Shown piece by piece: positions 1 to 64,000 of a DNA stretch of 64,000 bases. Made by a program: the position numbers and the translations under genes. The notes beneath the pieces were generated by a model, which was not told the DNA's origin, searched no databases, and saw only the letters and a list, made by a program, of their open reading frames with translations. The stretch's first letter is position 1. Every line of letters starts with the position of its first letter. The stretch is from Blastococcus sp. URHD0036 (GTDB lineage: Bacteria > Actinomycetota > Actinomycetes > Mycobacteriales > Geodermatophilaceae): contig NZ_JNIK01000005.1 in assembly GCF_000701365.1 (NCBI RefSeq), positions 124,001 through 188,000 on the forward strand. The letters are read 5' to 3'.

Positions 1-1051
1 GCACGAGCTGGTCGGGAACCGGTCAGCCCTGCGCGCGGCGTCCCCGCGGGTGCACGCCCTGGGTGCGGACTCGGAGCTGGCACGGGACCCGGCCGCACGC
101 ACCGCCCGGCTGCCCAGCCTCGCCCACCGCGTCGCGCGGGAGGCCCTGGCCGCCGGGGCCCCGGTGCTGGTGCAGGTGCCCCGGTCCGGCTACGCGCCCG
201 GGCTGTCCTGCGAGCGCTGCCGCGCACCCGCCCGGTGCGCGGTCTGCGCCGGACCGCTGGGCATCTCGGCGACGCCGGGTCCCGGCGGCTCCCGCGTCCC
301 GGCGTGCCGCTGGTGCGCCCGCCCGGCCGCCACCTTCGACTGCCCGCACTGCCACGGCACCAAGCTGCGCGCCTCCGTCCTCGGCGCCTCGCGGACGGCG
401 GAGGAGCTGGGCCGGGCCTTCCCCGGCGCGGCGGTCCGGGTGTCCGGCCGGACGTCCGGGGTGCTGGCCTCGGTGCCGGCCGGGCCCGCGCTCGTCGTCG
501 CCACCCCGGGTGCCGAGCCCGTCGCCGAGGGCGGCTACGGGGCGGCGCTGCTGCTGGACTCGTGGGCGCTGCTCGGCCGGGCCGACCTGCGGGCGGGGGA
601 GGAGACGCTCCGCCGCTGGATGAACGCCGCCGCGCTGGTCCGCCCCGCGTCGGCCGGTGGTCAGGTGGTCGTCGCCGCGGACGCCGCCCACCCCGTCGTC
701 CAGGCGCTCGTCCGCTGGGACCCGGGCTGGCTGGCCGAGCGCGAGCTGGCCGACCGGCGCGAGCTCGGCTTCCCGCCGGCCACCCGGATCGCCTCGCTGT
801 CGGGCTCCCCGGAGGCGCTGGCCGACTTCCTCGCCGCGCTGCGACTGCCCGCCGACGCCGACCTGCTGGGGCCCGTCCCGGAGCAGCCGCGCCCCGGCCA
901 GGAGGGCGTCCGCGAGCGCTACCTGGTGCGCACCCCGCGGGGCGAGGGCGCCACCCTCGCGCACGCCCTGGCCGAGGTGCAGGGGGTCCGCAGCGCGAAG
1001 AAGGTGCCCGAGCACGTGCGGGTGCAGCTGGACCCCACCGAGCTGGTGTGA
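1..1051 (+). CDS. priA: Primosomal protein N' (PriA), C-terminal part; 5' end outside window
   Basis: The reading frame is open from base 2 and encodes the last 349 residues of PriA, the replication-restart primosome protein that binds abandoned forks. Two cysteine clusters are visible: CERCRAPARCAVC at about bases 210-250 and CRWC...CPHC at about 307-357. Together they give the eight cysteines of the paired zinc sites of PriA. The C-terminal domain follows and ends in the family-typical stretch RSAKKVPEHVRVQLDP. Actinobacterial PriA proteins often lack intact helicase ATPase motifs, but that part lies upstream of the window and cannot be judged. A racemase gene starts 7 bp downstream, and def-fmt-rsmB follow on the same strand, as in many actinobacteria. 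Confidence 0.93.
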   Translation, partial: HELVGNRSALRAASPRVHALGADSELARDPAARTARLPSLAHRVAREALAAGAPVLVQVPRSGYAPGLSCERCRAPARCAVCAGPLGISATPGPGGSRVPACRWCARPAATFDCPHCHGTKLRASVLGASRTAEELGRAFPGAAVRVSGRTSGVLASVPAGPALVVATPGAEPVAEGGYGAALLLDSWALLGRADLRAGEETLRRWMNAAALVRPASAGGQVVVAADAAHPVVQALVRWDPGWLAERELADRRELGFPPATRIASLSGSPEALADFLAALRLPADADLLGPVPEQPRPGQEGVRERYLVRTPRGEGATLAHALAEVQGVRSAKKVPEHVRVQLDPTELV

Positions 1052-1058
1052 TCGGCGC

Positions 1059-1748
1059 ATGCGGACGATCGGCCTGCTCGGCGGCATGAGCTGGGAGAGC
1101 AGCGCGCTGTACTACCGGCTGCTCAACGAGGCGGTGCGCGACCGCCTCGGCGGCCTGCACTCGGCCCGCTGCGTGCTGCTCTCGGTGGACTTCGCGGAGA
1201 TCGAGCGGCTCCAGGTGGCCGGCGACTGGGATCGGGCCGGGGAGCTCCTCGCCGCCGACGCCCGGAGCGTGCAGGCCGCGGGCGCCGACCTCGTCCTGCT
1301 GTGCACGAACACGATGCACCAGGTCGCCGATGCGCTGACCGCCGTCCTCGACGTGCCGCTGCTGCACATCGGCGACGTCACCGCCGCCGCCGTCCGCGCC
1401 TGCGGGCTGACCCGCGTCGGCCTGCTCGGCACGGCGTTCACGATGGAGCGGCCCTTCCTGGTCGACCGGCTGGCCGGGCACGGGCTGGAGGTCGTCGTGC
1501 CGGGTGTCGCCGACCGGGCGCTGGTGCACCGGGTGATCTACGACGAGCTGTGCCTGGGCGTGGTGCGCGAGGAGTCCCGCGCCGCCGTCGGCGAGGTGGT
1601 CGGGCGGCTGGCCGCCGAGGGCGCCGAGGGGGTGGTCCTCGGCTGCACGGAGCTCGAGCTGCTGCTGGGTCCGGGCGACGTCGGGCTGCCGCTGTTCCCG
1701 ACCACGCAGCTGCACGTGGACGCCGCCGTGGAGGCCGCGCTGGCGTGA
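1059..1748 (+). CDS. Aspartate/glutamate racemase family protein
   Basis: The product has 229 residues, starting at an ATG 7 bp after the priA stop. It has the N-terminal signature MRTIGLLGGMSWESS of the cofactor-independent aspartate racemase family. The two catalytic cysteines of the two-base mechanism are present: Cys82 in LLCTNTMH and Cys196 in LGCTELELLL. Family enzymes interconvert L- and D-aspartate or related amino acids. Many members act on other amino acids or hydantoins, so the substrate is not fixed by sequence. It lies between priA and def and could be co-transcribed with priA, but no D-amino-acid gene is nearby. Confidence 0.85.
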   Translation: MRTIGLLGGMSWESSALYYRLLNEAVRDRLGGLHSARCVLLSVDFAEIERLQVAGDWDRAGELLAADARSVQAAGADLVLLCTNTMHQVADALTAVLDVPLLHIGDVTAAAVRACGLTRVGLLGTAFTMERPFLVDRLAGHGLEVVVPGVADRALVHRVIYDELCLGVVREESRAAVGEVVGRLAAEGAEGVVLGCTELELLLGPGDVGLPLFPTTQLHVDAAVEAALA

Positions 1749-1761
1749 GCGGGGCGCCGCC

Positions 1762-1767
1762 TAGGAT
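1762..1767 (+). promoter_or_regulatory. -10 element TAGGAT for def, leaderless spacing
   Basis: TAGGAT ends exactly 6 nt before the GTG start of def, so transcription would begin at or next to the start codon. There is no Shine-Dalgarno sequence in this gap. Confidence 0.6.
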
Positions 1768-1773
1768 CGACCG

Positions 1774-2307
1774 GTGAGCGTGACCCCCATCCGGCTGTAC
1801 GGCGACCCGGTGCTGACCACCCCGGCCGCACCGGTGGCCGACTTCGACGCCGAGCTCCGCACGCTGGTCGCCGACCTGGTCGACACCATGCACGCCGCCG
1901 GCGGTGCCGGGCTCGCGGCCCCGCAGATCGGCGTGGGCCTGCGGGTCTTCACCTGGCACGTCGACGGCGAGGTGGGCCACCTGGTCAACCCCGACGTGAC
2001 GCTCGTCGGTGCGGAGGAGCAGGACGGCCCCGAGGGCTGCCTGTCCCTGCCCGGCTACGCCTACGACTGCCGCCGGCACCTGCACGTCGCGGCGACCGGC
2101 TGGAACATGCACGGCGACCCGGTGCGCATCGAGGGATCGCACCTGCTGGCCCGGGCCGTCCAGCACGAGGTCGACCACCTCGACGGCGTGCTGTTCGTCG
2201 ACCGGCTGGACCCTGCCGCGCGCGAGACGGCGCTGGCCGCCCTGGCCGAGGCGGAGTGGGCCGGGCTGGCCGCCTGGGTGCCGCGCGTGGAGGTGAGCCC
2301 CCACTGA
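1774..2307 (+). CDS. def: Peptide deformylase
   Basis: The product has 177 residues. It removes the formyl group from the initiator methionine of nascent proteins and is a metal-dependent cytosolic enzyme. All three family motifs are present: GLAAPQIG (motif 1), EGCLSLPGY with metal ligand Cys89 (motif 2), and QHEVDHLDG with ligands His131 and His135 and catalytic Glu132 (motif 3). The GTG start is preceded by a -10 hexamer at leaderless distance and no ribosome binding site. Its stop overlaps the start of fmt, pairing formylation and deformylation of Met-tRNA in one operon, a common bacterial arrangement. Confidence 0.97.
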
Positions 2308-3233
2308 GGCTGCTCTTCGCCGGTACGCCGGCGCCCGCCGTCCCGTCGCTGGACCTCCTGCTCGGGTCCGGCCACGAGGTCGTCGCCGTCCTCACCCGCC
2401 CCGACGCCCGCTCCGGCCGCGGCCGCTCGCTCAGCCGCTCGCCGGTGGCCGAGCGCGCCGACGCCGCCGGCATCCCGGTGCTGCAGCCACGCTCGCCGCG
2501 GGAGCCGGAGTTCCTGGCGCAGCTGGCCGAGCTCGCCGTCGACTGCGCGCCCGTCGTCGCCTACGGCGCGCTCGTGCCACGGGCCGCGCTCGCCCTGCCG
2601 CGGCACGGCTGGGTGAACCTGCACTTCTCCCTGCTGCCGGCCTGGCGCGGCGCCGCACCGGTGCAGCACGCGCTCATGGCCGGTGACGAGATCACCGGCG
2701 CCTGCACCTTCCAGCTGGAGGCCGGGCTGGACACCGGTCCGGTCTTCGGCACGCTCACCGAGCCGATCGGCCCCCGGGACACCGCCGGCGACCTGCTCGA
2801 CCGGCTCGCGGTCAGCGGCGCCCAGCTGCTGCTGGCCACGCTGGACGGCATCGAGGCCGGTGCGCTGCAGCCGCAGCCCCAGCCCGCCGAGGGCATCAGC
2901 CTGGCGCCGCGGATCGAGGTCGCCGACGCACGGATCGACTGGACCCTCCCGGCGCACGTGGTCGACCGGCGGGTGCGCGGCGTGACCCCGGCACCGGGCG
3001 CGTGGACGACGTGGCGCGGCGACCGGCTGCGGCTGGGTCCGGTGGAGCCGCTGCCGACGTCGCTCGGGCTGGAGCCCGGCGAGCTCTCGGTCGGGACCAG
3101 CGGCGTCCTCGTGGGCACCGGCCGGGGCGCGGTGCGGCTCGGCGAGGTCCAGCCGGCCGGCAAGCGGATGCTGCCCGCGGCGGACTGGGCGCGCGGCGCC
3201 CGCCCCGCGACCGGCGAGCGGGTCGGTTCGTGA
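2304..3233 (+). CDS. fmt: Methionyl-tRNA formyltransferase, probable CTG start
   Basis: The product has 309 residues. It formylates initiator Met-tRNA using 10-formyltetrahydrofolate. The N-terminal signature (M)[15 protein letters not shown] and the formyl-folate site [16 protein letters not shown] (Asn105, His107) are present, and the C-terminal OB-like domain follows. The family N-terminus begins at codon 2304, which is CTG. It overlaps the def stop as CTGA and sits 8 nt after a strong GGAGGTG (2289-2295). The only standard in-frame start upstream is GTG at 2256. That start would add 16 non-conserved residues inside def. I therefore prefer CTG at 2304, but an automated annotation may show 2256. 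Confidence 0.93.
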
Positions 3234-4633
3234 GCGTCCCGCCGCGCCGGCAGGGACGACGGCCCGCGGGTGGACGCCCGAAGGGGCATCAGGGACAGCG
3301 GCCGCGCGCCCAGCTCGACGGTGCCCGGCTGACCGCTTACGACGTGCTGGACGCCGTGTCCTCGCGCCAGGCGTACGCGAACCTGCTGCTGCCGCAACTG
3401 CTCCGGGAGCGCCAGCTCGACCCGCGCGACGCCGCGTTCACCACGCAGCTGGCCTACGGCGCGCTGCGGGCGCAGGGGACCCTGGACGCCGTCCTCGCGA
3501 CGCTGGTCTCCCGGCCGCTGGCCGAGCTCGACCCGCGGGTGCTGGACCTGCTGCGGCTGGGCGCCTACCAGGTGCTGGACCTGCGGGTGCCGGCGCACGC
3601 GGCCGTCGACACGAGCGTCGACCTGACCCGGGCCATCGTCGGTGCCGGCCCGGCCGGCCTGGTGAACGCCGTCCTGCGGAAGGTCGCCACCGGCGGCGAC
3701 CGGGCCGCCTGGCTGGAGCGGCTGGCTGCCGACGGCGACGAGCGGCTCGCCCTGGCGACCGACCACCCGCGCTGGGTGGTCGAGGCGTTCCGCGGCGCCC
3801 TCGCCGACGAGTCCGAGCTGGAGCCCGCGCTGCTGGCCGACGACGCCGCACCCGAGGTGCACCTCGTCGCTCGGCGGGTGCCGCGCGACCAGCTGGTCGA
3901 GGAGTCCGGCGGGGAGCCGGGGCCGTGGTCGCCGTACGCGGTGCGCCTCGGCAGCGGGGACCCCGGCCGGCTGGCGTCGGTGCGGTCCGGCGTCGCGGCC
4001 GTGCAGGACGAGGGCAGCCAGCTCGCCGCGCTGCTGCTGGCCCGGGCGCCGCTGGAGGGTCCGGATGCCGCCTGGCTGGACATGTGCGCAGGCCCGGGCG
4101 GGAAGTCGGGGCTGCTGGCCGCCGTCCGGCCGGCCGGAGTACGGCTCACCGCCGCGGACCGGGCGCCGCACCGCGCCGAGCTGGTCCGGCAGGCGCTCGG
4201 CGACGAGCCCGACGTCGAGGTCCTCGTGGCCGATGGCCGGGAGCCGCCCTGGGCGGCCGGCTCGTTCGACCGGGTGCTGCTGGACGCGCCGTGCACCGGG
4301 CTGGGCGCGCTGCGCCGCCGGCCCGAGGTGCGCTGGCGGCGGACGGCCGACGACGTCGCCCCGCTGGCCGAGCTGCAGGGGGCGCTGCTGGACAGCGCGC
4401 TGGCGTCGGTGCGCCCCGGGGGAGTGGTCGCCTACGTGACGTGCTCGCCGCACGCGGCGGAGACGGTGGACGTCGTCGCGGTCGCTGCCGCCCGGGACGA
4501 CGTCGAGGTGCTGCCGGTGGCGCCGCTGTTCCCCGAGGTGCCCGGCGTCGAGCGCGGACAGTCCGGGCAGCTGTGGCCGCACCGGCACGGCACCGACGCG
4601 ATGTTCATGGCCCTGCTGCGCCGCACCCGCTGA
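3230..4633 (+). CDS. rsmB: 16S rRNA m5C methyltransferase RsmB (Sun/Fmu family)
   Basis: The product has 467 residues. It is an S-adenosylmethionine-dependent RNA cytosine-C5 methyltransferase of the NOL1/NOP2/Sun family, and the orthologous target is 16S rRNA C967. The basic N-terminus (about residues 1-30) is followed by a NusB-like RNA-binding domain (about 30-165) and the catalytic Rossmann domain. The SAM loop is [11 protein letters not shown] from residue 284. The two catalytic cysteines are Cys355 in DAPCTG and Cys405 in VTCSPH. The GTG start overlaps the fmt stop (GTGA), so translation is probably coupled. The gene ends a def-fmt-rsmB operon before a run of hairpins. Confidence 0.95.
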
Positions 4634-4659
4634 GCCGCCGGAGCCGCGCCGGGCCCGGC

Positions 4660-4711
4660 GATGTGCGCCGGGGTCGCGTTCCCGCGATGGAACGCGCCCT
4701 CAACGCACATC
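4660..4711. repeat. Nested inverted repeat (possible terminator)
   Basis: The outer arms GATGTGCG (4660-4667) and CGCACATC (4704-4711) pair perfectly. Inside them, CGCGTTCC (4675-4682) pairs with GGAACGCG (4689-4696). It lies just after rsmB and just before a second, longer hairpin. Confidence 0.6.
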
Positions 4712-4720
4712 ACCAGTGCC

Positions 4721-4766
4721 GCTCGCTCGGGCTCTGCCCAGCATGGTGGGCAGAGCCCGAGCGAGC
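4721..4766. terminator. Perfect 20-bp-arm hairpin between convergent genes; copy 1 of a repeat family
   Basis: The arm at 4721-4740 is exactly complementary to 4747-4766 around the 6-nt loop GCATGG. It separates rsmB (+) from the aldehyde dehydrogenase gene (-). There is no U-tract. The arm core CTCGGGCTCTGCCCA recurs at 23708 and, with one base changed, at 34291 and 34360. Confidence 0.75.
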
Positions 4767-4790
4767 CGGGGGACCTCCTCGCACGAGGGC

Positions 4791-6263
4791 TCAGAAGGGG
4801 AACTGGCGCCTGGTGTGCTGGACGCTCACCCAGTGGTCGGTGGTGAACTCGTCGATCGCCCACTCGCCGCCGAAGCGCCCGAGGCCCGACTCCTTCTCGC
4901 CGCCGAACGCGGTGTTGTTCTCGTCGTTGAGCGGCGAGTCGTTGACGTGCGTCATCCCGGCCTCGACGCGGAGGGCGAACCGGACGCCGCGCTCGGTGTC
5001 CTCGGTGAAGACCGCGCTCGACAGCCCGTACTCGGTGTCGTTGGCGATGGCCAGGGCGTCGTCCTCGTCGCGGGCCCGGATGATCGTCACGACCGGCCCG
5101 AACACCTCCTGACGGGCGGTGGCGACGTCGTTGGTGCCGAGCAGCACGTGCGGCGGCAGCACCGAGCCGATCGGGCCGGTCGGGTCGCCGCCGAGCAGCT
5201 GGTCGGCGCCGTCGGAGCGGGCCTGCGCGACCTTCTCCTGGATCCCCTCGAGCTGCTTGGCGTTGATGATCGGCCCGATCACCGTGTCGTCCTCTCGGGG
5301 GTCGCCGGCCTTCAGCGACCGGGCCCGCTCGACGTAGCGGTCGACGAACTCGTCGTGCACCGAGGAGTGCACAACGATCCGGTTGGTGATCATGCAGACC
5401 TGGCCCTGGTGGAAGAACTTCCCGAAGATCGCCGCGTCGACCGCGTAGCCGAGGTCGGCGTCGTCGAGCACGACCAGCGGACCGTTCCCGCCGAGCTCCA
5501 GGGAGAGCTTCTTCAGGCCGGCCTTCTCCGCGATCCCCTTGCCGACCGGCGTCGAACCGGTGAAGGAGACGACCCGCGGCGTCGGGTGGGACACGATCGC
5601 GTCGCCGATCTCGCTGCCGGACCCGATCACCACCGACAGCAGGCCCTCGGGCAGGCCCGCCTCCTCGTAGACCTTGGCCAGCAGCAGGCCGCCGGTCACC
5701 GGGGTGTCCCCGGCGGGCTTGAGGACGACGGCGTTGCCCAGCGCCAGCGCGGGCGCGACCGAGCGGTTCGAGAGGTGCATCGGCACGTTCCACGGGCTGA
5801 TCACGGCGACCACGCCCACCGGACGGCGGTAGACGCGGCTCTCCTTGCCCTCGATGTCGGCCGGCAGGATCCGGCCCTCGACCCGGTACGGGTAGGACGA
5901 CGCCTCGTGGAAGTCGCGCACGGTGATGGCGAACTCGAAGGCGGCCGCCGGCGCCGCGGCGCCGCTCTCGCGGATGTGCCAGTCGACGATCTCGTCCTTC
6001 CGGGCCTCCATGATCGCGGCGGCCCGGCGCATCACCTCGGCCCGTTCGCTGGGCAGCCGGCCGGCCCAGTCCCGCTGCGCCTCCTTCGCCCTCGCGTAGG
6101 CCTGGTCGAGGTCGTCGGCGTCCGCCAGCCGGAGCTCGGTCAGCGTCTCGCCGGTGTAGGGATCGGTGTCGGTCGCGGTCTTCTCGGAGCTGCCAGGGCG
6201 CCAGCTGCCGGCGATGGGCATGCGGTCGAGGCCGTCGTACGGGGTGGGTGTGCTCGAAGCCAT
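4791..6263 (-). CDS. Aldehyde dehydrogenase, benzaldehyde/vanillin dehydrogenase-like
   Basis: The product has 490 residues. It is an NAD(P)+-dependent aldehyde dehydrogenase that oxidises an aldehyde to its carboxylic acid. The coenzyme-binding stretch SPWNVPMHLS, the FTGSTPVGKGI loop, the general base in LELGGNGPLVV and the catalytic Cys290 in HQGQVCMITNR are all visible. The C-terminal ending HWVSVQHTRRQFPF is typical of the benzaldehyde dehydrogenase (XylC-like) group, so aromatic aldehydes are likely but unproven substrates. The start is ATG at 6263. A TAGGGC hexamer at 6271-6276 lies 7 nt before it, suggesting a leaderless mRNA. No aromatic catabolism gene is adjacent. Confidence 0.88.
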   Translation of the reverse strand: MASSTPTPYDGLDRMPIAGSWRPGSSEKTATDTDPYTGETLTELRLADADDLDQAYARAKEAQRDWAGRLPSERAEVMRRAAAIMEARKDEIVDWHIRESGAAAPAAAFEFAITVRDFHEASSYPYRVEGRILPADIEGKESRVYRRPVGVVAVISPWNVPMHLSNRSVAPALALGNAVVLKPAGDTPVTGGLLLAKVYEEAGLPEGLLSVVIGSGSEIGDAIVSHPTPRVVSFTGSTPVGKGIAEKAGLKKLSLELGGNGPLVVLDDADLGYAVDAAIFGKFFHQGQVCMITNRIVVHSSVHDEFVDRYVERARSLKAGDPREDDTVIGPIINAKQLEGIQEKVAQARSDGADQLLGGDPTGPIGSVLPPHVLLGTNDVATARQEVFGPVVTIIRARDEDDALAIANDTEYGLSSAVFTEDTERGVRFALRVEAGMTHVNDSPLNDENNTAFGGEKESGLGRFGGEWAIDEFTTDHWVSVQHTRRQFPF

Positions 6264-6270
6264 GACCGAC

Positions 6271-6276
6271 GCCCTA
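6271..6276 (-). promoter_or_regulatory. -10-like TAGGGC for the aldehyde dehydrogenase gene
   Basis: The hexamer ends 7 nt before the ATG at 6263 on the minus strand, and no ribosome binding site is visible in between. Confidence 0.35.
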
Positions 6277-6440
6277 CCCGGTCGCGCGCAACGGACACCG
6301 GCGTCGTGCACCGTCCCGGCTGCCGCGGTGTGGTTCTCGGTGCCGCGCTGCGGCGCGGCGGTCACGTCGTCAGGGCGGCGGTGCCGCGGGAGCGCCGTGT
6401 ACCCGGTCGCGTCGCCCGAAAGGGGAGGGACGCCGCTGCC

Positions 6441-6446
6441 TAGACT
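6441..6446 (+). promoter_or_regulatory. -10 element TAGACT of the rpe-rib-his operon
   Basis: TAGACT lies 8 nt before the GTG start of rpe, so the operon mRNA is probably leaderless. No FMN riboswitch fits in this gap. Confidence 0.55.
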
Positions 6447-6454
6447 CGGCACTC

Positions 6455-7129
6455 GTGCCCAGGACCCCGCTCATCGCCCCGAGCCTGCTGTCGGCCGACT
6501 TCGCCCGGATCGCGGAGGAGACCCAGCGGGTGGCGGACGCGGACTGGCTGCACGTCGACGTCATGGACGCGCACTTCGTGCCCAACCTGACCCTGGGCCG
6601 CCCGGTCGTCGAGGCGATCCAGGCGGTGAGCCCGATCCCGCTGGACTGCCACCTCATGATCGAGGCGCCGGAGCGCTGGGCCCCCGGCTATGCCGAGCTC
6701 GGCGCGAAGAACGTCACGGTGCACGCCGAGGCCTGTACCGGGGACCCGCGCGACGTCGCTCGTGACCTGCGCGCCGCCGGTGCGCTGGCCGGCCTCGCGA
6801 TCAAGCCCGGCACCCCGCTGGAGGGCTACGAGGAGATCCTCCGCGACTTCGACACGCTCCTGGTCATGACCGTCGAGCCCGGCTTCGGCGGCCAGTCGTT
6901 CATCGCCGACGTCCTGCCCAAGGTCCGCCGCGCCCGCGAGCTGGTCGACACCGGCCACCTCACGCTCTTCGTCGAGGTCGACGGCGGCATCAACGCCGAC
7001 ACCATCGAGCAGGCCGCGGAGGCCGGCGCCGACGTGTTCGTCGCGGGCTCCGCCGTCTATGGCGCCGACGACCCCGCGCGCGCCATCGCCGCGCTGCGGG
7101 CGCAGGCCGCCGCGGCGCTGACCGGGTGA
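6455..7129 (+). CDS. rpe: Ribulose-phosphate 3-epimerase
   Basis: The product has 224 residues. It interconverts ribulose 5-phosphate and xylulose 5-phosphate in the pentose phosphate pathway. The TIM-barrel signatures are all present: [10 protein letters not shown] at the N-terminus, [14 protein letters not shown] with metal-binding His and Asp, [21 protein letters not shown] and [10 protein letters not shown]. The length is normal. It is the first gene of a run of seven. Ribulose 5-phosphate is also the substrate of RibB in the same operon, so the clustering makes metabolic sense. The GTG start is preceded by a -10 element at leaderless spacing. Confidence 0.97.
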
Positions 7130-8157
7130 CCGCCCCCTTCGCCGAGCGCATGGCCATGGCCCGCGCGCTGGCCCTCGGCAGCGCGGTGCTCGGCACGACC
7201 AGCCCCAACCCGCCGGTGGGCGCGGTGGTCCTGGCCGCCGACGGGACGCCGGTGGGAGAGGGCGCCACTGCCCCGCCCGGCGGTCCGCACGCCGAGATCG
7301 CCGCCCTGGCCGAGGCCGGCGAGCGGGCCCGGGGCGGCACCGCCGTCGTCACACTCGAGCCCTGCGCCCACACCGGGCGCACCGGCCCCTGCGCCGACGC
7401 GCTGCTGGCCGCCGGCATCGCGCGGGTCGTCGTCGCCGTCCCCGAGCCGACGGCGCTGGCCGGTGGCGGCGCGCAGCGGCTGCTCGACGCCGGCGTCGAC
7501 GTGGAGATCGGGCTGGAGCGGGCCGCCGCCGAGGCCGGCGCGCTGGCCTCCTGGCTGACCGCGGTGCGCACCGGCCGGCCGTACGTCGTGTGGAAGGTCG
7601 CCGGCACTCTCGACGGCCGGGTGGCCGCCGCCGACGGCTCCAGCCGCTGGGTGACCGGCCCCGAGGCGCGGGAGGCGGTCCACCGGCTGCGCGCCACCTG
7701 CGACGCCGTCGTGGTGGGTTCCGGGACGGCCCTCACCGACGACCCGCAGCTCACGGTCCGCCGCCCCGACGGGACCGACGCCGAGCGGCAGCCACTGCGC
7801 GTCGTCGTCGACCGGCGCGGCCGGGTGCCGGCCACCGCGCGGGTGCGGGACGGCGCCGCGCCCACGCTGGTCAGCGCCGCGGCCACCTCTGCCGAGCTGC
7901 TCGCCGAGCTCTACGGGCACGGCGTCCGCCGGCTGCTGCTGGAGGGCGGCCCCACCCTGACCGCGGCGTTCCTGCGCGCGGGCCTGGTCGACGAGGCCGT
8001 CCTGCACCTCGCGCCGAAGCTGCTGGGCGCCGGTGCCTCCCTGGTGGGCGACCTGGGAATCAGCGCGATCGGGGAAGCGCTGTCGTTCACGGTCAGCGGC
8101 GTCCACCAGCGGGGCCGCGACGTCGAGATCCGGCTGCGGCCGGACGGGAGGAGCTGA
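7126..8157 (+). CDS. ribD: Bifunctional riboflavin deaminase/reductase RibD
   Basis: The product has 343 residues. It deaminates the pyrimidine precursor of riboflavin and then reduces its ribosyl side chain with NADPH. The N-terminal deaminase domain (about 1-145) has the zinc-site residues His55 and Glu57 in PHAEIA, and Cys80 and Cys89 in [12 protein letters not shown]. The reductase domain (about 146-343) contains [11 protein letters not shown] and the nucleotide-site LLLEGGPTL. The GTG start overlaps the rpe stop as GTGA, indicating translational coupling. No riboswitch precedes it. Confidence 0.96.
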
Positions 8158-8159
8158 CC

Positions 8160-8779
8160 GTGTTCACCGGCATCGTCGAAGAGGTCGGCACGCTCGTCGC
8201 CCGCGAGGAACAGACCGACGCCGCCCAGCTCGCGATCCGCGCCCGCACCGTGCTCGGGGGCGTGGCCCTCGGCGACTCCATCTCCGTCAACGGGGTGTGT
8301 CTCACCGTCACCGGCGTGGAGCCCGGCGCGGACGGCACCGGCGTCTGGACCACCGACGTCATGGCCGAGACGCTCAGCCGCAGCAGCCTCGGTGCCGTGG
8401 GGGCAGGCGACCCGGTCAACCTCGAGCGTGCCGTCACCATGCAGACCCGCCTGGGCGGGCACCTGGTGCAGGGCCACGTCGACGGCGTCGGCGAGGTGCT
8501 GCACCGGACACCCGGCGAGCACTGGGAGGTCGTCCGCATCGGCCTGCCGCCGGCGCTGGCCCCCTACGTGGTCGAGAAGGGCTCGATCGCCGTCGACGGC
8601 GTCTCGCTCACCGTGAGCGCCGTCAGCGCCGTCCACGACCCCGAGCCATGGTTCGAGGTCAGCCTCATCCCGACCACCCTGCGCGAGACGACACTGGGCA
8701 CCCGCGCCGCGGGGAGCCCGGTCAACCTGGAGGTCGACGTGGTCGCCAAGTACGTGGAGCGGCTGCTGGAGGCACGCCG

Positions 8780-8783
<4 letters not shown>
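8160..8783 (+). CDS. ribE: Riboflavin synthase, alpha chain
   Basis: The product has 207 residues. It converts two 6,7-dimethyl-8-ribityllumazines into riboflavin. Two tandem lumazine-binding repeats are clear. The first begins [10 protein letters not shown] with SVNGVCLTV. The second begins about residue 100 with [15 protein letters not shown] and AVDGVSLTV. The GTG at 8160 was chosen because it gives the invariant MFTGIVEE N-terminus and has GGAGGAG about 7 nt upstream. The longer open frame upstream lies inside ribD and is not used. It overlaps ribBA by ATGA. Confidence 0.96.
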
Positions 8784-10862
<2,079 letters not shown>

Positions 10863-10906
10863 TCAGCACCCGTTGATCACCCCCTGACCTGCGAGGAGTC
10901 CTCAGC

Positions 10907-11773
10907 GTGCTGCGCGTCGCCGTGCCCAACAAGGGAGCCCTGAGCGAACCGGCCGCCGAGATGCTCGCCGAGAGCGGCTACCGGCAGCGGCGGAGCACCA
11001 AGGACCTCGCCGTCTACGACCCGGACAGCGACACCGAGTTCTTCTACCTGCGACCCCGCGACATCGCCGTGTACGTCGCCTCGGGCACGCTGGACGTCGG
11101 CATCACCGGCCGGGACATGCTGCTCGAGACCGCTCCCGCCGACGGCGCCGAGCAGTCCACCGTGGAGGTCATGCCCCTGGGCTTTGGCCGCTCGTCGTTC
11201 CGCTTCGCCAGCCCGGTCGAGTCCGGCATCGAGAAGCTGGAGCAGCTGGCCGGCAAGCGGATCGCGACCGCCTATCCGGTGCTGCTGCGCCGGTACCTCG
11301 ACGAGAACGGCATCGACGCCGGCGTGGTCAAGCTCGACGGCGCGGTCGAGACCGCCTGCCGGCTGGGTGTGGCCGAGGCGGTCTGCGACGTCGTGGAGAC
11401 CGGGACGACGCTGCGGGCCGCGGGCCTGCACATCATCGGCGAGCCCGTGCTCTCCAGCGAGGCGGTCCTGGTGCGCCGGGGTGGTGCGGAGGAGAGCCCG
11501 GCGGTGGCCCAGCTGCGGCGGCGGCTGCGCGGCGTCCTCGTGGCGCGGCAGTACGTGCTGCTCGACTACGACTGCCCCAACGACCTGCTGGCGCGGGCCA
11601 CCGCCATCACGCCGGGGCTGGAGGGGCCGACCGTGAGCCCGCTGCAGACCGAGGGCTGGTCGGCGGTGCGCGCGATGGTCCGCCAGTCGGAGACCAACCG
11701 GCTGATGGACGAGCTCTGGGAGCTCGGTGCCCGCGCGATCCTGGTGACCAGCATCCACGCCTGCCGCATCTGA
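10907..11773 (+). CDS. hisG: ATP phosphoribosyltransferase, long form
   Basis: The product has 288 residues. It performs the first, feedback-inhibited step of histidine synthesis, joining ATP and PRPP. The periplasmic-binding-like catalytic core begins LRVAVPNKGALSEPA, and DVVETGTTLRAAGL forms the PRPP site. About 75 further residues (EGPTVSPLQTEGW onward) form the ACT-like C-terminal domain of long HisG, which mediates histidine inhibition without HisZ. The GTG start has a GAGGAG ribosome binding site about 9 nt upstream. It ends the operon and faces a DUF2877 gene on the other strand. Confidence 0.96.
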   Translation: MLRVAVPNKGALSEPAAEMLAESGYRQRRSTKDLAVYDPDSDTEFFYLRPRDIAVYVASGTLDVGITGRDMLLETAPADGAEQSTVEVMPLGFGRSSFRFASPVESGIEKLEQLAGKRIATAYPVLLRRYLDENGIDAGVVKLDGAVETACRLGVAEAVCDVVETGTTLRAAGLHIIGEPVLSSEAVLVRRGGAEESPAVAQLRRRLRGVLVARQYVLLDYDCPNDLLARATAITPGLEGPTVSPLQTEGWSAVRAMVRQSETNRLMDELWELGARAILVTSIHACRI

Positions 11774-11880
11774 GCGGTCAGGCCGGGCGGCGTCCTCGCG
11801 CCGGAGTCGCCGGCCTCGCGGTGGGGAGCGGGGTCGGCGGTCACGGGGCGAGGACGGTGATCACCGCTCCGGACATGCCG

Positions 11881-11912
11881 CGGGCCCCCGTCCCGATCAG
11901 GACGAGGGCCCG
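11881..11912. terminator. Hairpin between convergent hisG and DUF2877 gene
   Basis: The 13-nt arms at 11881-11893 and 11900-11912 pair with a single mismatch around the loop CGATCA. It would serve both strands. Confidence 0.65.
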
Positions 11913-11923
11913 GGCGGGCGCGT

Positions 11924-12916
11924 TCAGTGCGGGCGCGTGGTCCGCTCGACCAGGTCGATCGCGGTGGACAGGCCCAGCGCGAGGGCGCGGCCACTGGTCG
12001 ACCCGGTCGCCATCAGCCCGGCGATGGCCGGCCCGAGCGGGCGCTCACCGACCAGGCCCTGCAGGACGGCGGCGTACTCGCCGCTGACCCGCCCGGCCAT
12101 CGCGTGCCGCAGCAGGGCACGGGAGAGCTCGGTGGTGCGACCGACCGCGAGGGTGTGCACGCCGCTGGCGAAGCGCTCGGCTGCCGGGTGGCCCAGGAGC
12201 ACCAGGCCGGCGATCGTGCCGGCCATGACGTCGTCACCGGCCGGGGTCAGCCCGGGGCCGAGGCCGACCAGCCGGGTCGCGGTGCGGAGCGCCGCGTCGA
12301 GGTCGGCGCGGCGGACGGCGCCCCGGAGCGCGGCCAGCGGGCCACCGGGGCCGCCGGGGAGCCCGGGCAGGTTGAAGGCGCTGTGCGGGCCGTCGCCGTA
12401 CAGGGCGATGCGCAGCTGGCGCACGCCCTCGGGCAGCAGCGCGGGCCGCGGGGCGGGCAGCCGGGGCCGCGGGTCCCACCAGGCGGCGGCGCTGACGGCG
12501 AGGTCGCCGACGACGACGCGGCCGCCGCCGACCTCGGCGGGCGCGCCGGCCGGGAGGGCGACCAGCGGGCGCCCGTTGCTCGGCCGGAACAGCACGCACC
12601 CCAGCGGCAGCCGGGCGGCGTCACTGGTCAGGATCCCGACCACGTCCGTGCCGCGGTCGGTGGCGACCTGCAGGTACACGGCGGCCGGGACGCTGAGGAG
12701 CACCCGGGCGGGCCGGACCGGGCCGCGCAGCAGCTCGGCGACGCCGGTGCTGGCCGACGCGGGAACCGCGGTGGCGGCCCGGGACACGCGAGCGGTGCGC
12801 GCGGTGGCCTGGGCGGACTCGCGCGGGAGCGGGAAGGTGGGCATGCCGGCCCGGGCGGCTCGGCCGCGGGACTGCGACCCGGTGGCGGTGGGCGAGCTGT
12901 CGTCGATCGTGCGCAT
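11924..12916 (-). CDS. DUF2877 (AllH-like) domain protein
   Basis: The product has 330 residues. The C-terminal half carries the family hallmark GLGPGLTPAGDDVMAG and then TTELSRALLRHAMAGRVSGEY. DUF2877 proteins include AllH, one of three subunits (AllF, AllG, AllH) reported for oxamate carbamoyltransferase in allantoin breakdown. No AllF, AllG or carbamate kinase gene is in the window, so the function here is inferred only loosely. The first 75 residues are basic, low in conservation and possibly disordered. The start was taken at ATG 12916, because the region further upstream looks like promoter DNA. It is divergent from a PucR-type regulator. Confidence 0.8.
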   Translation of the reverse strand: MRTIDDSSPTATGSQSRGRAARAGMPTFPLPRESAQATARTARVSRAATAVPASASTGVAELLRGPVRPARVLLSVPAAVYLQVATDRGTDVVGILTSDAARLPLGCVLFRPSNGRPLVALPAGAPAEVGGGRVVVGDLAVSAAAWWDPRPRLPAPRPALLPEGVRQLRIALYGDGPHSAFNLPGLPGGPGGPLAALRGAVRRADLDAALRTATRLVGLGPGLTPAGDDVMAGTIAGLVLLGHPAAERFASGVHTLAVGRTTELSRALLRHAMAGRVSGEYAAVLQGLVGERPLGPAIAGLMATGSTSGRALALGLSTAIDLVERTTRPH

Positions 12917-13323
12917 CGGAGGCCTTTCCCCGAGAAAGTGGCGGGAGCTCCCCCTGACCGGTGCTCCTGCCCGGCGCCGTCCGCCCGTCGGGGGGCCAGG
13001 GCACCGGGGGAAGCGGTGGCCACCTACCATCCAGCGAGCGGGGTGGATCCGGAAGTCGAACGTATTCGGCGCGTCGCGGGCCGAAATATGGCGGATCTCG
13101 CCAAGAATGACCACGCTCGGACGGGGACTCCTGACAGAATGACGTCAACCGTGGAGCAACACTAGCGACGCCTTGGATGGAGACGCTTGCACATCGTCAC
13201 GGCTCGCGGAGGGGGATCACGCGCGGTGAGGTCGTATCTCCGGAGCGTTCGCGGAACGAAAGTGGCTACCCGGGTCGTGCGGCAGCCAAACACACCCCGT
13301 CCGGCCGAGAGGGGAACCGCCCG
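12917..13323. promoter_or_regulatory. 407-bp divergent intergenic region between DUF2877 gene and pucR-like gene
   Basis: There is no convincing gene, although frames stay open because of GC bias. It is locally AT-richer around 13050-13175. Two short inverted repeats are visible: CGAA-N4-TTCG at 13057-13068, and CGTTC-GCG-GAACG at 13246-13258. Either could be a binding site for the PucR-like protein. I could not place confident -35/-10 boxes. Confidence 0.4.
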
Positions 13324-15177
13324 GTGACCGAGGTCCGTCCGCAGCACGCGAGCTGGCAGGAGCGCTCCGGGCTCAGCCTCGACGAGGCCCTGGGGCTCCC
13401 GGGGCTGGCCGGTACCGAGGTCGTCGCCGGCAGCGGCGGCCGCTCCCGCCTGGTGCGGCACATGGTCGTCGACGACCCGGCCGATCCGCTGTCGGTGGCC
13501 GGGCCCGACGTGCTCGTCGTCCTCGGCGCGCGGCTGCCCGCGGCGGACCCGGCCAACTGTCGGGCCCTCGTCGAGCGGCTGGTCTCGATGGGCACCGCGG
13601 GGCTGGCCTACCGGCTCACCGAGGGGCCAGTGCCCGTGCCGCCCGAGGTGCTCGCCGAGGCCGACCGGCGCGACTTCCCGGTGCTCGCGGTGCCCGCCAC
13701 CTCCCGGATGGACGAGGTCGTCTCCGAGGTGCTCGGGGCCGTGGTGGCCAAGCAGGGCGAGGCCCTGGCGCTGTCCCTGCGGATGCACGACCAGTTCATC
13801 GACGTCGCGCTCAGCGGCGGCGGCCTCGCCGAGGTCACCGAGCAGCTCGCCAGCTACCTGGAGGGCGCCGCCGTCCTCGGGCTCGGGCCCGACCGCGAGA
13901 TCGTCACCAGCGCCGGCCCGGCGGTCGACGTCACCGAGATCAGCGACTGGCTCTGGCTGCTGGACGCCGCCGCCGACGACCTGATGGCCGAGATGGCACC
14001 GGCCCGCCGGATCTCCGGGCAGCGCGCCGTGCAGGCGGCGGTCACCCCCGCCGAGGTCCTGGCCGACGCCGACCTGTCACCCGCCGACGGCATCCTGCTG
14101 GTCCCCGGTCACCACGAGCTCCCCGGCGGGGTGGGGGAGTACGCCGTCGCCCCGATCGTCGCCGGTGACCAGCGGCAGGGCTGGCTGGTCGCCGTGCACC
14201 GGACCGGTTCGCTGCTCTGGGGGGCCGGCGGGGTGCTGGAGCGGGCCGCCGTCGTCGCCGCACTGTCGGTGATCCGCCAGCAGGCCGTGCACTCGGTGGA
14301 GCTGCGCTTCCAGGGCGACCTGGTCCGCCGGCTCGTCGGCGGGTCGCTGCGGCACACCGAGCGCGTGCTGGCCCAGACGCGGTCGTTCGGCTGGCGGCTG
14401 GACGGCCCGGTCATCGTGCTGGTGACGGCGACCGAGACCGCCGCCGACCCGAACGCCGATCCCACCCGCGCGCTCGACGTCCTCGACCGGCTCGCCGACG
14501 GGTGGCGGTCGGCCCTGGAGGGCGAGGTCGCCGGCGCCGCCGTGGCGGGCCTGTCCACCGAGATCGTCACGGTCCTGCCGCTCGACGGGCGCAGCCCCGA
14601 GGAGATCACCTCCCTCGTCGCCGCCGTGACCTCACGGGTGAACGCCCGGGTCCGCCGGGTGGGCCGGGTGCTCGCCACCGGCATCGGCCGGCCGGCCGGA
14701 TCGCTCTCCGCGGTCGGCGAGGCCTACCAGCAGGCGCAGCGGGCGCTGGGCGTGGGGCAGGAGATCCACGGGCCGGCGACCGTCACGCACTTCGACCAGC
14801 TCGGCGTCTTCCGGCTGCTCTCCCTCATCCCCGACAGCACCGAGCTGCGGTCCTACGTCGACGAGGTGCTCGGCTCGCTGGCCGACGCGTCCGACGCCGA
14901 CTCGGCCGACCTGCGCGAGACGCTCCGGGTGCTGCTCGAGACCAACCTCAACGTCGCGGAGTCCGCCCGCCGGCTGCACTTCCACTACAACACGATGCGC
15001 TACCGCATCGGCAAGCTCGAGCGGCTGCTCGGACCCTTCACCACCGACCCGACGCTGCGGCTCAACCTGCTGCTGGCGCTGCACGCGGCGCGGATGCGCG
15101 GCCTCGACCAGCCGCACCGCCCGCCGGTGGACGCCGGTCTCCTGCCGCCGGACGACGGTCTGGACGCACTGATCTGA
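13324..15177 (+). CDS. PucR-family transcriptional regulator
   Basis: The product has 617 residues. The N-terminal purine-catabolism PucR domain spans about 10-135. A middle GGDEF-like/CdaR domain follows. A C-terminal PucR-type helix-turn-helix is seen at about 545-600, in RVLLETNLNVAESARRLHFH and the following YNTMRYRIGKLERL. PucR proteins usually activate purine or other nitrogen-source catabolism genes. The GTG at 13324 was chosen because the conserved domain starts soon after it and a GAGAGGGGAA element lies about 7 nt before. The in-frame ATG at 13177 would add 49 arginine-rich residues without homology. The divergent DUF2877 gene is the likely target. Confidence 0.9.
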   Translation: MTEVRPQHASWQERSGLSLDEALGLPGLAGTEVVAGSGGRSRLVRHMVVDDPADPLSVAGPDVLVVLGARLPAADPANCRALVERLVSMGTAGLAYRLTEGPVPVPPEVLAEADRRDFPVLAVPATSRMDEVVSEVLGAVVAKQGEALALSLRMHDQFIDVALSGGGLAEVTEQLASYLEGAAVLGLGPDREIVTSAGPAVDVTEISDWLWLLDAAADDLMAEMAPARRISGQRAVQAAVTPAEVLADADLSPADGILLVPGHHELPGGVGEYAVAPIVAGDQRQGWLVAVHRTGSLLWGAGGVLERAAVVAALSVIRQQAVHSVELRFQGDLVRRLVGGSLRHTERVLAQTRSFGWRLDGPVIVLVTATETAADPNADPTRALDVLDRLADGWRSALEGEVAGAAVAGLSTEIVTVLPLDGRSPEEITSLVAAVTSRVNARVRRVGRVLATGIGRPAGSLSAVGEAYQQAQRALGVGQEIHGPATVTHFDQLGVFRLLSLIPDSTELRSYVDEVLGSLADASDADSADLRETLRVLLETNLNVAESARRLHFHYNTMRYRIGKLERLLGPFTTDPTLRLNLLLALHAARMRGLDQPHRPPVDAGLLPPDDGLDALI

Positions 15178-15206
15178 GCGGGCCGATCGAGGAGCTCGTC
15201 GACCGG

Positions 15207-15923
15207 ATGGCGGCCCTGCTCGCGCCCATGGAGGCGGCCGCGGACCCGGCGCGGTTCTTCCTGGGCACCTACCTGCGCACCACGCGGGCGGTGGGCGCGG
15301 CCCTGGACGCCGGGCTGTTCGAGGAACCGGGCTGGGTCACGACCTGGGACGTGGACTTCGCCGGGCTCTACCTCGACGCGCTGGAGGCGCACGGCCGCGA
15401 CCCGGCGAGCGCGCCGGAGCCGTGGCGGGAGGCGTTCGGGACGCGCGCCGCGGCCCGGCCGGAGGCGCACGTGCTCCTCGGCATGAACGCGCACATCAAC
15501 TACGACCTGCCGCAGTCCCTGGTGCGGGTCATCCCGCCCGCCGACTTCGCCGATCCCGCGGTGCACGCCGCCCGCGAGCGCGACCACGAGCGGATCGACG
15601 GCGTGCTCGCCGGCCGGGTCGCCGACGAGGACGCCGCGCTGCAGGCCGCGGGGAGCCGGCGCACCGTCGTCGACCGGCTGGCGGCGGGGCTGAACCGCGG
15701 GGCGGCGCGGGTGCTGCTGCGCGAGTCGCGGCGCAAGGTGTGGGCCAACGCCAACGCGCTGCACGCCGCCCGGCTGCGCGGACCCGACGCGCTGACCGCC
15801 CGTGTGGCGGAGCTGGAGCGGCTGAGCGCGGCCCGGGTCGCCGACCTCCGCCGTCCCGGGCCCGTCCTGCTGCGGCTCGCGGTGCGCGGCTTCGGCGTCA
15901 CGCTCCCGCCGGGCGGGGCATAG
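15207..15923 (+). CDS. DUF5995 family protein
   Basis: The product has 238 residues from ATG 15207. The family signature LLGMNAHINYDLPQSLVRV lies near the middle, and the fold is predicted all-helical with no signal peptide. The function of DUF5995 is unknown. The histidine-rich motif MNAHINYD and the downstream acidic helices could bind metal, but this is a guess. The start is uncertain. ATG 15207 has GAGGAG 12 nt upstream. However, conserved residues (IEELVDRM) extend back to a CTG at 15174 that overlaps the regulator's stop as CTGA. Co-transcription with the pucR-like gene is likely. Confidence 0.8.
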   Translation: MAALLAPMEAAADPARFFLGTYLRTTRAVGAALDAGLFEEPGWVTTWDVDFAGLYLDALEAHGRDPASAPEPWREAFGTRAAARPEAHVLLGMNAHINYDLPQSLVRVIPPADFADPAVHAARERDHERIDGVLAGRVADEDAALQAAGSRRTVVDRLAAGLNRGAARVLLRESRRKVWANANALHAARLRGPDALTARVAELERLSAARVADLRRPGPVLLRLAVRGFGVTLPPGGA

Positions 15924-15975
15924 GAAGCTCCCCCCACGTTTAGAGTGCGAGGACGTAGGGAGAGCTTCCTATGCC
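15917..15975. terminator. Bidirectional terminator-like stem around the DUF5995 stop codon
   Basis: GGCATAGGAAGCTC (15917-15930) is perfectly complementary to 15962-15975, with CCC/GGG pairing just inside. The stop TAG of the upstream gene lies in the left arm, and the right arm abuts the stop of the convergent MurA-like gene. Confidence 0.7.
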
Positions 15976-17520
15976 TCAGTCGTGGAAGACCTCGATGGAG
16001 GCGCCCATCTCCACCAGCCGCTCGTAGAGGTGCTCGTAGCCGCGGGCGATGATGTCGACGTTGCGCAGGACCGACGTGCCGCGGGCGGCGAGCATGCTCA
16101 GCAGCAGGCAGACGGCCGGGCGCAGCGCCGGCGGGCAGACCACCTCCGCCGCGCGCCACCGGGTCGGGCCGGTGATCAGGACGCGGTGCGGGTCGAGCAG
16201 CCGGACGTCGGCGCCCAGGCGGGTCAGGTCCGACAGGTGGATGGCCCGGTTGTCGTAGACCCAGTCGTGGATCATCGTCGAGCCCTCGGCCGCCGCCGCG
16301 ATGACCGCGAAGAACGGCAGGTGGTCGATGTTGAGGCCCGGGAACGGCATCGGGTGGATCTTGTCGATCGGTGCCTTGAGGTCCGAGGGCTGGATGGTGA
16401 TGTCGGCCAGCCGGGTGTGGCCGTTGGCGGCGCGGTACTCCGGCGACAGCGAGTAGCGCAGCCCCATCTCGGACAGGACGGCGAGCTCGATCTCCAGGAA
16501 CTCCAGCGGCGCGCGGCGGACCGTCAGCTCCGACCGGGTGACGATCCCCGCGGTGAGCAGGCTCATCGCCTCCACCGGGTCCTCGCTGATCGTGTAGTCG
16601 ACGTCGGCGTCGAGCACCGGCCGGCCGCGGACGACCAGCGTCGTCGTCCCCAGGCCGTCGATCTGCACGCCGAGCAGCTGCAGGTACAGGACCAGGTCGT
16701 GGACCATGTAGTTGGAGCTGGCGTTGCGGATGGTCGTGGTGCCGTCGGTGCGCGCGGCCGCGAGCAGCGCGTTCTCGGTCACGGTGTCGCCGCGCTCGGT
16801 CAGCACGATGGTGCGGTCGACGGTGGTGGGGGGCGACACCGTGGCCTGGTAGTGGCCGGCGTGGGCCTCGATCTCCAGGCCGAACCGGCGCAGCGCGATC
16901 ATGTGCGGCTCGACGGTGCGGGTGCCGAGGTCGCAGCCGCCCGCGTAGGGGAGCCGGAAGCTGTCGGCGCGGTGCAGCAGCGGGCCGAGGAACATGATGA
17001 TGCTGCGGGTCCGCCGGGCGGCGTCGGCGTCGATGCCGTCGAGGTTGAGTTCGGCGGGGACGACGAGGGTCAGGTCGTGGCCGGCGGTGTCCCACACGGC
17101 GGAGACGCCGATGGAGCGGAGCACGTCGAGGATCCGCTCCACCTCGACGATGCGGGCGACGTTGCGCAGGGTCGTGCGCCCGCGGTTGAGCAGTGCGGCG
17201 CACAGCAGCGCGACGGCGGCGTTCTTCGAGGACTTGACGGTGACGCTGCCCTGCAGCGCGGTGCCGCCGGTGACCCGGAGGTGGGTGGGTCCGGTCGGCC
17301 CGACGGTGATCAGCTCGCTGTCGAGGGCCTCCGAGAGCCGGCCGAGGAGTTCCAGGGTCAGGTTCTGGCCGCCCTGCTCGATGCGGGCGACGGCGCTCTG
17401 GCTGGTGCCGAGCCGCTCGGCCAGCTGGGCCTGGGTCAGGCCGCGGTGCTGGCGCGCGTCGCGGACGAGCGCTCCGATGCGACGCATGGCGGTGTCGACG
17501 GGCTGTTCGATGAGCGTCAC
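15976..17520 (-). CDS. XRE helix-turn-helix fused to MurA-like enolpyruvyl transferase
   Basis: The product has 514 residues. Residues 12-67 form an XRE-type helix-turn-helix (GLTQAQLAERLGTSQSAVAR). From about residue 78 the protein is a full UDP-N-acetylglucosamine 1-carboxyvinyltransferase. The substrate lysine is in SSKNAAVALL, and Cys196 in AGGCDLGTR matches the fosfomycin-target cysteine of MurA. The usual GAKN is changed to SSKN, and GARPVD to GTRTVE, so activity may be altered. Such fusions are known in actinobacteria beside a normal MurA. The GTG at 17520 is 7 nt after a TACGGT -10 box that abuts a TATCTC/GAGATA palindrome, suggesting autoregulation. An in-frame ATG at 17541 lies inside that palindrome and is less likely. 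Confidence 0.88.
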   Translation of the reverse strand: MTLIEQPVDTAMRRIGALVRDARQHRGLTQAQLAERLGTSQSAVARIEQGGQNLTLELLGRLSEALDSELITVGPTGPTHLRVTGGTALQGSVTVKSSKNAAVALLCAALLNRGRTTLRNVARIVEVERILDVLRSIGVSAVWDTAGHDLTLVVPAELNLDGIDADAARRTRSIIMFLGPLLHRADSFRLPYAGGCDLGTRTVEPHMIALRRFGLEIEAHAGHYQATVSPPTTVDRTIVLTERGDTVTENALLAAARTDGTTTIRNASSNYMVHDLVLYLQLLGVQIDGLGTTTLVVRGRPVLDADVDYTISEDPVEAMSLLTAGIVTRSELTVRRAPLEFLEIELAVLSEMGLRYSLSPEYRAANGHTRLADITIQPSDLKAPIDKIHPMPFPGLNIDHLPFFAVIAAAAEGSTMIHDWVYDNRAIHLSDLTRLGADVRLLDPHRVLITGPTRWRAAEVVCPPALRPAVCLLLSMLAARGTSVLRNVDIIARGYEHLYERLVEMGASIEVFHD

Positions 17521-17527
17521 GGGACCG

Positions 17528-17549
17528 ACCGTATCTCGCATGTGAGATA
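17528..17549 (-). promoter_or_regulatory. -10 TACGGT plus operator-like palindrome TATCTC-N6-GAGATA
   Basis: The -10 box (17528-17533) ends 7 nt before the GTG of the XRE-MurA gene. The palindrome 17532-17549 overlaps its upstream edge. It matches its reverse complement at 16 of 18 positions, with CATG at the centre. The divergent SDR gene starts 57 bp away. Confidence 0.6.
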
Positions 17550-17593
17550 GGCGGCGCGCGGCTCGCCGGGCACCCTGGACGGACCGGTCCGGC

Positions 17594-17599
17594 CAGAAT
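17594..17599 (+). promoter_or_regulatory. -10-like CAGAAT for the SDR-like gene
   Basis: CAGAAT ends 6 nt before the ATG at 17606, the same leaderless geometry as other first genes in the window. Confidence 0.45.
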
Positions 17600-17605
17600 G
17601 AGGCC

Positions 17606-18349
17606 ATGGACATCCTCGTGACGGGGGCCTCCGGACGGCTCGGCCCCTCCCTCGTGCAGGCGCTGCAGGCCGACGGCGACCGGCTGCGGCTGATGTCGCG
17701 GCGCGGAGCCGGCCCCGGCGGTGTGCGCGGGGACCTGGCCACCGGCTTCGACCTCCGCGACGCCCTGGCCGGCGCCGAGGTCGTCGTGCACGCGGCCAGC
17801 GACCCGACCAACGCCTGGGAGGTCGACGTCGCCGGGACCCGGCGGCTGGTGCAGGCCGTGGACCGGGACCGGCTGCGGCACCTGGTGTACGTGTCGATCG
17901 TCGGCGTCGACCGGATCCCGTACGGCTACTACCGCGCCAAGTACGCCGCCGAGCAGGTGCTGCTGGCTTCCGGCCTGCCGCTGACCATCGTGCGGATCAC
18001 CCAGTTCCACGGCTTCGTCGACGAGCTCCTCGCCACGGCCCGCAAGGGGCCGGTGCTGCCGGTCCCCATGGGCTGGCGGGTCCAGCCGGTCGACGTCGCC
18101 GACGCCGGCGCGTACCTCGCTCAGGTGGCCCGGCAGCAGCCGACCGGGGACGTCGTGGAGTTCGGCGGACCGGAGGAACTCGCCGTCGCCGACATCGCCC
18201 GCGCGTGGGTGGCCGCCCGCGGCGGTGGCGGGCACGTGGTCTCCACGCCGGTACCCGGGCGGCTCAGCACCGCCGTCCGGGACGGCGCGGCGCTGCCCTC
18301 CGGCCGGGACCGCGGACGGCGCACGTACGCCGCCCATCTGGGCGGATGA
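17606..18349 (+). CDS. Atypical SDR / NmrA-like NAD(P)-binding protein
   Basis: The product has 247 residues. The N-terminal nucleotide-binding loop is MDILVTGASGRLGPSL (GxxGxxG type), followed by DVAGTRRLVQAV and a degenerate active-site region YYRAKYAAEQVL. The architecture matches atypical short-chain dehydrogenases of the NmrA/NAD(P)H-epimerase-like group. These are often sugar-nucleotide or redox-sensing proteins, and the substrate is unknown. It is divergent from the XRE-MurA gene, and the palindrome between them could control both. A DMT-type transporter gene follows after 62 bp with its own promoter. Confidence 0.82.
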   Translation: MDILVTGASGRLGPSLVQALQADGDRLRLMSRRGAGPGGVRGDLATGFDLRDALAGAEVVVHAASDPTNAWEVDVAGTRRLVQAVDRDRLRHLVYVSIVGVDRIPYGYYRAKYAAEQVLLASGLPLTIVRITQFHGFVDELLATARKGPVLPVPMGWRVQPVDVADAGAYLAQVARQQPTGDVVEFGGPEELAVADIARAWVAARGGGGHVVSTPVPGRLSTAVRDGAALPSGRDRGRRTYAAHLGG

Positions 18350-18399
18350 CCGACGACGCCGTGTCCGGAAACCGCCGGAGGGGTGTCGTACCCGGCACC

Positions 18400-18405
18400 T
18401 AGTCT
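18400..18405 (+). promoter_or_regulatory. -10 element TAGTCT for the EamA transporter gene
   Basis: TAGTCT ends 6 nt before the GTG at 18412, so the transcript is probably leaderless. Confidence 0.6.
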
Positions 18406-18411
18406 GCGGAG

Positions 18412-19332
18412 GTGCTGAACCCGCCGCCGGCCGCCCGTGCGTTCCTCGTCCCCGCGGCCGTCGTCGTCACCGTGCTGGCGTGGGCGTCGGCGTTCGTCGG
18501 CATCCGGGCCGTCGGTGAGGACATCTCGCCGGGTGCGCTGGCCCTGGGCCGGCTGCTGGTCGGCACCGTCGTCCTCGCCGTGCTCGCGCTCGGCCGTGGC
18601 TGGGTGGCGCCCACCCGCCGCGAGTGGGCGCTGCTGGCCGGCTGCGGGGTGGGCTGGTTCGCCGTCTACAACGTCGCGCTGAACGCGGCCGAGCGGCACC
18701 TGGACGCCGGGACGACGTCGCTGCTGGCCAACGTCGGGCCGATCCTCATCGCCGTCTTCGCCGGGCTGTGGCTGGGGGAGGGGTTCCCGCGCTGGCTGGT
18801 CGTCGGCATCGCGGTGGCCTTCGCCGGCGTGCTGCTCATCGGCCTCTCCACCAGCAGCGGCGGGGCCGACGTCATCGGCGTCGTCTTCTGCCTGGTCGCC
18901 GCGGTCGGCTACGCGATCGGGGTCGTCGCGCAGAAGGTGGTCCTGCGCCGACTGCCCGCCCTGCAGGTGGTCCTCACCGCCTGCGCGATCGGCGCGATTT
19001 GCTGCCTGCCGTGGGCCGGCGTGCTGGCCGGCGACGTCGCCGACGCGCCCCTGTCGTCGGTGCTCGGCATGGTCTACCTGGGCGCGGTGCCGACGGCGAT
19101 CGCGTTCAGCACCTGGGCCTATGCGCTGGCCCGCACCGACGCCGGCCGGCTCGGCGTGACCACCTACCTGGTGCCGCCGCTGGTGATCGGACTCGCCTGG
19201 GTCCTGCTCGACGAGGTGCCGCCGGTGCTCGCCGTCGTGGGTGGCGTGGTGTGCCTGGCCGGGGTGGCGGTCTCCCGCCGCCGCGACCGGGCCCCGGCGG
19301 TCGCGCCGCAGGAGGCCGCGGTCCCCGGCTGA
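18412..19332 (+). CDS. EamA/DMT-family transporter (RhaT/YdcZ-type)
   Basis: The product has 306 residues. It is a membrane protein with about ten hydrophobic segments arranged as two EamA repeats of five, the drug/metabolite transporter fold. The first repeat starts near AFLVPAAVVVTVLAWASAF and the second near GADVIGVVFCLVAAVGYAIG. Such proteins export amino acids, metabolites or drugs, and the substrate cannot be read from sequence. The C-terminus is short and basic. It has its own leaderless promoter. The gene ends in a 22-bp palindrome shared with the stop codon of the convergent universal stress gene. Confidence 0.85.
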   Translation: MLNPPPAARAFLVPAAVVVTVLAWASAFVGIRAVGEDISPGALALGRLLVGTVVLAVLALGRGWVAPTRREWALLAGCGVGWFAVYNVALNAAERHLDAGTTSLLANVGPILIAVFAGLWLGEGFPRWLVVGIAVAFAGVLLIGLSTSSGGADVIGVVFCLVAAVGYAIGVVAQKVVLRRLPALQVVLTACAIGAICCLPWAGVLAGDVADAPLSSVLGMVYLGAVPTAIAFSTWAYALARTDAGRLGVTTYLVPPLVIGLAWVLLDEVPPVLAVVGGVVCLAGVAVSRRRDRAPAVAPQEAAVPG

Positions 19333-19348
19333 GCGGGCCCGCTCAGCC
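19327..19348. terminator. 22-bp perfect palindrome containing both convergent stop codons
   Basis: GGCTGAGCGGG (19327-19337) is followed directly by its exact complement (19338-19348). The TGA of the transporter gene is in the left arm, and the TGA of the Usp gene, read on the other strand, is in the right arm. Confidence 0.6.
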
Positions 19349-20209
19349 CCGGCTGGCGGCGGGCACGACGAGGACCGGCCGGTGGGCGCAGTGCAGCACC
19401 TCGCGGGCCACGCTGCCCAGCAGGAGCTCGTGCCCGCTCGAGTGCCCCCGGCTGCCCACGGCCAGCACGCTGGCGCCTCGCACGCCGGCGAACTCGGCCA
19501 GCGCCGCGGCGGTCGCCCGCTCGCTGCCCGGCCGGCCGTGCCGGGGGACGGTGATCAGCTCGGCGCCGTCGGGCGCGCTGGGCCCCGGGCCCTCGCCGGG
19601 CTCCTCGACGGCCACCAGCAGGCGCTCGCGGTCGGGGAACAACCGGCCGACGGCCTCGGCGGTGCGGCCGGCCGTGTCGGACCCGTCGGTGCCGACGACG
19701 ACCGGACCGGACGCGCACGCGGTCCACTCGACGGTCGTCAGGGGGTGCGGCACCACGAGGACCGGCACGGGGCTGACGTGCACCACGAGCTCCGAGACGC
19801 TGCCCAGGACGGCCTTGAGGCCGGTCAGCCCGCGGGAACCGACGACGACCAGGTCGGCCCCCTGCTCCTCGGCGGCCCGGGCGAACTGGTACCCGGTCCC
19901 GCCGTAGGAGCGCTCCACCAGCGGCTCGGCGGTCCAGCCGGCGGCGCCGGCCAGGGCGACGCCGTTGGCCGCCAGCCGCTCCGCCTCGGCGCGGCCCTCC
20001 TGCTCGAGCAGCTCACCCAGCTGCTCGAGGTCCGCGGCCCGGCCGGCCAGGCGCTGGCGCAGCTGCGGGGAGGTGAACGGCGGCTCCCAGAGGTGCACGA
20101 CCGTCGCCTCGGCGGCCGGGACCAGGCGTGCGGCCGCCTCGATGGCGGTCACGGCGCTCGGGGACCCGTCGTAGCCGACCAGCACACGCAGCTTCTGCGG
20201 AGACGTCAT
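19343..20209 (-). CDS. Tandem-domain universal stress protein (UspA family)
   Basis: The product has 288 residues with two Usp domains. Domain 1 (about 6-150) starts RVLVGYDGSPSAVTAIEAA and ends with the ATP-binding GSRGLTGLKAVLGSVSELVV. Domain 2 (about 155-285) starts PVVVGTDGSDTAGRTAEAV and ends GSRGHSSGHELLLGSVAREV. Both G-x2-G-x9-G(S/T) ATP motifs are present. Actinobacterial tandem Usp proteins respond to hypoxia, starvation or redox stress, but the exact role is not known. The ATG start has a GAGGAT hexamer 6 nt upstream and no ribosome binding site. Confidence 0.93.
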   Translation of the reverse strand: MTSPQKLRVLVGYDGSPSAVTAIEAAARLVPAAEATVVHLWEPPFTSPQLRQRLAGRAADLEQLGELLEQEGRAEAERLAANGVALAGAAGWTAEPLVERSYGGTGYQFARAAEEQGADLVVVGSRGLTGLKAVLGSVSELVVHVSPVPVLVVPHPLTTVEWTACASGPVVVGTDGSDTAGRTAEAVGRLFPDRERLLVAVEEPGEGPGPSAPDGAELITVPRHGRPGSERATAAALAEFAGVRGASVLAVGSRGHSSGHELLLGSVAREVLHCAHRPVLVVPAASRG

Positions 20210-20215
20210 GACCCC

Positions 20216-20221
20216 ATCCTC
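20216..20221 (-). promoter_or_regulatory. -10-like GAGGAT for the universal stress gene
   Basis: It ends 6 nt before the ATG at 20209 on the minus strand. The same hexamer and spacing precede malQ. Confidence 0.45.
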
Positions 20222-20274
20222 GCCGGTCCGGCCACGACCACGGGCAGCGGCCCTGAGCTGCGGCCCGGGGCCCC

Positions 20275-21120
20275 TCAGCCGTCGCGGCGGCGGCGAGGGC
20301 TGGCCCACGGGTCGTCGGGGTCGAAGTCGTCGGCCGGATCGGCGGCTCCGTCGTCGGCCGGTCCCGCCGCCGGCTCGGCCGCCGGTGCGCCGGCCGGCTC
20401 GGCAGGGGTGGTCCGGGCGGCCGCCGCCTCCAACGCCTCGTCGCGCTCCCGCGCCCGCCGGATCCGCTCGGCTCGTTCCTGCTCGCGCTGCGCCCGCCGC
20501 CCGGTCGAGGCGTCCGAGACCGGCCGGCCGGCGACCCGCAGCAGACCGATCCCGGCCACCGCCAGCCCGATGGGGAGGGCATAGGCGGCCGCCCGCTCGG
20601 TGCCGCCCTCGCCGAGGAAGCCGGTGACCTCGGTGAGGTAGAAGACGGTCATCGCGGTCGTGACCAGGCCGAGCAGCGCGAGGAAGGTGCCCAGCGCCTC
20701 CGACCGGCGCCGCACCGCGTAGGCCAGCCCGATCAGCCCGATCGCGCTGCCCGCCAGGTACAGGAAGGCGCCGAAGCGGTGCCAGGTGTCGTCGTCGCCC
20801 AGGGGGAACAGCCCGACCACGGCCACGCCGATCGCCGCGGCCGCCAGCATGGCGGTCGCCACCTGCGCGCCCTTGCCGGTCAGCGCCGGTCGCAGGAGGA
20901 GCAGTCCGGCGAGGACCAGCACGCCCTGGACGACGAACGAGACGTTCATCAGCACGTGGCCAGGCGACACCGACGAGCCGAGCAGGCTGATGACGTCGTC
21001 GGCCCGGGAGTAGTCGAGCTCGTACTGGGCCTGGACGACGATCTCGACCACGAAGAACTGGAGGGTGAGCAGCCAGAGCAGGGCGCCGAGGCGCAACCGG
21101 AGGGGGGTCACGGCAGCCAT
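20275..21120 (-). CDS. DUF998 family membrane protein
   Basis: The product has 281 residues. The first 200 hold about six hydrophobic segments with the DUF998 pattern: an N-terminal LLWLLTLQFFVVEIVV helix, then YSRADDVISLLGS, and WHRFGAFLYLAGSAIGL later. The last 80 residues are highly charged and rich in Ala, Asp and Glu, probably a disordered cytoplasmic tail. The DUF998 function is unknown. The ATG at 21120 overlaps the end of the upstream EVE-like gene by 13 bp, so the two are probably one transcript. Confidence 0.82.
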   Translation of the reverse strand: MAAVTPLRLRLGALLWLLTLQFFVVEIVVQAQYELDYSRADDVISLLGSSVSPGHVLMNVSFVVQGVLVLAGLLLLRPALTGKGAQVATAMLAAAAIGVAVVGLFPLGDDDTWHRFGAFLYLAGSAIGLIGLAYAVRRRSEALGTFLALLGLVTTAMTVFYLTEVTGFLGEGGTERAAAYALPIGLAVAGIGLLRVAGRPVSDASTGRRAQREQERAERIRRARERDEALEAAAARTTPAEPAGAPAAEPAAGPADDGAADPADDFDPDDPWASPRRRRDG

Positions 21121-21563
21121 GGTCCCAGCCGGTCCTGGGCGGCGGACGGCAGCGCCACCCGGGCGCGGACGACGGCGAACTGCCCGGCGGACAGCCACGA
21201 GGGGTTGCTCCCCGCCGGCATCCGCAGCACCTCGGCGCCGGCCGCGACCGGGTCGGCGAGCAGCTCCGCGCGGGGCACCGGATCGGCCAGCAGGGTGAGC
21301 TCCAGCGTCACCTCCGGTCCGCCGTCCCCGTCGCTCGGCCCGTCGGCGAGGACGCCGACCGCGTGCACCCCCGGCGTCGTGCGCCCGCTGACCCACAGCA
21401 GGCACGGGTCGCCGGGTCGCATGAGGTCCAGCCGGTAGGAGCGGCGCAGGCAACGCGCGATCCGGCGAGCGGCTCCGGCCGGCCAGTCCGGCTCGACCTC
21501 GGCCGGGAGACGGCTGCTCTTGACCACCCAGCACGCGACGTCGGCGGAGGAGAGGCGGCTCAC
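21108..21563 (-). CDS. EVE/PUA-like domain protein
   Basis: The product has 151 residues from the GTG at 21563. It carries CWVVKSSRLPA near the N-terminus, RPGDPCLLWVSG in the middle and GSNPSWLSAGQFAVV near the end, which matches the EVE fold (PUA superfamily). EVE proteins bind modified bases in DNA or RNA, and some act in restriction or toxin-antitoxin systems. The EVE assignment is by motif only. A TTG at 21575 is a possible longer start. It overlaps the DUF998 gene downstream and is divergent from an MFS gene. No restriction gene is adjacent. Confidence 0.62.
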   Translation of the reverse strand: MSRLSSADVACWVVKSSRLPAEVEPDWPAGAARRIARCLRRSYRLDLMRPGDPCLLWVSGRTTPGVHAVGVLADGPSDGDGGPEVTLELTLLADPVPRAELLADPVAAGAEVLRMPAGSNPSWLSAGQFAVVRARVALPSAAQDRLGPWLP

Positions 21564-21609
21564 CGGCCCAGCCAAGCAGCCGGCCGACCGCGGGGAGGAC
21601 CATGGACCC

Positions 21610-22887
21610 GTGACCTCCGCCGCGCCGCTGCCCGGTCCGGCGACCGAGCGGGAGACGGCCGACCCGGAGCAGGGACGGCTCCCGGAGGGGTATCGCGCGG
21701 GCTCGGCCGGCCTGCGCTCCGCCTCGGTCGCGGTGTTCCTCGCCGGCCTCGCGGTGTTCGCGATGCTCTACGAGCCGCAGGTGCTGCTGCCGGAGCTGAC
21801 CCGGGCGTTCGGGGTGGGCCCGGAGGCGGCGACGCTGGCGGTGTCCGTGGCGACGGCCGGCCTGGCGCTGGGGCTGCTCGTGCTGGGGCCGGTCTCCGAC
21901 CGCCGCGGGCGGACGACGATCCTGCGCGCCAGCCTGGTGGCCTCGGTGCTGCTGGCGGCGCTGCTCGCCGTGGTGCAGTCCTGGGAGCTGCTGCTCGTGG
22001 TCCGCGCCCTCCAGGGGTTCGCGCTGGCCGGGCTGCCGGCGGTCTGCGTCGCCTACCTGCGGGAGGAGTTGCACCCGTCGGTGTCCTCGCGGGGGATCGG
22101 CCTGTACGTCGGCGGCACGGCGATCGGCGGGCTGTCGGGGCGGGTCCTCGGGGGCTTCCTGGCCGACCTGGGCGGCTGGCGGACGACGATGGCCGGCATC
22201 GCGGTCCTCGCCGCTGCCTGTGTCGCGGCGGTGTGGGTGCTGCTCCCGGCCTCGCGCCGGTTCCGGCCGGTCCCGCGCACCGGGCGGCTCCTCCGGCAGC
22301 TGGCCGCGGCGTTCACCGATCCGGTGCTGGTCGGTCTGTACGCGGTCGCGGCGCTGCTGATGGGTGGGTTCGTGGCGGTCTACAACGCGGCCACGTTCCG
22401 GCTGGAGGAGGCGCCGTACGCCCTGGCGCCCTCGGTCGCGGGGCTGGTGTTCCTCGCCTACCTGCTGGGGTCGGTGAGTTCCCCGGCGGCAGGCGCGCTG
22501 GCCGACCGGTGGAGCCCGCGGCGGGTCGTGCCGCTCGCCGCGGCGGTCATGCTCGGCGGGGTCCTGCTGACGCTGGTCGCACCGCTGTCCCTGTTCGTCG
22601 TCGGGCTGTGCGTGCTCACGACCGGCTTCTTCGCCGCCCACGGCGTCGCCAGCTCCTGGGTGGCCACGCGGGCGGCGTACGGAGGCCGGGCGGTCGGACA
22701 GGCCGCCTCGCTGTACGCGTTCTGGTACTACGTCGGCTCGTCGGTGGGCGGCACGGTGGCGGGGCGGGCCTGGGCCACGGGCGGCTGGCCGTCGGTGGTG
22801 TGGCTGGCCGGGGGGACGAGCGCCGCGGCCCTCGTGCTGACCGTCGTCCTCGGCCGCACCCGGGCGCTCGCCCCGTCGGACCGCTAG
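21610..22887 (+). CDS. MFS transporter, YnfM/arabinose-efflux type
   Basis: The product has 425 residues with twelve predicted membrane segments after a 35-residue cytoplasmic N-terminus. The MFS loop 2-3 motif is GPVSDRRGRTTI, and the second-half equivalent is GALADRWSPRRVV. The layout fits the YnfM-type drug/sugar efflux group. The substrate is unknown. The GTG at 21610 was chosen because GGGGAGGA lies about 11 nt upstream and the next in-frame start is much earlier, in the divergent gene. The TAG stop shares CTAG with the TAG of the small convergent gene. Confidence 0.87.
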   Translation: MTSAAPLPGPATERETADPEQGRLPEGYRAGSAGLRSASVAVFLAGLAVFAMLYEPQVLLPELTRAFGVGPEAATLAVSVATAGLALGLLVLGPVSDRRGRTTILRASLVASVLLAALLAVVQSWELLLVVRALQGFALAGLPAVCVAYLREELHPSVSSRGIGLYVGGTAIGGLSGRVLGGFLADLGGWRTTMAGIAVLAAACVAAVWVLLPASRRFRPVPRTGRLLRQLAAAFTDPVLVGLYAVAALLMGGFVAVYNAATFRLEEAPYALAPSVAGLVFLAYLLGSVSSPAAGALADRWSPRRVVPLAAAVMLGGVLLTLVAPLSLFVVGLCVLTTGFFAAHGVASSWVATRAAYGGRAVGQAASLYAFWYYVGSSVGGTVAGRAWATGGWPSVVWLAGGTSAAALVLTVVLGRTRALAPSDR

Positions 22888-23084
22888 TCGGTCGCCGAGT
22901 GCGGCTCGTCGCCGGCCGGGTCCGCGTCGTCGGAGCCGACGGCCTGCCGCTCCTGCTCGGTGCGGTGCTGCAGCGCGTCGTCGTTGGGGCGGTCGTAGCC
23001 GCCGGCGTGCTGGGACCGGTCGCGCGGCACCGATTCCTGGGGGTCGATGACGTCGTCGAGCGTCGGCTCGTCAGGGGTGCTCAT
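22884..23084 (-). CDS. Small acidic hydrophilic protein, unknown function
   Basis: The product has 66 residues. It is rich in Asp, Glu, Pro, Gln and Arg with no hydrophobic segment, so it is probably disordered and cytosolic. It begins MSTPDEPTLDDVIDP and contains PRDRSQHAGGYDRPNDD. A GGAGGA ribosome binding site lies about 6 nt before the ATG, which supports real translation. Its stop overlaps that of the MFS gene. Similar short acidic proteins are widespread and uncharacterised in actinobacteria. I assign no function. Confidence 0.7.
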   Translation of the reverse strand: MSTPDEPTLDDVIDPQESVPRDRSQHAGGYDRPNDDALQHRTEQERQAVGSDDADPAGDEPHSATD

Positions 23085-23164
23085 CGCGGTCCTCCGCTCT
23101 CTCTCCGGATGTGTCCACGGGGAGCCATAGCCCGGCGTCGCGACCGGTAACCGTGCACCGGGCC

Positions 23165-23530
23165 TCACCGCTGCTCCAGCGCGGCCGCGGGGAGCCAGGC
23201 CTCCATGAGCACCGAGCCCGCCGGGCCGGCCACGGTGAACGCCACCCGGCCGTGCCATCCGTCGTCGGTCTGCCGCCACTCGACCAGCAGGCCGGGCCAG
23301 ACGCCGGGAGCACCGGGCGGGTCGTGCACCCAGCAGTGCCGGCCGCGGCCGTCGGCCCGTCGCACCACCGGCGGCGGTGGGGGCAGGTCGCGGACGTCGG
23401 GCGGCGGGGACGGTGGCGCGGCGGAGGCGGTCGCCTGCGGGAAGGGGGCGTCCCAGTCCTCCCCGGCCGCGGGCACGCCGGAACTGGCGGCGCGCTCGCC
23501 GAGCGACCGTCCCGTCCGTCCCCGCTGCAT
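23165..23530 (-). CDS. Hypothetical protein preceded by a LexA-box-like site
   Basis: The product has 121 residues. The first 60 are proline-rich and probably flexible (PPSPPPDVRDLPPPPPVV). The remainder forms a compact tryptophan-rich domain with HCWVHDPPGAPGVWPGLL, GWHGRVAFTV and MEAWLPAAAL. I do not recognise a named family. The ATG at 23530 follows, at 33 nt, a palindrome TCGAAC-ACGT-GTTCGG that matches the Gram-positive/actinobacterial LexA core CGAAC-N4-GTTCG. An SOS-controlled, DNA-damage-linked role is therefore suggested by the site alone. Confidence 0.68.
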   Translation of the reverse strand: MQRGRTGRSLGERAASSGVPAAGEDWDAPFPQATASAAPPSPPPDVRDLPPPPPVVRRADGRGRHCWVHDPPGAPGVWPGLLVEWRQTDDGWHGRVAFTVAGPAGSVLMEAWLPAAALEQR

Positions 23531-23563
23531 GCCCCCGGCCACGGATGGAGTCTGGCACGGCGC

Positions 23564-23579
23564 TCGAACACGTGTTCGG
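23564..23579 (-). promoter_or_regulatory. LexA (SOS) box-like palindrome
   Basis: TCGAAC-ACGT-GTTCGG contains the 14-bp perfect palindrome CGAACACGTGTTCG at 23565-23578. It agrees with the CGAAC-N4-GTTCG consensus known for LexA in Bacillus and actinobacteria. It lies 33 bp upstream of the 121-residue minus-strand gene. Confidence 0.7.
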
Positions 23580-23707
23580 TCGACACGGCCGCATCTGCTC
23601 GATCGGACGGGCCGCCGTAGGGAGGCGTTGTCCCTCCAGCGGCCGTTCGCAGAAGAGTCGTGGCCGGTCTGGGGACAACGCTGAGGGCGCCGAGTGGTTC
23701 TCGGGCG

Positions 23708-23748
23708 CGCTCGGGCTCTGCCCAGAAATGCTGGGCAGAGCCCGAGCG
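23708..23748. terminator. 18-bp-arm hairpin; copy 2 of the CTCGGGCTCTGCCCA family
   Basis: CGCTCGGGCTCTGCCCAG (23708-23725) pairs exactly with 23731-23748 around the loop AAATG. It lies 22 bp downstream of the malQ stop, so it probably terminates malQ. The rest of 23531-23769 shows nothing else beyond the LexA-like site. Confidence 0.75.
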
Positions 23749-23769
23749 TCCGCGGAGGACGGTCCCGGC

Positions 23770-25623
23770 TCAGGCCGGGGAGCCGCCCGAGACGCCGTCG
23801 GCCAGGGTGCGGGCCACCGTCTGCAGCAGCTCGTGCTGCGGGAGGTCGTCCACGAGCACCGGCAGCGGCAGCGACCAGTTCGGCCGGTCGGCGGCGCCGG
23901 GCATGTTCGGCCGGCGCTCGTCGGCGACGGCGTCCTCCAGGGTGGCCGACAGCAGCAGCGACGGGGCGGTCGCCAGGGCCTCGTGCGCCTTGCGCACCGC
24001 CGTCTCCGGCTTCGCCTTCTTCTTGACCCCGCGCAGCCGGCCGAGCAGCTCGGTGCGTCCGCGCTCGAGCTCCTCGTCGGTGCCCGTGCCGTGCTCGCGC
24101 TGCTCGGCGATGTCCGCACCGGTCCACAGCCCGGCGACCGTCGGCAGGTCGTGCGTGCTGATCGCGGCCATCGCCTCTGTCGGCCAGGTCGCCGGTTCGT
24201 CGTCCTCGAACCACAGCAGCCGGTAGCTGAGCACGCCGTGCTCGGCCATGGCCTCGCGTACGCCGTCCTCGACGGTGCCCAGGTCCTCGCCGACCACGAG
24301 GGCCTGCGCCCGATGACTCTCCAGCGCGACGATGCCGAGCAGGTCCTCGGCCGGGTAGCGCACGTACGCGCCGTCGGCGGCTCCACCACTGACTCCCGGG
24401 CCCGCCGACGGGACCCACCACAGCCGGAACAGGCCCATGACGTGGTCGATCCGCAACCCGCCCGCGCCGGCCATCGTGGCCCGGATGGACTCGATGAACG
24501 GCTCGTAGTCCGCCGCGCGCAGCCGCCAGGGCACCAGCGGCGGGGAGCCCCAGTCCTGGCCCTGCGAGTTGAAGGCGTCCGGCGGAGCACCGACGCTCAC
24601 GCCCTGCGCGAGGACGTCCTGCCAGGTCCAGGCGTCGGCGCCGCCACCGGCGACGCCGATCGGCAGGTCCTGGATGACGGTCATGCCCTCGGTCGCGCGC
24701 TCGAGCTGCAGCTGCAGGCACCACTGCAGCCAGGCGTGGAAGGCGACGTCGCGCTCGTGGTCGGCGACGAACCGGCCGACCTCCTCGCTGCGCGGGTCGC
24801 GCAGGGCCTCGGGCCAGGTGTGCCAGTCGGGGCCGTGCTCGTCGGCGATCGCGCACCAGGTGGCCCAGTCCTGCAGCTTCTGCCCCTGGTGCCACCACCA
24901 GTCGGGGAACGCCTGGTCGTCGCGGCCGGTGGCGTCGAACACGCGCCGGAGCACCGCGCGCTTGCGGGCCCAGACCGCGTCCCGGTCGATCAGCTCGCCG
25001 TCGGACAGCGCCCGCCCGGCGTCCTCGTCGAGCTCGACGGCGTGCGCACCGGGCACCTCGCTCACCCGCAGGTAGATCGGGTTCCGGAAGCGGCGGGTCG
25101 CCGGCAGGTAGGGGCTGGCCTCCTGCTCCGGCGTCGGGGCGACGGCGTGCAGCGGGTTGATGAGCACGAAGCCGGCGCCCTGGGCGGCGGCCATCTCGCG
25201 GATCGAGCGCAGGTCGGCGAGGTCGCCGATGCCCCAGCTGGCCCGGCTCCGGGCGGCGTACAGCTGCACCGCCCAGCCCCACGTCCGGTCCGGCAGCCAG
25301 CACCGGCCGGGGGTGACGATCAGCCGCCGCCGGTGCCCGCCGGGAGCCTGGATCCAGTGGTAGCCCAGCGGGAAGTCGTCGTCGAGCTCGCCGTCGACGT
25401 GCCGGGTGGAGCCGTCCTCGAGGGTCACCTCGGCCTCGTCCAGCTCCAGCACGTCGCCGGGGAGGGCCACGATCGGCGCCCGTTCGTCCAGGTCGTCGGG
25501 AGGCGTGCCGATCACCTCCCGCAGCCGGTCGATGGTGGCCTGGGGGACCGTGTGCTCCTCGTCGAGGGCGTCGAGCCAGCTGGCGTCGATGCCCCACTCG
25601 TCGGTCGTCGCGGTGCGTGTCAC
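23770..25623 (-). CDS. malQ: 4-alpha-glucanotransferase (amylomaltase, GH77)
   Basis: The product has 617 residues. It transfers alpha-1,4-glucan segments between maltodextrins, releasing glucose. GH77 landmarks are present: the nucleophile Asp in LRIDHVMGLFRLWW, the acid/base Glu in VVGEDLGTVED and the third carboxylate in STHDLPTVAG. SWGIGDLADL and PYLPATRRFRNPIYL are also typical. An N-terminal domain of about 130 residues precedes the barrel, as in actinobacterial long MalQ. The GTG at 25623 has GAGGAT 6 nt upstream and no ribosome binding site. A longer frame to 25644 exists but lacks support. Confidence 0.95.
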   Translation of the reverse strand: MTRTATTDEWGIDASWLDALDEEHTVPQATIDRLREVIGTPPDDLDERAPIVALPGDVLELDEAEVTLEDGSTRHVDGELDDDFPLGYHWIQAPGGHRRRLIVTPGRCWLPDRTWGWAVQLYAARSRASWGIGDLADLRSIREMAAAQGAGFVLINPLHAVAPTPEQEASPYLPATRRFRNPIYLRVSEVPGAHAVELDEDAGRALSDGELIDRDAVWARKRAVLRRVFDATGRDDQAFPDWWWHQGQKLQDWATWCAIADEHGPDWHTWPEALRDPRSEEVGRFVADHERDVAFHAWLQWCLQLQLERATEGMTVIQDLPIGVAGGGADAWTWQDVLAQGVSVGAPPDAFNSQGQDWGSPPLVPWRLRAADYEPFIESIRATMAGAGGLRIDHVMGLFRLWWVPSAGPGVSGGAADGAYVRYPAEDLLGIVALESHRAQALVVGEDLGTVEDGVREAMAEHGVLSYRLLWFEDDEPATWPTEAMAAISTHDLPTVAGLWTGADIAEQREHGTGTDEELERGRTELLGRLRGVKKKAKPETAVRKAHEALATAPSLLLSATLEDAVADERRPNMPGAADRPNWSLPLPVLVDDLPQHELLQTVARTLADGVSGGSPA

Positions 25624-25629
25624 CCCCCG

Positions 25630-25635
25630 ATCCTC
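25630..25635 (-). promoter_or_regulatory. -10-like GAGGAT for malQ
   Basis: It ends 6 nt before the malQ GTG on the minus strand, identical in sequence and spacing to the element before the universal stress gene. Confidence 0.45.
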
Positions 25636-25695
25636 ACCGGCCACCGGGCGCCGCGCAGTGCAAGCCGGACGTGGTGCCGGTCTCGGTCGGCCGCA

Positions 25696-28182
25696 TCAGC
25701 GCCGCGGCCGGGCCCGGGTCGTGGGAGCGGCCGACGCCGGGTCCTCCGGCCAGGGGTGGCGGGGGTAGCGGCCGCGGAGCTCGCTGCGGACGGCGGTATA
25801 GCCGGTGACCCAGAAGCCGGCGAGGTCGGCCGTGGTGGCGACGACGCGCTGGGCGGGGGAGAGCAGCTGCAGGCGCAGCGGACGGCCGGCGACCTGCGGC
25901 GTCTGCGCCCAGCCGAACACCTCCTGCACCCGCACGGAGAGCGTGGGCACGGCCGGATCGGTGTAGTCGACGCGGATCCGGGAGCCGGTCGGGACGGTCA
26001 CCGAGTCCGGGACGACGGCATCGAGGTCGCCGGCCAGCTGCCAGGGCACCAGCGCCCGCAGCGCCGCGACGACGTCCACGCGGGCGAGGCCGGCCCGGCT
26101 GCGGGCAGCGGAGACGTCGATCGCGGCGAGGAGGGCCTCGTCGTCGACGGCGGGCCACGGCGCCCCGAGGCCGGCGTGCGCCGCGGCGAGGCGCTCGCGG
26201 AGCCGTCGCGCCGCCGGTGTCCAGGTCAGCACGCCGAGGCCGTCGGCCCGCAGGCCCTCGGCGACCGCGGCCGCCACGGCGGCGGGATCCGGATCACGCA
26301 GCGGCCGCTCGGACAGCACGACGGCGCCCAGCCGCTCGACGCGCGCGCTGTGCACCGTCCCGTTGCGCCACGACACCTCGTCGTCCTCGACGTGCAGCGG
26401 GCCGCCGGCCTCCAGCGCGGTCGCCTCGTCGATGGCGACGGCCGAGCGCACCCGCGCGTCCCGCCGGCCGGGGGACCGGTCGGCGACGGCGATCGCCAGC
26501 CACGGCGCCCCCGTCAGCGCCGTGCCGGGAGCCAGCTCTGCGCCCGTGCCGCCGGTCATCAGGTAGGTCGCCGTGCCGCCCGGCCGCCGCCGCGCCAGCC
26601 GCTCCGGATGGGCCAGGCCGACCACCAGCCCGGCCGCGGTGTCGTCGGGCAGCCGCTCGCCGGGCCGGGGGACGGCGTCGTCCGCCGCACGCTCGAGACG
26701 GGCCACCTCCTCGCGCCAGCGGGCGGTCGCCGGCCGGTCGGACCCTGACCTCAGGGCCCGCCAGGTCGCGACCAGGTCGTCGCTGCGGGAGGGGAGGTCC
26801 GCCGACAGCAGCGCGACCACCTCGGCCGCGCGGCGGCGCCCCACCAGCGGCGCGCCGTCCAGCAGCGCCCGGGCCAGCCGGGGGTGCACCCCCACGGCGG
26901 TGAGCGCCCGTCCGCGGGGAGTCGCCCGGCCGTCGTCGTCCACCGCGCCGAGGCCCTGCAGCGTCTGTCCGGCGACGAGCAGCGAAGCCGTCGGTGGACG
27001 GTCGAGCAGTGCGAGGCCGGCGCCGCCGGGCGCTCCCCAGCAGGCGAGCTCCAGCGCGAAGGCGGTGAGGTCGGCGACGGCCACCTCGGGCTCGTCGTGC
27101 GCGGGGAGCCGGTCCTGCTCGGCGGAGGTCCAGCAGCGGTAGACCGCCCCGGGCCCCTCCCGGCCGGCGCGGCCGGCCCGCTGGGTGACCGCGGCCCGCG
27201 AGGCCCGCACGGTGACCAGGGCCCCGAGGCCGCGCGCCAGGTCAGCCCGGGGTCCGCGCGCGAGCCCGGCGTCGACGACGACGCGGACGCCGGGCACGGT
27301 CAGGCTGCTCTCCGCGAGCGCGGTGGCCAGCACGACGCGGCGGCGGGGGCCGGCCCGCAGGGCGGCGTCCTGCGCGGCGGCCGGCAGCCGGCCGTGCAGC
27401 GGCAGCACGTCGGCGTCGATCCCGCTCAGGAGGCCGGTCACCGTGCCGATCTCGCCGGCGCCGGGCAGGAACACCAGGACGTCGCCGGTCCGCTCGGCCA
27501 GTGCCCGGCGGACGGTCGCGGCCACGTGCGCCAGCAGCCGCGGGTCGACCCGCAGGCCGTGCGGGGGGTCGACCGGTGCCCTCGGCGGCGCCCACACCAC
27601 GTCGACGTCGTGCAGGGCCCCGTGCGCCTCGACGACCGGGGCCGGGCCGTCGTCCGCGCCCAGGAGCGTCGCCAGCCGGTCGGCCTGGGCGGTCGCCGAC
27701 ATGGCGACCAGTTGCAGGTCCGGGCGGAGCGCCTCGTGCACGTCGAGGCCGAAGGCCAGCGCCAGGTCGGTGTCGAGGTGCCGCTCGTGGCACTCGTCGA
27801 GCACCACCGCGGCCACCCCGGGCAGCTCCGGGTCGGCCTGGAGGCGGCGCACGAGCAGGCCGGTGGTGACGACCTCGACCCGGGTGGCGGCGCTGCGCCG
27901 GCTGTCGCCACGGACGCTGTAGCCGACCCGCTGCCCCACGGGTTCGCCCAGCAGCGTGGCCATGCGGGTGGCAGCGGCGCGGGCGGCCACCCGGCGCGGC
28001 TCGGCGACGAGGACCCGTCCGGGCAGGCGGTCGGCCAGGGCCAGCGGGACGAGCGTGGTCTTCCCGGTCCCGGGCGGCGCCACCAGGACGGCGGAGCCCC
28101 GTGCGTCCAGCGCGTCGGCGAGCGCCGGGAGCGCGGAGCGGACGGGGAGGTCGGTCCCCGGCGTCCCGGGCGGTGGCAGCAC
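25696..28182 (-). CDS. hrpB: ATP-dependent helicase HrpB
   Basis: The product has 828 residues. It is a DEAH-type superfamily 2 RNA helicase. Walker A is APPGTGKTT with Lys41, the DEAH-like box is VVLDECHERHLDTD, motif III is SATAQADRL, and motif VI is TQRAGRAGREGPG. The long C-terminal part is the HrpB-specific domain, ending GFWVTGYTAVRSELRGRYPRHPW. HrpB is common in bacteria and has no firmly known substrate, although some family members act in mRNA processing. The GTG at 28182 has GAGACT 6 nt upstream. It is divergent from the LLM flavoprotein gene by 66 bp. Confidence 0.93.
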   Translation of the reverse strand: MLPPPGTPGTDLPVRSALPALADALDARGSAVLVAPPGTGKTTLVPLALADRLPGRVLVAEPRRVAARAAATRMATLLGEPVGQRVGYSVRGDSRRSAATRVEVVTTGLLVRRLQADPELPGVAAVVLDECHERHLDTDLALAFGLDVHEALRPDLQLVAMSATAQADRLATLLGADDGPAPVVEAHGALHDVDVVWAPPRAPVDPPHGLRVDPRLLAHVAATVRRALAERTGDVLVFLPGAGEIGTVTGLLSGIDADVLPLHGRLPAAAQDAALRAGPRRRVVLATALAESSLTVPGVRVVVDAGLARGPRADLARGLGALVTVRASRAAVTQRAGRAGREGPGAVYRCWTSAEQDRLPAHDEPEVAVADLTAFALELACWGAPGGAGLALLDRPPTASLLVAGQTLQGLGAVDDDGRATPRGRALTAVGVHPRLARALLDGAPLVGRRRAAEVVALLSADLPSRSDDLVATWRALRSGSDRPATARWREEVARLERAADDAVPRPGERLPDDTAAGLVVGLAHPERLARRRPGGTATYLMTGGTGAELAPGTALTGAPWLAIAVADRSPGRRDARVRSAVAIDEATALEAGGPLHVEDDEVSWRNGTVHSARVERLGAVVLSERPLRDPDPAAVAAAVAEGLRADGLGVLTWTPAARRLRERLAAAHAGLGAPWPAVDDEALLAAIDVSAARSRAGLARVDVVAALRALVPWQLAGDLDAVVPDSVTVPTGSRIRVDYTDPAVPTLSVRVQEVFGWAQTPQVAGRPLRLQLLSPAQRVVATTADLAGFWVTGYTAVRSELRGRYPRHPWPEDPASAAPTTRARPRR

Positions 28183-28188
28183 GGGCCC

Positions 28189-28194
28189 AGTCTC
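28189..28194 (-). promoter_or_regulatory. -10-like GAGACT for hrpB
   Basis: It ends 6 nt before the hrpB GTG on the minus strand. Confidence 0.4.
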
Positions 28195-28236
28195 CCGTGC
28201 GAGCGGTGATGCAGGACTGCGTCACCTCCACACGGG

Positions 28237-28242
28237 TAGGCA
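28237..28242 (+). promoter_or_regulatory. -10-like TAGGCA for the LLM flavoprotein gene
   Basis: It ends 6 nt before the ATG at 28249. The last position is A instead of the usual T, so this is a weaker match. Confidence 0.3.
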
Positions 28243-28248
28243 GCCCCC

Positions 28249-29298
28249 ATGACCGTCATCGGGTTCCACAACTCGCACGAGCAGGTCCACCCGCGCGAGC
28301 TCCTGGCGGCCGTCCGGCACGCTGAGGACGTCGGCTTCACCGCGGCCATGTGCTCCGACCACCTGACCCCCTGGAACCCGCGCCAGGGGGAGTCCGGCTT
28401 CGCCTGGTCCTGGCTGGGGGCGGCGATGGCGACGACGAGCCTGCCGTTCGGGGCGGTCAACGCCCCCGGGCAGCGGTACCACCCGGTCATCGTCGCCCAG
28501 GCGATCGCCACCCTCGGCGCGATGTTCCCCGGCCGGTTCTGGGTGGCACTGGGCAGCGGCGAGGCGATGAACGAGCACGTCACCGGCGACCCGTGGCCGC
28601 GCAAGGAGCTGCGCGACGCCCGGCTGCGCGAGTGCGTCGACGTCATCCGCGCGCTGCTTGCCGGCGAGGAGGTCAGCCACGACGGCCTGGTGAAGGTCGA
28701 CCGGGCCAAGGTCCACACACTGGCCGACCCGCAGCCGGCGCTGATCGCCCCCGCGGTCAGCGTGGAGACCGCCCGCCGCGGCGCCGACTGGGCCGACGGG
28801 CTGGTCACCATCAACCAGCCGCACGACAAGCTGCGGCAGATGATCGCCGCCTACCGGGACGCCGGGGGCCGCGGCAAGCTCGTCCTGCAGGTGCACGTCT
28901 CCTACGACCCGGACCCGGAGCGGGCGCTGGGGATCGCCCACGACCAGTGGCGCAGCAACGTCTTCCCGCCCCCGCTGTGCTGGGACCTCGACAGCCCCGA
29001 GGCGTTCGAGCAGGCCAGTGCGCACGTGACGCCGGAAGCGGTGACCGGTGCCGTGCGGGTGTCGTCCGACCTCGCGCAGCACGCCGCGTGGATCGCCGAG
29101 TACGTCGAGCTGGGCTTCGAGGAGGTCTACCTGCACCACGTCGGCGTCGAGCAGACGGCCTTCCTCGACGCCTTCGGCGAGCACGTGCTGCCCCAGCTCG
29201 GGGTCACCGCACCCGCCCCGGCGCAGGCGATCGACCCGGCCGGCCCCGAGGGTCCGTGGCGGCCCAGGCAGGAACCGCTGCAGTCCTCGATGGCCTGA
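28249..29298 (+). CDS. LLM-class flavin-dependent oxidoreductase, TIGR03885-like
   Basis: The product has 349 residues with a luciferase-like TIM barrel. It carries AAMCSDHLTPWNPRQGESGF, FWVALGSGEAMNEHVTG and ADGLVTINQPHDKL, a pattern I recognise from the 'probable non-F420 flavinoid oxidoreductase' group (TIGR03885). That group is often encoded next to a trehalose-synthase-like GH13 enzyme, exactly as here, where the GH13 gene begins 34 bp downstream. The cofactor may be FMN rather than F420, and the substrate is unknown. The pairing suggests a joint role in stress or osmolyte metabolism. Confidence 0.85.
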   Translation: MTVIGFHNSHEQVHPRELLAAVRHAEDVGFTAAMCSDHLTPWNPRQGESGFAWSWLGAAMATTSLPFGAVNAPGQRYHPVIVAQAIATLGAMFPGRFWVALGSGEAMNEHVTGDPWPRKELRDARLRECVDVIRALLAGEEVSHDGLVKVDRAKVHTLADPQPALIAPAVSVETARRGADWADGLVTINQPHDKLRQMIAAYRDAGGRGKLVLQVHVSYDPDPERALGIAHDQWRSNVFPPPLCWDLDSPEAFEQASAHVTPEAVTGAVRVSSDLAQHAAWIAEYVELGFEEVYLHHVGVEQTAFLDAFGEHVLPQLGVTAPAPAQAIDPAGPEGPWRPRQEPLQSSMA

Positions 29299-29332
29299 CC
29301 ACCACCCACTCCTGAGCAGAGGGAGCACGAGC

Positions 29333-31012
29333 ATGCGCATCACCGACACGAGCGACCTCTGGTGGAAGACGGCCGTCGTCTACTGCCTCGACGTCGAGAC
29401 CTACATGGACTGGAACGGCGACGGCTGCGGTGACTTCGCCGGCCTGGCCCAGCGGATCGACCACCTCGCCGACCTCGGCGTCACCTGCCTGTGGCTGATG
29501 CCCTTCTACCCGACCGCCGAGCGCGACGACGGCTACGACATCACCGACTTCTACGGCGTCGACCCGCGGCTGGGCACCCACGGCGACCTGGTCGAGGTGA
29601 TCCGCACCGCGAAGGACCGCGGGATGCGGGTGATCGCCGACCTCGTCGTCAACCACACCTCGGTCAAGCACCCCTGGTTCCGCTCGGCCCGCGCGTCCAA
29701 GGACTCCCCGTACCGCGACTTCTACGTCTGGCGCGCGGACCCGCCGCCGGACACCAAGGGCGACGTCGTCTTCCCCGACCAGGAGGACAGCACCTGGCAG
29801 CTGGAGGAGAAGACGGGGGAGTGGTACCTGCACAAGTTCTACAAGGAGCAGCCCGACCTCAACGTGGCGAACCCGCTGGTCCGCGACGAGATCGCCAAGG
29901 TCATCGGCTTCTGGCTGCAGCTGGGCCTGGACGGCTTCCGCGTGGACGCCGTCCCGTTCCTGCTGGAGACCTCCGGGATCGACGAGCAGGAGGTCGCCGA
30001 CTTCCAGGACCCGCACCAGTACCTCCGGGCGCTGCGCGCGCTGATCAGCAGGCGCGCCGAGGCGGCGGTGCTGCTCGGCGAGGTCAACCTGCCGCACGAG
30101 GAGCAGCAGCAGTTCTTCGGCGGGGTGGACGGCGACGAGCTGACCATGCAGTTCGACTTCATCGCGATGCAGGCGATGTACCTGTCGCTGGCCCGCTGCG
30201 ACGCGGCCCCGCTGGTCGACGCGCTGACCTCGCGCCCGCAGGTCTCCCCGGACAACCAGTGGGGGATGTTCGTCCGCAACCACGACGAGCTCACCCTGGA
30301 CAAGCTGAGCGACGAGGAGCGCCAGGAGGTCTTCGCCGCCTTCGGGCCCGAGGAGCGGATGCAGGTCTACGGCCGCGGCCTCACGCGGCGGCTGCCCCCG
30401 ATGCTCGACGGCGACCCGCGGCGGGTGCGGATGGTCTACAGCCTGATGTTCTCCCTGCCCGGGACCCCGGTGCTCTTCTACGGTGAGGAGATCGGCATGG
30501 GGGAGAACCTCGCCGCCGAGGGCCGGCTCGCGGTGCGCACGCCGATGCAGTGGACGGCGGGGCGCAACGGCGGCTTCTCCACCGCCGCCCCCTCGAAGCT
30601 GCCCGGCCCGGTCGTCGACGGCGGCTTCGCGCCCGAGTACGTCAACGTCGCCGACCAGCGCCGCGACCCGGACTCGCTGCTGTCGTTCATGCGGTTGCTC
30701 ATCCGCCGCTACCGCGAGTCCCCGGAGCTCGGGTGGGGCACCTACGAGGTGCTCGGCCAGCCGCACCCCCAGGTGCTGGCCAGTCTCTCCACCTGGGATG
30801 ACGGTGCACTGATCGCCGTCCACAACCTCGGCCCCGAACCGCGGACGGTGCCGCTCACGCTGTCGGGCTGCGACTCCACGCACCGCCTGGAGGACCTCCT
30901 GGTCACGCAGAGCACCGCGATCGCCGACGACGGCTCCGTGGAGCTGCCGCTGGACGGCTACGGCTGCCGCTGGCTGCGGGTGGTCGCCCAGGAGAGCCGC
31001 CGGCTGCTCTAG
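29333..31012 (+). CDS. GH13 alpha-amylase family enzyme, trehalose-synthase-like
   Basis: The product has 559 residues. The GH13 barrel is complete: Asp205 nucleophile in LDGFRVDAVPF, Glu250 acid/base in LLGEVNLP and Asp318 in VRNHDELT. The opening WWKTAVVYCLDVETYMDWNG resembles trehalose synthase (TreS), which isomerises maltose to trehalose. The protein is shorter than TreS and differs in later loops, so maltose-glucosyl or hydrolytic activity is equally possible. The ATG at 29333 has AGGGAG about 8 nt upstream. It forms a two-gene unit with the LLM flavoprotein, with malQ nearby. Confidence 0.86.
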   Translation: MRITDTSDLWWKTAVVYCLDVETYMDWNGDGCGDFAGLAQRIDHLADLGVTCLWLMPFYPTAERDDGYDITDFYGVDPRLGTHGDLVEVIRTAKDRGMRVIADLVVNHTSVKHPWFRSARASKDSPYRDFYVWRADPPPDTKGDVVFPDQEDSTWQLEEKTGEWYLHKFYKEQPDLNVANPLVRDEIAKVIGFWLQLGLDGFRVDAVPFLLETSGIDEQEVADFQDPHQYLRALRALISRRAEAAVLLGEVNLPHEEQQQFFGGVDGDELTMQFDFIAMQAMYLSLARCDAAPLVDALTSRPQVSPDNQWGMFVRNHDELTLDKLSDEERQEVFAAFGPEERMQVYGRGLTRRLPPMLDGDPRRVRMVYSLMFSLPGTPVLFYGEEIGMGENLAAEGRLAVRTPMQWTAGRNGGFSTAAPSKLPGPVVDGGFAPEYVNVADQRRDPDSLLSFMRLLIRRYRESPELGWGTYEVLGQPHPQVLASLSTWDDGALIAVHNLGPEPRTVPLTLSGCDSTHRLEDLLVTQSTAIADDGSVELPLDGYGCRWLRVVAQESRRLL

Positions 31013-31017
31013 TCGAC

Positions 31018-31043
31018 GTGTCGAGGAGTCACCTCGTCGACAC
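31018..31043 (+). terminator. Hairpin after the GH13 gene
   Basis: The 11-nt arms GTGTCGAGGAG (31018-31028) and 31033-31043 pair with one mismatch around the loop TCAC, 6 bp after the stop codon. The right arm runs into the 16-bp direct repeats. Confidence 0.55.
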
Positions 31044-31075
31044 GGTGAGGTGCCGACACGGCGAGATGTCGACAC
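31036..31075. repeat. 16-bp tandem repeats with GTCGACAC core
   Basis: Two and a half units are visible: GTCGACACGGTGAGGT (31036-31051), GCCGACACGGCGAGAT (31052-31067) and GTCGACAC (31068-31075). They lie between the GH13 gene and the promoter of the next gene. Confidence 0.6.
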
Positions 31076-31112
31076 ACGCCGCGGAGGTCCCAGCCGTGTC
31101 GGTGGCCCGGCC

Positions 31113-31118
31113 TAGCGT
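31113..31118 (+). promoter_or_regulatory. -10 element TAGCGT for the membrane protein gene
   Basis: It ends 7 nt before the ATG at 31126. Confidence 0.5.
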
Positions 31119-31125
31119 CGCGGCG

Positions 31126-31854
31126 ATGTCCGAGCCCACCGCACCCCCCGTCCAGGCCCGTCCGATGCAGGAGACGGGCCCCATCCCGCCGTACTTCGGC
31201 CCGATGGGCCGCAGCGCGCAGAGCCCCGCGCAGGAGCCCGCCCAGGCTCCTGCGCCGCGAGCTGCCGACGGCGACGCCGACACGGCCGAGGCGCCCGCCG
31301 TGCCCGCCGGCGCGACCGCCGTCGGGGCGTCCGACGAGAGCCCCACGCTCGTCGAGCCGGCCGTCCCGGCGCCCGGCGGGGATCCGGCGGAGAGCCCCGT
31401 CGCCGCCTGGGCGCTGACCGGCGACGGCCTCACCGGGCCGGACGACGTGCCCCCGCCCGGCACCTTCCCGACCACGCCGGTCAGCAGCCGGCCGACCGTG
31501 CGCGCCCGCCGGCGCGACCCGATGACCCGCATGGGTCCCTGGGCCCCGGCCGCGGGCGGCCTCCTCGGGCTGGTCGCCGGCATCGTCGTCGCGGTGGTCC
31601 TCGCCGGCCAGGCCGACGTCTTCAGCGAGGGGCTGGCGCTGGTCTTCCTCGTCATCGGGCTGTCGATGCTCGGCGCGGCCGGCGCGCTGCTGGCCGACGA
31701 GGTGCGGCTGGTCCGCCGCGGCGCCCGCGAGGCCGCCGTCCGGCCGGCCTGGGTGGAGGCGACCGCGGGGCTGCTGAACGGACTCACGCCGGCGCGGCTG
31801 CTCCTGGCCACCAGCGCGTTCGTGCTGTTCCTGGCCGCCTACGTCGGACGCTGA
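31126..31854 (+). CDS. Membrane protein with long disordered N-terminus, unknown
   Basis: The product has 242 residues. Residues 1-140 are rich in Pro, Ala, Glu and Asp and look disordered. Three hydrophobic segments follow: LLGLVAGIVVAVVLAG, LVFLVIGLSMLGAAGALL and a C-terminal LLATSAFVLFLAAYVG. The N-terminal piece MQETGPIPPYFGPMG is the only recognisable motif-like segment. No family was identified. The ATG at 31126 was chosen because TAGCGT lies 7 nt upstream. An earlier GTG frame start at 31018 overlaps the hairpin and repeats and is unlikely. Confidence 0.72.
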   Translation: MSEPTAPPVQARPMQETGPIPPYFGPMGRSAQSPAQEPAQAPAPRAADGDADTAEAPAVPAGATAVGASDESPTLVEPAVPAPGGDPAESPVAAWALTGDGLTGPDDVPPPGTFPTTPVSSRPTVRARRRDPMTRMGPWAPAAGGLLGLVAGIVVAVVLAGQADVFSEGLALVFLVIGLSMLGAAGALLADEVRLVRRGAREAAVRPAWVEATAGLLNGLTPARLLLATSAFVLFLAAYVGR

Positions 31855-31884
31855 GCGGCCCCGGGCCGGGGCGGTCGCCCGCCG

Positions 31885-32619
31885 TCAGTCCAGCGCCTTC
31901 GGGTCCATCCGTCCGGACACCAGGTCGGCGGCGACGTCGTCGACCACCCGTCCGGTGGCGAAGGCGTGCGCCCGCAGCACCGCCAACGCGGCGACGACGT
32001 CGAGGCCCAGCGCCACGCTGGTGAGCCCGGTGGCCTGCCAGACCGAGTTGCGCGAGCGGGCGTCGGGGGAGTCCCACCACCGCGGGCCCTCCTCGCCGTC
32101 GCTGGCGCGCACCAGTTCCTCGGTGAGGACGTCGACGACGGCTGCCACGTCCTCGCGCGGCACCTGCGTCAGCCGCGCCACCTCACCGGCGTAGAGGTCG
32201 AGGACCACCGTCGGGCCCAGCGGCGGGGCCAGCGGGAGGGACAGGACCGCCTGGAACGGCGTGGCGCCGATCAGCGAGGCGTGCAACTCCGGCCAGTTGC
32301 GGGCGATGGCGTCGAGGTCGAAGGCGATCGCCTGACCGGTGTCGTGCGCGCGCAGGCACGGCCCGTCGCCGTGGGTGAACTGCAGCCGCTCGGCGAGCGA
32401 GGTGAGCTCGTCGCTGGCCCCGACCGGCGTCCGGAGACCGGCGCCCTCGTGGATGCTGAGGCCGGCGCCGTCGACGGGCAGCGCCTGCGCGGCGGCCCTG
32501 GCCAGACGGGTGGGCAGCATCTCCGGCCCGGACAGCTCCTCCGGCACGGGGGCCTGCAGGGCGTCGAGGAACCGCTTCTCGGGGTCGTCCGTCGCCTGGT
32601 GGGAGTTGTCCGTCGTCAC
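31885..32619 (-). CDS. GAF-ANTAR domain protein
   Basis: The product has 244 residues. A GAF-like sensor domain spans about 30-165 and includes GAGLSIHEGAGLRTPVGAS, FTHGDGPCLRA and SLPLAPPLGPTVVLDLY. The C-terminal 60 residues match an ANTAR RNA-binding three-helix domain (NSVWQATGLTSVALGLDVV, LRAHAFATGRVVDDVAADLV). ANTAR proteins bind paired hexaloop hairpins and prevent transcription termination. No target dual hairpin is obvious beside this gene. The GTG start has GGAGG at good spacing. Confidence 0.85.
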   Translation of the reverse strand: MTTDNSHQATDDPEKRFLDALQAPVPEELSGPEMLPTRLARAAAQALPVDGAGLSIHEGAGLRTPVGASDELTSLAERLQFTHGDGPCLRAHDTGQAIAFDLDAIARNWPELHASLIGATPFQAVLSLPLAPPLGPTVVLDLYAGEVARLTQVPREDVAAVVDVLTEELVRASDGEEGPRWWDSPDARSRNSVWQATGLTSVALGLDVVAALAVLRAHAFATGRVVDDVAADLVSGRMDPKALD

Positions 32620-32674
32620 CGTGCTGCCTCCTCTGCCGGACCGCCCGGCTCCTGCATCCTGCCCGGACGGAGCA

Positions 32675-33445
32675 TCAGCCGAACGCCTGGACCCCCAGGT
32701 AGGCGGCGAGGCCGAGCCCGGCGACCGCGATGACCCGCCGCAGCGCCGCCGGCGGGCTGCGGCGCACCACCCGGGGCCCGAGCAGCCCGCCGGCGAACAG
32801 CCCGACCGCCAGGGGCAGCGCGGCCGACCAGGCGACGTCGGCCAGGACGACGTACCCGAGCGCCGCCACCGCGTTGGCCACGCCCAGGACGGCGTTCTTC
32901 ATCGCGTTCCCCCGCGGGAGACCCTCGCCGGTCGCCAGCAGCAGGGTCGCGAGCAGCAGCACCCCGGCCGCGGCACCGAAGTAGCCGCCGTAGATCCCGA
33001 CGCCGAACACCGCGGCGGGCAGCCAGCGCGGGTCGCCGTGCGCGCCGGCGTGGAGGGCGGCGCCCTCGGCCGCGAGCTCCCGGGGCGGACGCTGGACCAG
33101 GATCGCGCCGGACGCCGCCGCGATGAGGAACGGCACGATCCGCTCGAACGCGTCCGACGGGGTGGACAGCAGCAGCGCCGCGCCGGCTCCGCCCCCGAGC
33201 ACCGCGGCGGCCAGCAGCGGCCGCAGCCGGCGGCCCTGCCCGCGCAGCTCCGGCCGGGAGGCGCTGACCGAGCCGACGCTGTTGAGGACCAGCGCGACGG
33301 TGTTGGTCACGTTCGCCGTCACCGGCGGGAGGCCGGTCGCCAGCAGCGCGGGGTAGCTGATCAGCGAGGCGAGCCCGGCGATGCTGCCGGTGAGCCCCGC
33401 GCCGACCCCGGCGACGACGAGGAGGCACCACTCCAGCGGGCTCAT
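32675..33445 (-). CDS. TauE/SafE family permease, second copy
   Basis: The product has 256 residues with eight hydrophobic segments in two halves. The typical TauE/SafE pieces are GLASLISYPALLATGLPPVTANVTN and, in the second half, GIYGGYFGAAAGVLLLATLL. The family exports sulfite or organosulfonates, or takes up related anions. The substrate is unknown here. The ATG at 33445 overlaps the stop of the first copy (ATGA), so the two are translated together. They share the same loop patterns but are clearly diverged, which suggests an old duplication. Confidence 0.88.
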   Translation of the reverse strand: MSPLEWCLLVVAGVGAGLTGSIAGLASLISYPALLATGLPPVTANVTNTVALVLNSVGSVSASRPELRGQGRRLRPLLAAAVLGGGAGAALLLSTPSDAFERIVPFLIAAASGAILVQRPPRELAAEGAALHAGAHGDPRWLPAAVFGVGIYGGYFGAAAGVLLLATLLLATGEGLPRGNAMKNAVLGVANAVAALGYVVLADVAWSAALPLAVGLFAGGLLGPRVVRRSPPAALRRVIAVAGLGLAAYLGVQAFG

Positions 33446-34227
33446 CGGCGCAGCAGCACCACGATCGCCACGCAGCCCAGCACCACGATCGCCACCCGCA
33501 GGACCGTCGGGGGCAGCCGCCGGCCGAACTTCCCGCCGAGGTAGCCGCCGAACACCGAGCCGGCCGCGATCAAGCCGGCCGCGGCCCAGTCGACCCGGTC
33601 GCTGGCGACGACGATGTAGGCCAGTGCCGCGACCGCGTTGACCGCGGAGGTCAGCACGTTCTTGATCGCGTTCAGCCGCTGCAGGGGCTCGGGGAGCAGC
33701 AGGCCGAAGACGCCGATCTGCAGGATCCCCTGGCTGGCGGCGAAGTAGCCGCCGTAGGTGCCGGTGCCGTAGGCCCCGGCCAGCAGCGCGGCCCGCCGCC
33801 CGCCGCTCAGCCGCACCGGGCCGGTCTGCCCCGCGGCGGCGCGCCGGCGGGCGATGGACCGCTGCAGCCACGGCTGGGTGGCCACCAGGACGACGGCCAG
33901 CCCGACCAGCACCGGCACGATCGTCTCGAACGCCTCGGCCGGCAGGTGCAGGAGTAGGAAGGCGCCGGTCACCGCACCGAGCACGGAGGCCGGCAGGAGC
34001 AGCATCAGCAGCCGGCGCTGACCGGAGAGCTCACGGCGGTAGCCGATGGCTCCGGCGACGTTGCCCGGCACCAGCCCGAGGCTGTTGGACACGCTCGCGG
34101 TCACCGGCGGCAGCCCGACGGCGAGCAGCACCGGGAACGTCACCAGGGTCCCCGAGCCGACGACGGCGTTGATCCCGCCGGCCGCCAGCCCCGCCGCGGC
34201 GACCGCGACCATCTCCCACGGCGTCAC
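33442..34227 (-). CDS. TauE/SafE family permease, first copy
   Basis: The product has 261 residues. It is an eight-segment membrane protein with INAVVGSGTLVTFPVLLAVG in the first half and GTYGGYFAASQGILQIGVFG in the second. It is the upstream member of a tandem pair, overlapping its partner by ATGA. Tandem permeases of this type could form heterodimers or serve two anions, which is inference only. The GTG start at 34227 has only a weak -10-like CACCGT 6 nt upstream and no clear ribosome binding site. Confidence 0.88.
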   Translation of the reverse strand: MTPWEMVAVAAAGLAAGGINAVVGSGTLVTFPVLLAVGLPPVTASVSNSLGLVPGNVAGAIGYRRELSGQRRLLMLLLPASVLGAVTGAFLLLHLPAEAFETIVPVLVGLAVVLVATQPWLQRSIARRRAAAGQTGPVRLSGGRRAALLAGAYGTGTYGGYFAASQGILQIGVFGLLLPEPLQRLNAIKNVLTSAVNAVAALAYIVVASDRVDWAAAGLIAAGSVFGGYLGGKFGRRLPPTVLRVAIVVLGCVAIVVLLRR

Positions 34228-34290
34228 CGGCTCACGGTGTCACAGGCCGTTCGGGCAGCCGGGCACGCGGGGCCGACGTCCCCCCTGCCT

Positions 34291-34330
34291 TGCTCGTGCT
34301 CTGCCCAGCCCTGTGGGCAGAGCACGAGCA
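34291..34330. repeat. 17-bp-arm hairpin; copy 3 of the repeat family
   Basis: TGCTCGTGCTCTGCCCA (34291-34307) pairs exactly with 34314-34330 around the loop GCCCTG. Confidence 0.75.
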
Positions 34331-34359
34331 GGCCCGGCCACGTGCCCGACGGCCGCGTT

Positions 34360-34392
34360 CGTGCTCTGCCCCGTCCGGATGGGCAGAGCACG
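34360..34392. repeat. 12-bp-arm hairpin; copy 4 of the repeat family
   Basis: CGTGCTCTGCCC (34360-34371) pairs exactly with 34381-34392 around a 9-nt loop. It lies 29 bp after copy 3, in the gap between the DUF3516 helicase end and the permease genes, all on the minus strand, so it may terminate the helicase mRNA. Confidence 0.72.
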
Positions 34393-34432
34393 AGCGCCCG
34401 GGAGGGGAACGGGCCGGTCGGTGGCAGTCGGG

Positions 34433-36997
34433 TCAGTCGCGGCGGCCGGCGTCGACGATCCGCAGGACCAGCGCGCCCTCCTCGTCGGAGGCGGCGAGGT
34501 CGACCTCGGCGTCGATGCCCCAGTCGTGGTTGCCGTCCGGGTCGTCGAGGATCTGCCGCACCTTCCAGACGCCGGGCGTCTCCTTGTCCCAGATGAGCAG
34601 CGCGGGGCCGCGGGCGTCGGCGCCGGTGCCGAGCTCGGCGTGCTCGGCGAAGTAGGCCTGCACGACCTCGCCCCAGCGGTCGGCGTCCCACCCGGAGCCG
34701 GCGTCGAGCTCGCCGAGGTCGTACCAGCGGCGCCGTCCCCACAGCTGCACGCGGTGGAACAGCGCGTTGCGGATCATCGCGGTGAACGCCCGCTCGTTGC
34801 CGGTGAGCGGCCGCGGCCGGGCCGGGACGGCGACCGGCTGGTCCAGGGGCTGATCCGGATCGGTGAGCGACTCCCACTCGTCCAGCAGCGACGAGTCGAC
34901 CTGGCGGACCAGCTCGCCCAGCCACTCCACGAGGTCGGTGACCTCCTCGGTGCGCGCGGCCGCCGGGACCCCCGACCGCAGCGCCTTGAACGCGTCGGAG
35001 AGGTACCGCAGCGCCGCGCCCTCCGACCGCGTGAGCCCGTAGGTGTTGACCAGCTCCCGGAAGGTCATCGCCCGCTCCCACATGTCGCGGACGACCGACT
35101 TCGGCGACAGGTGGGCGTCCCTGGCCCACGGGTTGGTCCGCGTGTAGACCTCGAACGCGTGCCCGAGCAGCTCCTCGAGCGGCTTGGGGTAGCTGATCTC
35201 CTCGAGCAGCTCCATCCGCTCGTCGTACTCGATGCCCTCGGCCTTCATCTGCGCGACGGCCTCGCCCTTGGCCTTGTTCAGCTGCGCGGCGAGGATCTGC
35301 CGGGGGTCGTCGAGGGTGGCCTCGATGACGCTGACGACGTCGAGGGGATAGGTGTCGGACTCGGCGTCCAGCAGCTCGATCGCGGCGAGGGCGAAGGTCG
35401 ACAGCGGCTGGTTGAGCGCGAAGTCCTCGGGCAGGTCGAGGGTGAGGTCGTAGCGACGTCCGTCCGGCTCGGGCTCGTCGAGCCGCTCGAGGACGCCGGC
35501 CTGCAGCAGCGACCGGGCGATGCCGACGGCCTCGCGGATCAGCCTGAGCTGCTTGGGGCGCGGCTCGTGGTTCTCCGTCAGCAGCCGGCGCATGGCGACG
35601 AACGGGTTCCCCGGCCGGTCGACCACGTCGAGGACCATCGCCGTGGTCACCCGCATGTGGCTGCTCAGCTTCTCGGGTTCGCCCTCGACCAGCCGGGTCA
35701 TCGTCGACTCGCTCCACGGCACCATGCCGTCGGGGACCTTCTTGCGCACCAGCTTGCGGCGTTTCTTCGGGTCGTCGGCGACCTTGGCGAACTGCTTGAG
35801 GTTCTCCACCTCGTGCTCGGGCGCCTGGACGACGACCGTGCCTGCGGTGTCGTAGCCCGCGCGCCCGGCCCGGCCGGCGATCTGGTGGAACTCGCGGACC
35901 TGGAGCAGCCGGCTGCGGGTGCCGTCGTACTTGCTCAGCGCGGAGAAGACGACGGTGCGGATCGGCACGTTGATGCCGACGCCGAGGGTGTCGGTGCCGC
36001 AGATGACCTTGAGCAGCCCGGCCTGCGCGAGCTGCTCCACCAGCCGCCGGTACTTCGGCAGCATCCCCGCGTGGTGGACACCGATGCCGTGGCGGACCAG
36101 CCGGCTGAGGGTCGTGCCGAAGGCGGAGGAGAAGCGGAACCCGCCGATCATGTCGGCGATCGCGGCCTTCTCCTCCTTGGTGGCCACGTTCACGCTCATC
36201 AGCGCCTGCGCCCGCTCGAGCGCCGAGGCCTGGGTGAAGTGGACGACGTAGACCGGCGCCTGCTTGGTGTCCAGCAGCTCCTGGATGGTCTCGTGCATCG
36301 GCGTCGTCGCGTAGTAGTGGTGCAGCGGGACCGGTCGCTGGGCGCTGGCCACCAGGGCGGTGGGCCGGCCGGTGCGCCGGGAGAGGTCCTCGCGGAGGTC
36401 CGTCGTGTCGCCGAGGGTGGCGCTCATCAGCAGGAACTGCGCCTTCGGCAGCTCCAGCAGCGGCACCTGCCAGGCCCAGCCGCGGTCGGGGTCGCCGTAG
36501 AAGTGGAACTCGTCCATGACCACCAGGCCGACGTCGGCGTCGGCGCCCTCGCGCAGCGCGATGTTGGCGAGGATCTCGGCGGTGCAGGCGATGATCGGCG
36601 CGTCCCGGTTCACGGCCGCGTCGCCGGTGAGCATGCCGACGTTGGCCGCGCCGAACACGCCGCAGAGCGCGAAGAACTTCTCGCTGACCAGGGCCTTGAT
36701 CGGCGCCGTGTAGTAGCTGCGCCGGCCGCCGGCCAGCGCCGCGTACTGCGCGCCGGTCGCCACCAGGGACTTGCCCGACCCCGTGGGCGTGGAGAGGACG
36801 ACGTTCGCGCCGCTGAGCAGCTCGATCAGCGCCTCCTCCTGCGCCGGGTAGAGCGTCGTCCCGCCGGCCTCGGCCCAGGCGGCGAAGGCGGTGAACAGCT
36901 CGTCGGCGTCGGCTCCGCGCGCCCGGAGCGAGGAGAGGTCGGCGGGGTCGTCGAGCAGGGGCGGGGCGGTGCTGCTGGGGGAGAGGGCCTCGGTCAT
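34433..36997 (-). CDS. DEAD/DEAH-box RNA helicase with DUF3516 C-terminal domain
   Basis: The product has 854 residues. Superfamily 2 motifs are clear: the Q-region LYPAQEEALIEL, Walker A STPTGSGKS with Lys76, box II VVMDEFHFYGDPDRG (DEFH rather than DEVH), motif III LMSATLGDT and motif VI HQIAGRAGRAGYD. The C-terminal half matches DUF3516, found almost only in actinobacteria. The overall plan is Ski2/Mtr4-like, suggesting RNA unwinding for decay or ribosome work, not proven. The ATG at 36997 gives the natural N-terminus, and 23 further upstream residues in frame lack conservation. Confidence 0.92.
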   Translation of the reverse strand: MTEALSPSSTAPPLLDDPADLSSLRARGADADELFTAFAAWAEAGGTTLYPAQEEALIELLSGANVVLSTPTGSGKSLVATGAQYAALAGGRRSYYTAPIKALVSEKFFALCGVFGAANVGMLTGDAAVNRDAPIIACTAEILANIALREGADADVGLVVMDEFHFYGDPDRGWAWQVPLLELPKAQFLLMSATLGDTTDLREDLSRRTGRPTALVASAQRPVPLHHYYATTPMHETIQELLDTKQAPVYVVHFTQASALERAQALMSVNVATKEEKAAIADMIGGFRFSSAFGTTLSRLVRHGIGVHHAGMLPKYRRLVEQLAQAGLLKVICGTDTLGVGINVPIRTVVFSALSKYDGTRSRLLQVREFHQIAGRAGRAGYDTAGTVVVQAPEHEVENLKQFAKVADDPKKRRKLVRKKVPDGMVPWSESTMTRLVEGEPEKLSSHMRVTTAMVLDVVDRPGNPFVAMRRLLTENHEPRPKQLRLIREAVGIARSLLQAGVLERLDEPEPDGRRYDLTLDLPEDFALNQPLSTFALAAIELLDAESDTYPLDVVSVIEATLDDPRQILAAQLNKAKGEAVAQMKAEGIEYDERMELLEEISYPKPLEELLGHAFEVYTRTNPWARDAHLSPKSVVRDMWERAMTFRELVNTYGLTRSEGAALRYLSDAFKALRSGVPAAARTEEVTDLVEWLGELVRQVDSSLLDEWESLTDPDQPLDQPVAVPARPRPLTGNERAFTAMIRNALFHRVQLWGRRRWYDLGELDAGSGWDADRWGEVVQAYFAEHAELGTGADARGPALLIWDKETPGVWKVRQILDDPDGNHDWGIDAEVDLAASDEEGALVLRIVDAGRRD

Positions 36998-37097
36998 CGT
37001 GGGGAACAGCGTGCCGGACGCGCCGTCCCTTCCCGCGCAGGCGCCCTCCCGGCCGCCTTCGGTCACGACTCGGTCACATCACCTCCCGAGATGTGTC

Positions 37098-37138
37098 AGG
37101 TGAACCGACTAAGGTCAGAAGGTGAACAACAGGTGAAC
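37098..37138 (+). promoter_or_regulatory. Three in-phase AGGTGAAC direct repeats
   Basis: AGGTGAAC occurs at 37098-37105, 37120-37127 and 37131-37138, with spacings of 22 and 11 bp, i.e. whole helical turns. A TAAGGT -10-like hexamer sits at 37110-37115. The repeats lie between the divergent helicase gene and a 41-residue ORF, and look like an operator for a cooperative regulator. Confidence 0.55.
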
Positions 37139-37154
37139 GAGAGGCGGACGCGAG

Positions 37155-37280
37155 ATGCGCGTTGAGGAACGACCGCTGGTCAGGTGGGTGCCCGTCGTCG
37201 ACAAGGCGGGGCACCGGCACATGGAGATGCGCTGGGAGCTGCCGACGGCGGCCCAGCAGCAGGAGCACCGCGCGGCCTGA
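37155..37280 (+). CDS. 41-residue conserved-looking small protein
   Basis: The ATG at 37155 opens a 41-codon frame: MRVEERPLVRWVPVVDKAG, followed by a short histidine/methionine stretch, RWELPTA and a glutamine-rich end. It contains two tryptophans and alternates charged and aliphatic residues, suggesting a small beta-rich fold. It is flanked by an operator-like repeat array upstream and a very stable terminator hairpin 8 bp downstream, which argues that it is a true gene. No family is assigned. Confidence 0.65.
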   Translation: MRVEERPLVRWVPVVDKAGHRHMEMRWELPTAAQQQEHRAA

Positions 37281-37287
37281 CGCGCGC

Positions 37288-37335
37288 AGCACGAACGGGA
37301 ACCGGCCGGGCACCAGCCCGGCCGGTTCCGTGCTG
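37288..37335 (+). terminator. Strong terminator-like hairpin after the 41-residue gene
   Basis: The 14-bp inner stem (37298-37311 with 37316-37329, loop ACCA) is extended by CAGCAC/GTGCTG outer arms with a 4-nt bulge. It begins 8 bp after the stop. Confidence 0.8.
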
Positions 37336-37431
37336 TCCGGGGTAGTCCGGGAACGGCGCGGGTAGGCGCGTCGGCGAGGCAGCGGGGGAGCAGCTCCCCG
37401 CGCCGCACGCCGTACGCAGCAGGAGGAACCC

Positions 37432-38289
37432 GTGTCGTCACCGCGCCCCGACTCCCAGCCCGAGCAGCAGCAGACCCCGCCCGGGACCCTGGGCGAGATG
37501 GACCCGAAGCCCGACCACGGCGAGGAGAGCTACACCGGCTCCGGGAAGCTCACCGGCAAGGCCGCCGTGATCACCGGCGGCGACAGCGGCATCGGTCGGG
37601 CGGTCGCGATCGCGTTCGCGCGCGAGGGCGCCGACGTCCTCATCGCCTACCTCTCCGAGCACGAGGACGCGCAGGACACCGCGAAGTACGTGGAGCAGGC
37701 CGGGCGGAAGTGCGTGCTGGTGCCCGGCGACCTCGCCGACCGGGCGCACGCGAAGACGATCATCCCGAAGGCCGTCGAGGAGTTCGGCAAGGTCGACGTC
37801 CTGGTCAACAACGCGGCCTTCCAGATGACCCACGAGTCGCTGGAGGAGATCCCGGACGAGGAGTGGGACCACACGCTCGCCACGAACCTCACCGCGATGT
37901 TCGTGCTCTGCAAGGACGCGATCCCGCACATGCCCTCGGGCGGCTCGATCATCAACTCGTCGTCGGTCAACTCCGACATGCCGAGCCCGCAGCTGGCCCC
38001 GTACGCGATGACCAAGGCCGGCATCGCCAACTTCACCGCGAGCCTGGCGCAGATGTACGCCGAGAAGGGCATCCGCGCCAACAGCGTCGCGCCGGGCCCG
38101 GTGTGGACGCCGCTGATCCCCTCGACCATGCCGCCGGAGAAGGTGGAGAGCTTCGGCCAGCAGGTGCCGCTCGGTCGCGCGGCCCAGCCCGCGGAGCTCG
38201 CGCCGGTGTACGTGCTGCTGGCCAGCGACGAGGCGTCCTACGTCTCCGGCGCGCGCGTCGCCGTCACCGGCGGCAACCCGATCCTCTGA
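37432..38289 (+). CDS. SDR-family oxidoreductase, YghA-like general stress type
   Basis: The product has 285 residues. The N-terminal extension ends with PDHGEESYTGSGKLTGKAAV. The NAD(P) loop is ITGGDSGIGRAVA, NNAA is present, and the catalytic set is Ser in INSSSVNS and Tyr/Lys in YAMTKAG. The P-x-G-E-x-SY-x-G-x-G N-terminal pattern is typical of YghA/YhxC-like dehydrogenases, associated with stress, aldehyde or sugar-alcohol metabolism. The GTG start has AGGAGGAA about 6 nt upstream, one of the best ribosome binding sites in the window. The gene stands alone between two strong hairpins. Confidence 0.9.
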   Translation: MSSPRPDSQPEQQQTPPGTLGEMDPKPDHGEESYTGSGKLTGKAAVITGGDSGIGRAVAIAFAREGADVLIAYLSEHEDAQDTAKYVEQAGRKCVLVPGDLADRAHAKTIIPKAVEEFGKVDVLVNNAAFQMTHESLEEIPDEEWDHTLATNLTAMFVLCKDAIPHMPSGGSIINSSSVNSDMPSPQLAPYAMTKAGIANFTASLAQMYAEKGIRANSVAPGPVWTPLIPSTMPPEKVESFGQQVPLGRAAQPAELAPVYVLLASDEASYVSGARVAVTGGNPIL

Positions 38290-38295
38290 GGCTTT

Positions 38296-38338
38296 CCGGA
38301 GTGCCAGGAGCGAGGTTTCCTCGCTTCTGGCACTCCGG
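38296..38338. terminator. 20-bp-arm hairpin between convergent SDR and mmuM genes
   Basis: The arms 38296-38315 and 38319-38338 pair with one mismatch around the loop TTT. The right arm touches the mmuM stop codon. It resembles the hairpin at 56198-56240 (same arm and loop length, similar GGAGTG...GAGCG arm). Confidence 0.75.
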
Positions 38339-39244
38339 TCAGTGCAGCGCGGCGGCGAGCCGGCGGATGTCGGACGGGCCGATCCGGCAGCAGCCCCCGA
38401 CCAGCCGGGCGCCCGCGGCCACCCAGCTCGGGACGGCGGCCGGGTCGACGCCGCCGGTACCGGTCCACCGCCGCGCCGTCGCGTCCCAGCCCTCGCCGCT
38501 GTTCGGGTAGACGACGACGGGCCGCCCGCTGGTCGCCGCCGCGGCCACCCCGGCCCGGACGTCCGCCGGGGCGGTGCAGTTGACGCCGACGGCGAGGACC
38601 ACGTCGACGTCGGCTGCCATCGCGAAGACGTCCGCCGCGAGCTCGCCCCGCCGGGCCCGGGCCAGCCCGGCAGCGTCGCGCACGGTGGTGAGCGACAACC
38701 AGACCGGGACGCCGAGGTCCTCGGCCTCGATCAGCAGCGCCTCGGCCTCCGCCGCCGCCGGGATCGTCTCGAGCGCCAGGACGTCGGCCCCCGCCTCGGC
38801 CAGCGCCGCCATCCGCGGCCGGTGGAACTCCCGAAGCGCCCGGACGCCGACCTCGTCCACGTACGCGCCGGTGTACTCGGACCCGTCGGCCAGCGCCGCG
38901 CCGTAGGGGCCGACGGAGCCTGCCACCCATGCTTCCGGTGCGCCCTCACGGGCGAGCTCCACCGACCGGCGGATCAGCGCCAGCGCGCCGGCCCGGTCCA
39001 GCCCGAACGCCGTCGCGAAGCCCTCGACCGAGGCCTGGTAGCTCGCCGTCGTCACCACCTGGGCGCCGGCGGCAGCGAAGGCGGCGTGCGCCGCGACGAC
39101 CGCCGCGGGGTCGTCGCGCAGCAGCCGCGCCGACCACAGGGCCGAGGAGACGTCGTGCCCCTGCGCCTCGAGCTCGGTGGACAGGCCGCCGTCGAGGACG
39201 ACGGGTCCGGCGGCGAGCGCGGCGGAGAGCGGCTGGGGAGGCAC
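38339..39244 (-). CDS. mmuM: Homocysteine S-methyltransferase
   Basis: The product has 301 residues. It methylates homocysteine with S-methylmethionine or SAM, giving methionine. The zinc thiols are in VGVNCTAPADV and GGCCRIGPSDIR near the C-terminus, and VVLDGGLSTELEAQG opens the barrel. Start choice: GGAGG on the minus strand lies about 9 nt before the GTG at 39244. An ATG at 39253, three codons earlier, would sit directly on that sequence. It faces the YidD gene divergently, and no mmuP transporter is adjacent. Confidence 0.9.
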   Translation of the reverse strand: MPPQPLSAALAAGPVVLDGGLSTELEAQGHDVSSALWSARLLRDDPAAVVAAHAAFAAAGAQVVTTASYQASVEGFATAFGLDRAGALALIRRSVELAREGAPEAWVAGSVGPYGAALADGSEYTGAYVDEVGVRALREFHRPRMAALAEAGADVLALETIPAAAEAEALLIEAEDLGVPVWLSLTTVRDAAGLARARRGELAADVFAMAADVDVVLAVGVNCTAPADVRAGVAAAATSGRPVVVYPNSGEGWDATARRWTGTGGVDPAAVPSWVAAGARLVGGCCRIGPSDIRRLAAALH

Positions 39245-39284
39245 GGCACCCATCCTCCGCGCTGCGGACCCGCGGGGACCCTCT

Positions 39285-39290
39285 GACAAT
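39285..39290 (+). promoter_or_regulatory. -10-like GACAAT for the yidD gene
   Basis: It ends 6 nt before the ATG at 39297. Confidence 0.45.
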
Positions 39291-39296
39291 CGGTGC

Positions 39297-39815
39297 ATGG
39301 TCTTCATCTGGAGCAGCGGTGGCGGCCGGCGCCGGCGGGGCGGCTACGGGCCCGGGTGGGGCCGCGGGTACGGACCTCCGCCGCGTGGATACGGCGGTGG
39401 CTACGGGCGGGGCTACGGTCCGCCGCCCGGCTACGGGTACGGGCGCGGCCGGAGCAACGACTCCTGCCTGCGCGACCTGCTGTTCCTGAACACCGGCTGC
39501 TGCCTGGCCAACGCCATCGGCTGCGGCATGGAGATGGTCTACCTGGCCCCGACGACGGCGCGGCACGTCCACCGGGCGGGCGCGGGTCGTGGTCGGCTCG
39601 CCGACCGGCTGGTGGCTGCGGTCCGCGTCTACCAGCGCGAGGTGAGCCCGAAGCGGGCGCCGTGCTGCCAGTTCACGCCCTCCTGCTCGGCCTACGCGGT
39701 CGAGGCGCTGGAGACGCACGGGGCCGGGCGGGGCTCGTGGCTGACGCTGCGCCGGCTGGTCCGCTGCCGGCCGGGTGCCGCCGGGGGAGCAGACCCCGTG
39801 CCCGCCGCCGCCTGA
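39297..39815 (+). CDS. YidD-like protein with Gly/Tyr/Arg-rich and Cys-rich N-terminal extension
   Basis: The product has 172 residues. Residues about 105-160 are a YidD domain: YQREVSPKRAPCCQFTPSCS, then YAVEALETHGAG and RRLVRCRP. YidD aids YidC-mediated membrane insertion in many bacteria. The first 100 residues are unusual. Residues 8-55 are low-complexity Gly-Tyr-Arg-Pro repeats (GYGPGWGRGYGPPPRGYGG), and about 60-80 is cysteine-rich (CLRDLLFLNTGCCLANAIGCG). The gene does not sit beside rpmH-rnpA-yidC, the usual place for yidD. It is probably a second, diverged YidD rather than the housekeeping one. Confidence 0.75.
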   Translation: MVFIWSSGGGRRRRGGYGPGWGRGYGPPPRGYGGGYGRGYGPPPGYGYGRGRSNDSCLRDLLFLNTGCCLANAIGCGMEMVYLAPTTARHVHRAGAGRGRLADRLVAAVRVYQREVSPKRAPCCQFTPSCSAYAVEALETHGAGRGSWLTLRRLVRCRPGAAGGADPVPAAA

Positions 39816-39836
39816 GAAGTCGGTTGCCTCCCCGGT

Positions 39837-39842
39837 GAGAAT
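39837..39842 (+). promoter_or_regulatory. -10-like GAGAAT for the arfB-like gene
   Basis: It ends 6 nt before the GTG at 39849. Confidence 0.45.
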
Positions 39843-39848
39843 GTCCGG

Positions 39849-40289
39849 GTGCCCGCTTCCGACGACGCCGCCGGTGACCTCGCGGTCACCGGCTCCCTCG
39901 TCGTCCCCGCGGGCGATCTGCGCTGGCGGTTCTCCCGCTCGTCCGGGCCGGGCGGTCAGGGGGTCAACACCGCCGATTCCCGGGTGGAGCTGTCGGTCGT
40001 ACCGCTCGAGCTGCCCGGGCTGACCGACCCCCAGCGGGCCCGGCTGGCCGAGCGGCTGGCCCCGCGGCTGGTCGACGGCGTGCTGACCGTCGTGGCGTCG
40101 GAGCACCGGCAGCAGCTGCGCAACCGGCAGGCCGCCCGGGAGCTCATGGCCGCCGTCCTCCGGGCCGCCCTCGCCCCGCCACCGCCGGCCCGCCGCCGCA
40201 CCAAGCCGACCCGAGGTTCGCAGGAGCGGCGGATCGCGGCCAAGAAGCAGCGCGGCGAGCTCAAGCGCCGCCGCAACACCTGGGACTGA
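39849..40289 (+). CDS. arfB: Peptidyl-tRNA hydrolase ArfB (release-factor-like)
   Basis: The product has 146 residues. The GGQ catalytic motif is in FSRSSGPGGQGVNTADSRVE, and a basic C-terminal tail (RRTKPTRGSQERRIAAKKQR) would enter the mRNA channel. ArfB rescues ribosomes stalled at the ends of broken mRNAs by hydrolysing peptidyl-tRNA. The length and layout match E. coli ArfB/YaeJ. The GTG start is preceded by GAGAAT at 6 nt. It ends in a small hairpin facing a SnoaL-like gene. Confidence 0.93.
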   Translation: MPASDDAAGDLAVTGSLVVPAGDLRWRFSRSSGPGGQGVNTADSRVELSVVPLELPGLTDPQRARLAERLAPRLVDGVLTVVASEHRQQLRNRQAARELMAAVLRAALAPPPPARRRTKPTRGSQERRIAAKKQRGELKRRRNTWD

Positions 40290-40300
40290 GAACGAGCCGT

Positions 40301-40319
40301 CGGCCTCACACCGAGGCCG
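40301..40319. terminator. Short hairpin between convergent arfB and SnoaL-like genes
   Basis: CGGCCTC (40301-40307) pairs with GAGGCCG (40313-40319), loop ACACC. The stop codon of the minus-strand gene overlaps the end of the left arm. Confidence 0.5.
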
Positions 40320-40734
40320 GCGCGCTGACCGCCCCCTGGGTCTGCGTCAGCTGCGCGCGCAGCTGTGCGATCGGGAGGTAGGCGCGCAGCGCGGTGATGG
40401 AGCCGCCCGCGACGTCGTAGGCCATGGCGTACGGCGCCCGGACATCGCGGCCACTCGCGGGCAGGCCCTGCCACGTGCCCACCTGCCGACCGGCGAAGAC
40501 GGCCTCGAGCAGGGCCACGCCGTCGCCGGTCACCAGGGAGACCAGTTCCGGGTGCGCCTCGAAGGAGCGGCTGTGCATCTCCACGATGAGGTCCCGCACC
40601 GCATCTCGCCCCCGGACCTGCTCTCCGGTCTCCATGGTCGTCCAGACGACGTCCGGGGCGAACATCGCGGCGAAGTCCCGGCCGTTCAGCAGGGCGTCGA
40701 GGTACCGGTCCATGACCTCGCTGGTCTCGGTCAT
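40306..40734 (-). CDS. SnoaL-like / NTF2-fold protein
   Basis: The product has 142 residues with one NTF2-like domain. It starts MTETSEVMDRYLDALLNGRDFAAMFAPDV and ends with a short beta-strand tail. SnoaL-like proteins include polyketide cyclases, isomerases and non-enzymatic domains. DVVWTTMETGEQVRGRDAV fits this fold, but there is no clear catalytic assignment. The ATG has two GGAGAG-like ribosome binding sites just upstream. It lies between ArfB and VOC genes, and the role is unknown. Confidence 0.78.
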   Translation of the reverse strand: MTETSEVMDRYLDALLNGRDFAAMFAPDVVWTTMETGEQVRGRDAVRDLIVEMHSRSFEAHPELVSLVTGDGVALLEAVFAGRQVGTWQGLPASGRDVRAPYAMAYDVAGGSITALRAYLPIAQLRAQLTQTQGAVSAPASV

Positions 40735-40834
40735 CGCTCTCCCTCTCCATGAGGTTGCTCCGACCGCGACCACGGTCCTCCGGGCCGAGCTCGCCCGGCC
40801 AGGGACCTGCGCCCCTGCGGCGGACCCGCGGGGC

Positions 40835-41185
40835 TCAGCCCGTCTCGCCGGGCGGGCCGCCGAAGGAGACCTCGTTCCCGTCCGGGTCGCGGAAGGTCGC
40901 GTGCCGGACGCCGTTCTCGTACACCTCGCGCACGGCCGGCTCCAGCCCCCGCCGGACGATGGCCGCAAGCCGCTGTTCGAAGTCCTCGACGAACAGCGTC
41001 ACCATCCCGCCGCCCGCGGTGGCCGGCCGGACGTCGACGTAGAGGTAGCCGTGCTCGCGGAGCTCCCACACGGCCTCGGTGTCGTTCGGGAAGAAGGCGG
41101 GCTCGGCCCCCAGCAGCTGGGTGAACCAGGCGATCGAGCGCGCACGGTCGCGCACCGGGAGGCCGGCGAAGAGGTCCATGGTCAC
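40835..41185 (-). CDS. VOC (glyoxalase/bleomycin resistance) superfamily protein
   Basis: The product has 116 residues. The VOC fold is visible in LFAGLPVRDRARSIAWFTQLLG, YLYVDVRPATAGGGMVTLFV and HATFRDPDGNEVSF. It is a single half-module, so a dimer would form one metal site. It overlaps the DUF1905 gene by GTGA, so it belongs to the ECF42-DUF1905-VOC operon. An ATG two codons later (41179) is an alternative start. No drug target is implied, since many VOC proteins are unassigned. Confidence 0.8.
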   Translation of the reverse strand: MTMDLFAGLPVRDRARSIAWFTQLLGAEPAFFPNDTEAVWELREHGYLYVDVRPATAGGGMVTLFVEDFEQRLAAIVRRGLEPAVREVYENGVRHATFRDPDGNEVSFGGPPGETG

Positions 41186-41457
41186 GACCGCCGCGCCTGC
41201 AGGTGCACCGTCACCGTCTCCCCGGCCGCGCTCTTGCCGATCGCGGTGCAGATCGCGGCGCGCAGCGGCAGCCAGTGCGGACCCGTGCCCGACGGCATGA
41301 GCGTCGCCTCGAACGGGTGCCCGTCGGCCGTGCCGGTCACCTTGACCGCGCGCCGGGTGCCGAGCAGCTCCCCGGAGTCCGGCACGGTCAGGTACGTGGG
41401 ATAAGCGCCGTCCTTCTCGATGGGCGCGGTGAAGGTGACGTCCAGAGGAGTGCTCAT
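41182..41457 (-). CDS. DUF1905 domain protein
   Basis: The product has 91 residues. The whole chain is the DUF1905 domain, with [41 protein letters not shown] and a final [20 protein letters not shown]. The domain is a small beta barrel of unknown function. It overlaps the sigma factor gene upstream (ATGA) and the VOC gene downstream (GTGA), so the three are one transcript. Its link to an ECF42 factor is a contextual hint only. Confidence 0.85.
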
Positions 41458-42677
41458 GCCTCCTCAGACCCCGAGGGCGGCGGCAACTCATCGCGGCGCC
41501 CGCGCAGGAAGACCGCCTCCCGCTCGTTCGCGACCGACGCCAGGGCCGCGTCGTACGCCGCGGCCGCCTCGGCGGTGCGGCCGAGCCGGCGCAGCAGGTC
41601 GGCACGGACGGCGGGCAGCAGGTGCGACCGCAGCTCCACGCCTTCCAGCGCGGCCAGCCCGGCCGCGGGGCCGTCGACCTCCGCCACCGCGACCGCCCGG
41701 TTGAGCGCCACGACCGGCGTCGGGGCGAGCGCCATGAGGTGGTCGTAGAGGACGACGACCTGGCGCCAGTCCGTGTCGGCCGCGGTCCGGGCGTCCGCGT
41801 GCACGGCCTGGATCGCCGCCTGCACCTGGTAGGGCCCGGGCGCGCCTCGGCGCAGGCAGCGGCGCACCAGGTCCTGCCCCTCGGCGATCAGCGCGCCGTC
41901 CCACAGCTCGCGATCCTGCACGGAAAGCGGCACCAGCTCGCCGTCCGGGGAGAGCCGCGCCGGCCGCCGTGACTCGGTCAGCAGCATCAGCGCCAGCAGG
42001 CCCAGGGCCTCGGGCTCGTCGGGCATCAGCTCGACCATCGCCCGCCCCAGCCGGATGGCCTCGGCGCACAGGTCGGTGCGGACCAGCCGGTCACCGGCGC
42101 TGGCCGTGTGGCCCTCGGTGAACACCAGGTAGACGACGGCGAGCACGCCGGCCAGCCGGTCGGGGAGGTCGGCCTCGGCCGGCACCCGGTAGGGGATCCG
42201 GGCGTCGCGGATCTTCGCCTTGGCCCGCACGAGCCGCTGGGCCATCGTCGGCTCGGGGACGAGGAACGCCGCGGCGATCTCGGGAGTGGTCAGCCCACCG
42301 ACGAGACGCAGGGTCAGCGCGACCCGGGCGGCGGGCGCCAGCGCGGGGTGGCAGCAGGTGAAGAGCATGCGGAGCCGGTCGTCCCTCACGGCACCCTCCT
42401 CGGGCGGGGGGCCCGGCTCGGCGAGCAGGGCCGCCTGGGCGTGCCGGGCATCGCGGGTCGCCTCGCGGCGCTTCCGGTCGATCGCCCGGTTGCGGGCGGT
42501 GGTGACGATCCAGCCGGCCGGGCTGGGGGGCACCCCGTCGGCCGGCCACCGCTGCAGCGCGGTGACGAAGGCGTCCTGGACCGCCTCCTCGGCGGTGTCG
42601 ATGTCGCCGAGGAGGCGGGTCAGGACGGCGACCGCGCGGCCGTACGCCTCGCGGAAGACGTCCTCGATCGAGGTCAT
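41454..42677 (-). CDS. ECF42-type RNA polymerase sigma factor
   Basis: The product has 407 residues. Sigma region 2 is at about 5-75 ([34 protein letters not shown]). Region 4 is at about 110-165 ([37 protein letters not shown]). A long C-terminal extension (about 180-407) with [14 protein letters not shown] and [19 protein letters not shown] is the TPR-like/DUF6596 part that defines ECF42. These factors have no anti-sigma factor, and the extension controls activity. A DGPF (YCII) gene, the classic ECF42 partner, lies immediately upstream, separated by 13 bp. Confidence 0.92.
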
Positions 42678-42690
42678 CGAGGAGCGGCCC

Positions 42691-43044
42691 TCACTCCCCG
42701 CCGTCGGCCACCGGCCGCACCTCGATGGGCAGCGTGCTGGCGCGGGCGATCTTCCGGGCCCAGAAGAGGGCGGCGTCGAGGTCGGCTGCGTCGATGAGGG
42801 TGAAGCCCCCGATGTGCTCCTTGGCCTCGACGAACGGGCCGTCGGTGACGAGGACGTCGTCCCCCTGCGGCGTCAGGACCGTGGCGGACGAGGCCGGGTG
42901 CAGCCCGGCGGCGAACACCCAGACGCCGGCGGCGCGCATCTCCTCGTTGACCGCGGCGATGTCGCGCATGATCGGCTCGAGGAACTCCGGCGGCGGCGGG
43001 GCGTCGCCGTCGGGCTGGATGAGGTTGAGCAGGTACTGGGCCAC
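42691..43044 (-). CDS. DGPF/YCII domain protein, ECF42 partner
   Basis: The product has 117 residues. It starts [14 protein letters not shown] and contains [20 protein letters not shown], with the literal DGPF motif, and ends with an [17 protein letters not shown] strand. Such proteins are the usual neighbours and targets of ECF42 sigma factors, and their biochemical role is unknown. The GTG at 43044 matches the family N-terminus. An ECF42-like promoter lies 51 bp upstream. It is the first gene of the ECF42-DUF1905-VOC transcript. Confidence 0.9.
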
Positions 43045-43094
43045 GGTGGTCTCCCCGGCGTCCGGCGGGCGGCTGGTCCGCCCGCTCACCCCCT

Positions 43095-43122
43095 GTACGA
43101 ACGGCCTCAGCCGGATTCGACA
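43095..43122 (-). promoter_or_regulatory. ECF42-like promoter TGTCGA-N17-CGTAC
   Basis: On the minus strand, TGTCGA (43117-43122) is followed after 17 nt by CGTAC (43095-43099). The published ECF42 target has TGTCGA at -35 and a CG-rich short -10. It lies at the end of the GNAT gene and points at the DGPF gene. Confidence 0.6.
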
Positions 43123-43760
43123 CCCGTCGCCGGGGGACGCACCAGCACCCACACCGGCAGCTCGTCGTCGGCGGTGTGCAGCGAGGCGGCCACGTCGAAG
43201 CCGGAGCCGCGCAGGAACCGGACCCCGGCCCAGGTGTAGACGGAGGTGGCGGCCGGCACGCCGTCGGCGTCGCAGCGGTCCAGCGCGGGGCCGAGGACCG
43301 CGCGGCCCAGGCCCTTGCGGCGTGCCGACGGGCGGGTGCCGAGGTGGTCCAGCCACCAGTGCGCTCCGGCCGGGCGGGCGGCGTCGACGATCTCCCGGGT
43401 ACGGGCGACCCGGCCCGCGTGCGAGGCGGACAGCACGGGCAGCTCGCGGTCCAGCGCCGCCCGCACGTCCGCGGGCATCGGCGTCGTCCCCGGGGCGCCC
43501 GGTGGGGGAGTCCAGGTGGCGACGGCGGTGACGTCCTCGGTCACCCAGGCCGTCCCGGTGGAGACCCCGCGGTGCCCGCCGGACAGCTCGTGCCAGCGGG
43601 TCAGCCGCTGGATCCGGCCGTCCTCGGGCAGCGCCCAGCGGGTCCAGCGGGAGTCGGCCAGGGCCACGGTCAGGGTGGCCGCGATCCGGGGGACGTCGCG
43701 CTGCTCGGCCGGCCGCACGGAGGGCGCACCCACCCGGACGACGGTGGGGACGTCGCTCAC
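43107..43760 (-). CDS. GNAT-family N-acetyltransferase
   Basis: The product has 217 residues. The acetyl-CoA binding loop is in RPSARRKGLGRAVLG (R/Q-x2-G-x-G/A pattern), preceded by the WLDHLGTRP strand. SVYTWAGVRFLRGSGFDV is the typical C-terminal strand. The substrate is unknown. The GTG at 43760 has TCTGAT 6 nt upstream and no ribosome binding site. Its 3' end overlaps the ECF42-like promoter that drives the next operon, so the two are controlled separately. Confidence 0.82.
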   Translation of the reverse strand: MSDVPTVVRVGAPSVRPAEQRDVPRIAATLTVALADSRWTRWALPEDGRIQRLTRWHELSGGHRGVSTGTAWVTEDVTAVATWTPPPGAPGTTPMPADVRAALDRELPVLSASHAGRVARTREIVDAARPAGAHWWLDHLGTRPSARRKGLGRAVLGPALDRCDADGVPAATSVYTWAGVRFLRGSGFDVAASLHTADDELPVWVLVRPPATGVESG

Positions 43761-43766
43761 CCCGGC

Positions 43767-43772
43767 ATCAGA
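43767..43772 (-). promoter_or_regulatory. -10-like TCTGAT for the GNAT gene
   Basis: It ends 6 nt before the GTG at 43760 on the minus strand. It is a weaker match, with C at position 2. Confidence 0.3.
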
Positions 43773-43795
43773 CCACGACGCCCCGACGGCGGCGC

Positions 43796-43861
43796 TTCTG
43801 CGGTATTCCTCGCCCTCTTGCGGCGCTGCAGCACCGCAGGCGCACGAGGAACACCGCAAGA
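43796..43861. repeat. Long imperfect hairpin with inner stem-loop
   Basis: The outer arms around TTCTGCGGTATTCCTCG and CGAGGAACACCGCAAGA pair with about three mismatches. An inner stem TTGCGG.../CCGCAG nests within. It lies upstream of the GNAT gene. Confidence 0.5.
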
Positions 43862-43862
43862 G

Positions 43863-43903
43863 CCGGAAGGGCCCCACTCCGGCGAAGAGTGAGGCCCTTC
43901 CGG
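43863..43903 (-). terminator. Terminator-like hairpin after the membrane protein gene
   Basis: CCGGAAGGGCC (43863-43873) pairs exactly with 43893-43903, and CACTC (43875-43879) with GAGTG (43887-43891) inside, around a 7-nt loop. It lies 11 bp beyond the stop of the gene at 43915. Confidence 0.75.
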
Positions 43904-43914
43904 ACGTCGATGGC

Positions 43915-44562
43915 TCAGACGGTCGCGTCGAAGCCGGCGCGGTCGACCTTGCGGTGGTACCGGGTGCCGAGACGGCCACCCAGGATGGCGCCCAGCAGCG
44001 TGGCCACGAGGACGGCGGCCAGGGCGATGATCCCGCCGGTGGTGCCGGTGCCCTCGTCGATCGGGATGCGCGGGAGGTCCAGCCGCTCGAGCACGTTGTA
44101 CTCGTTGCCGAAGACCAGTCCGGCGACGGCGAGCGCGGCGACGACCAGCAGCCCGATCAGCCAGACGGCCAGCCCCTGCCGGAACCCGTCGAACCGGGAC
44201 ATCCGCCCGGCCACGTAGCCGCCGGCGAGGTAGGCGAGGAAGAGGATGACGACGAGGGCGATGCCGCCGCCCAGGCCGATCGTGGTGGCCTCGTCCGTGG
44301 CCTCGTCGGCGCTGTTCACGCCCTGGGTGAGCCCGATCGCCACCCCCGCGGCCGCGACCAGCGCGATCAGGATGACGGCCAGGCCGTTGGCCGACAGCCA
44401 GCCGAAGAACGCCGCGCCCCACTTGATGCCGCCGAAGCGGGCGTGCTGGGCGTCGACGGCGTCCCGCGCGACGCCGCGGGTCACCCGTGCCCCGCCGGTG
44501 GGAGCGGTGGTGGTGCCGGTCGTGCCGGTCGCGCCGGCGTCCGGTGCGGTGCTGCTGCTCAT
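43915..44562 (-). CDS. Membrane protein with four predicted helices, unknown
   Basis: The product has 215 residues. A Thr/Gly/Ala-rich N-terminus (1-45) is followed by four hydrophobic segments, for example ANGLAVILIALVAAAGVAIGL and IALVVILFLAYLAGGYVAG. The C-terminus is short and basic (LGGRLGTRYHRKVDRAGF). AGGYVAGRMSRFDGFRQG resembles actinobacterial YrzE-like proteins. The function is unknown. The next gene upstream on the same strand encodes a PRC-barrel/DUF2382 protein, and such pairs are often stress-induced. Confidence 0.78.
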   Translation of the reverse strand: MSSSTAPDAGATGTTGTTTAPTGGARVTRGVARDAVDAQHARFGGIKWGAAFFGWLSANGLAVILIALVAAAGVAIGLTQGVNSADEATDEATTIGLGGGIALVVILFLAYLAGGYVAGRMSRFDGFRQGLAVWLIGLLVVAALAVAGLVFGNEYNVLERLDLPRIPIDEGTGTTGGIIALAAVLVATLLGAILGGRLGTRYHRKVDRAGFDATV

Positions 44563-44655
44563 GGTGCCTCCGCTGGTGGGGCGGTCAGGGGACGGGGGAG
44601 TGCCCGGGAGCCGGCCGCGGGATGCGCGGCCGGCTCCAGGGTCACCCGTTCGGGA

Positions 44656-45483
44656 TCAGCGGCGACGGGTGGTCTCGTCGGCGTCGAGCTCGATCTGCTC
44701 CTTGCGCACCGTCTCGCTGACCGTCTCCTGGTCGGCGACGGTGTCGACGTCCAGCCGGACACGCTCGACCGGCACGGCCTCCTTGGCGACGACGGGGCGC
44801 TCGGCGTGCAGCGTGACCTCGTGCTCCTCCTCGGAGATCGCCGGGCCGTCGAGCGCGTTGCCGACGTTGGCGTCGGTGATGGGCTCCCGCTCGACGCGGA
44901 TCTCCTCGTGCGAGACCGGCACGGTCTCGGTGACGTTCTCGCTCACCACGTACTTCCGCAGCCGCGCGACGCCGGTCTCCACCCGCTGGGTGCCGACCTC
45001 GAGCCGCTCCTCCGACCGCGTCATCGCGTCGTCGGTGGTCGGGCCGGAGGTGTCGTGGCCGACGGTGCCGCGCGTCGTGTCGGTGATCGCCCCGCCGGTG
45101 GTCGAGTAGCCGGTCGTGTCGTCGGTGAGCTCGGGGCCGCGCGCGGTGCCGACCGCGGCGGCGATCTCCTGGGTGCCACCGATGCCGTAGTGGCGGTACA
45201 GGTCGGCCTCGTCCTCGGGGGAGAGGTGGCCCTCGACGTCGTGGTGCGGCGAGTTGCTGACCTGGTCCTTGCCGTACGGCAGACGCAGCTCGCCGCCGGA
45301 GAGCTCGGCCTCGGCCAGCGGCACGAAGGCCTCCTTGGTGCCGAACAGGCCGGTCTTGACCGTCGCCCACTCGGGGCGGCCGGTCGAGTCGTCGAGGTAG
45401 ACCTCGCCGACGGTGCCGAGCTTGCCCTGGGGGCCGACGGCGGTGCTGCCGATGACGGTGCTGATCTGCTGCTCGCTGATCAC
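44656..45483 (-). CDS. PRC-barrel and DUF2382 domain protein
   Basis: The product has 275 residues. The N-terminal PRC-barrel (about 1-95) includes GKLGTVGEVYLDDSTGRPEW and FVPLAEAELSGGELRLPYGK. A Thr/Gly-rich linker follows. The C-terminal DUF2382 (about 155-275) has LRKYVVSENVTETVPVSHEE and DVDTVADQETVSETVRKEQI. This architecture is common in stress-response loci of actinobacteria and Deinococcus, and its biochemistry is unknown. The GTG start has GAGGAGA about 5 nt upstream. A CGTTTAC/GTAAACG palindrome lies about 91 bp upstream. Confidence 0.88.
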   Translation of the reverse strand: MISEQQISTVIGSTAVGPQGKLGTVGEVYLDDSTGRPEWATVKTGLFGTKEAFVPLAEAELSGGELRLPYGKDQVSNSPHHDVEGHLSPEDEADLYRHYGIGGTQEIAAAVGTARGPELTDDTTGYSTTGGAITDTTRGTVGHDTSGPTTDDAMTRSEERLEVGTQRVETGVARLRKYVVSENVTETVPVSHEEIRVEREPITDANVGNALDGPAISEEEHEVTLHAERPVVAKEAVPVERVRLDVDTVADQETVSETVRKEQIELDADETTRRR

Positions 45484-45573
45484 GGGTTCTCCTCGGGAGG
45501 GTCGACTGAGAGGTGTCGGCAGGCCCCCGGGCCGGGTACACCGGGCGGGCCGCCACAGCAGTCCTGCCCGTGC

Positions 45574-45590
45574 CGTTTACGACGTAAACG
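45574..45590 (-). promoter_or_regulatory. Perfect palindrome CGTTTAC-GAC-GTAAACG
   Basis: The 7-bp perfect arms have a 3-bp spacer. It lies just after the TetR gene stop (45593) and 91 bp upstream of the PRC-barrel gene. It may be a TetR operator. Alternatively, GTTT followed after 16 nt by GGGCAG on the minus strand could be a SigB/SigF-like stress promoter. Confidence 0.45.
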
Positions 45591-45592
45591 TC

Positions 45593-46414
45593 CTAGTCGG
45601 GACGATCGGTGAAGCTCTCCGGATTGCGGGGGTTGCGCCCCTCACGCCGCACGACCTCGAGGCGTCCGAGCAGGTTCTCCAGCGCCTCTTCGAACTCCGC
45701 GGCCGACTCGTCCACGGACAGCAGCCCTTGGAGCCGGACCACGGTCGGGTACTCGCTCAGGTCCGGCGCGAACTCCGGGGGCTGGGCACCGGCGTCCTCG
45801 GCGTTCACCGCCACGCCCTTCTGCGAGACCTCCAGCAGCAGGTGGCCGAGCAGGAAGCTGCTGTAGGCGCGGTAGGCGGCGACGGCGGAGGCCTCGGAGA
45901 AGCCGCAGCTGGTCAGCGCGACGAGGAAGGACTCCACCCAGCGGAGGCTGCGCAGCGGCGGGCGCACCCAGGGAGCGGCCGGCGGGCGCGTCGCCACCAG
46001 CGGGAACACCTCGGGGTGGGCCAGGGCGATGCGCCGCACGCCGTGGGCCAGGCGCTGCAGGTAGTCCTGCCAGCCGTGCGCCGCCTCCAGGTGGACGTCG
46101 GGATCGCCGTAGAGCTCGTCGATGACGCTCTCCACGACGCCGTCGAGCAACTGCTCGCGCCCGGGGATGTAGCGGTAGAGGGCCATCGCCTCCACCCCCA
46201 GGTGGGCACCCAGCCGGCGCATGGTCAGGGCGCTGAGCCCCTGGGCGTCGATGTACTCGATCGCGGCGCCGAGGATCCGCCGGCGGTCCAGCGGGGCGCG
46301 CCCCGTGTCCGGGGGCCCGGCCGGGATCACGGCGGCCGCGCCGCCGCGGCCCTCGGGGGAGTCGGGGTCCACGCCCTCGGGATCCAGGCCCTCGGGATCC
46401 ACGGGTGTCGGCAC
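45593..46414 (-). CDS. TetR-family regulator with tetracycline-repressor-like C-terminal domain
   Basis: The product has 273 residues. After a 40-residue acidic, Pro/Gly-rich extension, the helix-turn-helix spans about 50-95, with ILGAAIEYIDAQGLSALTMR, RLGAHLGVEAMALYRYIPGR and the following helix. The C-terminal domain (about 105-240) matches TetR_C_1, with PRMAL-like hydrophobic helices. The ligand is unknown. The GTG at 46414 has AGGAGG 4 nt upstream. It is divergent from the nitrate reductase gene by 151 bp, but nothing in the sequence shows that it controls nitrogen genes. Confidence 0.88.
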   Translation of the reverse strand: MPTPVDPEGLDPEGVDPDSPEGRGGAAAVIPAGPPDTGRAPLDRRRILGAAIEYIDAQGLSALTMRRLGAHLGVEAMALYRYIPGREQLLDGVVESVIDELYGDPDVHLEAAHGWQDYLQRLAHGVRRIALAHPEVFPLVATRPPAAPWVRPPLRSLRWVESFLVALTSCGFSEASAVAAYRAYSSFLLGHLLLEVSQKGVAVNAEDAGAQPPEFAPDLSEYPTVVRLQGLLSVDESAAEFEEALENLLGRLEVVRREGRNPRNPESFTDRPD

Positions 46415-46565
46415 GGCACCTCCTGGTCCCCTCTGGCGGATGTTCTGCCTGCATCCTGCCCGTAGCGGTCCGCACCAGCCCCGGTGCCCCGGTGTGAGGC
46501 CGACGGAACGCATCGTTGACGCCGAGGCCGCCACCGGGAAACGACGGGCACCGACTCTCGTTCCC

Positions 46566-49177
<2,612 letters not shown>

Positions 49178-49178
<1 letters not shown>

Positions 49179-51709
49179 TGACTGCCGTCCTGGGAGGACG
49201 TCCGGAGGGCCTGACCTCGCTGTCGCTGGGGGACGACGAGTTCGACACCCGCTCCCGGCTGGTCGTCGTCGGCAACGGCATGGCCGGCGCCCGCTTCGTG
49301 GAGGAGGTGCTCGAGCGCGGCGGCGGCGAGCAGTTCCGCATCACCGTCTTCGGCGACGAGCCGCACGGCAACTACAACCGGATCATGCTCTCGCCGGTGC
49401 TGGCGGGGGAGTCGCACGAGGACGAGATCGTGCTCAACAGCCACGACTGGTACGCCGACAACGGCGTCGACCTGCGGGCCGGTGTCCGGGTGGCGCGGGC
49501 CGACACCGCCGCCAAGGTCGTGCACGGCGACGACGGCAGCACCACCCCCTACGACCACCTGGTGCTGGCCACCGGCAGCTACTCGTTCATCCCGCCGATG
49601 TCCGGCGTCCGCACCGCCGACGGTGCCCTGCTGGCCGGCGTCTACGGGTTCCGCACGATCGACGAGACCCGGGCGATGCTCGAGGCGACCCAGCGGTGCC
49701 GGCGCGCCGTGGTCATGGGTGGCGGCCTGCTCGGCCTCGAGGCGGCCCGCGCGCTGCAGGGGCACGGCCTGCAGGTGGAGCTCGTGCACGCGATGCCGTG
49801 GCTGATGAACGCCCAGCTCGACGCCGAGGCCGGCGCCATCCTGAAGAAGAGCGTCGAGTCCCTCGGCATCACCGTGCACCTGGACGCGATGGCCGGCGAG
49901 GTCCTCGGCACCGAGCACGTCGAGGGCGTGCTGCTCAAGGACGGCCGGCGGCTGGACTGCGACCTGCTCGTCGTCGCCGCCGGCGTCCGGCCGCACACCG
50001 ATGTCGCCGTCCGGTCGGGCCTGGAGGTCGAGCGGGCGATCGTCGTCGACGACCAGTTGCGCACCGAGGACCCCGACGTCTACGCGATCGGCGAGTGCGC
50101 CCAGCACCGCGGCTCGGTCTACGGGCTGGTCGCCCCGGCGTGGGAGCACGCGAAGGTCCTGGCCGACGTCCTCACCGGCACCGACCCCGACGCCGAGTAC
50201 ACCGGCAGCCGGACGGCCACCAAGCTCAAGGTGGCCGGCGTCGACGTCGCCACCATGGGCATCAACGTCCCCGAGCGGGACGACGACGAGTTCCTCGTGA
50301 TCTCCGAGCCCAGGCGCGGGGTGCACCTGTCGGTGGTCATCCGCGACGACAAGCTCGTCGGCGCCACCCTGCTCGGCGACACCCGCAAGGTCGCCTTCCT
50401 GACCCAGGCCTTCGACCGCGGGACGGCGCTGCCCGAGGAGCGGATCCGGCTGCTCGTCGACCTCTCCGACGGTGCCGAGGAGGTGGGCGTCGCCGAGATG
50501 CCGGCCGACAGCCAGGTGTGCAACTGCAACGGCGTCACCAAGGGCGCGATCTGCGGCGCGGTGGCCGACGGTTGCGGCAGCGTCGGCGCCGTCATGGACC
50601 GCACCCGCGCCGGCAAGGGCTGCGGCTCCTGCAAGTCGCTGGTGAAGCAGATCGTCGAGTGGGCCGCCGACGGCGACGTGACGGAGGACCCGTCGGCGTC
50701 CTGGTACGTCCCGGGGATCCCCCTGGCCAAGCCCGAGCTGATGGCCGCCATCCGCGAGCAGGACCTGCGGTCGGTCTCCCAGGTCTTCGCCGCTCTCGCC
50801 CCCGCCGGCAAGGAGGACGCGAAGTCGAAGATGGGCCTGACCTCGCTGCTGAAGATGGTCTGGGGCGTGGACTTCGTCCCGGAGAAGGACGGCGAGTTCA
50901 TCAACGACCGCGTGCACGCCAACATCCAGCGCGACGGCACCTTCTCCGTCGTCCCGCAGATGAAGGGCGGGGTGACCACGCCGGCGCAGCTGCGGAAGAT
51001 CGCCGACGTCGCCGAGAAGTACGAGGTGCCGATGGTCAAGGTGACCGGCGGCCAGCGGATCGACCTGCTCGGCGTCCGCAAGGAGGACCTGCCGGCCATG
51101 TGGGCCGACCTCGGGATGCCGTCGGGGTACGCGTACGGCAAGAGCATGCGGACGGTGAAGACCTGCGTCGGCAGCGACTTCTGCCGCTTCGGCCTCGGCG
51201 ACTCCACCCAGCTCGGCATCGACCTGGAGACCCGCTTCCAGGGCATCGAGAGCCCGGCGAAGATGAAGATGGCCGTCGTCGGCTGCCCGCGGAACTGCGC
51301 CGAGGCCTACGTCAAGGACGTCGGCGTGGTCGCGGTCGGCAACGGCAAGTGGGAGGTCTACGTCGGGGGAGCGGCCGGTGCGTCGGTGCGCAAGGGCGAC
51401 CTGCTGGCCACCGTCGACTCGACGGAGGAGGTCATGCAGCTGACCGGCCGGTTCATGCAGTACTACCGCGAGAACGCCAACTGGCTGGAGCGCACCTACG
51501 ACTTCGTGCCCCGCATCGGGCTGGAGAAGATCAAGCAGGTGCTGCTCGAGGACAGCGAGGGCCTCTGCGCCGACCTCGACGCCGGCATCCAGCGCTCGAT
51601 CGACGCCTACCGCGACCCGTGGGGCCAGGACCTCGCCGAGCCCGCGACGCCCGGCCAGTTCCGGCCCTCCCTGCCCCTGATCGAGCTGCCGAAGGTGCCC
51701 GTCCGATGA
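49178..51709 (+). CDS. nirB: NADH-dependent nitrite reductase, large subunit
   Basis: The product has 843 residues. It reduces nitrite to ammonium with six electrons from NADH. The domain order is as follows. FAD domain: RLVVVGNGMAGARFVEE. NAD domain: RAVVMGGGLLGLEAARAL. BFD-type 2Fe-2S domain: VCNCNGVTKGAI and GKGCGSCKSLV, about residues 448-495. Sulfite/nitrite reductase halves, with the siroheme-4Fe-4S cysteines in TCVGSDFCRFG and VGCPRNCAEAY. All ligands are intact. The ATG overlaps the upstream stop (TGATG) with GGAGG nearby. nirD overlaps its end. Confidence 0.97.
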
Positions 51710-52113
51710 GCCTCACCCACACCGAGGTCGCCGAGCCGACCACCGCCGGCACCGAGATCGGCAGTCCGGCCACCGAGGTCGCCGTCCCCGGTCGGGCGCC
51801 GGCACCGCACGGCCGGGCGTACACCGTCGGCCGGACCGAGGACGTGCCGCCGGGGGAGGGGCGCGCCTTCGTCGCCGGGGACACCCAGGTCGCGGTGTTC
51901 CGGCTGCGCGACGGCTCGCTGCACGCCACCCAGGCGTCCTGCCCGCACGCCGGGGGTCCGCTCGCCGACGGGCAGACCGACGCCGACGTGCTGGTCTGCC
52001 CGCTGCACCTCTACGCCTACCGCTGGGTGGACGGCGTCGCGACCAGCGGCGCCATGGCCGTGCAGGTGTACCCGGTGCGCGAGGTCGACGGGATGCTCGT
52101 CGTCGACGTCTGA
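51706..52113 (+). CDS. nirD: NirD, nitrite reductase small subunit with intact Rieske ligands
   Basis: The product has 135 residues and is the partner of NirB. The Rieske-type fold carries SCPHAGGPLADG and CPLHLYAYRW, i.e. the Cys-x-His...Cys-x2-His set that binds a 2Fe-2S cluster. The classical E. coli NirD lacks these ligands, so this protein may carry a real cluster and add an electron path. The first 40 residues are flexible (THTEVAEPTTAGTEIG). ATGA overlap with nirB couples translation. Confidence 0.95.
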   Translation: MSLTHTEVAEPTTAGTEIGSPATEVAVPGRAPAPHGRAYTVGRTEDVPPGEGRAFVAGDTQVAVFRLRDGSLHATQASCPHAGGPLADGQTDADVLVCPLHLYAYRWVDGVATSGAMAVQVYPVREVDGMLVVDV

Positions 52114-52145
52114 GGGTCGAGGTCACGAAACGAGCACGTGGTTTG

Positions 52146-52161
52146 GTGAGGCTTGCCTAAC
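52146..52161 (+). promoter_or_regulatory. DtxR/IdeR-type iron box
   Basis: GTGAGGC-TT-GCCTAAC (52146-52161) is a near-perfect palindrome, with one mismatch, matching the AGGC-TT-GCCT core of actinobacterial iron boxes. It overlaps the -35 of the lipoprotein gene promoter. Confidence 0.65.
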
Positions 52162-52181
52162 TAGCCTCACCCGGCTAGAAC
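52153..52181 (+). promoter_or_regulatory. Promoter TTGCCT-N17-TAGAAC
   Basis: The -35 TTGCCT (52153-52158) and -10 TAGAAC (52176-52181) are 17 bp apart. The -10 ends 8 nt before the ATG at 52190, so the mRNA is probably leaderless. Confidence 0.6.
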
Positions 52182-52189
52182 TGTGCCTC

Positions 52190-53203
52190 ATGTCGATCAT
52201 GAACCGCACGCGGGGCGCCGTCCTCGCGGGCCTGTCGCTCTCCCTGGTCCTGTCCGGTTGTGGCTCGGACGACGACGGCGACGGCGACTCCGGCGGAGCC
52301 TCCTCGTCGGGGAGCTCGTCGGCGTTCCCCGTGACCATCGAGCACGCCTACGGGGAGACCGAGATCCCGGAGGAGCCGCAGCGGGTCGTGTCCCTGGGCT
52401 ACACCGAGCAGGACGCGATCCTGGCCTTCGGCGTGGTGCCCGTCGGCGTCCGCTACGCCTTCGGTCCCGAGGACGACGTCTTCTTCCCGTGGGCGGACGA
52501 GGCGGCCGGCGACGCCGAGCCGGAGATCCTCGACCGCACCGAGGTCAGCGCCGAGCAGATCGCCGCGCTGGAGCCCGATCTGATCATGGCCGTGACGGCG
52601 GGCCTGACCGAGGACGAGTACGAGACCCTCAGCGGCATCGCGCCGGTCGTCGTGCAGCCCGCCGAGTTCCCCGCCTTCGGCACGCCCTGGCAGGACCAGA
52701 CGCTCATCACCGGCCGGGCCCTCGGCCAGGAGGAGCGCGCCGAGGAGCTCGTCGCCGAGGTCGAGGCCCAGTTCGAGGAGGTGCGCGCCGCCCACCCGGA
52801 GCTGGAGGGCAAGACGCTGACCCTCTCGGGCCCGGCCTACGAGGGCGAGTACCCGTTCCACGCCTCGAGCGACACCCGCACCCAGTTCTTCCTGGACTTC
52901 GGCATGGTCAACGCGCCCGGCCTGGACGACATCGCCGGTGACGAGTTCTACGGCACCGTCAGCCAGGAGCAGGCCGGCCTGCTCGACGCCGACGTGCTGT
53001 TCTGGCAGTCCGGCTCGGACGCCGAGCGTGCCGAGATCGAGGGGGACCCGATCCTCGGCTCGATCCCCGCGGTCGCCGAGGAGCGTGACCTGTTCATCGA
53101 GGGCTCGGACTACGACGCGCTGCAGTTCTCCAGCGTGCTGAGCCTGCCGTACCTGCTCGAGAGCTTCGTCCCGAAGATCTCCGAGGTCGTGTCGGGCGCC
53201 TGA
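52190..53203 (+). CDS. Iron-siderophore ABC transporter substrate-binding lipoprotein (FecB/FepB type)
   Basis: The product has 337 residues. A signal peptide with lipobox LVLSGC (Cys at about 24) would anchor it outside the membrane. A Ser/Gly/Asp linker follows, and then a class III periplasmic-binding fold with PQRVVSLGYTEQDAILAFGV, EQIAALEPDLIMAVTAGL and a C-terminal DYDALQFSSVLSLPYLLE. This is typical of ferric-siderophore carriers. No permease or ATPase gene follows, so it is an orphan binding protein using another transporter. The iron box predicts repression when iron is plentiful. Confidence 0.9.
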   Translation: MSIMNRTRGAVLAGLSLSLVLSGCGSDDDGDGDSGGASSSGSSSAFPVTIEHAYGETEIPEEPQRVVSLGYTEQDAILAFGVVPVGVRYAFGPEDDVFFPWADEAAGDAEPEILDRTEVSAEQIAALEPDLIMAVTAGLTEDEYETLSGIAPVVVQPAEFPAFGTPWQDQTLITGRALGQEERAEELVAEVEAQFEEVRAAHPELEGKTLTLSGPAYEGEYPFHASSDTRTQFFLDFGMVNAPGLDDIAGDEFYGTVSQEQAGLLDADVLFWQSGSDAERAEIEGDPILGSIPAVAEERDLFIEGSDYDALQFSSVLSLPYLLESFVPKISEVVSGA

Positions 53204-53217
53204 GGCCCGCACGCCCG

Positions 53218-53251
53218 GCGGGCGCCGCTCCCACCCGGGAGCGGCGCCCGC
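53218..53251. terminator. 15-bp-arm hairpin between convergent genes
   Basis: GCGGGCGCCGCTCCC (53218-53232) pairs exactly with 53237-53251 around the loop ACCC. Confidence 0.8.
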
Positions 53252-53263
53252 TGTGGTCTCGGC

Positions 53264-53716
53264 TCAGGACGGGCTGACGACGACGCCCTCGGGCGGGGCC
53301 TGCACCGGGTTCACGAACCAGATGCTCTCCTCGTACAGGTGCCGGGACCGCCAGCCGTCGGGCGTCCGGACCATGTCGTGGTGGTAGTAGCCCCCGGTGT
53401 AGGTGAAGCCCTGCACGCCGGGGATCTGCATCGGGTTGTAGAAGTCGGCGATCACCTTCGCGGTGTCCCCGTCGAGGTGGACCTCGATGTTGGTGACGTG
53501 GTGCTGGGTGAAGGGGAACGTCGAGAACGCGCCCGACAGCATCTCCACCATCTCGTCGCGCGGGAGCTTCGCCGCCCCGGCCGAGGTGTAGTCGATGACT
53601 GCGTCGTCGGTGAACACGCTGCGGTACATCTCCCAGTCGCCGCGGTCGATCCCGTGGCAGTAGCGGGTCAGCACGTCGCGGATCTCGATGCGGTCGGCGA
53701 GGGTCTGCAGGTCCAC
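53264..53716 (-). CDS. SnoaL-like / NTF2-fold protein
   Basis: The product has 150 residues. It starts VDLQTLADRIEIRDVLTRYC, with the pattern DRGDWEMYRSVFTDDAVIDY of SnoaL_4-type proteins. HHVTNIEVHLDGDTAKVIAD gives further fold-level agreement. Family members include dehydratases and isomerases of aromatic or steroid substrates. The His and Asp positions suggest a possible active site, but no substrate is assigned. The GTG at 53716 has GGAGGA about 4 nt upstream. It ends next to the hairpin shared with the siderophore-binding gene. Confidence 0.8.
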   Translation of the reverse strand: MDLQTLADRIEIRDVLTRYCHGIDRGDWEMYRSVFTDDAVIDYTSAGAAKLPRDEMVEMLSGAFSTFPFTQHHVTNIEVHLDGDTAKVIADFYNPMQIPGVQGFTYTGGYYHHDMVRTPDGWRSRHLYEESIWFVNPVQAPPEGVVVSPS

Positions 53717-53817
53717 GGGTCCTCCGGAGGTCGGGTGTGACCCGGACCATAGCGACGGAGACACCTCAGGTCGGCCGGCCTCGACCCACGTCCGGGCCGT
53801 CACGTTCTGATGGCGTG

Positions 53818-53841
53818 GAGCCTCGCGCGCGCGAGAGGCTC
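53818..53841 (-). terminator. Hairpin at the end of the helical unknown gene
   Basis: GAGCCTC (53818-53824) pairs with GAGGCTC (53835-53841), with CG-repeat pairing inside. It covers the stop codon region at 53840. Confidence 0.5.
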
Positions 53842-54637
53842 AGGAGCGGGGGAGGTCCAGGTCGGCCAGTGCGGCGGTGACCGCCTCCTCGCGGACGAAG
53901 TCCAGGCCCAGCAGGCGGTGCAGCAGCACCCCGCGGCGGGTGAGCCGCAGGTCGGCCATCCGCAGCCGGGGGAGCGCGGCGCCACCCGGCCGGGCCGTCA
54001 TCGGGGGCGGGTCGAGCAGCCCGCGGCGCTGGAGGTCGGCGACGTCCTCGAGCGCCCCCCACGCCGTCCAGCCGCGCGGGTCGACCGGCAGGGGCGCCAT
54101 CGGCAGCGGCGTGCGCTCCCGGCGCCCGACCGCGGCGAGGACGACGAGCTGCCGGCCGGTGAGCTCGCCGGCCAGGCGGAGGGCGCGGTGCACGACCCCG
54201 GCGTCGAGGTCGGCGGAGACCACCGCCTCGGCCAGCAGGTAGCCCAGGTGCCGGACGCGCCACTCCTCGGGCGTCAGCCGGGCGGCGAGGACGGCGGCCT
54301 CGGCCAGCTCGTCGGCCGGCGCGCGACCGCCCACGTCGGGGGTGAGGAACCCATCCGAGCGCACGGCCCGGCCCTGCGAGGCCCGGGTCACGGTGAGCTC
54401 GACGGCGAACGCCAGGGCCGCCCCGGCACGCACCCGCTCCCGCGGTACCGGGAGGAGTGCGCTGCCGGCGGCCACCCGGCGCAGGCACGCGGCCAGCCGG
54501 TCGTCGACGGTCACCCGCGTCGTCCCGGCCTCGAACAGGAGAGCGGCGGCAGACCGGCTCATCGACCCGGCCACCGGTTCCCCGCTCTCGACCAGGGTCC
54601 GGCCCGAGGGCGCCACGCCGTCCACGATGTCGGTCAC
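53840..54637 (-). CDS. Hypothetical protein, possible winged-helix C-terminus
   Basis: The product has 265 residues. It is mostly helical by composition, with RVRHLGYLLAEAVVSADLDAG and GELTGRQLVVLAAVGRRERT. The C-terminal part (LEDVADLQRRGLL, then RMADLRLTRRGVLLHRLLGLD) resembles a winged-helix layout, seen by eye only. No family was recognised. The GTG at 54637 is the first codon of a plausible N-terminus (TDIVDGVAPSG). It is divergent from narK, and a link with nitrate control cannot be shown. Confidence 0.65.
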   Translation of the reverse strand: MTDIVDGVAPSGRTLVESGEPVAGSMSRSAAALLFEAGTTRVTVDDRLAACLRRVAAGSALLPVPRERVRAGAALAFAVELTVTRASQGRAVRSDGFLTPDVGGRAPADELAEAAVLAARLTPEEWRVRHLGYLLAEAVVSADLDAGVVHRALRLAGELTGRQLVVLAAVGRRERTPLPMAPLPVDPRGWTAWGALEDVADLQRRGLLDPPPMTARPGGAALPRLRMADLRLTRRGVLLHRLLGLDFVREEAVTAALADLDLPRS

Positions 54638-54801
54638 GCGGTGATCATCCCGGCGCGGTGCTGCCCGCGCACCGGATCGGGCGGCCGTCTCACCAGGGCG
54701 GGGCAGCCTCACGGCCGCCGTCGGCCTCCCGTGAGGGAAACGGAACAGAAGGTCATCCGCGCGGCAACGGGCGGGGAACCGCGTGCCGTCACCGTTCCCG
54801 C

Positions 54802-56196
54802 ATGGCCGCTCCCACCCGCCCCACCGACGTCGCCTCCGCCCCCGTCGCGCCTCCCGCGCCACCGCCGCGCGGCGGGAGGTGGATCGACGACTGGCGCCCC
54901 GAGGACCCCCAGTTCTGGGAGGGCACCGGACAGCGCGTCGCCCGACGCAACCTCTTCTTCTCGGTGTTCTCCGAGCACATCGGCTTCTCGATCTGGAGCC
55001 TGTGGTCGGTGCTGGTGCTGTTCCTGCCCGAGTCGGTCTACGGCATCGACCCGGCCGGCAAGTTCCTGCTCACCACGCTGCCGACCGCGCTGGGCGCCTT
55101 CGTGCGGCTGCCCTACACGTTCGCCGTCGCCAAGTTCGGCGGCCGCAACTGGACCATCGTGTCGGCCGCGCTGCTCCTGGTCCCGACGATCGCCACGGCG
55201 ATCGTGCTGAAGCCGGGCGTCGACTACTCCACGCTGCTCTTCGTCAGCTGCCTGGCGGGTGTCGGCGGCGGCAACTTCGCCAGCTCGATGGCCAACATCA
55301 ACGCCTTCTACCCGGACCGGCTGAAGGGCTGGGCGCTCGGGCTCAACGCCGGCGGCGGCAACCTCGGCGTCCCGGTGATCCAGCTCGTCGGTCTGCTCGT
55401 GCTGGCCACGGCCGGGGTGGAGCACCCGCGGATCATCCTGGTCATCTACATGCCGCTCATCGTCGCCGCGGCCGTCGGCGCTGCGCTGGTCATGGACAAC
55501 CTCTCCACCGCGCGCAACCAGCCGCGGGCGATGCGCGAGGCGACCCGGGAGCCGCACACCTGGATCATGGCGTTCCTCTACATCGGGACCTTCGGCTCGT
55601 TCATCGGGTTCGGGTTCGCCTTCGGCCAGGTGCTGCAGAACCAGTTCGCAGTCGACTTCGACACCCCGCTCAAGGCCGCCTACCTCACCTGGCTCGGGCC
55701 GCTGCTGGGCAGCCTGATCCGGCCGATCGGCGGATCCCTGGCCGACCGTTTCGGCGGCGCGCGGATCACGTTCGTCAACTTCATCGCGATGGCGGTGGGC
55801 GCCTCGGTGGTGCTGGCCGCCAGCCTCGCGGAGTCGCTGCCGCTGTTCGTCATCGGCTTCGTGCTGCTCTTCGTCCTCAGCGGCATCGGCAACGGCTCGA
55901 CCTACAAGATGATCCCGGCGATCTTCCGCACCCAGGCCCAGGTCGCGGTGGCAGCCGGCGGGGACGGCGTCGCCGCCGACCGGCGGGCGCTGCGGATGTC
56001 CGGCGCGCTGATCGGCATCGCCGGCGCGGTGGGCGCTTTCGGCGGGGTGCTGGTCAACCTGGCGTTCCGCCAGTCGTTCCTCTCCACCGGCAGTGGCGAC
56101 GGCGCCTACATCGCGTTCATCGCCTTCTACGCCGTCTGTGTGGTGGTGACCTGGACGGTCTACCTCCGCAAGGGCGCCCCGATGGCCGGGGTCTGA
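54802..56196 (+). CDS. narK: Nitrate/nitrite transporter (NarK, MFS)
   Basis: The product has 464 residues and is a twelve-helix MFS protein of the nitrate-nitrite porter family. The two nitrate signatures are GVGGGNFASSMANINAFYP and its repeat-like LNAGGGNLGVPVIQL. SGIGNGSTYKMIPAIF in the second half is also typical. It would bring nitrate into the cell for the Nas-type reductase and NirBD encoded 3-5 kb upstream. The ATG at 54802 was chosen because the conserved N-terminus begins soon after (RWIDDWRPEDPQFWEG). It is convergent with the NnaR-like regulator, with a perfect hairpin between them. Confidence 0.95.
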   Translation: MAAPTRPTDVASAPVAPPAPPPRGGRWIDDWRPEDPQFWEGTGQRVARRNLFFSVFSEHIGFSIWSLWSVLVLFLPESVYGIDPAGKFLLTTLPTALGAFVRLPYTFAVAKFGGRNWTIVSAALLLVPTIATAIVLKPGVDYSTLLFVSCLAGVGGGNFASSMANINAFYPDRLKGWALGLNAGGGNLGVPVIQLVGLLVLATAGVEHPRIILVIYMPLIVAAAVGAALVMDNLSTARNQPRAMREATREPHTWIMAFLYIGTFGSFIGFGFAFGQVLQNQFAVDFDTPLKAAYLTWLGPLLGSLIRPIGGSLADRFGGARITFVNFIAMAVGASVVLAASLAESLPLFVIGFVLLFVLSGIGNGSTYKMIPAIFRTQAQVAVAAGGDGVAADRRALRMSGALIGIAGAVGAFGGVLVNLAFRQSFLSTGSGDGAYIAFIAFYAVCVVVTWTVYLRKGAPMAGV

Positions 56197-56197
56197 T

Positions 56198-56240
56198 GCG
56201 GAGTGTGGGAGCGCAGGAAACCTGCGCTCCCACACTCCGC
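56198..56240. terminator. Perfect 20-bp-arm hairpin between narK and the NnaR-like gene
   Basis: The arm 56198-56217 is exactly complementary to 56221-56240, loop AAA. It resembles the hairpin at 38296-38338. Confidence 0.85.
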
Positions 56241-56241
56241 T

Positions 56242-57360
56242 TCACACCGGTAGGCGGTAGCCGCGCTTGACGACGGTCTCGACGACGCCGCGGCCCAGCG
56301 CCGCCCGCAGCCGGGTCACCGCCATCTCCACCGCGTGCTCGTCCCCACCCCCGGCCAGGCAGCCGACCAGCTCCGGCCGGGCGACCACGGCGCCGGGACG
56401 GCGGGCCAGCGCGCGCAGCACCCCCATCGGCCCCGGTGCCAGCTCGACCAGCCGGCCGTCGACCACCGCCGCGCTCCCGCGGACCTGCAGCGTGATCCCG
56501 CCCAGCTGCAGCACCGGGTCGCGCTCGGGCAGCCGGGCCACCACCTCCCGGGCCAGCGCACCGAGCCGGGCGCGTTCGGGCTGGCACGTCGGGATGCCGG
56601 CGGCCTCGAGCGGGCCGGCGGTCACCGAGCCCACGGCGACGGCCATCACCCGCTCGCGCATCGCGGCGACCAGCTGCTCGCGCTGGCCGAGGTCGCCCGC
56701 GACCTGCAGGAGGCTGGCAGCGGCGGGCGCGCTGGTGAACGTGATGGCGTCCACCTGGCCGGCGACGACGGAGGCGACCAGCCGGCGCACCGGGGTGACG
56801 TCCTCCGGCAGCACCCAGCGGTAGACGGGGACGGTGAGCACCTCCGCCCCGGTGCACTTCAGCCCGGCGACGAGGTCGGGCAGGGGGTCGCCGTGCAGCT
56901 GGACGGCGATCCGGCGGCCCTGCAGGGGGCCCTCCGCCCCCGAGAGCAGGTGCGAGAGGACCTCGGCGGAGGACTCCGACTCCGGCGACCACGCGTCGAC
57001 CAGCCCGGCGCCCCGGATCGCCCCGCGGGCCTTGGGGCCGCGGGCCAGGACCCGCGCCGAGCGCAGGTGGTCGACCAGGGGCAGGTCCCACGCCTCGGCG
57101 GCCTCGAGCCACCCCCGGAAGCCGACGCCGGTCGTCGCGATCACGAGGTCGACCGGTGCGGCCAGCACCTGCCGCGTCGCGGCCACGAGCTCGGTGTCGT
57201 CGGACAGCGGCACGATGCGGATCGCCGGGGCGTAGACGACCCGGGCGCCGCGGCGGTCCAGCAGGGCGCCGAGCTCCTCCTTGCGGCGGGCCGCGGTGAC
57301 CGCGACGGTGTAGCCCGCCAGGGGCAGGACGCCGTCCGGGCCCTGCTCGGTCTCGGTCAC
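56242..57360 (-). CDS. HemD-like domain fused to winged-helix DNA-binding domain (NnaR/Rv0260c-like)
   Basis: The product has 372 residues. Residues 15-260 form a uroporphyrinogen-III synthase-like domain (GYTVAVTAARRKEELGALL, FTSAPAAASLLQVAGD). Residues about 285-372 are an OmpR/PhoB-type winged helix ending ALGRGVVETVVKRGYRLPV. The same architecture occurs in Streptomyces NnaR, a regulator of nitrate/nitrite assimilation, and in mycobacterial Rv0260c beside narK3. The narK neighbour strengthens that role. Whether it still makes uroporphyrinogen III is unknown. The GTG at 57360 has GAGGGGG about 6 nt upstream. Confidence 0.9.
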   Translation of the reverse strand: MTETEQGPDGVLPLAGYTVAVTAARRKEELGALLDRRGARVVYAPAIRIVPLSDDTELVAATRQVLAAPVDLVIATTGVGFRGWLEAAEAWDLPLVDHLRSARVLARGPKARGAIRGAGLVDAWSPESESSAEVLSHLLSGAEGPLQGRRIAVQLHGDPLPDLVAGLKCTGAEVLTVPVYRWVLPEDVTPVRRLVASVVAGQVDAITFTSAPAAASLLQVAGDLGQREQLVAAMRERVMAVAVGSVTAGPLEAAGIPTCQPERARLGALAREVVARLPERDPVLQLGGITLQVRGSAAVVDGRLVELAPGPMGVLRALARRPGAVVARPELVGCLAGGGDEHAVEMAVTRLRAALGRGVVETVVKRGYRLPV

Positions 57361-57472
57361 GCATGCCCCCTCGGTGCTGTCGCCGGCCCATCGTGGGGCA
57401 CCCGCGTTGCGGGCATGTGTCGCACCCGGGGAGGCGGCAGTGGCACCGGTCACGTGCCGATGCCCCGCGGTC

Positions 57473-58537
57473 TCAGCGGACAGCGACCGTCCACGTGACC
57501 ACCGCGCCGTCGCTGCCGACCACCAGACCCCGGCTGGCCAGCAGCCGCAGGTGGGCCACCGTCTCGGTGACGGCGAACATCCGCATCGAGTTGGCGTACT
57601 GCTCCCACGGCCGCGACCAGGTGAGGTGCCCGGCCAGCTCCCAGGGGGTGCTGTGCGGATGCGTGCGGATGGCGTCCAGCAGCTCGGCCAGCCGCTGCTC
57701 GTGGTGGGCGGTGAGCTCGCGGGTGCGCAGGCCCAGGCCGCGGAAGCGCCACTCGTGGGCGGGCAGCACCTCCACCGGCTCCTCGCGGTCGGCGACGGAC
57801 GCCAGCGAGGAGAGGTAGTCGCGCAGCGGGTCCTCCTCGAGCCGCTGGCCGGCGGAGATGTTGGGGCTGATGCGGGGGAGCACGTGGTCGCCGGCGAGGA
57901 ACAGCCCGGTGCGCTCCTCGGCGAAGCAGAGGTGGCCGGGGGTGTGCCCCGGCGTGTGGACGGCGCGCAGCGACCAGCCCGGGAAGTCGGCCAGGTCGCC
58001 GTCCTCCAGGAGCCGGTCGGGCACCGCCTGCCGCCGCAGCCCGGCCAGCCGCTCCGGCGTGGGGGCGTCGGAGGCCGCGGTCTCCGGGTCGGCGCCCAGC
58101 GAGACCATGTAGGCGGCCTGCTCGCGGATGAACTGCTCGACGTCGACGTGCTGCATGCCGCGGACGATGTCGGCGTCGGCCGGGTGCATCGCCACCCAGG
58201 CGCCGGACGCGTCCCGGACCCGGTTGGACAGGCCGTTGTGGTCGCCGTGCATGTGGGTGACCAGGACCCCGCGGACGTCGGCGACGTCGCCCCCGATCGC
58301 GGTGAGGCCGGCGCGCAGGGCGTCCCAGGCGTCGTCGGAGTCCCACCCGGTGTCGACCATGCCGAGCCCGCCACCGGCGAGGGCGAACACGTAGGCGGTG
58401 ATGTAGCGCAGGGGGTTGTCCGGCATGGGGACCGGGATCGACCACAGGTCCTCGCGCAGCTGCTCGACCGGGGGGACCTCCCGGGCCAGCCACGCCGCAC
58501 GCTGGGCCGGCCCGGTGATCTCGACGTCGCTGTCCAC
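57473..58537 (-). CDS. MBL-fold metallo-hydrolase
   Basis: The product has 354 residues. The metal site is complete: THMHGDHNGL (HxHxDH), the second ligand group around AVHTPGHTPGHLCFA, and FLAGDHVLPR. A C-terminal winged-helix-like extension (ETVAHLRLLASRGLVVGSDG) is typical of beta-lactamase-fold proteins of the LACTB2/YqgX-like kind. It may act on thioesters, glutathione adducts or nucleic acids, and the substrate is unknown. The GTG at 58537 begins the conserved N-terminus. It lies 112 bp upstream of the NnaR-like gene, same strand. Confidence 0.88.
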   Translation of the reverse strand: MDSDVEITGPAQRAAWLAREVPPVEQLREDLWSIPVPMPDNPLRYITAYVFALAGGGLGMVDTGWDSDDAWDALRAGLTAIGGDVADVRGVLVTHMHGDHNGLSNRVRDASGAWVAMHPADADIVRGMQHVDVEQFIREQAAYMVSLGADPETAASDAPTPERLAGLRRQAVPDRLLEDGDLADFPGWSLRAVHTPGHTPGHLCFAEERTGLFLAGDHVLPRISPNISAGQRLEEDPLRDYLSSLASVADREEPVEVLPAHEWRFRGLGLRTRELTAHHEQRLAELLDAIRTHPHSTPWELAGHLTWSRPWEQYANSMRMFAVTETVAHLRLLASRGLVVGSDGAVVTWTVAVR

Positions 58538-58565
58538 GCCCGCACCATGCCAGTCCGCGCACTGG

Positions 58566-58571
58566 GATGAT
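58566..58571 (+). promoter_or_regulatory. -10-like GATGAT for the PH-like membrane protein gene
   Basis: It ends 6 nt before the GTG at 58578. Confidence 0.4.
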
Positions 58572-58577
58572 GGCGCC

Positions 58578-59066
58578 GTGCCCTCTCCGGTTGCCCCCGC
58601 CCGCGTCTCCGCCGTGCCCCGCCGCCTGCGGCTGGTCTGCGCGGTGGTTGCGGCCGTCGTGGTCGCCGTCATGGTCGTCGTCGGCCTGACGCTGCCCGAC
58701 TCCTCGACCGGCGTCGTCGAGTTCGGCTGGGTCGACCAGGTCGCGCTCATCGGCATCGGCATCAGCCTGGGCGCCGGCATCCTGACGCTCGGCCGCTCGC
58801 GGGTCGACGCGGACGCCTCCGGGGTGGCGGTGCGCAACCTGTTCATCCAGCACGTGTATCCCTGGTCCGCGGTCACGGCCGTGCGCTTCGAGCGGAAGTC
58901 CGCCTGGGCCACCCTGCAGCTCGGCAACGGCGACGAGGTGTCGCTGCTGGCGGTCCTCGCGGTCGACGGCGAGCACGCCGTCCACGCCGTCGACGGCCTG
59001 CGGGCCCTGCTCGCCGAGGCGAAGGCCGCCGAACCGGCCCGGCCGCCGCTGCTCTACGACGACTAG
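58578..59066 (+). CDS. Membrane protein with PH-like domain
   Basis: The product has 162 residues. Two hydrophobic segments (LVCAVVAAVVVAVMVVVGLTL and VALIGIGISLGAGILTLG) precede a soluble domain. VDADASGVAVRNLFIQHVYP and WATLQLGNGDEVSLLAVL fit the bacterial PH (bPH2-like) fold. Proteins of this kind are frequently encoded just upstream of infC in actinobacteria, with unknown function. The GTG at 58578 has GATGAT 6 nt upstream. Confidence 0.78.
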   Translation: MPSPVAPARVSAVPRRLRLVCAVVAAVVVAVMVVVGLTLPDSSTGVVEFGWVDQVALIGIGISLGAGILTLGRSRVDADASGVAVRNLFIQHVYPWSAVTAVRFERKSAWATLQLGNGDEVSLLAVLAVDGEHAVHAVDGLRALLAEAKAAEPARPPLLYDD

Positions 59067-59101
59067 CGGACCCGGGAATGTGCTCCGGCGCCCCGACGCT
59101 G

Positions 59102-59107
59102 TAGTGT
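59102..59107 (+). promoter_or_regulatory. -10-like TAGTGT for the infC operon
   Basis: Unlike most -10 elements in this window, it lies far from its gene, producing a long leader. Confidence 0.45.
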
Positions 59108-59295
59108 GGGCGTGCCTCCCCCCGCTACATCGAGGCGCGTGAACCACCCAGCGGCCCCGCCCCGGGCCGCTGACCAAGAGGAGCCCGCTCCCACCTGACG
59201 CCCCCCAGGCGCCCAGGTCCCCGGTTCGCAGGCACCGGCTCCGGTCGGCGCCCGCGATGCGCACCACCCCCGGGCGTGTGCGCCACCGGCCAGTG

Positions 59296-59324
59296 GGCCC
59301 CGTCGAGCGACTGCTCGCGGGGCC
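59296..59324 (+). terminator. Attenuator-like hairpin in the infC leader
   Basis: GGCCCCG-T-CGAG pairs with CTCG-CGGGGCC around the loop CGACTG, followed by TCCTGTCT. It lies about 60 nt before the infC start. Confidence 0.5.
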
Positions 59325-59386
59325 TCCTGTCTGCCGGCGTCCGGTGCGGCGAGCGAGCCCTCCCATGCTGAAGCAGAGGAGAGGCC

Positions 59387-60019
59387 ATCACCGAGCCCCG
59401 CATCAACGACCGTATCCGCGTCCCCGAGGTCCGCCTGGTCGGTCCCGAGGGCGAGCAGGTCGGCATCGTGTCGATCGGCGAAGCGCTGCGCCTGGCCCAG
59501 GACTCCGAGCTCGACCTCGTCGAGGTCGCGCCCATGGCCCGGCCGCCCGTCGCCAAGCTCATGGACTACGGGAAGTTCAAGTACGAGGCCGCCCAGAAGG
59601 CGCGTGAGTCCCGGCGCAACCAGGCGCTCACCGTCATCAAGGAGATGCGGCTGCGTCTCAAGATCGACCCGCACGACTACGAGACGAAGAAGGGCCACGT
59701 CGAGCGCTTCCTCAAGGGCGGCGACAAGGTCAAGATCACCGTGATGTTCCGTGGCCGCGAGCAGTCGCGCCCGGAGATGGGGTACCGCCTGCTGCAGCGG
59801 CTGGCCGCCGACGTGTCCGAACTGGGCGTCGTCGAGTCCAACCCGAAGCAGGACGGCCGCAACATGGTCATGGTGATCGCCCCGCACCGGAACGCGCAGG
59901 CGCTCCAGCAGGCTGCTCAGTCCGCCAAGGGCCGCGAGGCCAAGGCCGAGGCCGAGCAGAACAAGGAGCAGGCTCCGGTGCAGCAGCAGCAGGAGACGGA
60001 GCAGGCGCCCACCGCCTGA
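59387..60019 (+). CDS. infC: Translation initiation factor IF-3, ATC start codon
   Basis: The product has 210 residues. It checks start-codon choice and keeps ribosomal subunits apart. The N-domain begins (M)[18 protein letters not shown], and [17 protein letters not shown] and MDYGKFKYE follow. The C-domain has [19 protein letters not shown] Gln/Glu-rich tail of about 30 residues ends it. In-frame stop TGA at 59369 lies just upstream, and no ATG, GTG or TTG lies between that stop and the conserved N-terminus. The codon 6 nt after AGGAG is ATC. So translation must begin at ATC 59387, the rare-codon autoregulation known for infC. A GTG at 59468 would delete 27 conserved residues. Confidence 0.95.
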
Positions 60020-60135
60020 CCCCCTGCCCCCGCAGACCGCACCACCGAGACCACCGGATGCGTGCGGCAGCCCCGCGCTGCCGCACGCGCCCGCACGCAG
60101 ACCGACCACGCGTCGACCACAGACAGGCGAGGGAC

Positions 60136-60330
60136 ATGCCGAAGCAGAAGACCCACAAGGGCACCGCCAAGCGGGTGCGCGTCACCGGCACCGGCAAGCT
60201 CATCCACGAGCAGACGAACAACCAGCACAAGTTCGCCGCCAAGACGGGGCAGCGCAAGCGCCGCCTGGACGCCAACAAGGTCGTGTCGCCGGCGGACGCC
60301 AAGAACATCAAGAAGCTGCTCGGCATCTGA
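60136..60330 (+). CDS. rpmI: 50S ribosomal protein L35
   Basis: The product has 64 residues with the usual length and sequence: MPKQKTHKGTAKRVRVTGTG at the N-terminus, then QHKFAAKTGQRKRRLD. ATG 60136 is the family start. A longer frame upstream (from 60058) is leader sequence. It is the second gene of the infC-rpmI-rplT operon, 116 bp after infC and 35 bp before rplT, and is cotranslated with L20 for 50S assembly. Confidence 0.98.
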   Translation: MPKQKTHKGTAKRVRVTGTGKLIHEQTNNQHKFAAKTGQRKRRLDANKVVSPADAKNIKKLLGI

Positions 60331-60365
60331 CCGCCGTCCCGTAACGAACAGACAGGAGCTCTCAC

Positions 60366-60755
60366 GTGGCACGCGTGAAGCGGGCGGTCAACGCCCAGAA
60401 GAAGCGCCGGACGACTCTCGAGGCGGCCAGCGGCTACCGGGGTCAGCGGTCCCGGCTGTACCGCAAGGCCAAGGAGCAGATCCTCCACTCGGCGACCTAC
60501 AACTACCGCGACCGCAAGGCGCGCAAGGGTGACTTCCGCAAGCTGTGGATCACCCGCATCAACGCTGCGGCCCGGCTCAACGACATGACCTACAACCGGT
60601 TCATGCAGGGCCTCAAGCTCGCCGGCATCGAGCTCGACCGGCGCGTGCTGGCCGAGCTGGCCGTCAATGAGCCGGCCGCCTTCGCCGCGCTCGTCGAGTC
60701 CGCCCGGGCCGCGCTCGCCGCGAACCCCGAGGCGACCGGCGCTCAGGCCGCCTGA
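60366..60755 (+). CDS. rplT: 50S ribosomal protein L20
   Basis: The product has 129 residues. It binds 23S rRNA early in 50S assembly and, in many bacteria, represses its own operon. It starts [20 protein letters not shown] and has [20 protein letters not shown]. The C-terminus carries a short Ala-rich extension ([12 protein letters not shown]). GTG/ATG alternatives are not needed. A terminator-like stem follows 17 bp after the stop. Confidence 0.98.
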
Positions 60756-60771
60756 CGCCTGTAGCACTGAC

Positions 60772-60816
60772 GACGCCGTCGGTGACCGGCCCTCCGGGGT
60801 CGGCACCGGCGGCGTC
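60772..60816 (+). terminator. Terminator-like hairpin after rplT
   Basis: The 13-nt arms 60772-60784 and 60804-60816 pair with one mismatch. It lies before the trmH-like gene. Confidence 0.6.
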
Positions 60817-60852
60817 GCCGTCTGTCCGGGACGTCGTCCGCGAGGAGGGGTC

Positions 60853-61644
60853 ATGACCGAGCTGCTCACCGAGCGGTCGGCGCGGGTCGCCGCCGCCCGC
60901 AGGCTCACCCGCCGTGCCGGTCGCGATGCCGCGGGGCTGTTCCTCGCCGAGGGCCGTCAGGCGGTGTCGGAGGCGCTGGCCACCGCACCGGACGACGTCC
61001 GCGAGGTGTTCGCCACCGAGGCCGCCGCCGCGGGAGCGGCCGACCTGCTGGCCGGCACCGCCGTCCCGCTGCGGCTGGTGACGGAGAAGGCGGCGGCAGG
61101 ACTCTCCGAGACCGTGACGCCGCAGGGCCTCGTGGCCGTGTGCGCGCTGCGCGACGTGCCCGCAGGCCGGCTGGTCGGGGCGCCGCCACGGCTGTCGGTC
61201 GCGCTGGCCGGGCTCAACGACCCGGGGAACGCCGGCACCGTGCTGCGCACCGCGGACGCCTGCGGTGCGGGCGCCGTGGTGTTCGGCGCCGGCTCGGCCG
61301 ATCCCTACGGCGGCAAGGCGGTGCGCTCCAGCGCCGGGAGCCTGTTCCACGTCGACGTCGTCCGCGGTGCGGAGCTCGCCGAGCTGCTGCCCGCGGTCCG
61401 CGCCGCCGGGGTGACCGTGCTGGCCGCCGACGGCGGGGGAGAGGCGTCGCTCGACGGGCTGGGGGAGGCCCTGGCCGGGCCGGTGCTCTGGCTGTTCGGG
61501 AACGAGGCGCGCGGGGTGCCCGACGAGCTGGCGGCACTGGCCGATGCCCGGGTGCGGATCCCGATGCGCGGCCGCGCCGAGAGCCTCAACCTCGCCGCGG
61601 CGGCCGCGATCTGCCTCTACGCCACCCAGCTCGCCCAGGGCTGA
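60853..61644 (+). CDS. TrmH-family (SpoU) RNA 2'-O-methyltransferase
   Basis: The product has 263 residues. An N-terminal substrate-binding domain (about 1-100) precedes the trefoil-knot SPOUT domain. SPOUT motifs are ALAGLNDPGNAGTVLRTADA (motif 1), LWLFGNEARGVPDEL (motif 2) and IPMRGRAESLNLAAAAAI (motif 3). It methylates a ribose 2'-OH in rRNA or tRNA, and the target is not known. The ATG has GAGGAGGGG 3 nt upstream. The gene follows rplT, as in many actinobacteria, where pheST usually comes next, but not here. Confidence 0.93.
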   Translation: MTELLTERSARVAAARRLTRRAGRDAAGLFLAEGRQAVSEALATAPDDVREVFATEAAAAGAADLLAGTAVPLRLVTEKAAAGLSETVTPQGLVAVCALRDVPAGRLVGAPPRLSVALAGLNDPGNAGTVLRTADACGAGAVVFGAGSADPYGGKAVRSSAGSLFHVDVVRGAELAELLPAVRAAGVTVLAADGGGEASLDGLGEALAGPVLWLFGNEARGVPDELAALADARVRIPMRGRAESLNLAAAAAICLYATQLAQG

Positions 61645-61674
61645 GGAGCGTTTCGCGCGCGAAACACTCCTCAG
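61641..61674. terminator. 34-bp near-perfect palindrome at the trmH stop
   Basis: CTGAGGAGCGTTTCGCG is followed by its complement with a single mismatch. It contains the TGA of the trmH-like gene and ends 8 bp before the AurF-like stop. Confidence 0.65.
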
Positions 61675-61682
61675 CGGCATCC

Positions 61683-62597
61683 TCAGAGCAGGCCGGCGCG
61701 CTTCCAGAGCAGCTCGGACGGGCCGCCGATCAGGCCGACCTCGCGCAGGAACGCCACCAGGCCCGACGAGGCGTCGCGCAGCTTGGCGCGGTAGGCCTCG
61801 TTCGACCGGGCGACCGCCTTGGCCTCCTGCGGGTCCAGCCCGACCGAGGCGTAGACCTGCGGCTGCACCAGGTTGTCGGCGACGATGGCGGCGACCGAGG
61901 CGACCACCGTGCGGTGCTGGCGGCGGCCGAGCCAGGTCAGCCGCGGAGCGCGGCGGGCCACCTCGTCGCGGGCGAAGCGCATGTGCCGCGCCTCCTCGAC
62001 GACGTGGATCTGGCTGGTGCGGCGGGTCAGCGGCTGCACCCGCTCGTCGCGCATGAGGTCGCGCTGGAAGATGTCGAGGATCTCCTCGGCGACCAGGATC
62101 GCGGCGTAGGCGGCGGGGCCGGAACCGCGCGCGGCGAAGGCCTTGCCCAGCCGCAGGATCGACGACGGCGGCTGGTAGGACGGCGCCCCGAAGGTCTGCG
62201 CCGTCCGGGCGAACATCACCGAGTGCCGGCACTCGTCGGCGATCTCGGTGAGCGCCCACTGCACGTGCGGCTGGGACGGGTCGTCGCCGTAGACGTCCTT
62301 GAGGACCAGCTGCATGAGCAGGCACTCGAACCAGATGCCGACGCCGGAGATCGAGCAGTACTCGTGGATGGTCAGCGTGACCCGCTGCTGCTCGGTCAGC
62401 CCCTCCCACAGCGGCGTGCCGTAGAGGGAGGACCACTCGGGCGAGAGACCGTAGAGGGCGTCGGGGACGGGCGCGTCCCAGTCGACGTCGACCGTCGGGT
62501 CGTAGGAGGTCCTGGCGGCCGAGCCGAGGAGCCGGGTGGAGAGCTCCTGGCGGTCGGCGGCGCGGGTGGGGGTCCGAACGGGGACGGTCGCGGTCAT
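61683..62597 (-). CDS. AurF-like diiron oxygenase (p-aminobenzoate N-oxygenase family)
   Basis: The product has 304 residues. It is a ferritin-like diiron protein with EIADECRHSVMFA, LVAEEILDIFQRD and VVEEARHMRFARDEVA, giving the His/Glu ligands of AurF-type oxygenases. AurF oxidises aminoarenes to nitroarenes. Most actinobacterial homologues are unassigned. YCSISGVGIWFECLLMQLV lines the first helix pair. The start is taken at 62597. A divergent TetR gene 87 bp away probably controls it. It sits between trmH and the window end, where pheST would often be found. Confidence 0.88.
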   Translation of the reverse strand: MTATVPVRTPTRAADRQELSTRLLGSAARTSYDPTVDVDWDAPVPDALYGLSPEWSSLYGTPLWEGLTEQQRVTLTIHEYCSISGVGIWFECLLMQLVLKDVYGDDPSQPHVQWALTEIADECRHSVMFARTAQTFGAPSYQPPSSILRLGKAFAARGSGPAAYAAILVAEEILDIFQRDLMRDERVQPLTRRTSQIHVVEEARHMRFARDEVARRAPRLTWLGRRQHRTVVASVAAIVADNLVQPQVYASVGLDPQEAKAVARSNEAYRAKLRDASSGLVAFLREVGLIGGPSELLWKRAGLL

Positions 62598-62635
62598 CGG
62601 GACTTCCTCCGGGAGTCGGTGTTCCTGTCTCCGAC

Positions 62636-62647
62636 GTTAGCTGTAAC
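62636..62647. promoter_or_regulatory. Operator-like GTTA-N4-TAAC between the AurF-like and TetR genes
   Basis: GTTA (62636-62639) and TAAC (62644-62647) are separated by GCTG, with partial extension to ACG/CGT. It lies mid-way between the divergent starts, a typical TetR site position. Confidence 0.45.
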
Positions 62648-62684
62648 CGTGCGACACATGCAACCGATGCGGGAGGATGACGGC

Positions 62685-63311
62685 GTGTCGAAGACCGACG
62701 GCCGGAGCTCCCGGTGGAACGAGCACCGGCGCATCCGCCGCGAGGAGTTGGTCGGCGCCGCGCTGGACGCGCTGCGGACGGCCGGGCCCGACTTCTCCGT
62801 GGACGACGTCGCGCGCGCCGCCGGGGTGTCGAAGACGGTCATCTACCGGTACTTCGGCGACAAGGACGAGCTGATCGACGCCGTCCTCGAGCGGATCTCC
62901 ACCGAGGTCCTGCTGCCGCGGTTGCTGGGGGAGCTGGCGCTGGAGCGCGCCGACGACCGCGCGCAGCTGCACGCGGTCATCGCCGCGTTCGTGCAGCTGA
63001 TCGAGGAGGAGCCGGCCCTCTACCGGTTCGCCTACGCCCAGGCCGGCCGCTCCGGGCGGGCCGACCTCGTCGCCGCGACCGAGAACCAGGTCGCCCAGGC
63101 GCTCGGCACGCTGATGACCGAACGGCTGGCGGCGGCCGGGCGACCGACCGGTGCGGCGATGACCTGGGCCTACGGGGTCGTCGGGATGGTGCAGCTGACG
63201 GCCCACTGGTGGTCGGGCACCCGCGCGGTGTCCGCCGCCGAGCTCACCGACCAGCTGACCGACCTCGCCCACGGCGGGCTCGCGACGCTGCTGCCGCCGC
63301 TGCCCGGCTGA
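62685..63311 (+). CDS. TetR-family transcriptional regulator
   Basis: The product has 208 residues. The helix-turn-helix spans about 22-65 (FSVDDVARAAGVSKTVIYRY, FGDKDELIDAVLERI). The C-terminal ligand domain is helical, with LIEEEPALYRFAYAQAGRSG. The GTG at 62685 was chosen because GGGAGGA lies about 8 nt upstream. ATGs at 62658 and 62667 are in frame but would put the ribosome binding site inside the gene. It is divergent from the AurF-like gene, which is its likely target. The inducer is unknown. Confidence 0.9.
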   Translation: MSKTDGRSSRWNEHRRIRREELVGAALDALRTAGPDFSVDDVARAAGVSKTVIYRYFGDKDELIDAVLERISTEVLLPRLLGELALERADDRAQLHAVIAAFVQLIEEEPALYRFAYAQAGRSGRADLVAATENQVAQALGTLMTERLAAAGRPTGAAMTWAYGVVGMVQLTAHWWSGTRAVSAAELTDQLTDLAHGGLATLLPPLPG

Positions 63312-63319
63312 CCGGACGT

Positions 63320-63360
63320 GCGGAATGGCGGTTCTGCACCGCACAGAACCGCCATCCCGC
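63320..63360. terminator. 17-bp-arm hairpin between convergent TetR and GGDEF genes
   Basis: The arms 63320-63336 and 63344-63360 pair with one mismatch around a 7-nt loop. Confidence 0.75.
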
Positions 63361-63367
63361 CCGGAGC

Positions 63368-64000
63368 TCAGACCCGGGCGGCCGCCTTGGCCTCGTACAT
63401 CCGCAGGTCCGCGAGGTGCAGCAGCGAGGCGAAGTCGTCGCCGTCGTCCGGCGCCACCGCGATCCCCACGCTGACCCGCACGTCGACCGCGACGCCGTGC
63501 ATCTCCACCGGCCGGCAGACGGCCTCGGCCAGCTCAGCGGCGATCCGGCGGGCCTCGGCGGGCGCGTCGTCGGCGGAGAGGTCGGGCAGCGCGACGAGGA
63601 ACTCGTCACCGCCCAGCCGGGCCACCAGGTCGCGGCGCCGCAGCCGTCGTCGCAGCCGCACCGCCACCTCCTGCAGCAGCACGTCGCCGGCGGCGTGACC
63701 CAGCCGGTCGTTGACGGCCTTGAAGCCGTCGAGGTCGAGGAACAGCAGGGCCAGGGCGTCGCCCCGGGCGCGGGCGTCCCACAGCGCCGTCTCCACCTGC
63801 TCCTGCAGCCGGCGGCGGTTGGCCAGTCCGGTCAGCGGGTCGGTGGCCGCCAGTTCCTCGATGCGGGCGAGTGCGGCGCGGGTGCGGTCGCGTTCCTGCA
63901 GCAGTGCCCGCTCGGCCTCGACGCGCGCGGTGACGTCGACCTGCACGCCGATGTACTGGACGACGGTGCCGTCGGCGTCGCGGACCGGCGCCAGGTGCAG
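63368..64000 (-). CDS. PAS-linked diguanylate cyclase (GGDEF); N-terminus outside window
   Basis: At least 210 residues are visible, open at the window end. The far end (about 63890-64000) is the close of a PAS/PAC domain (YIGVQVDVTARVEAE). The GGDEF domain follows, with ATDPLTGLANRRRL, LFLDLDGFKAVNDRLGHAAG and the active site ARLGGDEFLVAL. An RRRD inhibitory-site pattern (RxxD) lies five residues before GGDEF, so product inhibition by cyclic di-GMP is likely. No EAL domain follows. The stop codon is at 63368, near a hairpin. Confidence 0.92.
   Translation of the reverse strand: MHLAPVRDADGTVVQYIGVQVDVTARVEAERALLQERDRTRAALARIEELAATDPLTGLANRRRLQEQVETALWDARARGDALALLFLDLDGFKAVNDRLGHAAGDVLLQEVAVRLRRRLRRRDLVARLGGDEFLVALPDLSADDAPAEARRIAAELAEAVCRPVEMHGVAVDVRVSVGIAVAPDDGDDFASLLHLADLRMYEAKAAARV

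Follow-up and report, generated by a model that had tools for sequence, protein, structure and literature searches.

The HTH-MurA fusion gene of Blastococcus sp. URHD0036 (15979–17520, minus strand) most probably encodes a bifunctional "trigger enzyme", an active MurA predicted to repress its own gene (probability about 0.77). It lies in a 64,000-nucleotide stretch of contig NZ_JNIK01000005.1, referred to here as the window. Both halves of this reading, enzyme and regulator, are supported by comparative sequence analysis. Autoregulation of the fusion gene, already suspected in the initial annotation of the window, is strongly supported by a conserved operator, its fixed register and its co-degeneration with the recognition helix, and the sign of this autoregulation is probably repression.

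The fusion gene and its promoter

The fusion gene is monocistronic by position. It encodes a protein of 514 aa from a GTG start at 17520, its own stop codon occupies 15976–15978, and it has known orthologues. The initial annotation had described an XRE helix-turn-helix (HTH) fused to a complete MurA-like enzyme, and the Pfam matches bear this out. Residues 19–69 match HTH_3 (17314–17466, minus strand; E 3.5e-14), an XRE-type HTH with its recognition helix, TSQSAV, at about residues 39–44, while residues 83–502 match EPSP_synthase (16015–17274, minus strand) over the full profile (1–417 of 417; E 9.9e-48). Immediately 3′ of the stop codon, in the gap that separates the fusion from a convergent gene, is a large inverted repeat with 23-nt arms and a 13-nt loop (15917–15975), which is likely a two-way terminator. 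On the promoter side, the nearest gene is a divergent NAD(P)-binding/SDR gene (17606–18349, plus strand), whose regulation by the fusion is putative. No widely shared neighbour, and thus no conserved operon context, was found among the fusion orthologues.

The predicted operator, TATCTCACATGCGAGATA (17532–17549, minus strand), is an 18-bp palindrome conserved in orthologues, with arms TATCTC and GAGATA around a central ACATGC and symmetry at 16 of its 18 positions. The −10 element TACGGT (17528–17533, minus strand; TANNNT) had been said to touch this palindrome. The two in fact overlap by two bases, the last two of the palindrome being the first two of the −10 element. The GTG codon follows 7 nt after the −10 element, which fits a leaderless promoter, and transcription of the fusion is accordingly predicted to start at the GTG itself. 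An operator over the −10 of the fusion's own promoter is also in the place expected for autorepression, as had been proposed. When the 64-kb window was searched for the palindrome with up to two mismatches, the fusion promoter was the single matching locus (mean of 0.06 in shuffled sequences).

Conservation of the operator and the recognition helix

Lack of conservation of the palindrome upstream of orthologous fusions had been named beforehand as a refuting result, and the palindrome proved to be conserved. Allowing no more than one mismatch, it is retained in 97 of 106 orthologous loci from the class Actinomycetes, including Streptomyces murA2 (SCO5998), compared with 2 of 2120 shuffled upstream regions. 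It is also found in 78 of 79 loci of named genomes, with at most one mismatch in all 30 further genomes in which the fusion is the sole MurA, and in families far from Streptomyces. A proximal operator occurs in 102 loci; TANNNT comes next in 99 of them, and the start codon lies 6–8 nt further on in 94. A logo drawn from these 102 operators shows arms that hardly vary, about 0.1 bit in most of the flanking columns, and no conserved −35 element. Some lineages have a changed arm (AACTCA, TGAGTT), and in a few both arms have changed together. The core promoter of the fusion thus contains a conserved palindrome, as expected of an XRE autorepressor.

The genome search that had been suggested for this type of palindrome was run with ATCTCR-N4-YGAGAT and returned exactly one perfect site in the 5.18-Mb host genome, at the fusion promoter. 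A single perfect site at that position is also typical of host family genomes, and most Streptomyces genomes likewise have exactly one. Among the sites listed for family genomes that lack the fusion, the ATCTCA type is absent and the sites present are GC-type background. The other perfect sites inspected for a wider regulon are intragenic, near MarR genes or unconserved, and do not make up a regulon common to the genomes. In two Streptomyces loci (L121 and L130), a second perfect palindrome with a different centre, TATCTCGATGTCGAGATA, is located about 260–320 nt upstream of the fusion, and probably serves a different regulator, on the neighbouring gene's side. In two others (L207 and L208), ATCTCAACGTTGAGAT occurs in intergenic DNA beside MarR-like genes and looks like a MarR operator, its centre being unlike that of the MurA2 site.

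The bound fusion could instead activate its own promoter, or co-regulate other genes such as the divergent SDR gene, a proposal to which the location of the site between two divergent genes and the lack of a visible conserved −35 element would lend themselves. This is nevertheless unlikely, as the site overlaps the −10 element, which is a repressing position, and no other conserved target was found in the host, family or Streptomyces genomes. Control of the SDR gene, suggested in the initial annotation, is weakly supported because the operator keeps a fixed register with the fusion's own −10 element and the SDR gene adjoins the fusion in only part of the host's own family. The SDR gene was therefore rejected as a co-regulated partner.

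The solved HTH structures nearest to that of the fusion include HipB and restriction-modification controller proteins. HipB binds TATCC-N8-GGATA (PMC3376134), and the fusion operator, which reads TATCT-N8-AGATA, has the same spacing. The fusion thus resembles HipB/XRE autorepressors in its type of HTH and in operator geometry (5-bp arms, 8-bp spacer), but unlike HipB it has no toxin partner and its HTH is joined to an enzyme. Three full-length loci lack the operator (L029, L178 and L156), and the recognition helix is changed in all three (SQSDV, DQTDV and GMTGTDIEQI), as against 2 of the 102 other loci (Fisher p 5e-5, a value that overstates independence, as two of the three operator-less loci are close relatives). 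One genome in which the fusion is the sole MurA (G746) has lost the operator together with the normal recognition helix. At the level of sequence, operator and recognition helix therefore degenerate together.

MurA2 of Streptomyces (SCO5998, vnz_28735) is an apparent orthologue of the fusion; the Streptomyces loci are about 70% identical and have the same operator, and it is through this orthology that the MurA2 of published work is tied to the loci described here. According to the available portions of the papers concerned, the MurA2 promoter is bound by BldM-WhiI, with the region footprinted in S. venezuelae, and MurA2 is treated as a MurA paralogue, that is, a second MurA (PMC4125116); murA2 is SigB-dependent and monocistronic in S. 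coelicolor (PMC8346170); a DmdR1 site is predicted near murA2 (PMC12161575); and in S. venezuelae exploration, murA2 overexpression did not reproduce the whiI overexpression phenotype (PMC11005364). The HTH domain, the operator and autoregulation go unmentioned in these portions. No description of the HTH-MurA architecture was found in the open-access literature, subscription papers being outside the scope of the search. Since BldM-WhiI and SigB are reported at the murA2 promoter, the operator need not act alone. The BldM-WhiI footprint and the SigB-dependence could also be taken to mean that a different protein binds the palindrome, and that the fusion's own HTH is vestigial or works at other places. 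This explanation is rather improbable, given that in the genomes the operator accompanies the fusion and does not occur elsewhere, that it is found in families far from Streptomyces, that its geometry resembles that of the HipB site, and that it decays along with the recognition helix.

The enzyme domain and its role as a MurA

Residues of the enzyme domain are numbered as in E. coli MurA, whose sequence was checked against 1uae. The catalytic lysine (in the motif SSKN) and Cys196 had been noted as retained amid altered neighbouring motifs, and both observations stand. Host Lys99 and Cys196 correspond to E. coli K22 and C115, and both are invariant among orthologues. Across 105 fusions, the invariant positions are K22, N23, R91, C115, R120, D231, D305, R331, R371 and R397, so that the catalytic Lys22, Cys/Asp115, Arg120, Asp305 and Arg397 of MurA are all present. 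Five positions, D49, S162, E188, E190 and D369, are replaced in every one of the 105, which thus all lack the Asp369 and Glu188 of canonical MurA. The altered motifs have G-D-T in place of S162-V163-G164, N in place of E188 and M in place of E190, with D369 gone, and D123 is changed to E/Q. In the canonical MurAs compared, D49, S162 and E188 are kept throughout, D369 is kept except for one Glu, and E190 is a His in one group. With these five otherwise near-universal positions changed throughout the fusions, the kinetics or the acceptor of the fusion may differ from those of canonical MurA.

In the structure prediction (mean pLDDT 87.9), the two-domain fold is intact and crystal structures of MurA are among its matches; together with the Pfam match, this indicates a full EPSP/MurA fold. 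The domain scores below the cut-off of the murA equivalog TIGR01072 (304.7 vs 392.7 bits) and passes the broader MurA subfamily model NF006873 (316.1 vs 297). In the tree, the fusions form a fully supported monophyletic clade whose stem is long (2.4 changes per site) and whose inner branches are short, a shape read as a single burst of change with strong conservation since. The tree was built without an AroA outgroup, and, with long branches meeting, the position it gives the fusions among canonical MurAs is unreliable. Compared with canonical MurA (E. coli 1uae; TIGR01072), the fusion therefore has the fold and catalytic residues in common, and differs in its added N-terminal HTH, the five replaced positions, its sub-threshold equivalog score and its own long-stemmed clade.

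Most of the host family has the fusion. In the sample of the class it occurs in 115 of 395 genomes (26 of 138 genera), whereas matches outside the class in the phylum sample are canonical-like only. Named carriers include Streptomyces, Cellulosimicrobium, Oerskovia, Promicromonospora, Serinibacter and Klenkia, and in the full-length orthologues the similarity extends over the HTH. With a canonical MurA as query, the fusion is the sole match in 9 of 13 fusion genomes. A search for the EPSP family found at least 40 related, near-complete genomes with just two such genes, the fusion and one other. The second gene is AroA by curated cut-off in all nine of these genomes that were scanned, and MurB is present in all 40. 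As the sole MurA candidate in genomes that contain MurB, the fusion must be the MurA that supplies MurB's pathway, and would make the cell-wall precursor there. In one carrier (G253), the fusion gene (L064; C1:1261843-1263362) is apparently split over two reading frames, and no other MurA was found in that genome; this appears to be a sequencing error or a broken gene.

The initial annotation had favoured an enzyme turned sensor, a reading in which the MurA fold has given up catalysis and only senses UDP-GlcNAc or PEP so as to control transcription. The invariant replacement of D49, S162, E188, E190 and D369, and the long stem of a clade with short inner branches, would suit such a change of function. 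The sole-MurA genomes argue the other way, as their fusions, beside AroA and with MurB, keep the same altered motifs where these were read. So does the invariance of the catalytic Lys, Cys, Asp305 and Arg397. Loss of catalysis is accordingly very improbable.

NikO of the nikkomycin pathway uses an acceptor other than UDP-GlcNAc. It is a MurA-like enolpyruvyl transferase from Streptomyces (4fqd), related to the enzyme domain of the fusion, but it belongs to secondary metabolism and no HTH fused to it was seen in the search results. That the fusion likewise uses another acceptor and is not a MurA is very improbable, for although NikO is among the sequence and fold matches of the domain and the stretch 160–164, which contacts UDP in canonical MurA, is rewritten (S162-V163-G164 to G-D-T, with D123 to E/Q), there are 40 genomes with MurB that offer no other candidate for MurA.

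Proposed mechanism and related systems

MurA is the target of fosfomycin and the gate into peptidoglycan synthesis, and in canonical Cys-type MurA fosfomycin alkylates the catalytic cysteine. In the proposed trigger enzyme, the C-terminal domain would make enolpyruvyl-UDP-GlcNAc, the first committed cell-wall precursor, while the N-terminal XRE domain would bind the palindrome over the −10 element, presumably as a dimer, and so block RNA polymerase at the fusion's own leaderless promoter. Negative feedback would then set the level of MurA, acting on essentially a single target, the fusion's own gene. Occupancy by substrate or product (a PEP adduct on Cys196, UDP-GlcNAc or UDP-MurNAc) might in turn change the affinity for DNA, and repression is perhaps gated by PEP, UDP-GlcNAc or UDP-MurNAc. 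Such gating is plausible, since in canonical MurA Cys115 forms an adduct with PEP, and the enzyme has been crystallised with this adduct and UDP-MurNAc (PMC4790336, structure titles). A more tentative extension, which we consider doubtful, is that fosfomycin, acting through the same cysteine, would directly alter murA transcription.

If the trigger-enzyme reading is true, a self-repressing MurA would be a one-protein homeostat for the supply of wall precursors, and the fusion is the sole MurA in whole genera and the murA2 of Streptomyces. A short, conserved operator that is almost single-copy per genome makes the idea directly testable in model Streptomyces. BirA and NadR also have a DNA-binding domain on a metabolic enzyme, through which they control expression related to their own pathways, namely the biotin and NAD genes. 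The fusion shares with them a DNA-binding domain and a metabolic enzyme in one chain. Unlike them, it is a peptidoglycan enzyme with, as predicted, essentially one target, its own promoter.

The host genome contains a canonical MurA and another full-length EPSP-family gene besides the fusion, the latter being taken to be AroA. With a normal Asp115-type MurA also present, the fusion would serve in the host as a second, self-limited MurA. In the host genus, the canonical MurA (L011) has Asp at the fosfomycin-target position and the fusion (L004) has Cys. A general rule that the fusion is Cys-type and the other MurA Asp-type holds for the host and several families, but was dropped, because the canonical MurA of Streptomyces, among others, is itself Cys-type. 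Three genomes (G679, G614 and G705) have a divergent MurA-like gene alongside the fusion (L200, L201 and L202), with the motif GGCNLGSRNLDFH, or NLGSRKLDFH in one, and this gene is possibly pathway-specific.
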